Assembly: GCA_036378675.1 (NCBI GenBank) | Contig: DASUWA010000040.1 | Location: 1 to 34,586 of the forward strand | DNA length: 34,586 nt | Source: Acidimicrobiales bacterium | GTDB lineage: Bacteria > Actinomycetota > Acidimicrobiia > Acidimicrobiales > Palsa-688 | Direction: 5' to 3' | Shown: positions 1 through 34,586 of the stretch, piece by piece | Layout of the letters: each line of letters opens with the position of its first letter | How positions within the stretch are numbered: position 1 is the first letter of the stretch | Notes under the pieces: generated by a model | Databases searched by the model: none | What the model was told of the DNA's origin: nothing | What the model saw: the letters and a program-made list of their open reading frames with translations, nothing else | Position numbers and translations under genes: made by a program

Positions 1-68
1 CCCACGCCGACGCGCTCCGCACCAAGCTCTACGACGGCCTCATCAAGGTGATCGACGCCACCTCGTGA
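1..68 (+). CDS. C-terminal end of an unidentified protein (5' truncated)
   Basis: The frame starting at base 3 is open to a TGA at 66-68 and gives 21 residues ending KVIDATS. Every codon in it ends in G or C, as expected for a real gene in this genome; the other two plus frames have poorer third-position use. The segment looks like an amphipathic helix. It is too short to assign a family. The rest of the gene lies before the window. It points toward the minus-strand carboxylase operon, so the two are convergent. Confidence 0.6.
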   Translation, partial: HADALRTKLYDGLIKVIDATS

Positions 69-375
69 CCCCTCGACAACAAGCACCAGATCTGCTTCGA
101 TAACCCTCGCTCCGCAGGCCCAGGATCACCCGTGTAACTGCCGATCCGGGGCAACCCCGAATGTGCACGCAGAACGTCGCTCAAGACGGCCGGGACAGCG
201 ATCCGATCGACGGTTCCCGAGCACGTCAGTCTGCCGCCGCCCTTGGGTTCGCTGACCGCGGATCTTGCTTTCAGTCAGGCCGGCTCGTGCTGTCGCCGGC
301 TCAGGGGCGCGACCCACGAGCCTTGTGAGGTGGTGAGGACAGAGGGGCGTTTGAATGCCCTCTGTGTCCCGCCCA
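69..375. other. Intergenic stretch between convergent genes
   Basis: These 307 bases separate the truncated plus-strand gene from the 3' end of the minus-strand operon. Apart from the hairpin at 337-369 I see no gene, repeat or RNA gene in it. The open frames across it are short and arginine-rich, typical of chance frames in GC-rich DNA. Confidence 0.6.
337..369 (-). terminator. Hairpin just downstream of the carboxylase operon
   Basis: GGAC (337-340) and AGAGGG (341-346) pair with CCCTCT (358-363) and GTCC (366-369), with a two-base bulge, giving a ten-pair stem. It lies seven bases past the stop of the last minus-strand gene, so it can end that operon. There is no T-run on either side, so it may only stabilise the 3' end. 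Confidence 0.45.
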
Positions 376-1134
376 TCACCGCACTGGCCAGTGGGGTGGC
401 CGCTTCTCGCGGAAAGCGGTCATGCCCTCGGCGGCCTCGTCCGATGCGAACAACTGGCGGGAGATCTCGGCCGTCCGCGCGAAGGCGGTCGCCCGATCGG
501 TTCCGGGAATGTCGAAGACCAGGCGCTTCGAGGCCGCCAACGCCCCGGGTCCTCCGGCCAGCAACTTTCGGACCAGCGAGTCGACCGCCTGGTCGAAGGT
601 GTCGGGGTCGGCGACCGAGTTGATGAGACCGACTTCTGCGGCCCGCTCGGCGCTGATTCTCTCGCCCGTCAAAAATAGCTCGAGCGCATCGCTGCGTCGC
701 ATCTTTGGCAGGCAGACGACCGAGATAATCGCGGGCGCGACTCCGATTCGAACCTCGGTGAATCCGAACTTGATGTCGGAACGGACGATCGAGATATCGC
801 ACGCCGCCGCGAGCCCCACGCCGCCACCCATGCAATGGCCGGCGATGCGGCCGACCACCGGCTTGGGCGAGTCCTGCATGGTCCCGAGGATCTGCGGCAG
901 GTCGTACTTCGACGAAGCCAGACCGCCGCCTTTGAGGTCAGCCCCGGAGCAGAAGGCAGGTCCGCTATTGGTCAGGACGATCACGCGGACGAAGCGGTCG
1001 GCGTCTGCGGATTCGAGCGAGGCACCGAGTCCGTCGAGGAGCGCCGGCGTGAGCGCGTTGCGGTTGTCGGGCTGGTTGAGAGTGAGGGTGGCGACGCGGT
1101 CGGCGATGTCGTACAGGACTGCGTCGTTGCTCAT
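376..1134 (-). CDS. Enoyl-CoA hydratase/isomerase (crotonase family)
   Basis: This 252-residue crotonase-fold enzyme probably hydrates an alpha,beta-unsaturated acyl-CoA. The oxyanion-hole segments are visible as SGAD (63-66) and CMGGG (101-105). Both acid-base glutamates of true hydratases appear kept: E127 in FTEVRIG and E152 in DALELFLTG. The start is the ATG at 1134; it overlaps the upstream stop as ATGA (1131-1134), implying coupled translation. The frame stays open 76 codons further upstream, but that part lies over the AtuA gene and reads as noise. It is the last gene of the acyl-CoA carboxylase operon. Its place there suggests it acts on the carboxylation product, like methylglutaconyl-CoA hydratase (LiuC) or AtuE. 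Substrate is inferred from context only. Confidence 0.9.
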   Translation of the reverse strand: MSNDAVLYDIADRVATLTLNQPDNRNALTPALLDGLGASLESADADRFVRVIVLTNSGPAFCSGADLKGGGLASSKYDLPQILGTMQDSPKPVVGRIAGHCMGGGVGLAAACDISIVRSDIKFGFTEVRIGVAPAIISVVCLPKMRRSDALELFLTGERISAERAAEVGLINSVADPDTFDQAVDSLVRKLLAGGPGALAASKRLVFDIPGTDRATAFARTAEISRQLFASDEAAEGMTAFREKRPPHWPVR

Positions 1135-2900
1135 CGAAGGAGCGCCACGGGGATCTCGGCGTAGCGAGCTCTCAGCCACTCGCCGAGGCTTTTGGCCTGA
1201 GCGTCGAGGCGCGTGCTGGATGCCACACCCTCGCCGAGCAGGCCGGGGATCACAAAGTTCATCGCGTTGATGTTGGGGAGCAGGTATCGCTGAACCTCGA
1301 GCGACTGCGTTTCGGGCAAGAACTCCTTGAGCTTGCTGACAGAGAGAAAGTTCGCGAGCCACTCGTAAGCGTCTTCAGAACGTACCCAGACGCCCAGGTT
1401 CGCGTTCCCGCCCTTGTCCCCGGAGCGTGCACCGATGAGCCGTCCGAGTGGCGCGCGCTCAACTGGGTGCCGGTCCTGTCCGCCACTGGGTCCTGCCGCC
1501 TCGGTGGCCTTGGTGGGTACCTCCGTGACCGGCCATCCACCGCTCGGCGCGATGACCGGCTCGACCGTCGTCAGTTTGTTTCGGACGAACACTTCTTGGT
1601 GAATCAGATCGGCTGGTATGAGGGCTGGCCAGTAGACGCCGTACGCCTGGGCGCCCGAGGTCAGGCCCCCGCCGAACAGGCCGGGATAGGACGCCAGGGC
1701 CAACTCCGTGATCTTCGACGAGAAGGCCCGGCCGACTTTCCGTTCGTCGGTGTCCTTCACGGTGATCCGCAGCTCGGCGACGGCTTCCTCGTTGGTCGCT
1801 GGATCCTCCTTGTCGGTCCTGGCGAGATGCACGTCTACATCCTCGAAGGAATCCCTCGGTACTTCTGACCAGAGGGCCCGCTCGACGAGGGTCGCCTTCT
1901 CATCGATATCGAGACCGGTCAGGTACAGAACGGTCGTCGACCGCCAACCTCCCTGATAGTTGAGCGACACCTTCGCGGTCGCCGGCGGTGGCTCGCCTTT
2001 CACCCCGGAGATCCTCACCCGGTCCGGCCCGTCATTCGAGAGCCGGATGGTGTCGAACCGGGCGATGACGTCGGGGTTCAGGTACGCCGGGCTTCCGATC
2101 TCGTAGAGGAGCTGCGCGGTCACGGTCCCGACCGAAACCTGGCCGCCGTGAGTCGGGTGCTTGGTGATGACCGATGAGCCGTCGCCCTCGATCTCGGCGA
2201 TCGGAAAGCCGGGGTGCTCCAGACCCGGGACTTCGGTGAAGAATGAATAGTTCCCGCCGGTGGCCTGCGCGCCGCACTCGATGACGTGACCGGCGACAAC
2301 CGCGCCGGCAAGCGCGTCCAACTCGTCCCTGGCCCACCCGTGATGCCATGCGGCCGGTCCCAGCGCGAGCGCGGCGTCCGTCGTCCTCCCGGTAACCACG
2401 ATGTCCGCGCCGCGGGACAGCGCCTCTGCGATACCCCATCCGCCCAGATATGCGTTAGCGGTCATTACCAGCCGGTCACCGAGGGGTTCGCCGGTGTCCA
2501 TGTTCGTGAAGGAGATCCCGGCGGCTTTCAGCTCGTCCAATCTTGGAACCAGGTTGTCGCCCTCGACGTACGCGATCACCGGGTCGAGACCCAGTTTTTC
2601 GGCCACCGCCTCGACTGCAGCTGCGCAGCCGCTCGGGGATAGCCCGCCGGCGTTGGATACGACCTTGATCCCGCGGTCCAGGCAGTCGCCCATTACCTGC
2701 TCCATCTGGGTGACGAACGTTCTCGCATACCCGGCCGCCGGGTCGCGAAGCATGTTCTTGGCGAGGATCAGCATGGTCAGCTCGGCGAGCCAGTCGCCGG
2801 TCAGCACGTCGATCGGTCCCCCGTCGACCATCTCCCGTGCCGCCGATAGGCGGTCGCCGTAGAAGCCGCTGCAGTTGGCTATACGGATGGCCGGCTTCAT
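1131..2900 (-). CDS. AtuA-like protein (DUF1446, acyclic terpene utilisation family)
   Basis: This 589-residue protein has the two-part build of the AtuA family. The large N-terminal domain (about 1-450) opens with MKPAIRIANCSGFYGDR and the conserved segment VLTGDWLAELTMLIL. A C-terminal domain (about 475-589) carries the signature ARSGDKGGNANLGVW. AtuA is required for citronellol/geraniol use in Pseudomonas, and homologues commonly sit beside biotin-dependent acyl-CoA carboxylases. The exact reaction is, to my knowledge, not settled. The ATG at 2900 overlaps the biotin carboxylase stop (ATGA, 2897-2900), and the gene overlaps the hydratase by 4 bases downstream. It is therefore locked between carboxylation and hydration steps. 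No HMG-CoA lyase type gene is seen in the window, so a role in C-C cleavage or coenzyme A chemistry after carboxylation is possible; that is inference. Confidence 0.88.
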   Translation of the reverse strand: MKPAIRIANCSGFYGDRLSAAREMVDGGPIDVLTGDWLAELTMLILAKNMLRDPAAGYARTFVTQMEQVMGDCLDRGIKVVSNAGGLSPSGCAAAVEAVAEKLGLDPVIAYVEGDNLVPRLDELKAAGISFTNMDTGEPLGDRLVMTANAYLGGWGIAEALSRGADIVVTGRTTDAALALGPAAWHHGWARDELDALAGAVVAGHVIECGAQATGGNYSFFTEVPGLEHPGFPIAEIEGDGSSVITKHPTHGGQVSVGTVTAQLLYEIGSPAYLNPDVIARFDTIRLSNDGPDRVRISGVKGEPPPATAKVSLNYQGGWRSTTVLYLTGLDIDEKATLVERALWSEVPRDSFEDVDVHLARTDKEDPATNEEAVAELRITVKDTDERKVGRAFSSKITELALASYPGLFGGGLTSGAQAYGVYWPALIPADLIHQEVFVRNKLTTVEPVIAPSGGWPVTEVPTKATEAAGPSGGQDRHPVERAPLGRLIGARSGDKGGNANLGVWVRSEDAYEWLANFLSVSKLKEFLPETQSLEVQRYLLPNINAMNFVIPGLLGEGVASSTRLDAQAKSLGEWLRARYAEIPVALLR

Positions 2901-4837
2901 CCGGGCTCTTCGATCACGACGAGAAGGTCTCCTCCGTTGACCTGGTCTCCGAGGTGCGCTCTCACCTCACCGACCGTCCCGGCGTGCGAAGCGAGCACCC
3001 TGTGCTCCATCTTCATGGCCTCGACGATCATCAGGACATCTCCCTCCTCTACTGAGTCCCCGGACTGCACGCTCACCGAGATGACCTTGCCAGGCATAGG
3101 TGCCACGAGTCCTCCGGGCACGGCGGCCTCCCGCCCGGGCTCGGGAAAAAGAGGCCGGGTCGTGAGCTGCACGTCCCCACCAGGCCCTTGCACCCAGACG
3201 CTTTCACGATGCCGGAAGACATGTAGTCGATGGCGCGAGCGAAGTCCCTCCTCCTCCTCGAAGTCAACCCATCCAGCGTCTACAGAATGCAATCTGACGG
3301 TGCGCCCGTCGAAGTCGAGGGTGCCGTCCCGGTTGGAGCGGTACTTGACGTCGACTTCTTCACCGTCGTGAACGAAGGTGCGCGTTTCGGGTGGCATGGG
3401 TGTGTTGCGCCAGCCGGCGGGAAAGCTTCGGAGGACGGGGCGGGTGCTGACCGCTTCGGCTCGGTCCGCCAGCGCCGCGGCGACGGATGCGATACGTAGT
3501 TCGTCGGCCGAGACACCACGCGAGAGCGGCACTCCGCTCCGGTCGATGAATGAGGTGGTCGTGTCTCCGTCGAGGAATTTCTCGTTGCGCAAGGCGGCCA
3601 CAAGAAAGTCGCGGTTAGTGGTGACGCCTCGGATCCGGCTGCGTTCCAAAGCAAGAGCAAGTCGGTGGGCGGCTTCGGTGCGGCTGGGCGCGTGGGCGAT
3701 CACTTTTGCGAGCATCGGGTCGAACTCGACGCCAACCGAGGAGCCTCTCTCGACGCCGGAGTCCCAGCGAACCGCCGGATCCGCGGGAGGCTCCCAGTCC
3801 AGGAGAGTTCCCGTGGCAGGCAGAAAGCCCCCAGCCGGGTCCTCGGCATAAAGGCGTGCCTCTATGGCGTGCCCGTTCATGCAAAGGTCGGACTGGTCAA
3901 ACGTCAGCGGTTGTCCGCACGCGATCGATAGCTGTTCGCGGACAAGGTCCAACCCGGTCACCGCCTCGGTCACCGGGTGTTCCACTTGCAGACGGGTGTT
4001 GACCTCGAGAAACCAGAAGTCTCCGCCCGGTTCGAGGACGAACTCCACCGTTCCGGCGTTCTGGTATCCGACCGCTTTTGTGGCGGCCAGCGCGGCGGAC
4101 CCCATCCGGTCGCGGAGCTCGTCGTCGACGGCGGGCGATGGCGACTCCTCGATGATCTTCTGATGCCGTCGCTGGATCGAGCATTCCCGCTCGAAGCAGT
4201 GGACCGCGTTTCCGTGTGCGTCAGCCAGGACCTGGATCTCCACGTGACGGGCATCGGTCACGTATCGCTCGAGGAACACCGTCCCGTCGCCAAACGCCGC
4301 CTCGGCTTCTCGCCTGGCCGAGGCCACGTCCTCCTGGAGCGAATCGCTGGACGCGACGACTCGCATGCCCTTTCCGCCGCCTCCGGCGGCGGCCTTGACC
4401 AGAACAGGAAAACGCACGTCGTCGGCGGCGAGCTCCCATGTCGGCAAGACGGGCACGCCGGCTTCGGCCATCAGTCGTTTGGCGGTCAGCTTGTCGCCCA
4501 TCACGCTGATGACGTCCGGGGGCGGACCCACCCAGGTGAGCCCTGCATCGATCACCGCTTGGGCGAACGCTGCTCGCTCGGAAAGGAACCCGTAGCCTGG
4601 GTGGACTGCGTCGGCACCGCTGCGCCGTGCTGCTTCGAGGAGGGCATTGATATTTAGATAGGTCTCCGTGGCGGTCCGGCCCCGAAGCGGAATGGCCGTG
4701 TCGAGCTCCGTCACGAACGGCGCGTCGGCGTCACCTTCCGAATAGACGGCGACCGTCTGTACACCCATGAGCGAAGCCGTGCGCGCGATCCGTCGAGCGA
4801 TCTCACCCCGGTTGGCTATGAGCAGTCGACTTATCAC
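2897..4837 (-). CDS. Acyl-CoA carboxylase alpha subunit (biotin carboxylase + BCCP)
   Basis: This 646-residue protein carboxylates its own biotin using ATP and bicarbonate, then hands the carboxyl group to the partner beta subunit. In order: the biotin carboxylase N-domain (MISRLLIANRGEIARR), the ATP-grasp glycine loop (KAAAGGGGKGMRVV), the catalytic region ERECSIQRRHQK and EVNTRLQVEHPVTE, then a linker/BT-like region. The C-terminal biotinyl domain has EAMKM with the biotin lysine at about residue 609, 37 residues from the end. Length and layout match MccA/LiuD/AtuF type subunits. The start is GTG at 4837, overlapping the beta-subunit stop as GTGA (4834-4837). Overlaps on both sides imply strict co-expression. 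Substrate class is set mainly by the beta subunit. Confidence 0.95.
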   Translation of the reverse strand: MISRLLIANRGEIARRIARTASLMGVQTVAVYSEGDADAPFVTELDTAIPLRGRTATETYLNINALLEAARRSGADAVHPGYGFLSERAAFAQAVIDAGLTWVGPPPDVISVMGDKLTAKRLMAEAGVPVLPTWELAADDVRFPVLVKAAAGGGGKGMRVVASSDSLQEDVASARREAEAAFGDGTVFLERYVTDARHVEIQVLADAHGNAVHCFERECSIQRRHQKIIEESPSPAVDDELRDRMGSAALAATKAVGYQNAGTVEFVLEPGGDFWFLEVNTRLQVEHPVTEAVTGLDLVREQLSIACGQPLTFDQSDLCMNGHAIEARLYAEDPAGGFLPATGTLLDWEPPADPAVRWDSGVERGSSVGVEFDPMLAKVIAHAPSRTEAAHRLALALERSRIRGVTTNRDFLVAALRNEKFLDGDTTTSFIDRSGVPLSRGVSADELRIASVAAALADRAEAVSTRPVLRSFPAGWRNTPMPPETRTFVHDGEEVDVKYRSNRDGTLDFDGRTVRLHSVDAGWVDFEEEEGLRSRHRLHVFRHRESVWVQGPGGDVQLTTRPLFPEPGREAAVPGGLVAPMPGKVISVSVQSGDSVEEGDVLMIVEAMKMEHRVLASHAGTVGEVRAHLGDQVNGGDLLVVIEEPG

Positions 4838-6477
4838 AGGCGGAACACCCCGAAACCGTCAGCGCCTTTCACCGGAGCGTTGTGGCAGGCCGAGAGGGCC
4901 ATCCCTACCACCGTCCTGGTGTCTCGGGGATCGATGATCCCGTCGTCGACCACGCGGCCGGTGGCGTAGAGGCCGAGAGACTGGGCTTCGGCGAAGTCCT
5001 CCACCGCCTTGGTGATGGCAGCGTCCATCTCCTCGTCGATCGGCTGGCCCCTCCGGGCCGCCTGGTCACGACGAACGATCGACATGACCCCGGCCATCTG
5101 TTTCGGGCCCATGATCGCGATCTTGGCGGTGGGCCAGAGGAAGACGAAGCGGGTGTCGAACGCCCTTCCGCCCATGCCGTAGTTCCCGGCTCCGTAGCTC
5201 GCTCCGAGGATGACGGTGACGTGGGGCACCTTGGAGTTCGAAAGAGCGTTGATCATCTGGCTGCCGTGCTTGACGATCCCGCCTCGCTCGTATTCGCGCC
5301 CGACCATGTAGCCGGTTATGTGCTGCAGGAACAGGAGCGGAGTATCCGATTGGTTGCACAGCTGGATGAACTGCGTGGCTTTCTGCGACGAGTCGGAAAA
5401 GAGCACCCCGTTGTTGGCAAGGATGCCGACGGGGTAGCCGTGAATCTGCGCCCACCCGGTGACGAGGGTCGGCCCGTAGCGAGGCTTGAACTCCTCGAAC
5501 CGGCTGCCGTCCGAGATCCTGGCGATGATCTCGCGCACTTCGACCGGCGCACGCAGGTCGACGGGCATGAGACCGAGCAGGTCTTCGGGGTCGTATATCG
5601 GCGGCGCGGGGTTTGCAGTCACTGGACCGGGGCCTTGCTTGCGCCAGTGAAGATGGGCGATGACGTCGCGCGCCATGCGGATGGCTTCGTATTCGTCGTT
5701 GGCGAGATAGTCCGCCAACCCGCTCGTGGTTGAGTGCATCTCGGCTCCGCCGAGTTCCTCGTCCACCGAATCCTCTCCGGTCGCGACCTTCACGAGCGGG
5801 GGTCCGCCCAGGAAGACCTTCGCCCCGCCGCGAACGAAGATGTTGTAGTCCGACAACCCCGGCTGGTAGGCGCCGCCGGCGGTGGAGCTTCCGAACACCA
5901 CGGATATCGTCGGGATGCCGAGCGCGGACAGCTCGGTGATGTCGTGGAACATCCGTCCGGTCTCAGCGAAGTGGGTTAGGTTGCGGCGCATCACCGCGTC
6001 GGGGTCGTCGCCTGCGGCCAGACCGCGAAGATCCCCGCCGGCGGATTCGACCAGCTGGATGTAGGGCATGTGGTTAAGCCGTGCAACCTCGAGCGCCCTC
6101 ATCAGCTTCGGAATGCTGACCGCTGTCATCGCGCCGCCGAGGTCGGTCGGGTCGTTGGCGATGATCACGCATTCGGTGCCTTCGACCACTCCTATGCCGA
6201 GCAGCATGCCTCCGCCCACGTTGTAGTCGGTCTTGTACCCGGCCAGCGGGCTCAGCTCGAGAAACGGGGAGTCGGGGTCTAGCAGGAGCGCAACCCGTTC
6301 CCTCACGAGGAGCTTCCCGCGGCTGCGGTGTCGCTCGATGGCCTTCGATCCGCCTCCTTCGGATGCCTGCCGAAGGAGCCGGTTGATCTCGTCCAGCAGG
6401 GCGACCATTCCGGCGTGGTTGGCTTTGAAAATCGGATCGTGGCGGTCGACGTTGCTCGGGATAACCGGGGCGGGCAC
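4834..6477 (-). CDS. Acyl-CoA carboxylase beta subunit (carboxyltransferase)
   Basis: This 547-residue carboxyltransferase moves CO2 from carboxybiotin to an acyl-CoA. It resembles methylcrotonyl/geranyl-CoA carboxylase beta subunits: RGKLLVRERVALLLD near the N-terminus, YIQLVESAGGDLRG for the first oxyanion site, GSSTAGGAYQPG, and in the C-domain ANNGVLFSDSSQKATQFIQLC and GASYGAGNYGMGGRAF. I chose GTG at 6477: the coding pattern begins there (VPAPVIPSNVD), it lies two bases past the upstream stop, and GAGG sits about ten bases ahead. The open frame continues to 6987, but that part lies over the TIGR03084 gene and is arginine/proline-rich noise. Methylcrotonyl- and geranyl-CoA enzymes differ at few pocket residues, which I cannot place without an alignment. 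Confidence 0.93.
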   Translation of the reverse strand: MPAPVIPSNVDRHDPIFKANHAGMVALLDEINRLLRQASEGGGSKAIERHRSRGKLLVRERVALLLDPDSPFLELSPLAGYKTDYNVGGGMLLGIGVVEGTECVIIANDPTDLGGAMTAVSIPKLMRALEVARLNHMPYIQLVESAGGDLRGLAAGDDPDAVMRRNLTHFAETGRMFHDITELSALGIPTISVVFGSSTAGGAYQPGLSDYNIFVRGGAKVFLGGPPLVKVATGEDSVDEELGGAEMHSTTSGLADYLANDEYEAIRMARDVIAHLHWRKQGPGPVTANPAPPIYDPEDLLGLMPVDLRAPVEVREIIARISDGSRFEEFKPRYGPTLVTGWAQIHGYPVGILANNGVLFSDSSQKATQFIQLCNQSDTPLLFLQHITGYMVGREYERGGIVKHGSQMINALSNSKVPHVTVILGASYGAGNYGMGGRAFDTRFVFLWPTAKIAIMGPKQMAGVMSIVRRDQAARRGQPIDEEMDAAITKAVEDFAEAQSLGLYATGRVVDDGIIDPRDTRTVVGMALSACHNAPVKGADGFGVFRL

Positions 6478-6479
6478 TG

Positions 6480-7283
6480 TTAGCGGTCCTCGGCGGTGAT
6501 CGTTGGTGGTCCTGCGAACGCCTGGGCGATGCCGATCCACGCCTCGGCCGTAGCTCCGGTCGCCTTGACTCCGGTGCGGCTCGGGTGCCGGCGCTGGGTG
6601 AATACGAGGGCGATCTCCAGCGCGGAGCCGGTAATTCGTTGCTCGGCTTCCGCTGGGCCCCAGGTCCACTTGGAGCCGTCTGGAGCCTCCACGTCGAACG
6701 CCACCGGGTCGCCGGGGTCGGCTACACCGTGGGCCGCGAAGGTGAAGGCTCTCGCGCCGTACCCGATGTGGCACACGTGCCGAAGTCTGGGGCTGACCGC
6801 CTCGGGAGCAAGCGGGAGGCTGAGCGCGTCGCGGATGTCCACGCCGTGGGCCCACGTCTCCATGATTCTCGCGGTCACGAAGCTGGCAAGGCTCATCGGC
6901 GGACCGAACCACGCGATCCGGGGGGGATCCTCCGTGGCGCCCGCGGTTCCGGCCGCGTCGACGAACTTGTCGCGCGAGAGCCTCCATCGCTGGAAGAGGG
7001 CGGCGTCATTCGCAAGTTCGCGACCGATGTCCACGTCAGGGGTGGAGCCGGCGCCCATGTCACTGACGAGCTCGTTCCTCCAGGTTTCGAACTGCGGAGG
7101 ATCGTCGATCGCCAGCGTCGCGGCTTCATCGAAGAAGCACAAGTGGCTAACTGTGTCGCGTACGTCCCAGCCCGCTGCTGGGGTCGCTAACCGCCACTGC
7201 GCGGCATCGAGTTCACGCACCACTCTGTCGAGTGACTCGTGCTCAGCCTTCAGGTCTTCGATGAGTTCGGCTACGGGAGGCAT
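6480..7283 (-). CDS. TIGR03084-type protein (mycothiol-dependent/DinB-like metal-binding fold)
   Basis: This 267-residue protein has the N-terminal helical bundle of the mycothiol-dependent maleylpyruvate isomerase superfamily (MPPVAELIEDLKAEHESL, then GWDVRDTVSHLCFFDEA). A likely metal triad is visible: H47 in DTVSHL, and E142 and H146 in METWAHGVDIRDAL. This matches the His-Glu-x3-His pattern of MDMPI (H52, E144, H148). The family has no agreed reaction; thiol-dependent isomerisation or hydrolysis and metal binding are guesses from the fold. ATG 7283 directly follows the acyl-CoA dehydrogenase stop (TAGATG), and two bases separate its end from the carboxyltransferase GTG. A place inside the operon, between dehydrogenation and carboxylation, argues for a role in this pathway. 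Confidence 0.85.
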   Translation of the reverse strand: MPPVAELIEDLKAEHESLDRVVRELDAAQWRLATPAAGWDVRDTVSHLCFFDEAATLAIDDPPQFETWRNELVSDMGAGSTPDVDIGRELANDAALFQRWRLSRDKFVDAAGTAGATEDPPRIAWFGPPMSLASFVTARIMETWAHGVDIRDALSLPLAPEAVSPRLRHVCHIGYGARAFTFAAHGVADPGDPVAFDVEAPDGSKWTWGPAEAEQRITGSALEIALVFTQRRHPSRTGVKATGATAEAWIGIAQAFAGPPTITAEDR

Positions 7284-8429
7284 CTATGCGCTGAAGCCGT
7301 CGAGGCGGGACAGTACATAGAGCATCACCTCGTCGGCACCGCCCCCTATCGACAGCAGCCTCCCGTCGCGGAAGTACCTCGAAACCCAGGTCTCGGCCAT
7401 GTATCCGATGCCTCCGTGGAACTGAAGGCACCAGTCCGCGATCTCGCGTTGCAGCCTCCCGGCCTTTAGTTTCGCGATGGTCGCGAAACGGGTCGTGTCC
7501 TCGCCGCGCATGTACGCCTCGGCGCACGCGTAGTTGTAGTGGCGGAGCATGTCGACCTCGGCGGAGAGCTCGGCGAGGCGGAACTGGATGTACTGCTTCG
7601 AGAGAAGCGGTTTGCCGAATGCATTCCTTTCTCTCAAGTAGTCGGCGGTCCGCCGCAACGCCCCGTCCATCGCACCGACCGCGGTGTACGCGGCGATCAT
7701 CCGCTCGTTCTGGAACTGAGCCATCTGCTGCTGGAACCCCTGGCCGATCGCGCCGATCGTGTTCGACACCGGAACCCGTGCGTCGACAAAGGACAGCTCT
7801 GCGGTGTCCGAGGAATGGTTTCCGAGCTTTCGCAGCTTTCGACTGACGGAGAATCCGGGTGTGTCGGTGGGAAAGACGATCTGTGACATCCCTTGGTAGC
7901 CGGCCTCGTCGCCGGTTCGAACCAGAAGGCACAGCCAGTCGGCTTGGGTCCCGTTGGTGATGAATGTCTTGGAACCGTTGACCACCCACTCGTCTCCGTC
8001 GCGAACCGCTCTCGTCCTGATGCCGGCCACATCCGAACCCGCGTCCGGTTCGCTGACCGCGATCGAGGTGACCATCTCGCCTCGCAACGCGGGCGCCAAG
8101 TAACGCTCCTTCAAGTCATCGCTGCCGAACCTGTGCAGCGAGGGAGTCGCCATGTCGGTCTGGACGGTGATCGCCATAGCCACTCCGGCGCAGCCCATCC
8201 GCCCGAGTTCCTCGCCGAGGACGACCGTGTAGGAGTGGTCGGCCCCTTGCCCGCCGTACTCGGGGTCGTACTCGAGTCCGAACAGTCCCGCCGAACCCAG
8301 AGCCTTGAACACCCTGTGCGCGGGGAAGATCTCGGCTTCCTCCCACTCCTCGACGTGAGGAACGATCTCGCGTTCCAGAATTCCCCTGACCGACTGGCGA
8401 AAGGCCTCGTGGTCCTCGGTGAAGATCAT
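7284..8429 (-). CDS. Acyl-CoA dehydrogenase, isovaleryl/long-chain type catalytic glutamate
   Basis: This 381-residue flavoprotein makes the alpha,beta double bond of an acyl-CoA and passes electrons to ETF. Visible signatures are SIAVSEPDAGSDVAGI (FAD/substrate loop), WVVNGSKTFITNG, and FGKPLLSKQYIQFRLAEL with LQFHGGIGYMAE near the end. At the site of the medium-chain enzyme's catalytic Glu376 this protein reads SIGGGAD, with no Glu. Instead E242 in QNERMIAAY matches the helix-G base of isovaleryl- and long-chain acyl-CoA dehydrogenases. That fits a branched substrate. The start is ATG 8429 with a purine-rich AGGGGGGAA just upstream; the 23 codons further upstream look non-coding. It is the first gene of the minus operon. 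Confidence 0.93.
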   Translation of the reverse strand: MIFTEDHEAFRQSVRGILEREIVPHVEEWEEAEIFPAHRVFKALGSAGLFGLEYDPEYGGQGADHSYTVVLGEELGRMGCAGVAMAITVQTDMATPSLHRFGSDDLKERYLAPALRGEMVTSIAVSEPDAGSDVAGIRTRAVRDGDEWVVNGSKTFITNGTQADWLCLLVRTGDEAGYQGMSQIVFPTDTPGFSVSRKLRKLGNHSSDTAELSFVDARVPVSNTIGAIGQGFQQQMAQFQNERMIAAYTAVGAMDGALRRTADYLRERNAFGKPLLSKQYIQFRLAELSAEVDMLRHYNYACAEAYMRGEDTTRFATIAKLKAGRLQREIADWCLQFHGGIGYMAETWVSRYFRDGRLLSIGGGADEVMLYVLSRLDGFSA

Positions 8430-8488
8430 TTCCCCCCTGTCTGGGCACCACCGGCGAGAGGAGCGGGCCGGCAACCTCTTTTTCAAAC

Positions 8489-8513
8489 TTGAATTCAACT
8501 TCAGATTCTGAAG
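8489..8513. promoter_or_regulatory. Two abutting palindromes in the divergent promoter region
   Basis: TTGAATTCAA (8489-8498) is a perfect ten-base palindrome. CTTCAGATTCTGAAG (8499-8513) has perfect seven-base arms around one base. They touch, in the only AT-rich patch of the 177 bases between two divergent acyl-CoA dehydrogenase genes. A TetR-family gene is the second gene of the plus arm. The size and position suit TetR operators, so one site pair could control both arms. Binding is inferred. Confidence 0.5.
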
Positions 8514-8606
8514 ATACTGGAGGGGTGCCGAGGGCGCAACCGTCCCGGCGGGAGGGCCATTTAGACCGACGGATGGTCAGGCAACGAGGACCTGGGAAGG
8601 ACCCCG

Positions 8607-9809
8607 ATGGACTTTGAGCTGGCTTCTTACGACGATCCGAAGCGCCTGGCGGTGCGCTCCTGGTTGGGGGAGCACCCGTCACCGACCGGCCGGCAGCTCG
8701 CCGAGGCCGGTTACGTCGTTCCTCACTGGCCGGCCCCGTACGGCCTCGACGCCGACCCGGTCCATCAGCTGATCATCGACGAGGAGCTGCGGCGGGCGGG
8801 CGTGGGCCGGCCGGCGAACCCGATCGGGATCGGCTGGGCGGCGCCGACGATCCTTATGGCCGGCAGCGACGCCCAGAAGGAGCGGTACCTGTGGCCCGCG
8901 CTGGCCGGCGAGGAGTTCTGGTGCCAGCTGTTCTCCGAGCCGGATGCTGGGTCCGACCTGGCGTCGTTGAGCACGCGGGCGGTTCGCGACGGCGACGAGT
9001 GGGTCGTGAACGGCACCAAGATCTGGACGAGCGGTGCGCACATCGCCAAGTTCGGGATCCTGCTCGCCCGCACCGACGCAGATGCCCCGAAGCGCAAGGG
9101 GATCTCGTACTTCGTCTGCCCGATGGACGCGCCTGGCATCACGATGTCGCCGATCATCGACATGACAGGCGCGCATTCGTTCAACCAGGTGTTCTTCGAT
9201 GACGCCCGGCTGCCCGCCGACTGCCTGGTAGGAGAGGTCAACGACGGGTGGCGGCTGGCGAAGGCGACCCTAGCCAACGAGCGGGTGTCGTTGTCGACTG
9301 GTGGAGTGCTCTGGGGAAGCGGCCCTTCGGCTCAGGATCTGGTGGACTTGATTCGGGACGGCTCGCCGGACGCGAACGGCGGGGCGGCGGCCGATCCTCT
9401 GATGCGGCAGCGGATCGTGCGAGTGTGGATCGAAGGGGAGGTGCTGCGCCTGATCCGGTTGCGGACCCTCTCCGCGCAGCTGGCGGGGCGCCCTCCCGGG
9501 CCGGAGGCGTCCGTTCAGAAGCTGCTCGCCGACGAGCACGGGCAGCGCGTGATGGAGCTGGCCAAGGACCTGGTGGGCGCGTCGGGCATGCTCGCCGGGT
9601 CGGGTCCCGCCGGCAAGCTGGCTGCGGGTCGCAAAGGCGGGGCAACGGAAATCCGGTTCGAGGAGAACTTGATGCCGGGGGTGGAGCGGGTGTGGCACTA
9701 CGGCTTCTTGTTTTCGCCGGCGCTGACCATCGGTGGCGGGACGTGGGCGGTGCAGCGCAACATCATCGGGGAATGGGTGCTGGGCCTGCCAAGAGAACCG
9801 GGGGCGTAG
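8607..9809 (+). CDS. Acyl-CoA dehydrogenase (FadE family)
   Basis: This 400-residue enzyme is a second acyl-CoA dehydrogenase, divergent from the first. It shows LFSEPDAGSDLASL, WVVNGTKIWTSGAH, a helix-G segment ATLANERVSLS, and the C-terminal IGGGTWAVQRNIIGEWVLGLPRE typical of actinobacterial FadE proteins. As in the neighbour, the usual medium-chain catalytic Glu site reads GGGT, while NER supplies a glutamate at the long-chain/isovaleryl position. The C-terminal half carries an insert rich in D/G/A (SPDANGGAAADP) before LMRQRIVRVW. The start ATG has GGAAGGA five bases ahead. Two dehydrogenases in one cluster suggest two successive oxidations or two chain-length ranges; the choice is not visible in sequence. 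Confidence 0.93.
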   Translation: MDFELASYDDPKRLAVRSWLGEHPSPTGRQLAEAGYVVPHWPAPYGLDADPVHQLIIDEELRRAGVGRPANPIGIGWAAPTILMAGSDAQKERYLWPALAGEEFWCQLFSEPDAGSDLASLSTRAVRDGDEWVVNGTKIWTSGAHIAKFGILLARTDADAPKRKGISYFVCPMDAPGITMSPIIDMTGAHSFNQVFFDDARLPADCLVGEVNDGWRLAKATLANERVSLSTGGVLWGSGPSAQDLVDLIRDGSPDANGGAAADPLMRQRIVRVWIEGEVLRLIRLRTLSAQLAGRPPGPEASVQKLLADEHGQRVMELAKDLVGASGMLAGSGPAGKLAAGRKGGATEIRFEENLMPGVERVWHYGFLFSPALTIGGGTWAVQRNIIGEWVLGLPREPGA

Positions 9810-9812
9810 CCC

Positions 9813-10478
9813 GTGGTTGCCCCGGCGAGAGCACACGCGGACGGCGGCGTCCGGCCGGCCAAAGCGTCGGGGGGGTTGGCTCCGGCGACGGCGCGAGGGC
9901 AGCGGACCAAGGCGGCGCTTGTGCGCGCGGCAGCGCGGGTGTTCGAGAGAGACGGCTTCCTGGACGCGCGCATCGCTGACATCGCGTCCGAGGCCGGTGT
10001 GGCGACCGGGACCTTCTACACGTACTTCGATTCGAAGGACGAGATCTTTCGCGAAGTGGCCGACGTGCTGATCGACGAGCTGTACCAGCAGTCCCATGTC
10101 GGGGACGTCGTCGGAAGCGATCCCGCGGCGCGGATCGCCGCTGCCAACCGGCTTTACGTTGAGGCCTTCGCCCGCCACGCTGCCCTCTACTCGGTCGTCG
10201 TCCAGGTGTCGTCGTTCAACCCGGAGTTCCGCCAGCGCCGGCAGGCGTCACGGCTGGCGTTCGTCGAGAGAGCCGCGCGCGGATTGCGCGCGCTGCAGAG
10301 GTCAGGGGACGCAGACTCGAAGCTGGATCCGGACCTGACCGCGGCGATGCTGTGCGGGATGGTGGAGAACTTCGCCGAGGTCCGCCACCTGCTCGGCCAG
10401 CGCTTTGACGACGACCAGGCGGTCGCCGCCATGACCGACATCTGGGCGAAGGCGATCGGGCTCGGTCCGGCCCGCTGA
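9813..10478 (+). CDS. TetR-family transcriptional regulator
   Basis: This 221-residue repressor-type protein has an N-terminal HTH at about residues 32-78 (ALVRAAARVFERDGF, then IADIASEAGVATGTFYTYF, then KDEIF). A ligand-binding helical domain follows. The first 30 residues are an Ala/Gly/Pro-rich tail without structure. The GTG at 9813 starts three bases after the dehydrogenase stop, so the genes are co-transcribed; a later start within the tail cannot be excluded. By context it likely senses an acyl-CoA of this pathway and acts on the palindromes at 8489-8513. Ligand and target are inferred. Confidence 0.9.
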   Translation: MVAPARAHADGGVRPAKASGGLAPATARGQRTKAALVRAAARVFERDGFLDARIADIASEAGVATGTFYTYFDSKDEIFREVADVLIDELYQQSHVGDVVGSDPAARIAAANRLYVEAFARHAALYSVVVQVSSFNPEFRQRRQASRLAFVERAARGLRALQRSGDADSKLDPDLTAAMLCGMVENFAEVRHLLGQRFDDDQAVAAMTDIWAKAIGLGPAR

Positions 10479-10515
10479 ACGGACCGCGTCCCGGGCTCCA
10501 GGTGGCCGGCGCTGC

Positions 10516-10521
10516 TAGAAC
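10516..10521 (+). promoter_or_regulatory. Candidate -10 element (TAGAAC) of a leaderless P450 transcript
   Basis: TAGAAC ends six bases before the P450 ATG (10528), and no Shine-Dalgarno sequence is present. This spacing puts the transcription start at or next to the ATG. Other genes in the window show the same layout. Confidence 0.4.
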
Positions 10522-10527
10522 ACCTTC

Positions 10528-11739
10528 ATGGGCATCGAGAGCGCTTCTGACCTGAGTCTTGATCTCCTCGACGGCGACTTCTACGTCAACAACCCTTACC
10601 CGACGTACGCGTGGCTGCGTGAAAACGCCCCCTTCTACTGGGACTCGGTCAACGAGCTGTGGGGCGTGTCCCGCTACGACGACATCGTCGAGATCGAGAG
10701 CCGCAAGGACGTGTTCATCAGCTCGGATCAGCTGAAGGGTGGCTACCGGCCGAACATGCCTGCGGACCCGGCGATCATCGGTCTCGACGACCCGATCCAC
10801 CAGAAGCGCCGCAACCTTGTCGCGAGGCGATTCACCCCGAAGGCGGTGTCCGGAAGAGAGGATCACGTCCGCCAGACTGTGACCGGTCTACTCGACGCCG
10901 TCGAGGCAAACGGCGGAACCGCCGAGATCGTGAACGAGCTGGCCGCTCCTCTGCCGGCGATGACGATCGCCTGGCTGCTCGGGTTTCCCGAGGAGCGCTG
11001 GCCGGAGCTGGCGGCGTGGTCGGAGCGCACGATCATGCTCGGCGGCGGTCCTCGCTACCGCAATGACGACGGCTACGCCGCGGTGGAGGAGTTCGGAACC
11101 GCGGCGTACGGGCTCTACATGGAGCGCAGCGGCTGCCCCGCCGACGACGTGATGTCGATCTGGACGAAGGCGGAGATAGACGGGAACCCGCTCGACATCG
11201 AGACCGTGGTCGCAGACTGCCTGCTTCTCCTCGACGGCGGCGCCGAAACGACCAGGACGGTCATCGCCCGGACGCTCCTGAACCTCATCGACAACCCCGA
11301 CCAGTGGGAGAAGCTGCGCGCGGGGGCGGACCTCGGCATCGCGACGGACGAGTTCATCCGGTTCGTCACACCGATCCACAACATGTGCAGGGTCGCCGCA
11401 GTCGACACCGAAGTGTCGGGGCATCCGATCGCCAAAGGTCAGCAGGTCGTGATGATGTACTCCGCCGCCAACCGGGATCCGGAGCATTTCGAGGAACCGG
11501 AGAGGCTGGACGTCACCCGCAACCCCAACCGCCATCTATCCTTCGGTTTCGGCACACACTTCTGCCTCGGAGCGGCGCTCGCGAGGATGGAGATCCGGGT
11601 GTTTTTCGAAGAGTTGGCCAGGCGGGTGAAGCGGTTCAAGCTGACGCCCGGGACGGCGCCGGTCGAGATGGCCAACGCGTTCGTGTTCGGTCTCAAGGAG
11701 GCCCGGCTCGATTTCGAGTTTGGCGGCGCAGAAGGCTGA
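10528..11739 (+). CDS. Cytochrome P450
   Basis: This 403-residue soluble bacterial P450 carries the heme loop FGFGTHFCLG with the cysteine ligand at C346, the K-helix ExxR motif as EFIR, and an I-helix LDGGAETTR in place of the usual AGxET/DTT. RDPEHFEEPERLDVTRNPNRH is the expected meander. Such enzymes need a ferredoxin and reductase, which are not encoded here. Actinobacterial P450s beside FadD and FadE genes often hydroxylate sterol side chains or methyl-branched lipids (CYP125, CYP124 and CYP142 are known cases). Here it may oxidise a terminal methyl of a branched hydrocarbon to feed the two ligases downstream; that is inference. It is 49 bases after tetR and may have its own promoter. 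Confidence 0.93.
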   Translation: MGIESASDLSLDLLDGDFYVNNPYPTYAWLRENAPFYWDSVNELWGVSRYDDIVEIESRKDVFISSDQLKGGYRPNMPADPAIIGLDDPIHQKRRNLVARRFTPKAVSGREDHVRQTVTGLLDAVEANGGTAEIVNELAAPLPAMTIAWLLGFPEERWPELAAWSERTIMLGGGPRYRNDDGYAAVEEFGTAAYGLYMERSGCPADDVMSIWTKAEIDGNPLDIETVVADCLLLLDGGAETTRTVIARTLLNLIDNPDQWEKLRAGADLGIATDEFIRFVTPIHNMCRVAAVDTEVSGHPIAKGQQVVMMYSAANRDPEHFEEPERLDVTRNPNRHLSFGFGTHFCLGAALARMEIRVFFEELARRVKRFKLTPGTAPVEMANAFVFGLKEARLDFEFGGAEG

Positions 11740-11761
11740 TTCTGCCGGCCGCGCTGAAGGT

Positions 11762-11781
11762 TCGCCCTGCCGGGCGGGCGA
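11762..11781 (+). terminator. GC-rich hairpin between P450 and acyl-CoA synthetase
   Basis: TCGCCC or longer (from 11762) pairs with GGGCGA (11776-11781) around an eight-base loop, within a wider GCCGGC-flanked segment. It has no T-tract. It could weaken read-through from the P450 gene or be a 5' leader structure of the next gene. Confidence 0.3.
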
Positions 11782-11843
11782 CGGCGCCGGCCCAGGCGTG
11801 AAAAGATGCTCCCGGACAACGTTTCGGGGAGGAAACACGAGCG

Positions 11844-13466
11844 ATGCAAGGGCTGATGCAATCGACTCCGCTGACGCTGGACATGATCTTCCGGCGAGCC
11901 GAGTCGCTTTGGGGCACCAAGAACCTCGCCACGGCGAGCAAGAACGGGATCCAACGGATCGAGTACGCCACCTGGGCTGAGCGAACCCGGAAACTCGGCG
12001 GCGTTCTCGACGACCTCGGAATCAGCCCCGACGGACGGGTCGCCACGTTCGCGTGGAACAGCACCCGCCACCTCGAGCTGTACTTCGCCGCGCCGTGCAG
12101 CGGGCGGGTGCTGCACACGTTGAACATCAGGCTCTTCGCCGACCAGTTGGTGTATATCGCGAACCACGCCGAGGACGAAGTGGTGTTCGCCGACCGCAGC
12201 CTGCTTCCGTTGCTCGGGCCGCTTCTCGACGAACTCAAGTCGGTTCGCCACGTCGTGATAATGGACGACTGCGGCGACGGCGGCCCGGAAATCCCTGACG
12301 ACGCGCGCATCTCTGACTATGAAGAGCTGCTGGCCGGCGCCCAACCTCATCCTTTTTCAGTCGTCGAAGACGAGAACACGGCAGCATCGATGTGCTACAC
12401 GAGCGGGACCACCGGTGACCCGAAAGGTGTTGTCTACTCGCACCGCTCGACCGTGTTGCATTCGATGGCCGCGATGATGGTCGACGGAGTCGGCATCACC
12501 GAGTCGGACGTGGTGCTTCCCGTGGTGCCGATGTTCCACGCGAACGCCTGGGGCCTGTGCCAGGCGGGTGTAATGGCCGGGTCCGAAATGCTGTTTCCCG
12601 GTGCGGACCTCTCACCCGAGGCGATCGCCGGGCTCATCACCGGGCAAGGTGTGACCGTCGCGGCAGGGGTTCCGACGATCTGGATGGGCGCGAGGCCGCT
12701 GCTGGCCGGAAAGCCCCACCGCCTGCGCGTCGTGCTCTGCGGTGGGTCAGCGGTTCCGAAGGCGCTGTCCGAGGCGTACCGGGCCGAGATCGGCATCCCG
12801 ATCACGCAGGCGTGGGGCATGACTGAGACCAGCCCGTTGGCGAGCGTGGCGCGCGTCCGCAGCGACCGGGCGTCGTCGAGCGACGAGGAGCTGGCGAACC
12901 TGCGCTCCACTCAAGGGTTGCCGGTGCCCGGGGTCGAGCTGCGAATAGCCGACCCTTCATCGAACGAGGTCCTTCCTTGGGACGACGAGACGAGCGGTGA
13001 GGTCCAAGTACGCGGCCCTTGGATCGCTCGCGAGTACTACAACGATCCCCGAGGAGCGTCGTCCTTTACTGCGGACGAGTGGTTGCGAACGGGCGACGTC
13101 GCCGCGGTGAGCCCTGACGGGTACATCCGCCTGGTCGACCGGACCAAGGACCTGATCAAATCCGGCGGCGAGTGGATCTCCTCGGTCGAGCTCGAGAACC
13201 ATCTGATGGCCAATCCCGCTGTCGCCGAAGCGGCCGTGATCGCGGTGTCGAGCGAACGCTGGATGGAACGTCCGATGGCGTGCATCGTTCTCAAGCCGGG
13301 CGAGAGTCTGACCAAACAAGACGTAATCGAGTGGTTGAAGCCGCGGGTTGCCAAGTGGTGGCTGCCCGACGAGGTCGAGTTCATCGAGGAGGTGCCGAAA
13401 ACGTCGGTGGGGAAGTTTTCGAAGAAGGACTTGCGGGATCGTTTTTCTGATCGGGTGGTGCCCTAG
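11844..13466 (+). CDS. Acyl-CoA synthetase (AMP-forming, FadD/AlkK-like)
   Basis: This 540-residue adenylate-forming ligase activates a free fatty acid to its CoA thioester. The P-loop is CYTSGTTGDPKGVVYSH, the A5 motif is QAWGMTETSP, the A7 region WLRTGDVAAVSPDGYIRLVDR, and the A10 lysine lies in TSVGKFSKK. The sequence PMFHANAWG and the length fit medium/long-chain ligases of the AlkK type. The ATG at 11844 follows GGGGAGGAAA by about ten bases; an internal ATG four codons on is an alternative. It ends two bases before the next ligase gene, so the pair is co-translated. Likely substrate is the acid produced upstream, for example by the P450; that is inference. Confidence 0.93.
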   Translation: MQGLMQSTPLTLDMIFRRAESLWGTKNLATASKNGIQRIEYATWAERTRKLGGVLDDLGISPDGRVATFAWNSTRHLELYFAAPCSGRVLHTLNIRLFADQLVYIANHAEDEVVFADRSLLPLLGPLLDELKSVRHVVIMDDCGDGGPEIPDDARISDYEELLAGAQPHPFSVVEDENTAASMCYTSGTTGDPKGVVYSHRSTVLHSMAAMMVDGVGITESDVVLPVVPMFHANAWGLCQAGVMAGSEMLFPGADLSPEAIAGLITGQGVTVAAGVPTIWMGARPLLAGKPHRLRVVLCGGSAVPKALSEAYRAEIGIPITQAWGMTETSPLASVARVRSDRASSSDEELANLRSTQGLPVPGVELRIADPSSNEVLPWDDETSGEVQVRGPWIAREYYNDPRGASSFTADEWLRTGDVAAVSPDGYIRLVDRTKDLIKSGGEWISSVELENHLMANPAVAEAAVIAVSSERWMERPMACIVLKPGESLTKQDVIEWLKPRVAKWWLPDEVEFIEEVPKTSVGKFSKKDLRDRFSDRVVP

Positions 13467-13468
13467 CA

Positions 13469-15007
13469 ATGGACCTTCTAGCGATGTACGCGTCGACCCA
13501 GCCGGACAAGCTCGCGGTGATCGACGATCGCCCAGGCGAGCCGGTCCTCTCGTGGACGTTTGCCGAGCTCGACAAGAAGGCAAACCGGCTCGCCAACCAC
13601 CTGTCCAAGTTGGGCGTGGGCCACTCGACCAAGGTGGTCTGGTGCGGGCAGAACTCCGCCGGGCTGCTCGCAATGACCCACGCCATCCGAAAGGTGGGCG
13701 CGATAGGGGTGCCGCTCAACTACCGGCTCACGCCGGAGGAGGCGGCGTATGTTGTCGACAACAGCGACGCCGAGGTGGTCTACGTCGACGCGGAGTACGA
13801 GGACCTGATCTTCGGCATCCGCGGACAGGTTCCCAAAGTGCGGGAGGTGCTGGTGTTCGACGGGGACGGCAGCCTCGAGCGCACCCTGGACACTTATCCC
13901 GACACCTTCCAACCGGTCGAAGTCGCCGGCGAGGGAGGCCCGGTCACCGGTACGACGATGATCTACACGTCGGGAACCACGGGAAAGCCGAAAGGAGCGG
14001 TCCGCTCGGCTTCGCTTGATCCGGCAACCGGCGCTCGGCTGATCTCGCTGATTGGATACGTCCCTGATGACGTGTACGTCACCACCGGGCCCCTCTACCA
14101 CTCGGGTCCGGGTGGCTTCGCCGCTGTTGCGCATGCGCTCGGCAACACTGTCGTGGTTCAACACAAGTTCGACCCCGAAGACTGGCTTCGCCTCGTCGAG
14201 AAGTACAAGGTGACCACGACCTTCACCGCGCCGACGCCTGTTCGGATGATTTGCAGCCTCCCGACGGACGTTAAAGCGCGGTACGACCGCAGGTCGATGA
14301 AGCGGTTGATCGCCAACGCAGCACCGTGGACGTTGGCGTTGAAGAAGATGTACCTGGCGGATTTCCCACCGGAGTCGTTGTGGGAGGTTTACGGTTCGAC
14401 CGAGCTCGGAGTTGACACCGTCCTCGCGCCCGAAGATCACCTCCGCAAGCCGGGCTCGTGCGGCAAGCCGGCGCCGGGAATCGAGATAAAGCTGTTCGAC
14501 GAGGAAGGCAACGAGGTCACCGAACCGCACCAGACCGGCGAGCTGTACGTCCGGGCTGCGACGGTGTTCGACTCCTATTACAAGGCGGAGGAGAAATACC
14601 GGGCAGCGACGCGGGGAGACTTTCACACGGTCGGGGACATCGCGTACTTCGACGAGGACGGCTACTTCTACATCGCCGACCGCAAGAACGACATGATCAT
14701 CAGCGGGGGCATGAACATCTACCCCGCGGAGATCGAGGCGGCGCTGGACAGCGATCCCGACATATACGAGGTGGCCGTCTTCGGGATCCCGAACGAGGAG
14801 TGGGGCGAGAGCGTTCACGCGGTTGTCGTGCCTGCTCGCCCGGACCTGGCTGCGGATGAGGTCATCGCCTACGCGCGGGAGCATCTCGCCGGGTACAAGG
14901 TGCCGAGATCGGTCAGCTTCGTAGCGGATCTGCCCAAGACAGGATCGGGGAAGGTCCTTAAGCGGGAGCTGAAGGCGCCCTTCTGGGCCTCTGCTAAGGG
15001 GAGTTGA
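13469..15007 (+). CDS. Acyl-CoA synthetase (AMP-forming, FadD family)
   Basis: This 512-residue second ligase is clearly distinct from its neighbour. It has MIYTSGTTGKPKGAVR, a shortened linker, EVYGSTELG as the A5 motif, DRKNDMIISGGMNIYPAEIE, and a catalytic lysine in KTGSGKVLKRELK. The layout resembles actinobacterial FadD enzymes of sterol and branched-acid breakdown. The ATG lies two bases after the preceding TAG. Two adjacent ligases may act on the starting acid and on a shortened intermediate, but nothing in the sequence fixes the substrate. It is the last gene of the plus arm; a strong hairpin follows at 15135-15170. Confidence 0.93.
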   Translation: MDLLAMYASTQPDKLAVIDDRPGEPVLSWTFAELDKKANRLANHLSKLGVGHSTKVVWCGQNSAGLLAMTHAIRKVGAIGVPLNYRLTPEEAAYVVDNSDAEVVYVDAEYEDLIFGIRGQVPKVREVLVFDGDGSLERTLDTYPDTFQPVEVAGEGGPVTGTTMIYTSGTTGKPKGAVRSASLDPATGARLISLIGYVPDDVYVTTGPLYHSGPGGFAAVAHALGNTVVVQHKFDPEDWLRLVEKYKVTTTFTAPTPVRMICSLPTDVKARYDRRSMKRLIANAAPWTLALKKMYLADFPPESLWEVYGSTELGVDTVLAPEDHLRKPGSCGKPAPGIEIKLFDEEGNEVTEPHQTGELYVRAATVFDSYYKAEEKYRAATRGDFHTVGDIAYFDEDGYFYIADRKNDMIISGGMNIYPAEIEAALDSDPDIYEVAVFGIPNEEWGESVHAVVVPARPDLAADEVIAYAREHLAGYKVPRSVSFVADLPKTGSGKVLKRELKAPFWASAKGS

Positions 15008-15015
15008 GCAGGGCT

Positions 15016-15030
15016 ATCGCTAACAGCGAT
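15016..15030 (+). terminator. Small hairpin after the acyl-CoA synthetase gene
   Basis: ATCGCT (15016-15021) and AGCGAT (15025-15030) form a six-pair stem with a three-base loop, nine bases past the stop. A further small inverted repeat, ATGCC-GTT-GGCAT, lies at 15066-15078. Neither has a T-run; they may add to termination or mRNA stability. Confidence 0.3.
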
Positions 15031-15134
15031 GCTGTTTATCTGCTAAAACTGTTTGCCTGATAGCCATGCCGTTGGCATACTGGCATCGACGCTTCGGCCG
15101 GTATTTCCCCCCCACTGGACCGGAAGCGGTTATG

Positions 15135-15170
15135 CGAAGGGCCTGGCTCCCCCCCCCGCCAGGCCCTTCG
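15135..15170 (+). terminator. Strong hairpin closing the plus-strand lipid operon
   Basis: CGAAGGGCCTGGC (15135-15147) pairs perfectly with GCCAGGCCCTTCG (15158-15170): 13 pairs around a ten-base loop that is almost all C. There is no T-tract, as is common for actinobacterial terminators. It lies 127 bases past the ligase stop and 111 bases before the next gene. Confidence 0.6.
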
Positions 15171-15281
15171 TCGCGTCTGGGATCAGGTCGGAGTCGCGTC
15201 TGCGATCGGATCAAGTCGGGGTCGCCCGGGCCGGGGCGGGGGTCGCAAGTCGGCCGGGATAGTTCCGGGGCTTGTGCGACG

Positions 15282-16235
15282 ATGGCCGCCATGTCAGGCC
15301 CTTTCGTGCCGTCCGGGCAACAGTTCCGAATCGCCGGCTCAGGCCAGGAACTCGTCGCCGTCGAAGTAGGCGGCGGGATCCGTTCCTACCGGTCCGGAGA
15401 TCTCAACGTGCTCGACGGCTACCCGGAGACGGCGATCTGTTCGGGAGGTCGCGGCCAGCTGCTGGCGCCCTGGCCGAACCGGGTCGGCGACGGGTGCTGG
15501 GAGTGGGAGGGCGCCACCTATCAGTTGGCTTTGAGCGAACCGGAGCACTCCAACGCGATCCACGGGTTGGTGCGTTGGCTGCCCTGGTCGTTGCTCGAAC
15601 AAGATGAAGGCGCCGGCGATCGGTCGACCATGCGACTGGGCTGCCGGCTCTACCCGCAGCCGGGTTGGCCCTGGCTCCTCGATCTTTCCGTCAAGTACGA
15701 CCTGGGTGTCGAGGGCCTCACCGCTACCACGTCGGTAACCAATAGTGGCGGCCCCGGACCCTGCCCCATCGGGCTCGGCTGGCATCCGTACATCGCCGCG
15801 TTCGGGGCAGCGGTCGACGAGTTGGACTTACGGGTTCCGGCCGCGGTTTCGTACGTGAGCGATGAGCGCGGGCTGCCGGTTTCAAAGGGCCCGGTCGACG
15901 GTACGGACGACGACTTCCGCGTTGCGCAGCGCATCGGACGGGCGAAGCTCGATGTCGCGTTCACCGAATTCGAACGCGACTCGACTGGACGTGCGATGGT
16001 CGAGGTTCGCCATCCGTCAGGTCAGGGGACTCGCCTCTGGATGGACGACAACTTCACCCATTTGATGGTGTACACCGGCGACACACTTGCCGAGCCGGAT
16101 CGCCGCCGGCGTGGTCTCGCGGTGGAGCCGATGACGTGCGCGCCCGACATGTTGCGCAATCGGGACGGGATGGTCCTATTGCCCGAAGGGATCCCGTTCG
16201 AGGCGGCGTGGGGACTCGAAATCTTCAAGATTTAA
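15282..16235 (+). CDS. Aldose 1-epimerase family protein
   Basis: This 317-residue galactose-mutarotase-fold protein probably interconverts sugar anomers. The expected acid/base residues are visible: a histidine in SNAIHGLVRW, a second in GLGWHPYIA, and a glutamate in AVEPMTCAPD, matching GalM His96, His170 and Glu304. The fold's N[RG]-type segment APWPNRVGDG is also present. I start at ATG 15282; a second ATG nine bases on is equally possible, and coding signal before it is poor. It lies alone behind a terminator hairpin with a small gene after it, and I see no link to the lipid genes. Sugar specificity is unknown. Confidence 0.85.
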   Translation: MAAMSGPFVPSGQQFRIAGSGQELVAVEVGGGIRSYRSGDLNVLDGYPETAICSGGRGQLLAPWPNRVGDGCWEWEGATYQLALSEPEHSNAIHGLVRWLPWSLLEQDEGAGDRSTMRLGCRLYPQPGWPWLLDLSVKYDLGVEGLTATTSVTNSGGPGPCPIGLGWHPYIAAFGAAVDELDLRVPAAVSYVSDERGLPVSKGPVDGTDDDFRVAQRIGRAKLDVAFTEFERDSTGRAMVEVRHPSGQGTRLWMDDNFTHLMVYTGDTLAEPDRRRRGLAVEPMTCAPDMLRNRDGMVLLPEGIPFEAAWGLEIFKI

Positions 16236-16259
16236 GCGGGTTTTGCCGATAGCGAAGAC

Positions 16260-16586
16260 ATGGAGAAGGTGCCGGGCCACTTGCAATTGCGAGAGTCCTT
16301 TGTCCTCGCGGACGGCACCCAAGTCGCGATCGGTCACGGCGCAGGCGGTCAATATCTGGTGATTTCTCTGAGCGGACGGAGCGGCCCGTGTTGGGTCTGC
16401 GCGCCGGCTACCGATCGGGCCGTCGAGTGTGTTCGAACCGGTCAGGCATCGCCATGGGCGGTCGTTCACCACAGCGCCACCGGCACCGTCGACGTTATCC
16501 GCAGCCGCGTCGATGGAACGCTGATCGAATCGGTTGTGCTCTGCTCGCAGCTGCCGATCGGCCGCAGCGTTCTCGCCGCCGCTTAA
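16260..16586 (+). CDS. Hypothetical protein, 108 residues
   Basis: I do not recognise this small protein. It reads as a soluble beta-rich domain (LQLRESFVLADGTQVAIGHG, AVVHHSATGTVDVIRSRVDG) with three cysteines, two of them in GPCWVCAP, and no signal peptide or membrane span. Codon use is normal for the genome. It starts 24 bases after the epimerase gene, so it is probably co-transcribed. Its TAA shares four bases (TTAA, 16583-16586) with the stop of the convergent hydrolase gene. Confidence 0.65.
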   Translation: MEKVPGHLQLRESFVLADGTQVAIGHGAGGQYLVISLSGRSGPCWVCAPATDRAVECVRTGQASPWAVVHHSATGTVDVIRSRVDGTLIESVVLCSQLPIGRSVLAAA

Positions 16587-17461
16587 GCGGGCGCGGGCTC
16601 TCCCATCACCAAGCGGCTGCGGAAGAACTCGAGAACCTGGTCGAGTGCCGCCCGGGTCGGCGTGCCAGGTCTGTCGTCGAGGTGCTCGGTCAGGACCGAG
16701 TGCGCGGCTTTAGGGTGATTGTGAGGGTTACCGGGTGAGGAGTCGAGTTCGACGGCGATGAAGTTGTCTCCGAGCTTCTCTTTGATCGCCCGGAAGCGCG
16801 AGCCCGGTACGACCTTGTCCCCCGTAAATCGCAATCCGATCACGCAGAGGCTTTCATCGGTGGCGCGCTTTTGAATCCGTGCCCAGTCGTCGCGTGACAA
16901 CTGGATGTCCGACCGCCTCGACTTGGTCACCGGGAACGGCAGGGACGGCTGGCTCAGCACCGGGGCGATCACCGAATCGTCGATCGCCATGGCGAGGCCG
17001 AACCCGCCCGTGTAACACATGCCGACTGCGCCGACACCGGGCCCTCCGCAGCGTTCGTGCTCCCGCCGCGCCAGAGCGCGCAGCCACGACACCACGGGGC
17101 CGGTGTGACCGAGTGCGAGAGAAGAGAACTCCTTCGAGACGCAGATCTTGGCGAGGGTTTCCATCGCGTAGCGCCCGCTCGCGGGCTTGCCCGGAGTTCC
17201 GAACAGATGCGGCAGGACCGCGGTGCACCCGAGCTCACGCACGCGGTCGGCGAAGGCCACCACCTTCGGCGTGATCCCGGGGATCTCGGCGATGACGATG
17301 ACAGCGGGGCCGGTACCCGCCCGGTAGATGTCGTGAGTGATGCCGCCGTCACTGAAGCTCTCGCGGGTGTACTCGTCCAAGGCGCCTGGCATGCGCGGGA
17401 TAGTAGGCGGGGGCGCCGTCGAGCCGCCTGTTTTCTGGGACATTTGGTTTTTGAGTGACAT
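16583..17461 (-). CDS. Dienelactone hydrolase family protein
   Basis: This 292-residue alpha/beta-hydrolase keeps the dienelactone hydrolase triad: a cysteine nucleophile in GMCYTGGFG, an aspartate in FTGDKVVPGSRF, and a histidine in HNHPKAAHSVL. AEIPGITPKVVAFADRVRELG near the N-terminus is typical. Family members hydrolyse dienelactones from chloroaromatic breakdown and other lactones or esters; the substrate here is unknown. The ATG at 17461 has AAGG seven bases ahead on the minus strand; an ATG six codons later is an alternative. The first 20 residues are Ser/Thr/Pro-rich and not a signal peptide. It stands alone, convergent with the small gene, sharing the TTAA at both stops. Confidence 0.88.
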   Translation of the reverse strand: MSLKNQMSQKTGGSTAPPPTIPRMPGALDEYTRESFSDGGITHDIYRAGTGPAVIVIAEIPGITPKVVAFADRVRELGCTAVLPHLFGTPGKPASGRYAMETLAKICVSKEFSSLALGHTGPVVSWLRALARREHERCGGPGVGAVGMCYTGGFGLAMAIDDSVIAPVLSQPSLPFPVTKSRRSDIQLSRDDWARIQKRATDESLCVIGLRFTGDKVVPGSRFRAIKEKLGDNFIAVELDSSPGNPHNHPKAAHSVLTEHLDDRPGTPTRAALDQVLEFFRSRLVMGEPAPA

Positions 17462-17518
17462 CTGTGCGCCTTAAGCGCGCATATGTCCCGGAGAAACCGG
17501 ATGTCACACAAAAACGAG

Positions 17519-17532
17519 CTAGAACGCTCTAG
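17519..17532. promoter_or_regulatory. Inverted repeat upstream of the hydrolase gene
   Basis: CTAGA (17519-17523) and TCTAG (17528-17532) form five-base arms around ACGC, 58 bases upstream of the hydrolase ATG on the minus strand. The position fits an operator or part of a promoter. No regulator gene is adjacent. Confidence 0.25.
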
Positions 17533-17584
17533 AGAGCGAGCAACCGCCTCAATGGGGGCAGCGCGCAACGAGCTGAAGGGAGGA

Positions 17585-17628
17585 GCGGCCAGGCGGCCAG
17601 CCCGCCAGCGGCCAGCGGCCAGCCCGCC
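17585..17628. repeat. Short GC-rich direct repeats (GCGGCCAG)
   Basis: GCGGCCAG occurs four times here (17585, 17593, 17608, 17615), and the 14-mer GCGGCCAGCCCGCC occurs twice (17593-17606 and 17615-17628). It lies between the 3' end of aceA and the hydrolase promoter. It looks like slipped-strand expansion of low-complexity DNA. Confidence 0.5.
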
Positions 17629-17633
17629 GACGC

Positions 17634-18977
17634 CTACTTGGTGAACTGCGCCTCTTCGGTGGACCCGTGCAGCGCCAGCGTGGAGGACACGCCGGCGGTG
17701 AGGGTGCTCATGATGTCGTCGAAGTAGCCGGCGCCAACCTCGCGCTGGTGGCGGGTGGCGGTGTAGCCATCGGCCTCCAACGAGAACTCACGCTGCTGCA
17801 GGTCGACGTAGGCCGACATGCCGCGCTCGGCATATCCGCGTGCCAGCTCGAAGGTCGACTCGTTCAGCGCGTGCCAGCCGGCGAGGGTGACGAACTGGAA
17901 CGCGTAGCCCATCGAGCCGAGCTCCTTCTGGAACCGACCGATGGTCTCGTCGTCGAGATGCTTCTTCCAGTTAAACGACGGAGAGCAGTTGTAGGCCAGC
18001 AGCTTGTCCGGGTACTCCGCCTTGATCCGCTCGGCGAACGTCTGGGCCTCCTCCAGGTCTGGAGTTGACGTCTCGCACCAGATCAGGTCGGCGTACGGCG
18101 CGTAGGCCAGGCCGCGGGCGACGGCGATGTCCATGCCGTTGCGGACGTAGTAGAAGCCCTCCGGCGAGCGCTCGCCGGTGCAGAACGGCTGATCCCGCTC
18201 GTCCACGTCGGCGGTGAGAAGCGTGGCGCCGAGCGAGTCGGTCCGGGCGACGACGATCGAGGGCACGCCGCACACGTCGGCCGCCAAACGGGCGGCGGAC
18301 AAGGTGCGGATGTGCTGCGCGGTCGGGATGAGGACCTTGCCGCCCATGTGGCCGCACTTCTTCTCCGACGACAGCTGGTCTTCCCAGTGAACGCCGGCAG
18401 CGCCCGCCTCGATCATGCCCTTCATCAACTCGAACGCGTTGAGGGCACCGCCGAAACCGGCCTCGGCGTCGGCGACGATCGGCACCATCCAGTGCCGCTG
18501 CCCCGTCGGGCCTGGCTTGCCGCCGGACTCGGCCCACTCGATCTGGTCGGCGCGGCGAAGCGCGTTGTTGATGCGGCGCACCACCGTCGGGACGCTGTTA
18601 GCGGCGTACAGGCTCTGGTCGGGGTAGACCTGCTCCGAAAGGTTGGCATCGGCCGCGACCTGCCACCCGGAAAGGTAGATCGCCTTGAGGCCGGCCTTGA
18701 CCATCTCGACGGCCTGGCCACCTGTCATCGCGCCGAGCGCGTTGATGTAGTCCTCGTTGTGCAGCAGCCACCAAAGCCGCTCCGCACCCTGGCGGGCGAG
18801 CGAGTACTCCACCTGAATCGATCCTCGCAGGCGGACCACGTCCGCTGCGCTGTAAGGCCGCTCTATGCCGGTCCAGCGCGGGTCGCTGGCCCACTGGCGC
18901 TCGATTTCGTTGACAGCGGTCTCGAACGGTGAGTGCGAAGCTCCGTTGCCCCCTGCGGGAGCAGTGTGCGTCGTCAT
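17634..18977 (-). CDS. aceA: Isocitrate lyase
   Basis: This 447-residue enzyme splits isocitrate to glyoxylate and succinate, the first step of the glyoxylate shunt. The family signature KKCGHMGGK is present, with the catalytic cysteine at C208, and [34 protein letters not shown] and the [13 protein letters not shown] segment follow. Length matches the ICL1/AceA class of about 430 residues. ATG 18977 has AAAGGA about 14 bases ahead and lies 22 bases after malate synthase, so aceB-aceA form one transcript. This lets the host build biomass from acetyl-CoA made by the lipid genes nearby. Confidence 0.97.
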
Positions 18978-18999
18978 GGCTGGGACTGGATCCTTTCGG

Positions 19000-20577
19000 T
19001 CAGGGAAGTAGCTCGTAGGCGGGCAGGGTCAAGAAGTTGATGAACTCGTCGTCGAGGGCCACCTGCTCGAAAACATTCCGAGCGTTCCGTATCAGCTCCG
19101 GCTCGTAGCCGGCCTCGGCGAGTTCTTTTTCAGTGCGGTCGAGCATGCGGCGAACCAGCTCTGCGGTGACGGGGGTCCGCTCCGCGCCGGCGAGGATCAC
19201 CTTGTGGTGGACCCACTGCCATATCTGCGCACGGCTGATCTCGGCGGTGGCCGCATCCTCCATCAGGTCGTCGATCGCCGCGGCTCCAGTGCCCGACAGC
19301 CACGACACCAGGTAGCGCAAGCCCACCGAGACGTTGGTCTTGAGGCCCGCCTTGGTGATCCCGTCGCGCGGGTGGTCGACCTCGAGCAGCCGTCCCGGTC
19401 CGACGGCAACCTCGGGCCGCTGGCGGTCGAGCTGGTTGGGGCGGTCGCCGAGCACGGCGTCGAACTCCGCCATCGCGGTCGGGACAAGGTCCGGGTGGGC
19501 GACCCACGTGCCGTCGAAGCCGTCGCCGGCCTCGCGGCGCTTGTCGTCGGTCACCTTGGCCAGCGCGGCCTCGGTCACGTCGGGCTTCTTGCGGTTGGGT
19601 ATGAAGGCAGACATCCCGCCTATGGCGTGGGCGCCGCGCATGTGGCAGGTCTTCACCAGAAGCTCTGTGTACGCGCGCATGAACGGCGTGGTCATCGTCA
19701 CGAGGGAGCGGTCCGGGAGCACGAAGTTCGCGTCGTTGTGGAACCGCTTGGCGACGCTGAAGATGTAGTCCCACCGGCCGGCGTTCAGCCCGCAAATGTG
19801 ATCACGAAGCTCGTAGAGGATCTCGTCCATCTCGAACGCGGCGGTGATTGTCTCGATCAAAACGGTCGCCCTGATCGAGCCTCTGTCGAGATCGAGAAGG
19901 TCCTCGGCCGCGCACATGACGTCGTTCCAGAGCCGGGCCTCCTTGTGGCCCTCGAGCTTGGGCAGGTAGTAGTACGGGCCGAACCCGCGGGAGAGGCTCT
20001 CGCGCCCGTTGTGGAACAGATACAGACCGAAGTCGAACAGGCTTGCCGAGATCCGCTCGCCGTCGATGGTGAAGTGCTTCTCGGTCAGGTGCCAGCCGCG
20101 GGGACGCACGACGAGGGTCGCGGTCTCGTCCGCCAGCCGGTAGCTCTTCTCCGGCGTGACCAGCTCGATGGTCCCGCGGACCGCGTCCTGCAGGTTGACC
20201 TGCCCGGTGATGACGTTGTCCCACGTGGGGGAGTTGGCGTCCTCGAAGTCGGCCATGAAGACCTTCGCCCCCGAGTTGAGGGCGTTGATCATCATCTTCC
20301 GCTCGACCGGCCCGGTGATCTCTACCCGGCGGTCGGCAAGGGGCTTGGGCGCCTCGGGCACCGTCCATCCGCAGAGCCGGATCGACTCCGTCTCCGCCAA
20401 GAAGTCGGGGCGCTCGCCGGCGTCGAAGCGGGCCTGCCGCTCAACCCGCTCGAAAAGCAGCTCCCGGCGGCGGGCGTCGAAGCGCTCGTGCAGCTCGGCA
20501 ACGAACTCGATGGCCTCGGGGGTGAGGACTTGTTCCGCTTGCGGGTGCGGCGTGAATGTGACGTTCTGGCGAGGCAC
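19000..20577 (-). CDS. aceB: Malate synthase A
   Basis: This 525-residue enzyme condenses glyoxylate and acetyl-CoA to malate. It is the A-type (compact, about 530 residues), not the longer G-type used by mycobacteria: [29 protein letters not shown], the active-site region [25 protein letters not shown], and [33 protein letters not shown]. The start is GTG at 20577 (MPRQNVTF). No Shine-Dalgarno is present, but CATAAT lies exactly six bases ahead, so the message is probably leaderless. It is divergent from the RamB-like regulator and followed by aceA. Confidence 0.96.
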
Positions 20578-20583
20578 CTACCA

Positions 20584-20589
20584 ATTATG
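20584..20589 (-). promoter_or_regulatory. Candidate -10 element (CATAAT) for aceB-aceA
   Basis: On the minus strand CATAAT is followed by TGGTAG and then the aceB GTG, which places transcription start at the first codon. A run of seven T precedes it. The layout predicts a leaderless aceB. Confidence 0.45.
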
Positions 20590-20618
20590 GAAAAAAATGC
20601 CGGAGTTGTCGAGTTGAA

Positions 20619-20661
20619 CAACCTGTGAGGTTGCGTTTCTCGTGAAAAAGTGTAAAACTTT
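20619..20661. promoter_or_regulatory. Two inverted repeats between aceB and the RamB-like gene
   Basis: CAACC (20619-20623) and GGTTG (20629-20633) flank TGTGA. AAAGT (20647-20651) and ACTTT (20657-20661) flank GTAAA. Both sit in the 92-base divergent gap, upstream of the aceB -10 and next to the regulator's own start. RamB in Corynebacterium is known to bind A/T-rich sites near aceA and aceB, so these are candidate sites for the adjacent regulator; they do not closely match the corynebacterial consensus. Confidence 0.4.
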
Positions 20662-20669
20662 CGATATAG

Positions 20670-22184
20670 ATGACGTCCGAACCTCTTGATCCACTGGTGT
20701 TCGGCCACCGCCTCCGCCACTTCCGGCGGCAGGCCGGGATGACCCTCGAAGCGCTCGGCGAGGTGGTCAAAAGACCCGCCTCCTACCTCTCCCAGCTCGA
20801 GAACGGTCACCGCGAGCCGCGGCTTTCGACCGTCAACCAGCTCGCCTCCGCCCTCGGGTGTCGCCCGGCCGACCTTCTCTCGCCGACCGCCCCGAACCGG
20901 CGGGCCGAGCTGGAGGTGGCCCTGGCCCATGTCCAGGAGGATCCCCGCTACCAGGCGCTTCGGCTGCCTTACCTGAGGCCGAGCGCCCGGCTCGACGATG
21001 TCGCTCTCGAGCACCTGGTAGGTCTGTTCGACAAGGTGCGGGAGCTGTCCACGGCGCCCGCTTCCAGTGGGCAGTCCTCTGGCGACGGCGGTGGCGGTGG
21101 CGGTGTGTCGGCAGGCGCCCGAGTCGCCAACGCCGCCATGCGCGAGGAGATGCGCAAGCGCGACAACTACTTCGAGGAGATCGAGCGGGTCGCCGGGGAG
21201 GCTTTGGCTGCCGTCGGATACGCCGGCCAGGGGGCCGTGTCGGAGCGGAACCTCACCGATCTGGCCGCTTACTTCGGCTTCACCATCGCCCGTGTCCAGG
21301 ATCTTCCGCCGTCGACCCGGTCGATCAGCGACCTCCGTCACCGGGTGATCTACGTCCCGCAGCGGAACCTCACGCGAGGCACCAGGTCGGCCCGGTCGGT
21401 CATCGCCCAGACCGTCGGCCGCTTCGCGTTGGGCCACCGTGACCCGTCCGACTTCGAGTCGTACGTCAGGCAGCGGGTCGAGGCGAACTACTTCGCCGGC
21501 GCGCTGCTCGCCCCGGAGCAGGCGGTGGTGCGGGTCCTGCGTGCGGCGAAGGCCCGCGAGGACATCTCCGTCGAGGACCTGAACGAGATGTTCTACATCT
21601 CCTACGAGATGGCGGCACACCGGTTGACCAACCTGATCACCCGCCACTTCGGGATCCCCGTCCACTTCCAGCGCTCCGACGCGGACGGGCTGCTATGGAA
21701 GGCGTACGAAAACGACGGGGTCCTCTTCCCATCCGACGCCGACGGCACGATCGAGGGCCAGCGGCTGTGTCGCTGGTGGTCGAGCCGGCAGGCGTTCGAG
21801 TCCGAGGACTCGTACGCGGTGCACTACCAGTACACCGAGACGGTTGCCGGGACGTTCTGGTGCTGCACCCATATTGGAGTGGAGCAGGATCGCGGCGAGG
21901 CAGTGACGGTCGGGACCCGTGAGGAGGAAGCCCACTGGTTCCGGGGTAGCGACACGACGCGGCGGACGGTCTCGCGCTGCCCCGACCCGGAGTGCTGCAG
22001 GCGTCCCCCCGCCAACGCGGTGAAGCGGTGGGAGGGCGTCGCCTGGCCGTCGGCGCGTGACCACAGTCACTTCGTGTCCGGTCTTCCGACCGACACGGTC
22101 GTGTTCAGCCCCCATCCGGGAGTCGACCTCACCGACGTCTATTCGTTTTTGGACAGGCACTCCGGCGGTTTGGGCACTCCATAA
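20670..22184 (+). CDS. ramB: RamB/ScfR-like XRE-family regulator of acetate/short-chain acyl metabolism
   Basis: This 504-residue regulator has an N-terminal XRE-type HTH (about residues 12-68: LRHFRRQAGMTLEALGE, SYLSQLENGHREPRLSTVNQLASALG). Next come a Gly-rich linker, an ImmA/IrrE-like middle domain and a C-terminal domain with clustered cysteines (FWCC, SRCPDPECCRRPP) that may bind a ligand or metal. The zincin HExxH of true IrrE proteases is lost: the equivalent helix reads AQTVGRFALGH, so it should not be a protease. RamB of Corynebacterium and Mycobacterium controls aceA/aceB, and in M. tuberculosis the gene is near icl1; here it is divergent from aceB-aceA. The linker, SSGDGGGGGGVSAG near residue 140, is unusual. 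There is no clear Shine-Dalgarno. Confidence 0.88.
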   Translation: MTSEPLDPLVFGHRLRHFRRQAGMTLEALGEVVKRPASYLSQLENGHREPRLSTVNQLASALGCRPADLLSPTAPNRRAELEVALAHVQEDPRYQALRLPYLRPSARLDDVALEHLVGLFDKVRELSTAPASSGQSSGDGGGGGGVSAGARVANAAMREEMRKRDNYFEEIERVAGEALAAVGYAGQGAVSERNLTDLAAYFGFTIARVQDLPPSTRSISDLRHRVIYVPQRNLTRGTRSARSVIAQTVGRFALGHRDPSDFESYVRQRVEANYFAGALLAPEQAVVRVLRAAKAREDISVEDLNEMFYISYEMAAHRLTNLITRHFGIPVHFQRSDADGLLWKAYENDGVLFPSDADGTIEGQRLCRWWSSRQAFESEDSYAVHYQYTETVAGTFWCCTHIGVEQDRGEAVTVGTREEEAHWFRGSDTTRRTVSRCPDPECCRRPPANAVKRWEGVAWPSARDHSHFVSGLPTDTVVFSPHPGVDLTDVYSFLDRHSGGLGTP

Positions 22185-22268
22185 TCGTTCCGGCTAGGGT
22201 GGCCGGTCGCTCTTTATCCGGCCTTCTCCGGCCCGACCGGTGTGGCTCGGACGATTTGGAGGATGTGA

Positions 22269-24356
22269 GTGGCTCTCAGAATTGCCATCGGCTTCGCGTT
22301 AACGGGTGCCGGCGTGGCCGTCGCGCTGTGGAGGCTGGGGTTCCTGTTCCGCCTCGTCACCAACGGCAAGCCCGCTCCCGGCCGCATGAAGGATGTGGGC
22401 GCCCAGCTCAAGGCCGAACTCCTCGACGTGTTCGGGCAGCGCAAGCTGCTCCGCTGGAGCGTGCCTGGTGTGGCTCACTTCATGGTGTTCTGGGGATTCA
22501 TCGTCTTGATGTTCACGATCGCCGAGGCCTACGGCGCCCTGTTCTCGAAGACCTTCGCGATAACAGGGAACGAGGCGCTCGGTTTCATCGAGGACCTCTT
22601 CGCAGTCGGCGTTCTAGTCGGCATCATCACCTTCTCGGTGATCCGGCTGGTTCAGTCGCCGGAGCGAGAAGCGCGGAAGAGCCGCTTCTACGGATCGCAT
22701 ACCACGGCGGCGTGGATCACCCTCGGCCTGATCTTCCTTGTCATTGCGACGCTTCTGCTCTACCGGGGGGCGCAGGTGGACACCGGTGACTTTCCCTACG
22801 GCAAGAGTTGGTGGCCATTCGCGTCACGCCTGATCGCCGGAGCGTTCTCCGGTTTCAGCCACACGACAAACATGCACCTCGAGACCACGTTCATCCTCGC
22901 CCAGATCGGGGTGATCTGGGCGTTCGCGGTGTTCCTGCTCCACTCGAAGCACCTTCACATCGTGGTCTCGGAGCCCAACGTCCTGTTCTCCCGCCGGCCC
23001 AAGGCACTCGGTCCCCTCGCCACCACACCCGATCTCGACCCGGAGAACATGACCGAGGACACGGTGATCGGCACCGGTCTGATCGCCCACACCACGTGGA
23101 AGCAGCGCCTCGATTTCTTGAGCTGCACTGAGTGCGGTCGTTGTCAGGACCAGTGTCCGGCGTGGGCGACCGACAAGCCGCTGTCCCCGAAGCTCGTCAT
23201 CATGGACCTTCGTGACCACATGATGGAGTCGGCCTCGGAGCTTCTGTCCGGCAAGGGCACGAACGGCGACGCGTCGGACGGCGTTTCCGCCAAGCCGTTG
23301 GTTCCCGACGTCATCCAGGACGACGTCTTGTGGTCGTGCACCACATGTGGAGCGTGCGTGGAGCAGTGCCCGGTCGACATCGAGCACGTCGACACGATCC
23401 TGGACATGCGGCGGTACGAGGTGTTGATGGAAGCTCGGTTCCCGAGCGAGGCCGGCCTCATGCTGCGCAACATCGAGAACCAGGGCGACCCGTGGGGTCT
23501 CGGGCAGAGTCACCGGCTCGACTGGACCGAGGGGCTCGACTTCGAGGTCCCTGTGGTCACGGGCACCATCCCCGAAGAGATGGAGTACCTGTTCTGGGTC
23601 GGGTGCGCCGGCGCCCTCGACGAGCGCGCCCGCCGCACCACGCAGAGCATCGCCAGGCTGCTTCACCGCGCGGGTGTTGCCTTCGGCGTGCTTGGCCCGC
23701 GCGAGTCGTGCAGCGGAGACCCCGCACGCCGGCTCGGCAACGAGTACCTCTTCCAGACCCAAGCACAGATGAACATCGCGACCTTCAACAGCGCCGGCGT
23801 GAAGAAGATCGTCGCGTCGTGCCCGCACTGCTTTAACTCGATCGCGCGGGAGTACCCCGCGCTCGGCGGCGAGTTCGAAGTGATGCACCACACCCAGCTG
23901 CTAGAACGGTTGCTCGCCGATGGAAAGTTGCGCCCGCAGAATCCCGTCGAGCAGAACATCACCTACCACGACCCCTGCTACCTCGGCCGCCACAACGAGG
24001 TTTACGACGAGCCGCGCGGAGTTCTTGGGAGCGTGCCGGGCGTGTCGGTCACCGAGATGCACCGCCATCGCCGGACCGGTTTCTGCTGCGGCGCCGGCGG
24101 AGCGCGGATGTGGATGGAGGAGAAGATCGGCACCCGGATCAACACCAACCGGACCGACGAGGCCCTCGCCACCGGTGCCGACACCATCTCCACCGCCTGC
24201 CCGTACTGCCTGATCATGCTTGACGACGCCACTAAAGCCCGCCAGGCGGAGGGTGCCGCTCCGGAGTCGGTCAGGGTTGTCGACGTGGCGCAGGTGCTCG
24301 AGCAGTCGGTCGGGGCGCCGGCGCCGGCTTCGGCCGGCGGGGAGACCGCTACTTAG
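22269..24356 (+). CDS. etfD: EtfD-like membrane Fe-S oxidoreductase (ETF:menaquinone route)
   Basis: This 695-residue membrane protein has about five N-terminal transmembrane helices (near residues 5-27, 60-85, 105-127, 146-164, 204-226), with histidines (VAHFMVFWG, LLHSKHLHI) placed as in heme-b NarI-like domains. Two ferredoxin-type [4Fe-4S] motifs follow, CTECGRCQDQCP (C286, C289, C292, C296) and CTTCGACVEQCP (C357, C360, C363, C367). Two cysteine-rich CCG-type regions end the protein (SCPHCFNS, DPCYLGRHN, GFCCGAGGARMW, CPYCLIML). This is the build of M. tuberculosis Rv0338c/EtfD, which accepts electrons from the acyl-CoA dehydrogenase partner ETF. The start is GTG 22269 with GGAGG eight bases ahead. 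It would drain electrons from the dehydrogenases encoded here; no etfBA is in the window. Confidence 0.9.
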   Translation: MALRIAIGFALTGAGVAVALWRLGFLFRLVTNGKPAPGRMKDVGAQLKAELLDVFGQRKLLRWSVPGVAHFMVFWGFIVLMFTIAEAYGALFSKTFAITGNEALGFIEDLFAVGVLVGIITFSVIRLVQSPEREARKSRFYGSHTTAAWITLGLIFLVIATLLLYRGAQVDTGDFPYGKSWWPFASRLIAGAFSGFSHTTNMHLETTFILAQIGVIWAFAVFLLHSKHLHIVVSEPNVLFSRRPKALGPLATTPDLDPENMTEDTVIGTGLIAHTTWKQRLDFLSCTECGRCQDQCPAWATDKPLSPKLVIMDLRDHMMESASELLSGKGTNGDASDGVSAKPLVPDVIQDDVLWSCTTCGACVEQCPVDIEHVDTILDMRRYEVLMEARFPSEAGLMLRNIENQGDPWGLGQSHRLDWTEGLDFEVPVVTGTIPEEMEYLFWVGCAGALDERARRTTQSIARLLHRAGVAFGVLGPRESCSGDPARRLGNEYLFQTQAQMNIATFNSAGVKKIVASCPHCFNSIAREYPALGGEFEVMHHTQLLERLLADGKLRPQNPVEQNITYHDPCYLGRHNEVYDEPRGVLGSVPGVSVTEMHRHRRTGFCCGAGGARMWMEEKIGTRINTNRTDEALATGADTISTACPYCLIMLDDATKARQAEGAAPESVRVVDVAQVLEQSVGAPAPASAGGETAT

Positions 24357-24400
24357 GTCGTCGTCTGCGCTCGGCGCTCCGGCGCTCGGGGCATGCGTCT

Positions 24401-24456
24401 GGGTTCGTGCGTCTAGGTTCGTGCGTCTGGGTTCGTGCGTCTGGGTTCGTGCGTCT
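24401..24456. repeat. 14-base tandem repeat, four units
   Basis: GGGTTCGTGCGTCT is repeated head-to-tail at 24401, 24415, 24429 and 24443; the second unit differs by one base. A degenerate unit precedes it (24387-24400, ten matches of 14) and a partial one follows. It lies in the gap after etfD. Near-identity points to recent slippage; copy number may vary between strains. Confidence 0.85.
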
Positions 24457-24519
24457 GGGCGTGGATTTTGCGTTTGGGTGTCGAAAGGAGCCGGATCCTG
24501 GCGAATTCAACGCCCAAAC

Positions 24520-24586
24520 GCAGATTCCCCTGCAGCTAACGGCTCATCAGCAGCGGCACCATACGGACTCGCTGCGGGGAATCTGC
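24520..24586. repeat. Long inverted repeat (16-pair stem)
   Basis: GCAGATTCCCC (24520-24530) plus GCAGC (24532-24536) pair with GCTGC (24571-24575) plus GGGGAATCTGC (24576-24586): 16 pairs with a single bulged T and a 34-base loop. It lies between etfD and a small membrane gene and has no T-tail. It could be an etfD terminator, a regulatory RNA, or a remnant of a small mobile element. Confidence 0.6.
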
Positions 24587-24622
24587 AGGCACATTCAGCA
24601 GCAGTGCAACGCACCGGTCTCG

Positions 24623-24628
24623 TAGGAT
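24623..24628 (+). promoter_or_regulatory. Candidate -10 element (TAGGAT), leaderless start
   Basis: TAGGAT ends seven bases before the ATG at 24636, and no Shine-Dalgarno lies between. Transcription would begin at or beside the start codon. Confidence 0.4.
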
Positions 24629-24635
24629 TCGCGGC

Positions 24636-25226
24636 ATGTCCGCTACTCCGGCCGGGCCCTCGTCGGACGGCGGGACGTACATCCGGGCAGGAGGCGGTGT
24701 GGAGATCAACCCGCGCCGGCTCGCGAACATCCTGGTCTGGATTGTCGTGGCACTTTTGGTCGCGTTCTCCGCCTACTACGGGGTCGCGGGCGCGGAGCAG
24801 AACAGTCAGCTGAACACCTTGCGGCAGAAAGGGGTTCCCGTATCGGTGACCGTGACCGGCTGCGTAGGCATCAGCTCCGGAGTCGGAATGGGAATCGAGT
24901 ACTGGCAGTGCAGCGGCTCGTACGCCCTCCGAGGCCAGACGTTCAACGAGGTGATCAGAGGCAGCCGCCGGCTTCTCGACACGGGCCACCGAATCGACGC
25001 AATCGCAGTTCCTGGCCAACCGTCTCTGCTTTCTACAGTCTCATCGGTACGGGGAGCGCACTCGTCCGCTGCGGACTACATCGCCTGTGCCGTCCTGAGC
25101 GCGATTGGGGTAGTCCTCGGCGCTGGATGGTTTCTCTTCCATCGCACCCGCCGCAGCGTCGAGCAGCCAAGCCGACCGGTAGCGGGACAGACGAGGCTCC
25201 ACCAAACGGACGGCATGGGCGAGTGA
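24636..25226 (+). CDS. Hypothetical membrane protein (two spans, DUF3592-like build)
   Basis: This 196-residue protein has a Gly/Pro-rich cytoplasmic start, a first transmembrane helix at about 31-52 (ILVWIVVALLVAFSAYYGV), an external domain of about 90 residues with a cysteine pair (TGCVGIS, WQCSGSY), and a second helix at about 148-168 (ACAVLSAIGVVLGAGWFLF). A short basic tail ends it. The order span, beta-rich loop with VSVTVTGC and TFNEVIRG, span resembles DUF3592-type proteins of unknown function. The start is supported by the TAGGAT box seven bases upstream. No partner genes are evident. Confidence 0.7.
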   Translation: MSATPAGPSSDGGTYIRAGGGVEINPRRLANILVWIVVALLVAFSAYYGVAGAEQNSQLNTLRQKGVPVSVTVTGCVGISSGVGMGIEYWQCSGSYALRGQTFNEVIRGSRRLLDTGHRIDAIAVPGQPSLLSTVSSVRGAHSSAADYIACAVLSAIGVVLGAGWFLFHRTRRSVEQPSRPVAGQTRLHQTDGMGE

Positions 25227-25829
25227 TGACTTAGCCCCCGGGACCCTTTTTCGTGGAACCAACAAGTTTCGAGATCGAGGTTTGATTCAAGCTTCGTGAA
25301 CCGGTTAGGCGTGGAGGATCGCGTAAGTCCATCGCTGGCACGGTTCACAACGCTTACGGAAGCTTCGGCGGTGACAAAGCCCCCTTTGGGGGGCTACGTC
25401 AGCGGGGGGTGCGGGTGGAACCCCAAGACGTCCCAAACCGCGTGCCCTCCGACACGACGCACGCTGCCCTCCGGGCGTCGGCTCCCGCCCCTCCACCGGC
25501 TTCACCGGCTACGGGTTGGGCTCGAAGAAACAGTGCGGGCGTTGTGTGGTGACGAAATTGCAGACCGCAGGGGTCTTCGAATTCTTTCGCGGCGAGGCGC
25601 TGTCTCGACAATCGTCGATATCTTGGCGAGCGTTATGCGGAGGCGATAGGCATCGCCGATTGCTTGTCGCTGAAGCGCCAGATCCGTCGTTCGGCGCTAA
25701 CCGCAACCGCGACCGGGGATGCTGCGACGGCGTTCCAGATCGAATGTTCGGCGCCGTCCCAGTAGGAACGTATTCGCAGAGGGGTTCTGTCGCGTCTCGT
25801 CGGTCCGACGGCAGGTCCGGATAGTCTCG
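25227..25829. other. Long stretch without a supported gene
   Basis: About 600 bases separate the membrane protein gene from the broken monooxygenase. Open frames on both strands here have unnatural composition (Arg/Pro/Ser runs) and no motif I know; the longest on the plus strand (25516-25824) begins MGSKKQCGRC but then loses coding pattern. The only clear structure is the hairpin at 25378-25395. Base composition drops slightly in GC and this may mark the edge of the accessory region, or hold decayed gene remains. Confidence 0.5.
25378..25395. terminator. Compact hairpin AGCCCCC-TTT-GGGGGGCT
   Basis: AGCCCCC (25378-25384) pairs with GGGGGCT (within 25388-25395) around a TTT loop. It lies about 150 bases past the membrane protein gene and has no T-tail. 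A terminator is the simplest reading. Confidence 0.4.
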
Positions 25830-27023
25830 ATGACCTCGGGTCTGGGGAGTGGGAGGAGCGTCGGTCTGAGAGTCGGAATCGCAGGTGGTGGGATCGCTGG
25901 GCTTACGTTGGCTGCTGCGCTGGAGCCGCACGGTTTTGACCTAGTCGTATTGGAGCGCCAGCCGGAGGTCCGCGATTCGGGAGCGGGGATCTCACTTTGG
26001 CCCAACGCGCGAGCGGCCCTGGACGTCGCGGGATTGGGGGCAGTAGTGCGTTCGCTGGGAAGAACTCTGGCCGAGGGTGGAGAGAAGAGACTTGACGGAC
26101 GGGTCGCTTTAAACTTCTCGGGGCGTAGCTTCGAGGCGGCGCTGGGCGAGGGATTGGTATGTGTAGACCGCGGCGAACTCGTTCGCGCTCTAACAGCACG
26201 TATTCGCCCCGGCACGGTGCGGACCAGTTGCGCGGTCACCGGCTTCGAACTCGACGCTTCAGGAGTCACGGTCCGCCTGGCTGATGGAGCAAGCCTCGCC
26301 GTGGACGCTCTGGTGGGCGCGGACGGAATCAACTCTGCCGTCGCCAGCGTGCTGAACGGACCTCTACAAACGTCCTACAGCGGTTACGCCGCGTGGCGAG
26401 GAATCGCCGAAACCAGCTACCCACCCGACAGCGACAAACTCTGGGCCTGTCTTGCCGGAGGCCACGAGTTCGGCTGGATGCATGTTGGTGACGATCGCAC
26501 CTACTGGTTCGCCACCTCCTGACTCCAGAAGGGTCAGACATTCGCAAGCGGCGACGACGTCTATCTAAAAGACACGTTCAGCGAGTGGCCCCACCCCATC
26601 CCCGATCTCCTGGCAGCCACCCCTCCCGAGCGGCTCGTGCGGAATGAGATCGTTGACCGCGCCATGCCGGACAGTTGGAGCCACGGAGCAGTGACACTTG
26701 TGGGCGACGCCGCTCATCCCATGCGCCCGCACCTTGGCCAGGGTGGCTGCCAAGCCATCGAGGACGCAGTTGTACTTGCCTCTTGTTTGGCCGAGTCTGC
26801 TGATCCTGCGGTCGCGTTCGCCGAATATGAGAAACGTCGCCGTCGGCGAGCTCGGCTGATCGTGTTCCTCTCGCGGATCTCGGGCTTTACCCGTCCATGC
26901 GGACCGGTTACGACCGCGTTTGACCGGGTGTCCAGGGCCCTTCCCCAGCTTCAAATTGGTCCCGCCGTTCGGGCTATAGCCCCGATAGCCGGATACCGAG
27001 CCGGCCAACGAGCCGTCGGGTGA
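25830..27023 (+). pseudogene. FAD-dependent monooxygenase interrupted by one in-frame TGA
   Basis: The frame encodes a class A flavin monooxygenase of the usual length (about 396 residues) except for TGA at 26520-26522. Before it: the FAD-binding GIAGGGIAGLTLAAALE, VVLERQPEVRDSGAGIS, and the NAD(P)H/FAD segment DALVGADGINSAV, ending YWFATS. After it the same frame resumes at LQKGQTFASGDD and carries GDAAHPMRPHLGQGGCQAIEDA, the FAD-ribityl motif. No other stop or shift is seen, so one base change (such as TGG or CGA to TGA) explains it. The reading is a recent nonsense mutation or a sequencing error. Start ATG 25830 is the best available; Shine-Dalgarno is weak. Known relatives act on aromatic or heteroaromatic rings. 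Confidence 0.8.
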
Positions 27024-27064
27024 GACCCAACCGAACCGGGCGTTCAACATAGGTCAGGGAGGGT

Positions 27065-27442
27065 TCAGTCGGGTCGGTAACGGATGAGGAACAGGCCGGC
27101 GCCGACGCCGACGAGGACTATCGCCAAGGACAGCCACGGCCATGGGCTCCATTCCTGGACACAGGTTTGACCGGAGGTATTAGAGGTGCACACATTCCCT
27201 GGCCCGGCCCTGTTGAGGTAGGCGACATAGAGAACTGGAAGCCCGAGTCCACTCAGTACCCCGACCAATCCCAGCCCGCCGGAAGCTAGAGCCACCACAA
27301 CGGTGGCAGCCAGGGCGATCGGCATCGCCAACGGGCCCACCGACGCGATCGCAATTAGTCCGAACGCCCACAGAGCCCCAACCAACAGCCAAGCCGCGAA
27401 CCATCGCCACGGTCGAACGCCATGGAGCGTTACCGAGTTCAC
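27065..27442 (-). CDS. Hypothetical small membrane protein
   Basis: This 125-residue protein has four hydrophobic spans (WFAAWLLVGALWAFGLIAIA, PIALAATVVVALASGG, LGLVGVLSGLGLPVLYVAYL, WLSLAIVLVGVGAGLFLI). Between the third and fourth is an external loop with two cysteines (GPGNVCTSNTSGQTCVQEWSPWPW). Small actinobacterial proteins with this loop are common and uncharacterised. I start at GTG 27442 because coding character begins there; the frame is open another 109 codons upstream but that part is Arg/Ser-rich noise over the divergent gap. GATGCT lies six bases before the GTG and could be a -10 of a leaderless message. Confidence 0.65.
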   Translation of the reverse strand: MNSVTLHGVRPWRWFAAWLLVGALWAFGLIAIASVGPLAMPIALAATVVVALASGGLGLVGVLSGLGLPVLYVAYLNRAGPGNVCTSNTSGQTCVQEWSPWPWLSLAIVLVGVGAGLFLIRYRPD

Positions 27443-27610
27443 GGAACAAGCATCGCGCCCGAACGACCTATCTCGCACCCTTCCCCGCCCGCTTGCTGTC
27501 GATCTGGGCCACGCCCGACTCGGCGATAGGGCGGTCCATGACACAGCCAGCTCATCGCTCGGAGCTCGCCTCACGGGTTTCCGGCAAATGGAGTGACTCC
27601 GGCGTAGCTC

Positions 27611-27623
27611 TGTCAGACTGACA
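27611..27623. promoter_or_regulatory. Palindrome just before the MDMPI-like gene
   Basis: TGTCAG-A-CTGACA is a perfect 13-base palindrome ending two bases before the GTG at 27626. The hexamer CAGACT inside it lies six bases from the GTG, the same layout as CAGACT before the gene at 31743. It may be an operator overlapping a leaderless promoter. Confidence 0.4.
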
Positions 27624-27625
27624 CC

Positions 27626-28747
27626 GTGGCCGCCGCCAACGTGGACATCAGGGGAGAGGTTCGCGGGCTTCGCCTTGAGATCGCAGACGAGATTGCCGCC
27701 CTGTCCGCCGACCAGTGGGATGGGCCGTCTTGGTGCACTGGCTGGCGTGTCCGCGACGTGCTTGGTCACCTTGTGAACATGGCAGAGTCCAGCCGGCTAT
27801 CCATGTTCTGGCAGGTCGCCCGTAACCCTGTACGGCCGGATCGTGTCATTGACCGAGACGCCAGAGCGCTGGGAAGCCGACCCGTACCCGAACTTGTCGA
27901 AAGGCTGCGCCGCTCCGCTGACGGATACGTCCACATTGTTGGCCTACCATCGGAGGTGGGGCTTGGTGATCTTCTCGTTCACAGCGCTGACGCGTTGCGC
28001 CCAGCCGGGATCATGCCCGACCCGCCTCTCGCTGATGTGCACTTGGTACTCGACACCTACAAGAAGTGGGGCCAGAGGGTGGTCCATGCCGCTCCGCATC
28101 GCGGTGTCTCTCTTACGGCGACCGACGCAGACTGGCGTGTGGGCACTGGACCAGAAGTGAGAGGAAACGCGATTGACCTCCTGCTGTTGGTCGCCAACCG
28201 CCGGCAGGTTGTTGACCGGCTCGACGGTCCTGGCGTAGCTGAGTTGGCCGGATACGGGAGCGATTACGTCCGAGCCTGGGCCTCCCGCCCGGCAATCGGC
28301 GCTATGGGCGGCTCAGATCCGGGCCGGAACGACCTTTCTTGCTGCGATCGCGGCTCGTCCTTCGGGCCATTCGCCTTCGGCGGCCAAGTTGAGGACCCGC
28401 CGGAACAGGAGCGTGGAGGCATCAGCTTTGACACTTACCTGGCTTCTGGCCCCGGTTCGCTGTGCGCTTTCCAAGACGACCCGGTCTTGGGCGAGAATCG
28501 GCCCTCCCCGTGGTGTGTACCAGTAACGAGTGCCGCCAACCGGAAACATGAACTCCACTCGGCAGACACCGTCGCCTGTGGGGACGAAGTGGAAGATCGT
28601 CGCCGGTATCCGGGGTCCCTTGTCACCCAAGAGGTGCCGGACGCTGACCGTCACCCTGTTTGGAAGCTCGAACACTACGAGAACGTCTGGGTCCTCGGGT
28701 GTCGGGTCGTTCTCGCCCACGGGCGGCCAGAACATGACGAAGCCTGA
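27626..28747 (+). CDS. MDMPI-like (mycothiol-dependent maleylpyruvate isomerase family) protein with an antisense tail
   Basis: Residues 1 to about 212 form a DinB/MDMPI-type domain: GWRVRDVLGHLVNMAE with H48, and GDLLVHSADALRP with D115 and H119, the likely metal ligands. Relatives of this type usually end near here, after a segment like RLDGPGVAEL. In this copy the frame lacks a stop and runs a further 160 codons, of which the last 145 (28313-28747) are exactly antisense to the Rieske oxygenase gene and have no protein-like features (RSPSPWCVPVTSAANRK). The tail is therefore probably not native: a lost stop or a small shift near 28265 is the simple explanation. The start is GTG 27626. The reaction is unknown; context with the Rieske gene gives no clear pathway. 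Confidence 0.7.
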   Translation: MAAANVDIRGEVRGLRLEIADEIAALSADQWDGPSWCTGWRVRDVLGHLVNMAESSRLSMFWQVARNPVRPDRVIDRDARALGSRPVPELVERLRRSADGYVHIVGLPSEVGLGDLLVHSADALRPAGIMPDPPLADVHLVLDTYKKWGQRVVHAAPHRGVSLTATDADWRVGTGPEVRGNAIDLLLLVANRRQVVDRLDGPGVAELAGYGSDYVRAWASRPAIGAMGGSDPGRNDLSCCDRGSSFGPFAFGGQVEDPPEQERGGISFDTYLASGPGSLCAFQDDPVLGENRPSPWCVPVTSAANRKHELHSADTVACGDEVEDRRRYPGSLVTQEVPDADRHPVWKLEHYENVWVLGCRVVLAHGRPEHDEA

Positions 28748-29341
28748 TTCGGTGGTCCGCAGCTCGTAGGGCGAGTCCTGGCTGCCGTGAAGGAGGCGCA
28801 TATAGAACTGTGGGTGGGTCCACGGGTGAGTGAACACCGGGTGGCACCAGTCGAGGTTGTTCTCAAGTGCCATCTTCCAGTCGCAGCGGAGAATCGCTGA
28901 ACCCTGCACCCCGCCTGTGCGAGCGAACCTTTCGATTCTCGGCGGGTTCGGCTGGTATGGCTCCTTGGCGAGCGACACCCACACGTAGCCGTCCTGTTCC
29001 ACGCAGTTGAATGAGCACACCTTGGCCGTCGAAGGAATGGATTCCCCGTTGAGGGAGGGAATCTCGACGCAGCTACCCGTGGTGTCGTAGCGCCAGCCGT
29101 GATAGCGGCAAGCCAGTGTGCCGTCAGCGACTCTGCCGAGCGACAACTCGACGCCGCGATGGGCGCACCGGTTGGAAAGGGCGGCTACCTGCCCGCCGCT
29201 GCCTCGGAAGATGACCAGATCCTGGTCAAGCACACCGGTGGCGAGGGCCTTCCGCCTGACACGGCTCGACGGGATGGCCGGCCACCACTGCTCGCGGAGC
29301 CAGACGCTTTCGGTTTCCCCGGTCTCAGCTACTGCGTTCAC
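28313..29341 (-). CDS. Rieske non-heme iron oxygenase, terminal subunit
   Basis: This 342-residue oxygenase has an N-terminal Rieske [2Fe-2S] domain with CAH (in NRCAHRGVEL) and CRYH (in LACRYHGWRYD), spaced 16 residues. The catalytic domain has the mononuclear iron motif NNLDWCHPVFTH (N-x2-D-x2-H-x4-H) and a later aspartate in ILAQDRVVLESAQR. It resembles vanillate O-demethylase and related single-component-type oxygenases that hydroxylate or demethylate aromatic or other substrates with a separate reductase, which is not seen nearby. The start is GTG 29341, well supported by AAGGAGG six bases ahead, the best ribosome site in this region. Its last 435 bases overlap the antisense tail of the MDMPI-like gene. 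Substrate is unknown. Confidence 0.9.
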   Translation of the reverse strand: MNAVAETGETESVWLREQWWPAIPSSRVRRKALATGVLDQDLVIFRGSGGQVAALSNRCAHRGVELSLGRVADGTLACRYHGWRYDTTGSCVEIPSLNGESIPSTAKVCSFNCVEQDGYVWVSLAKEPYQPNPPRIERFARTGGVQGSAILRCDWKMALENNLDWCHPVFTHPWTHPQFYMRLLHGSQDSPYELRTTESGFVMFWPPVGENDPTPEDPDVLVVFELPNRVTVSVRHLLGDKGPRIPATIFHFVPTGDGVCRVEFMFPVGGTRYWYTPRGGPILAQDRVVLESAQRTGARSQVSVKADASTLLFRRVLNLAAEGEWPEGRAAIAARKVVPARI

Positions 29342-29430
29342 GTCGCTCCTCCTTCTCAGACAAGAGGTGCTAGAGGGACACTAGGTTCGGCATCCAGTCA
29401 CAGTCCAAAGCTGCCAGCCCCGCTCCGCGA

Positions 29431-29492
29431 CACAGATCGTGAGTGCACCCGGTTATGGTTACACGCCAACCTCGACGCGATATTCGGCGATC
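29431..29492 (+). repeat. Dispersed repeat, copy A (most diverged)
   Basis: By hand alignment about 44 of 59 bases match copy B at 31511-31569 in the same orientation. The shared core includes GGTTATGG, ACACG, CCAACCTCGACGC and ATTCGGCGATC. It lies in the gap between the Rieske gene and a small membrane gene. The CGCCG-GATT-CGGCG hairpin of the other copies is damaged here. Confidence 0.65.
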
Positions 29493-29550
29493 CGGGCGAG
29501 GCAGAGGCCGCTACCCTTATGGGACTGAATGAGATGAGGGGCAGGGTGCG

Positions 29551-29844
29551 ATGGCGGATGCGGTCATCCTTCTGGTCGTGATAGCGATGGTGTGGGGGCT
29601 CTACATCCAAGCGATCGTCATGGCCGCGAGGCGGCCGGACTTTGCCTACAGGGCGATCGGGAGAACGAAGCCAGGCACCGTTGCCATGATCCTTCTCACC
29701 GGCTTCATTGGTGGTCTCTACTTCCTCTTGCGGATCAGGCCGTCGTTGCTCGCTGCTGAGCGTGCGATACCTGCAGGGTCGCTTCCCCCTGCCGACACTG
29801 ACGACATCAAGCAGTGGCGCCGGACTCGCGATCCTTGGTCATGA
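29551..29844 (+). CDS. Small membrane protein, 97 residues
   Basis: Two transmembrane helices are evident (AVILLVVIAMVWGLYIQAIVM and TVAMILLTGFIGGLYFLL), separated by a basic loop PDFAYRAIGRTKPG, with a charged C-terminal tail. Short actinobacterial proteins of this two-span type are widespread and have no known role. The ATG is preceded by a GAGGGGCAGGG stretch. Its stop overlaps the start of the next gene as ATGA (29841-29844), so it is co-translated with the lipoprotein downstream; a joint envelope function is possible. Confidence 0.7.
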   Translation: MADAVILLVVIAMVWGLYIQAIVMAARRPDFAYRAIGRTKPGTVAMILLTGFIGGLYFLLRIRPSLLAAERAIPAGSLPPADTDDIKQWRRTRDPWS

Positions 29845-30698
29845 AACCGTGTATGAGTCTCAGACCCACGGCGAAGCTTGCCCTAGGGGCTCTCCTGACG
29901 GCAGCGATGGCAACGGCGGGGGTGGCCGCAGGCTGCGGGTCGTCTGATTCCATGACTCGGACAGCCAGCGGGCCAGCATTGGTGGATGCTGCTGCTGCGT
30001 TGACCGGAGCATCGACTGCTGAGATCCAATACGCGATCCGGTTCGGCGACCAACCCTCGGTCGTCACGGAGACGCTGTTGTGGGATTTCCGAAGGCAGAT
30101 CGGAGAGGTGCCACCTTCGGGGACCCGCGGCTCACAGGATTACAGCCCCGAACTGATCTTGACCCCCACCGCGGAGTACATGGACATATCCGGGTCCGGT
30201 CTATCGAGCGCCAGATGGCAGCTAGAGACTCACCCGATCGCCCAAGGCACTCAGGCGGCTGTGGAAACACTCCTTGGCCAGCAAGCCCCCACCGCAGACC
30301 TAGGAGCGCTTCTTCGAGCCCTCCAACCGCTCATCCAGACAGTCACACCAGGCGGAACGGGAAACGTGGACGGTACACACGTGAGGTTCTACACGGTCGG
30401 AATCTCTGTCGATACTCTCGAAGATGCCATCAACGCGGACGCTCCCGAGCGGGCCAGGATGGGGCAGTTCTACGGGACCACCCTCGAGCTGCTCATCGCC
30501 ATCGACTCCAAGAATCGGATCGTGCAGATCAGCGAGCACAATCAGTCCGCCTTCGGGCCTGTGGCCGGGACTATCACCTTCAGTCACTTCGGGATCGCCG
30601 TAGAAGTGACCATCCCACCACCCGATCAGACGTACAACCCTCTACAGCCGAGCCAGAACTTCGGCGGAAGTCAGCGCGAATATTCCGCGCCTCGCTGA
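29841..30698 (+). CDS. Putative lipoprotein
   Basis: This 285-residue protein has a basic, hydrophobic signal (LRPTAKLALGALLTAAMATAG) and a lipobox-like AAGC with C32 followed by GSSDS, so it is likely lipid-anchored outside the membrane. The mature part alternates beta strands and loops (YAIRFGDQPSVVTETLLWDFRR, VDGTHVRFYTVGIS, LLIAIDSKNRIVQISEHN). This recalls LppX/LprG-type mycobacterial lipoproteins that bind lipids, but I cannot confirm that. I start at ATG 29841, which overlaps the upstream stop, rather than nine codons earlier inside the previous gene. Downstream is a gap of about 120 bases. Confidence 0.75.
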   Translation: MKPCMSLRPTAKLALGALLTAAMATAGVAAGCGSSDSMTRTASGPALVDAAAALTGASTAEIQYAIRFGDQPSVVTETLLWDFRRQIGEVPPSGTRGSQDYSPELILTPTAEYMDISGSGLSSARWQLETHPIAQGTQAAVETLLGQQAPTADLGALLRALQPLIQTVTPGGTGNVDGTHVRFYTVGISVDTLEDAINADAPERARMGQFYGTTLELLIAIDSKNRIVQISEHNQSAFGPVAGTITFSHFGIAVEVTIPPPDQTYNPLQPSQNFGGSQREYSAPR

Positions 30699-30822
30699 CC
30701 TTGAGAGTCAACCACCCCTCTCACAAATCGTTCCGTCTCGCGCCACCCACGAGGCTCTCCGGGCGACCAGAAACCGCCCGGTAATCGGCGTACAGCGCGG
30801 CAGGAGTAAGGCAAGATTGCCC

Positions 30823-31173
30823 GTGGTGACCGACGAGGACCAACGCGCCAAGTGTTCCTGCTACTACGTTGCAGAGCACCTTGGGCCGGACGCTGAACGG
30901 TATGCAGCCGAGCACCTGAAGGAGGTTCGGAGCCATCCGGTCGAATGGCTGGTTGAGTACCAGTGCCCCCTCTACGGCAAGCGCTGGCTAAGAGATGAGC
31001 CGTGGGGTACTGGTCATGGGGGCGGTCCCTATCGCCTTCGCACCTTCGAGAAGGTTTGTCGTGACCTACGGAGCGAGCTGGGAACGGTCACCGCCCTCCT
31101 AAGCAATGATGCCGAGGCGACAGCCGCCGCGGAGGTCATTCGGCGTCGCTTAGGCGATTGCTCGGAACGCTGA
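30823..31173 (+). CDS. Imm27-like orphan immunity protein
   Basis: This protein of about 116 residues has the pattern HPVEWLVEYQCPLYGKRWLRDEP, then GTGHGGGPYRLR. It matches the W-x-V-x-Y ... G-x-x-W ... HGGGPxxL core of immunity protein 27, which protects against polymorphic toxins. An N-terminal CSCYY precedes it. No toxin, secretion gene or other immunity gene is adjacent, so it may be an orphan that guards against neighbours' toxins. The start is uncertain: GTG 30823, GTG 30826 and TTG 30817 are all possible. A GGCAA-GA-TTGCC inverted repeat (30810-30821) covers the TTG. Family call is by memory of the motif. Confidence 0.55.
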   Translation: MVTDEDQRAKCSCYYVAEHLGPDAERYAAEHLKEVRSHPVEWLVEYQCPLYGKRWLRDEPWGTGHGGGPYRLRTFEKVCRDLRSELGTVTALLSNDAEATAAAEVIRRRLGDCSER

Positions 31174-31253
31174 TGGTGAGAGGCGTCCAGATCTGAGTGC
31201 GCTCACTTCTCGGGGAGGCACACGTAGTCGGTGATCGGGAACACCGGCTGGCG

Positions 31254-31259
31254 TAGTTT
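31254..31259 (+). promoter_or_regulatory. Candidate -10 element (TAGTTT), leaderless start
   Basis: TAGTTT ends seven bases before GTG 31267 with no Shine-Dalgarno between. It supports that GTG over the upstream ATG at 31231 as the true start. Confidence 0.4.
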
Positions 31260-31266
31260 GGTCGCC

Positions 31267-31509
31267 GTGAGCGGCCAGGGGTCACCGGGAATCTGCGACA
31301 TTTGTGGCCGCCCGGTCGGGGCTGAGGCTGCCTTCGTGAATATCGGACCGACGGACTGGACAGATCCCTCGAAGCCCAAGACCCGCCATTGGATTCCAGC
31401 CGGGACTGAAATCCATGGCTGGTCCCCATTCGTCGTCGAGCACCCAGCCTGCTTTGCGGGCGTGAACGGTCAAGCAGCTCTGGATGATCTCCAGGCGCAC
31501 TCGGTCTGA
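31267..31509 (+). CDS. Small putative zinc-binding protein
   Basis: This 80-residue protein opens with GICDICGRPVG, a knuckle-type CxxC, and has a later EHPACF that could supply the other two ligands (His and Cys). Between them is a Trp-rich segment (TDWTDPSKPKTRHW, GWSPFVVEH). I do not recognise a named family. I prefer GTG 31267 because TAGTTT lies seven bases upstream; ATG 31231 would add 12 residues without support. Repeat copy B starts two bases after the stop. Confidence 0.55.
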   Translation: MSGQGSPGICDICGRPVGAEAAFVNIGPTDWTDPSKPKTRHWIPAGTEIHGWSPFVVEHPACFAGVNGQAALDDLQAHSV

Positions 31510-31510
31510 C

Positions 31511-31569
31511 GCCATAACGACAGCGCACTCAGTTATGGAGACACGTCAACCTCGACGCCGGATTCGGCG
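31511..31569 (+). repeat. Dispersed repeat, copy B
   Basis: By hand count 51 of 59 bases match copy C (34271-34330), with one single-base gap. The core is GTTATGGAGACACGTCAACC followed by TCGACGCCGGATTCGGCG. It holds a CGCCG-GATT-CGGCG hairpin (31556-31569) and, only in this copy, CCATAAC (31512-31518) pairing with GTTATGG (31532-31538). Intergenic, same strand as copies A and C. Confidence 0.8.
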
Positions 31570-31715
31570 ATCGCGAGTGGGCGTCAGTCCCCATTGTTTG
31601 GAGCTGTGGTGGCGGCAGAACGCCAACGGCGGGCCGACGATCGGTAACCATGGTCAGGGTCGTCCGACCGGAGTGAGGTCGACGGTGCAGAGCCTCCTGA
31701 CGCGATCTGATCGCC

Positions 31716-31742
31716 GTCACAGGGTCTGGCCAGACTGGTGAC
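31716..31742. promoter_or_regulatory. Near-perfect palindrome touching the start of a two-gene unit
   Basis: GTCAC (31716-31720) and GTGAC (31738-31742) flank a perfect 12-base palindrome GTCTGGCCAGAC (31724-31735), with spacers of three and two bases. The last base abuts the ATG at 31743. CAGACT within it (31731-31736) lies six bases before the ATG and may be the -10 of a leaderless message. The second gene of the unit is an HTH protein, so autoregulation is likely. Confidence 0.55.
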
Positions 31743-31943
31743 ATGAGCCCACCTGACGATGATCCGGTTCCGCCAGGCCTTGTGTTGGGCCTCGAGGAGG
31801 CCTTTCGAGTCTTGGAAGCGCTCGAGGATGCTCTGCACGCCATGGAAGAGGCAGGCGTCGCTCCCGGGCTCCAAGACGAGCTGGCCACCGTCATTCGCCT
31901 TATCCACGGTAAGTTGGGTTTGGACGAAGGAGGCGTCCTGTGA
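31743..31943 (+). CDS. Small acidic helical protein (first gene of a two-gene unit)
   Basis: This 66-residue protein starts with a Pro/Asp-rich tail (MSPPDDDPVPPG) and continues as two predicted amphipathic helices (LVLGLEEAFRVLEALEDALHAMEEAG and LQDELATVIRLIHGKL). It is strongly acidic. No family is recognised. Its stop overlaps the next start as GTGA (31940-31943), so the two products are made together and may bind each other. The ATG directly follows the palindrome at 31716-31742. An antitoxin-like or phage-derived accessory protein is possible. Confidence 0.6.
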   Translation: MSPPDDDPVPPGLVLGLEEAFRVLEALEDALHAMEEAGVAPGLQDELATVIRLIHGKLGLDEGGVL

Positions 31944-32131
31944 GCGAACCTGAGATTTTGCGCCCGGCCGAGGCAGCTCGCCGTCTGGGTGTGCCAACCC
32001 GGGTGGTCATCCAAGCTATGTACGAGAGGAAGCTTCCTCGGCTGCGGCTCGCCGACGGGACCCTCGGGATTCCTTCTGATGCACTGGAGACGTTCCAAGT
32101 TCCAACCGGCGGACCAGCGCCGCAGAGTTGA
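31940..32131 (+). CDS. Excisionase/MerR-like helix-turn-helix protein
   Basis: This 63-residue protein is one winged-helix DNA-binding domain of the excisionase (Xis/MerR-N) type: LRPAEAARRLGVPTRVVIQAMYERKLPRLRLADGTLG, followed by IPSDALETF. The pattern of HTH, then a wing that reads the strand 'LPRLR..DGTLGIP', is typical. GTG 31940 overlaps the previous stop. It could repress its own operon through the palindrome at 31716-31742, or be a recombination directionality factor left from an integrated element; no integrase gene is in the window. Confidence 0.7.
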   Translation: MSEPEILRPAEAARRLGVPTRVVIQAMYERKLPRLRLADGTLGIPSDALETFQVPTGGPAPQS

Positions 32132-32257
32132 ATACGACGTAGCGTCGGCCGACAAGCGCACGCATAATCGGAGCGCCGGTGGTTCTTGACCAAGTCGGGT
32201 CGGGGCGAACCGAATCGGGGCTCGGATCGGGTCCGACGAGGTGGTAGAGAGTCGTAC

Positions 32258-32428
32258 ATGTCCCCTGCCGGGCCGCCTCACCTTCCGCTATCTCCCGACC
32301 AGGTCTTAGCCTACCAGCAATGGGCACGGAGCCACGAAGGGCCAGCTCCCTTTCGCGATCCCGAAGATCCTCTCGACCACCTCGCAATGATTCGCCAGCT
32401 GGCGGAAGCCTTCAGCGGACGATCCTGA
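32258..32428 (+). CDS. Small hypothetical protein, 56 residues
   Basis: Reads MSPAGPPHLPLSPDQVLAYQ then QWARSHEGPAPFRDPEDPLD and an amphipathic end (LAMIRQLAEAF). No family is recognised. The ATG at 32258 has GAGAG and TAGAGA about seven bases upstream; the frame is open to 32186 but that part is Arg/Gly-rich. Composition and residue pattern look like a real small soluble protein. Confidence 0.45.
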   Translation: MSPAGPPHLPLSPDQVLAYQQWARSHEGPAPFRDPEDPLDHLAMIRQLAEAFSGRS

Positions 32429-32447
32429 TGTTCTCTGCTGGATCGCC

Positions 32448-32645
32448 GTGGCCGATATGGAGGCGTTGATTGACATGCACTGGCCCGATGTCATTGACGA
32501 GGTCGAATCGGCGGCGACCGCATCGGCAGCCCTCCGCCGCGTGATTTCCTGTTGCTACTTCGACGACGCTACCCCTGACTCTGTCCAGGCTCGGCTTGCC
32601 CGGTTGGTGGGACCGGACGACGATATCGGTCATCTGCCTGCGTAG
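32448..32645 (+). CDS. Small hypothetical protein, 65 residues
   Basis: Reads as an acidic helical protein (MEALIDMHWPDVIDEVESAA, then SAALRRVISCCYFDDATPDS, ending GPDDDIGHLPA). No family is recognised. It begins at GTG 32448, 19 bases after the previous small gene, without a clear ribosome site; ATG 32457 is an alternative start. It is likely co-transcribed with its neighbours. Confidence 0.45.
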   Translation: MADMEALIDMHWPDVIDEVESAATASAALRRVISCCYFDDATPDSVQARLARLVGPDDDIGHLPA

Positions 32646-32792
32646 ATGACGCAGAACGATCCTCATACGGCGCTGCGGACCGAACAGGGGAACGACTCCA
32701 CTGAGGCTCGGGATTCGGCGATCTCGGACACCCTCAGCGGAGTGGACACGGGCTGGCTGTGGGCGCATATCGCTGGACCAACAGTGAGATGA
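32646..32792 (+). CDS. Possible 48-residue peptide
   Basis: An ATG directly follows the previous stop (TAGATG) and opens 48 codons (MTQNDPHTALRT ... DTGWLWAHIAGPTVR). It contains CGGGATTCGGCGATC, which resembles the end of the dispersed repeat. It may be chance or a decayed repeat copy; the case for a gene is only its position. Confidence 0.2.
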   Translation: MTQNDPHTALRTEQGNDSTEARDSAISDTLSGVDTGWLWAHIAGPTVR

Positions 32793-32892
32793 GCTGCACT
32801 TTCAATCACCCGAATATCCAGGTCAGCTCCAAGCGGCCTGCGGGTGGATCACCCACGAGGTTCGGGGGCGACCCACCGGCTGTGGCTCATGT

Positions 32893-32898
32893 CAGAAT
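32893..32898 (+). promoter_or_regulatory. Candidate -10 element (CAGAAT), leaderless start
   Basis: CAGAAT ends six bases before GTG 32905 and no Shine-Dalgarno is present, the same layout as other genes in this region. Confidence 0.35.
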
Positions 32899-32904
32899 CG
32901 CGAC

Positions 32905-33717
32905 GTGAGAGGCGCCACGGGCGGGATCGCCATCAGGGTGTCCCTCGGGATCGCTGGTCTCACACTGGCAGCCTGTGGGAGTTCGGGGATCCGCTCGGCG
33001 ACCTCTGCGAGCGGCACGACCGGATCGACGGTGCCGTCAGTGTCAGGGCACCACACCGTGTACTTCCGCCCGGTGCTGTGTGAGCTCCCTTCCAGTACCC
33101 CCGCACCGACTGTGGCCCCCACGACATATCCGTATCCGAGTGTTCCTCCAACGTCTGTTCAAGTTGGATCCTCCTCGACATTTCCCCCAACGTCGAGTCC
33201 CCCCGCGTCCTACCCGCCAGTTTCACAGTCGGCCGCTAGTCCACAGGCGGCGAATCCGGGCGCATGCGGCGATCAGGCCCTTTCCTCGATAACCGACACC
33301 GGCACCGGGACCGAGACCGCAGCGAAGAAGGTGATCGCGCCCTACTACCTCGCTGCGGCGTCACCGCGTTACGTGCTCGGTCCAGCTGACATGACCGGAT
33401 CGGCGATAGCCACGGCCGAAGCCATCTCCACGATCGGGCAGTACCAGATTCAGCTCACATTCACTGCAGCGGGATCTGGGGACTTCAACGCGGTAGCAGC
33501 CCAGCGCTATTCCTACTATCGGCAGAACCCGAGCAATCCGCCTTACCAGAGCCTGGAGGCCATTGAGGTTGACGGCAAGGTCGTGTCCGCCCCGGAGATC
33601 CAAGTTGCCAGTTTCAACGGTACGGCCGTCATCAGCGGCTCAACCACTGCACCCTTCTCGAAGGAACAAGCCTCAACCATCGCTCAGGAGATCCAACTCG
33701 CCAGATGGCAGTCCTAG
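32905..33717 (+). CDS. Lipoprotein with a SecD P1-head-like domain
   Basis: This 270-residue protein has a signal sequence with lipobox LAAC (C24), then a Ser/Pro/Thr-rich linker to about residue 115, then a domain that resembles the head subdomain of SecD's first periplasmic loop. The matching parts are APYYLAAASPRYVLGPADMTGSAIA, QYQIQLTFTAAGSGDFNAVAAQ, EAIEVDGKVVSAPEIQ and GTAVISGSTTAPFSKEQASTIAQEI. In SecD these are VLGPAEVTG, WxVxLTFTxxG, AIVLDGxVISAP and GxAxIxGxFTxxEAxxLA. It has no SecD transmembrane helices, so it is not a translocase subunit; it is an anchored stand-alone head domain of unknown role. GTG 32905 gives the full signal peptide. Confidence 0.8.
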   Translation: MRGATGGIAIRVSLGIAGLTLAACGSSGIRSATSASGTTGSTVPSVSGHHTVYFRPVLCELPSSTPAPTVAPTTYPYPSVPPTSVQVGSSSTFPPTSSPPASYPPVSQSAASPQAANPGACGDQALSSITDTGTGTETAAKKVIAPYYLAAASPRYVLGPADMTGSAIATAEAISTIGQYQIQLTFTAAGSGDFNAVAAQRYSYYRQNPSNPPYQSLEAIEVDGKVVSAPEIQVASFNGTAVISGSTTAPFSKEQASTIAQEIQLARWQS

Positions 33718-33816
33718 CACTTCATTCAGTGGAGCCAGAACGCGCGCACATCCGGTCACTGACCGACCACGGCCACGCGCTCGATATTCCGGTGATCTGG
33801 CGTGCGCAGCCGGGTG

Positions 33817-34254
33817 CTAACTCACGACCATCAGAGATGCGTACAGGGTGGCACTGAGATTCCTCTCCGGGTTGTTGATGTCCTGCCTGACCCGATACCC
33901 ACCGGGTTCCACCGGGGGGACGAGCAGTCGGTACGGCCTGACTGTCCGCCCAACTCGTGCAAACGACACCTCGCTGTCGATTGCAATCGCCTGCGGCTCG
34001 GTCCCTCCCGGCTCTGCGACGGTCAGGTAGTTGATGGACCGCCACTGTCCGGTGATTTCAGCCTCCAGCATCACTTAGATGCCGTGGATGAATCCTTCTG
34101 TTGAACCAGTCGTGTTGGCCGAGACGCACTGGCCGGGCCGGACGGACGCCGGATTCAACATCAACCGGACATCGCCAGGTGGGTCTGGCCGCACCGGCAA
34201 GGGTGGTGCGGACTTCGGCGTTTCCGTCACGGACTGAAGGCTAGAACCAGTCAT
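33817..34254 (-). pseudogene. Beta-rich (Ig-like) protein gene interrupted by one in-frame TAA
   Basis: On the minus strand one frame runs from ATG 34254 to the stop at 33817 with a single TAA at 34075-34077. The first 59 codons give PPGDVRLMLNPASVRPGQCV and end STEGFIHGI. Directly after the TAA the same frame gives VMLEAEITGQWRSINYL, then PYRLLVPPVEPGGYRVRQDI and LSATLYASL. The two halves together read like one Ig-like/beta-sandwich domain with the usual pattern: V-x-P-G near the start, G-x-W in the middle, and PGxYRV near the end. TAC or TAT (Tyr) to TAA would explain the break. GTG 34074 just after the stop could in principle restart a truncated protein. There is no signal peptide. Confidence 0.55.
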
Positions 34255-34270
34255 CCCGGCCCGCGAGCGC

Positions 34271-34330
34271 GCCAGAACGTGAGCGCATCCGGTTACGGAG
34301 ACACGTCAAGCATCGACGCCGGATTCGGCG
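34271..34330 (+). repeat. Dispersed repeat, copy C, followed by TTTT
   Basis: It matches copy B at 51 of 59 aligned bases, including GGAGACACGTCAA and TCGACGCCGGATTCGGCG. The terminal CGCCG-GATT-CGGCG hairpin (34317-34330) is followed by TTTT (34331-34334), giving a terminator-like end. Seven bases after the hairpin the sequence turns into the structured segment starting GTGTG at 34338. Confidence 0.8.
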
Positions 34331-34337
34331 TTTTGCG

Positions 34338-34586
34338 GTGTGTCCTGAAAGGAGAGTGATGGTGACGTAGAAGGTTGCTAACACGATCCGTGCTGTGCCG
34401 GTGATGGAGGTTGGCCCTCCGGGACCGCCGATCAGGCGGAGGTCTCAAACCACCGCAAGCGGCTGCGGTTAAGAGTCGTGGTCGTGAGCGTTGCGGTAAA
34501 AGGCCCGCTGTCAGCGGGTCAGGTGGGCGACGAGAAGACGAACGTGAGTGAACCACTGCTGACGCATCGAAAGCCGAAACGATGGC
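34338..34586 (+). mobile_element. Possible 5' end of a group II intron (cut by window end)
   Basis: From 34338 the sequence begins GTGTG, matching the group II 5' consensus GUGYG, and becomes densely self-complementary. CCTCC pairs with GGAGG around 34416-34442, ACCGCA with TGCGGT around 34450-34470, CCCGCT with AGCGGG around 34503-34517, and CATCG with CGATG around 34566-34584. Segments such as GACGAACGTGAGTGAACC and CATCGAAAGCCGAAACGATG recall the purine-rich joins and GAAA-type loops of intron domain I. It holds no credible protein frame. The junction follows a hairpin plus TTTT, the kind of target used by class C introns. No reverse transcriptase is visible because the window ends. An IS-associated structured RNA is an alternative. 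Confidence 0.35.

Follow-up and report, generated by a model that had tools for sequence, protein, structure and literature searches.

The window analyzed here, a stretch of 34,586 nucleotides which is the whole of contig C40 of a draft Acidimicrobiales genome, carries copies of a short repeat that alternate with units of small genes and are followed by the 5' part of a group II intron (Table 1). The original prediction had reported three copies on the same strand (A, B, and C), and all three are confirmed at their places, with identities over the aligned columns of 47/60 (A-B), 50/61 (B-C), and 47/61 (A-C). Copy B, used as a query against its own genome, recovered copy C (E = 1.9e-12), copy A (E = 4.0e-8), and a further match on contig C57 (31220–31279, minus strand, E = 5.1e-10); with E-values of 1.9e-12 to 4.0e-8 the repeat is therefore not a chance similarity. 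A fourth copy had been overlooked. The stop of the last ORF of the first unit lies 2–4 bp before the start of copy B, and that of the last ORF of the second unit 15–19 bp before the fourth copy.

Table 1. Repeat copies, gene units, and intron in the window (contig C40).
Feature	Position	Strand	E, first model	E, second model	Content or remark
Weak partial site	28261–28307	+			E = 0.0011; right part only, possibly chance
Site copy A	29431–29494	+	1.2e-14	7.1e-12	
Gene unit between copies A and B	29495–31510	+			Four small ORFs: 29551–29844 (weak DUF2516 match), 29814–30698, 30817–31173, 31231–31509; none passes the Pfam cut-off
Site copy B	31511–31573	+	6.0e-13	5.1e-12	
Gene unit (unit 2)	31574–33732	+			ORFs 31743–31943, 31940–32131 (weak HTH match), 32258–32428, 32448–32645, 32905–33717 (SecDF_P1_head)
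Weak partial site	32685–32725	+			E = 0.0069; right part only, possibly chance
Fourth site copy	33733–33800	+	1.7e-9	3.9e-7	Placed at 33735–33799 by the second model
Gene unit	33801–34269	-			One minus-strand ORF, 33817–34074 (no Pfam match)
Site copy C	34270–34338	+	5.9e-15	3.1e-14	
Group II intron, 5' part	34338–34586	+			RF01999, 110.8 bits; cut by the contig end

The site is 62 bp long and is composed of a 26 bp core, a variable middle of mostly 17–18 bases, and a block ANTCGGCGATC; on the reader's strand it runs CAGAACGTGAGCGCATCCGGTTACGG, variable middle, and then A-N-TCGGCGATC. Its ends are sharp, with flank columns holding 0.4 bit or less. Conservation was analyzed in a set of 48 copies, from which hits ending before model position 52, hits with a weak right block, and hits repeating a left half had been dropped. 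The spacing between the aligned blocks is 17 or 18 nt in 37 of these copies, and the middle between the fixed blocks varies in sequence and in length (11–33 nt). AAC is present in 33/48 copies, GTT in 27/48, both in 17/48, and GCGCA in 32/48. The arms CNNAAC and GTTNNG around GCGCA are complementary in part only; going by their sequence, we read these imperfect inverted arms as a putative tyrosine recombinase core. Copies B and C do contain the CGCCG-GATT-CGGCG hairpin described in the original prediction, but this is not a feature of the family: RNAalifold found no common structure in 31 copies, and folding of the 48 copies as DNA was no better than that of shuffles or flanks (mean z by strand, -0.29 and -0.30; flanks, -0.31). 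The covariation that had been proposed as a check of the stem was looked for in the sites and none was found. When right halves were exchanged among the 48 copies, a test which is blind to pairs that never vary, complementarity did not fall (z = 0.8; 4235/20000 permutations reached this level). The sites show no obvious palindrome and no obvious inverted repeats at their termini.

A looser comparison identified the three reported copies as a subgroup of a larger family. A first model, built from sequence alone on 14 copies, gave 30 matches at E ≤ 0.02 in the window's own genome (G000), and a second model (R2), trained on 30 copies, gave 28 at E ≤ 1e-3; the objection that the genome might hold no other copies thus falls away. 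At E ≤ 1e-3 the second model matched in 12 of the 32 family genomes, belonging to 10 of 16 genera. As its training copies came from G000, G001, G007, G012, and G027, the matches in these five genomes are not all independent; genomes outside the training set also match (G006, G008, G010, G013, G016, G020, and G023). A class-wide search of 296 genomes with stricter filters matched only G000 at E ≤ 1e-5, filters which recover just 17 copies in G000 itself, so that weak copies elsewhere are possible. The plasmid and phage collections gave no match to 301 bases around copy B, and a 25-base core pattern had no match in viral contigs.

Neighboring sites on the same contig are co-oriented in 24 out of 25 pairs (18/18 in the window's own genome), the sole inverted pair being the one which flanks the recombinase gene of G007:C100. 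Site starts are mostly 0.3–4 kb apart, and the sites sit head-to-tail between small accessory genes. Pfam matches for genes between or beside sites include APH, GNAT, NUDIX, L-PSP, epimerase, ArsR, and AHSA1, together with PIN-domain modules, a nitronate monooxygenase (NMO), an AAA/Zeta_toxin-like kinase, and a glyoxalase-fold protein, a content that is typical of accessory cassettes; hydrolase and TPR matches occur as well. The orientation of the genes relative to the sites, as given by a simple codon-based caller, is mixed; most genes in the window run along the reader's strand, and many genes on C22 oppose it and end just before a site. A tRNA suspected from the flank of a copy on C16 was discarded, as ARAGORN finds none in this locus (L070).

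Exchange of the gene units between genomes was addressed by BLAST comparison of the fetched stretches, which identified segments of 405–923 bp with 74–85% DNA identity that are common to different genera and lie in different surroundings (C43 and G007:C100, 80% over 650 bp; C43 and G006:C54, 78% over 405 bp; G020:C42 and G007:C103, 85% over 720 bp; C8 and G010:C140, 74% over 923 bp; G010:C140 and G012:C134, 75% over 468 bp, with no site found on the G012 side; C8 and G027:C115, 81% over 706 bp; G007:C103 and G027:C62, 81% over 526 bp). The ends of homology were tested on 14 unique pairs copied by hand, leaving out same-genome rows (L129, L110) and one duplicate, with the sites in L088 and L102 placed by hand. 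In the main count, which admits weak sites with E up to 0.1, 13 of 46 homology ends fell within 120 bp of a site, compared to 3.3 upon random placement (0/20000 as high) and 4.4 for sham sites in intergenic gaps (0/5000 as high); restriction to strict sites (E ≤ 1e-3) gave 9/40 ends compared to 2.8 (3/5000 as high). Seven of the 14 pairs have an end within this distance and seven have none, and transfer of the shared segments as parts of larger islands is possible. Two junctions are clean. In the comparison of G007:C103 with G027:C62, the alignment covers the core as far as GTTCTG and the cassette that follows, but neither the middle of the element nor the other flank; between C8 and G027:C115 homology stops at TGACGTTCT. 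In both, the break falls where the core ends in GTTCT(G). Relatives of unit 2 of the window exist in other genomes. No clear site adjoins the relatives of the window's own genes, where two weak matches were found in one of 19 loci, and movement of the window's own units was therefore not seen.

All of this makes it probable that the repeats are site-specific recombination sites bordering mobile gene cassettes, in a system that resembles integrons, within one family of Acidimicrobiales. A recombination site joining gene modules was among the options of the original prediction, and it is supported by the co-oriented arrays and by the clustering at sites of the ends of homology of cross-genus cassettes. 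The sharp ends, the fixed spacing, the matches in untrained genomes, the accessory gene content, and the two breaks at the end of the core are likewise consistent with cassettes. Against this reading stand the seven homologous pairs with no end near a site, the possible transfer of shared segments in larger islands, the mixed gene orientation, the one inverted pair of neighbors, the unit 2 relatives that no clear site adjoins, and the lack of a recombinase tied to the sites; nor were excised circles, empty sites, or differences between strains observed. In the mechanism we propose, a recombinase, probably a tyrosine recombinase, would bind the arms CNNAAC and GTTNNG around GCGCA, and DNA exchange at the core would insert or excise the neighboring gene unit; the block ANTCGGCGATC may represent an accessory or second binding site, and the site would act as double-stranded DNA. 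By analogy, our best reading is that the sites would function in the manner of attC in integrons or of pdif in the Xer system; for each of the two, defining features that were tested are lacking, and the sites are therefore filed under neither. It is conceivable, at somewhat less than even odds in our judgment, that duplex 62 bp sites and their recombinase constitute an exchange system separate from integrons through which accessory genes are traded among Acidimicrobiales. To our knowledge, integrons are nearly absent from this phylum, and a cassette system of its own, if real, would show how its members shuffle small accessory genes and would suggest that exchangeable cassette arrays arose more than once. 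The site model allows such arrays to be mapped. A search of the literature other than subscription papers and preprints found no description of such a system.

The resemblance to the attC arrays of integrons, and to CALIN (integrase-less attC clusters), is considerable: co-oriented sites of about 60 bp lie between small accessory genes, the ends of the site are conserved and its middle is variable, cassettes break at a GTT-containing end, and a group II intron adjoins a site. The intron starts immediately after copy C and, among the eight intron copies whose 5' end is readable, one of which has just 23 bases of flank, three (the window, C43, and G027:C74) were placed by eye in or after site sequence; group IIC introns of integrons are described as inserting after attC hairpins (PMC7923331). 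These features would also be expected of a divergent canonical integron, in which an IntI missed by the assemblies would recombine the folded bottom strands of attC sites. We nevertheless regard this explanation as improbable. The integron integrase model TIGR02249 scored over its cut-off in none of the 32 family genomes, which are draft assemblies, the best score being 71.6 bits as compared to a cut-off of 265; of the attC boxes, RYYYAAC occupies the left end of 0/48 copies and GTTRRRY the right end of 1/48. Moreover, the sites differ from attC in carrying a 26 bp conserved internal block and in the mixed orientation of the genes between them, they have neither a common fold nor excess folding energy on either strand, and the right half of a site is no better a partner for its own left half than the halves of other copies, within the limits of the swap test given above. 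There is also similarity to the Xer dif/pdif system of Acinetobacter, in which gene modules, including toxin-antitoxin genes, are arranged in rows between short duplex sites with inverted arms; the pdif sites are given as 28 bp long with 11 bp XerC and XerD arms and a 6 bp center (PMC12907356). Compared with pdif, with its C/D and D/C directions, the sites of this work have 62 bp, another sequence and spacing, and one direction per array.

Short, intergenic, multi-copy sequences with mobile elements nearby are also what REP or MITE repeats look like, and the repeats could be non-autonomous elements that a transposase has dispersed and that accumulate in variable islands, where the intervening genes would be incidental; an IS110 transposase does lie 34 bp from one of the C22 copies, and on C57 one lies about 0.5 kb from a copy. 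We consider this origin unlikely, given that the repeats border gene units, that they keep a single orientation within an array, that they show no obvious palindrome or terminal inverted repeats, and that cassette homology ends at sites beyond both the random and the sham controls. There is very little to be said for a regulatory or terminator element or for decayed 3' ends of a duplicated gene, the latter two of which the original prediction had put forward: the intergenic position and the hairpin of copies B and C would fit, but a simple scan of 28000–34586 revealed no terminator-like site, no stem or hairpin is conserved, folding is not in excess, and gene orientation around the sites is mixed. 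Nor is the reading frame required by decayed genes kept, given a middle that is variable both in sequence and in length. Recombination sites bordering cassettes remain the reading we prefer.

As for the enzyme which would act on such sites, a 304-aa XerC-like recombinase encoded beside sites in G007 is a tentative and rather doubtful candidate. Four of the five G007 sites are on its two contigs, at distances of up to about 3.1 kb, one of them ending 58 bp from its stop, and TTCTGGGSGC lies no more than 40 nt from the stop in 7/52 loci of this recombinase type, compared to 0/545 control windows. Downstream of the stop, however, weak site-like scores are only a little more frequent than in the controls (7/52 vs. 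19/545 at 3 bits), and a site at E ≤ 1e-3 was found in just two of the 77 recombinase loci scanned (out of 80 fetched; L214, L217, and L219, from other phyla, were left out). Recombinases of this type were furthermore not found at E ≤ 1e-20 in the site-bearing genomes G000, G010, and G013, are present without sites in several genomes, and show no co-occurrence with sites across the family. Beside the C22 array lies a two-recombinase operon, P0002/P0003, which had the look of an integrase but is more likely a two-gene transposon. Among ten stretches fetched for this pair, in addition to G006:C21, a site was found in two only, and several of the relatives (L248, L250, and L254) are gene pairs on contigs of about 3 kb, as in a multi-copy transposon.

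The contig C22 of the same genome and the window contig are probably neighbours in the genome, because sequence comparison showed the final 141 bases of C22 to be identical (100%) to the start of the window. Nine of the proposed recombination sites lie on C22, all on the minus strand, and the contig, represented by L018, also carries two tyrosine recombinase genes which overlap each other. In the other family genomes G020 and G031, relatives of this pair occupy contigs roughly 3 kb long, which resembles a multi-copy two-gene transposon. Shortly 3' of the stop codon of the XerC-like recombinase, a G+C-rich hairpin has a TTCTGGG motif at its base (L116, L153, L168, L171, L187, L193, and L204), perhaps the recombinase's own attachment site.

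At its other end the window contig stops inside a group II intron. Further members of this intron's family occur in several of the Acidimicrobiales family's genomes, and some of the intron copies are located within site sequence.

Coordinates of features in the window and in stretches fetched for comparison
Feature	Stretch	Positions
Shared contig end	window	1-141
	L018	16143-16283
Recombinase gene pair	L018	13920-16210
Group II intron	window	34338-34586
	L069	8619-8864
	L223	
	L225	
	L226	
	L228	
FAD_binding_3 monooxygenase	window	25719-27023
First ORF	window	25719-26522
Second ORF	window	26637-27023
Tandem repeat	window	24385-24459
Repeated segment	L073	2610-2861
	L116	16677-17218

The FAD_binding_3 monooxygenase of the window appears as two ORFs, one matching the start and the other the end of the family profile, and is possibly an interrupted gene. 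A tandem repeat with a 14-base unit, composed of four overlapping GGTTCGTGCGTCTG-like copies, follows a gene end. G000:C33 (own genome) shares with G007:C100, where it occurs in several copies, a repeated segment some 115-126 bases long, probably a repeat-protein gene.
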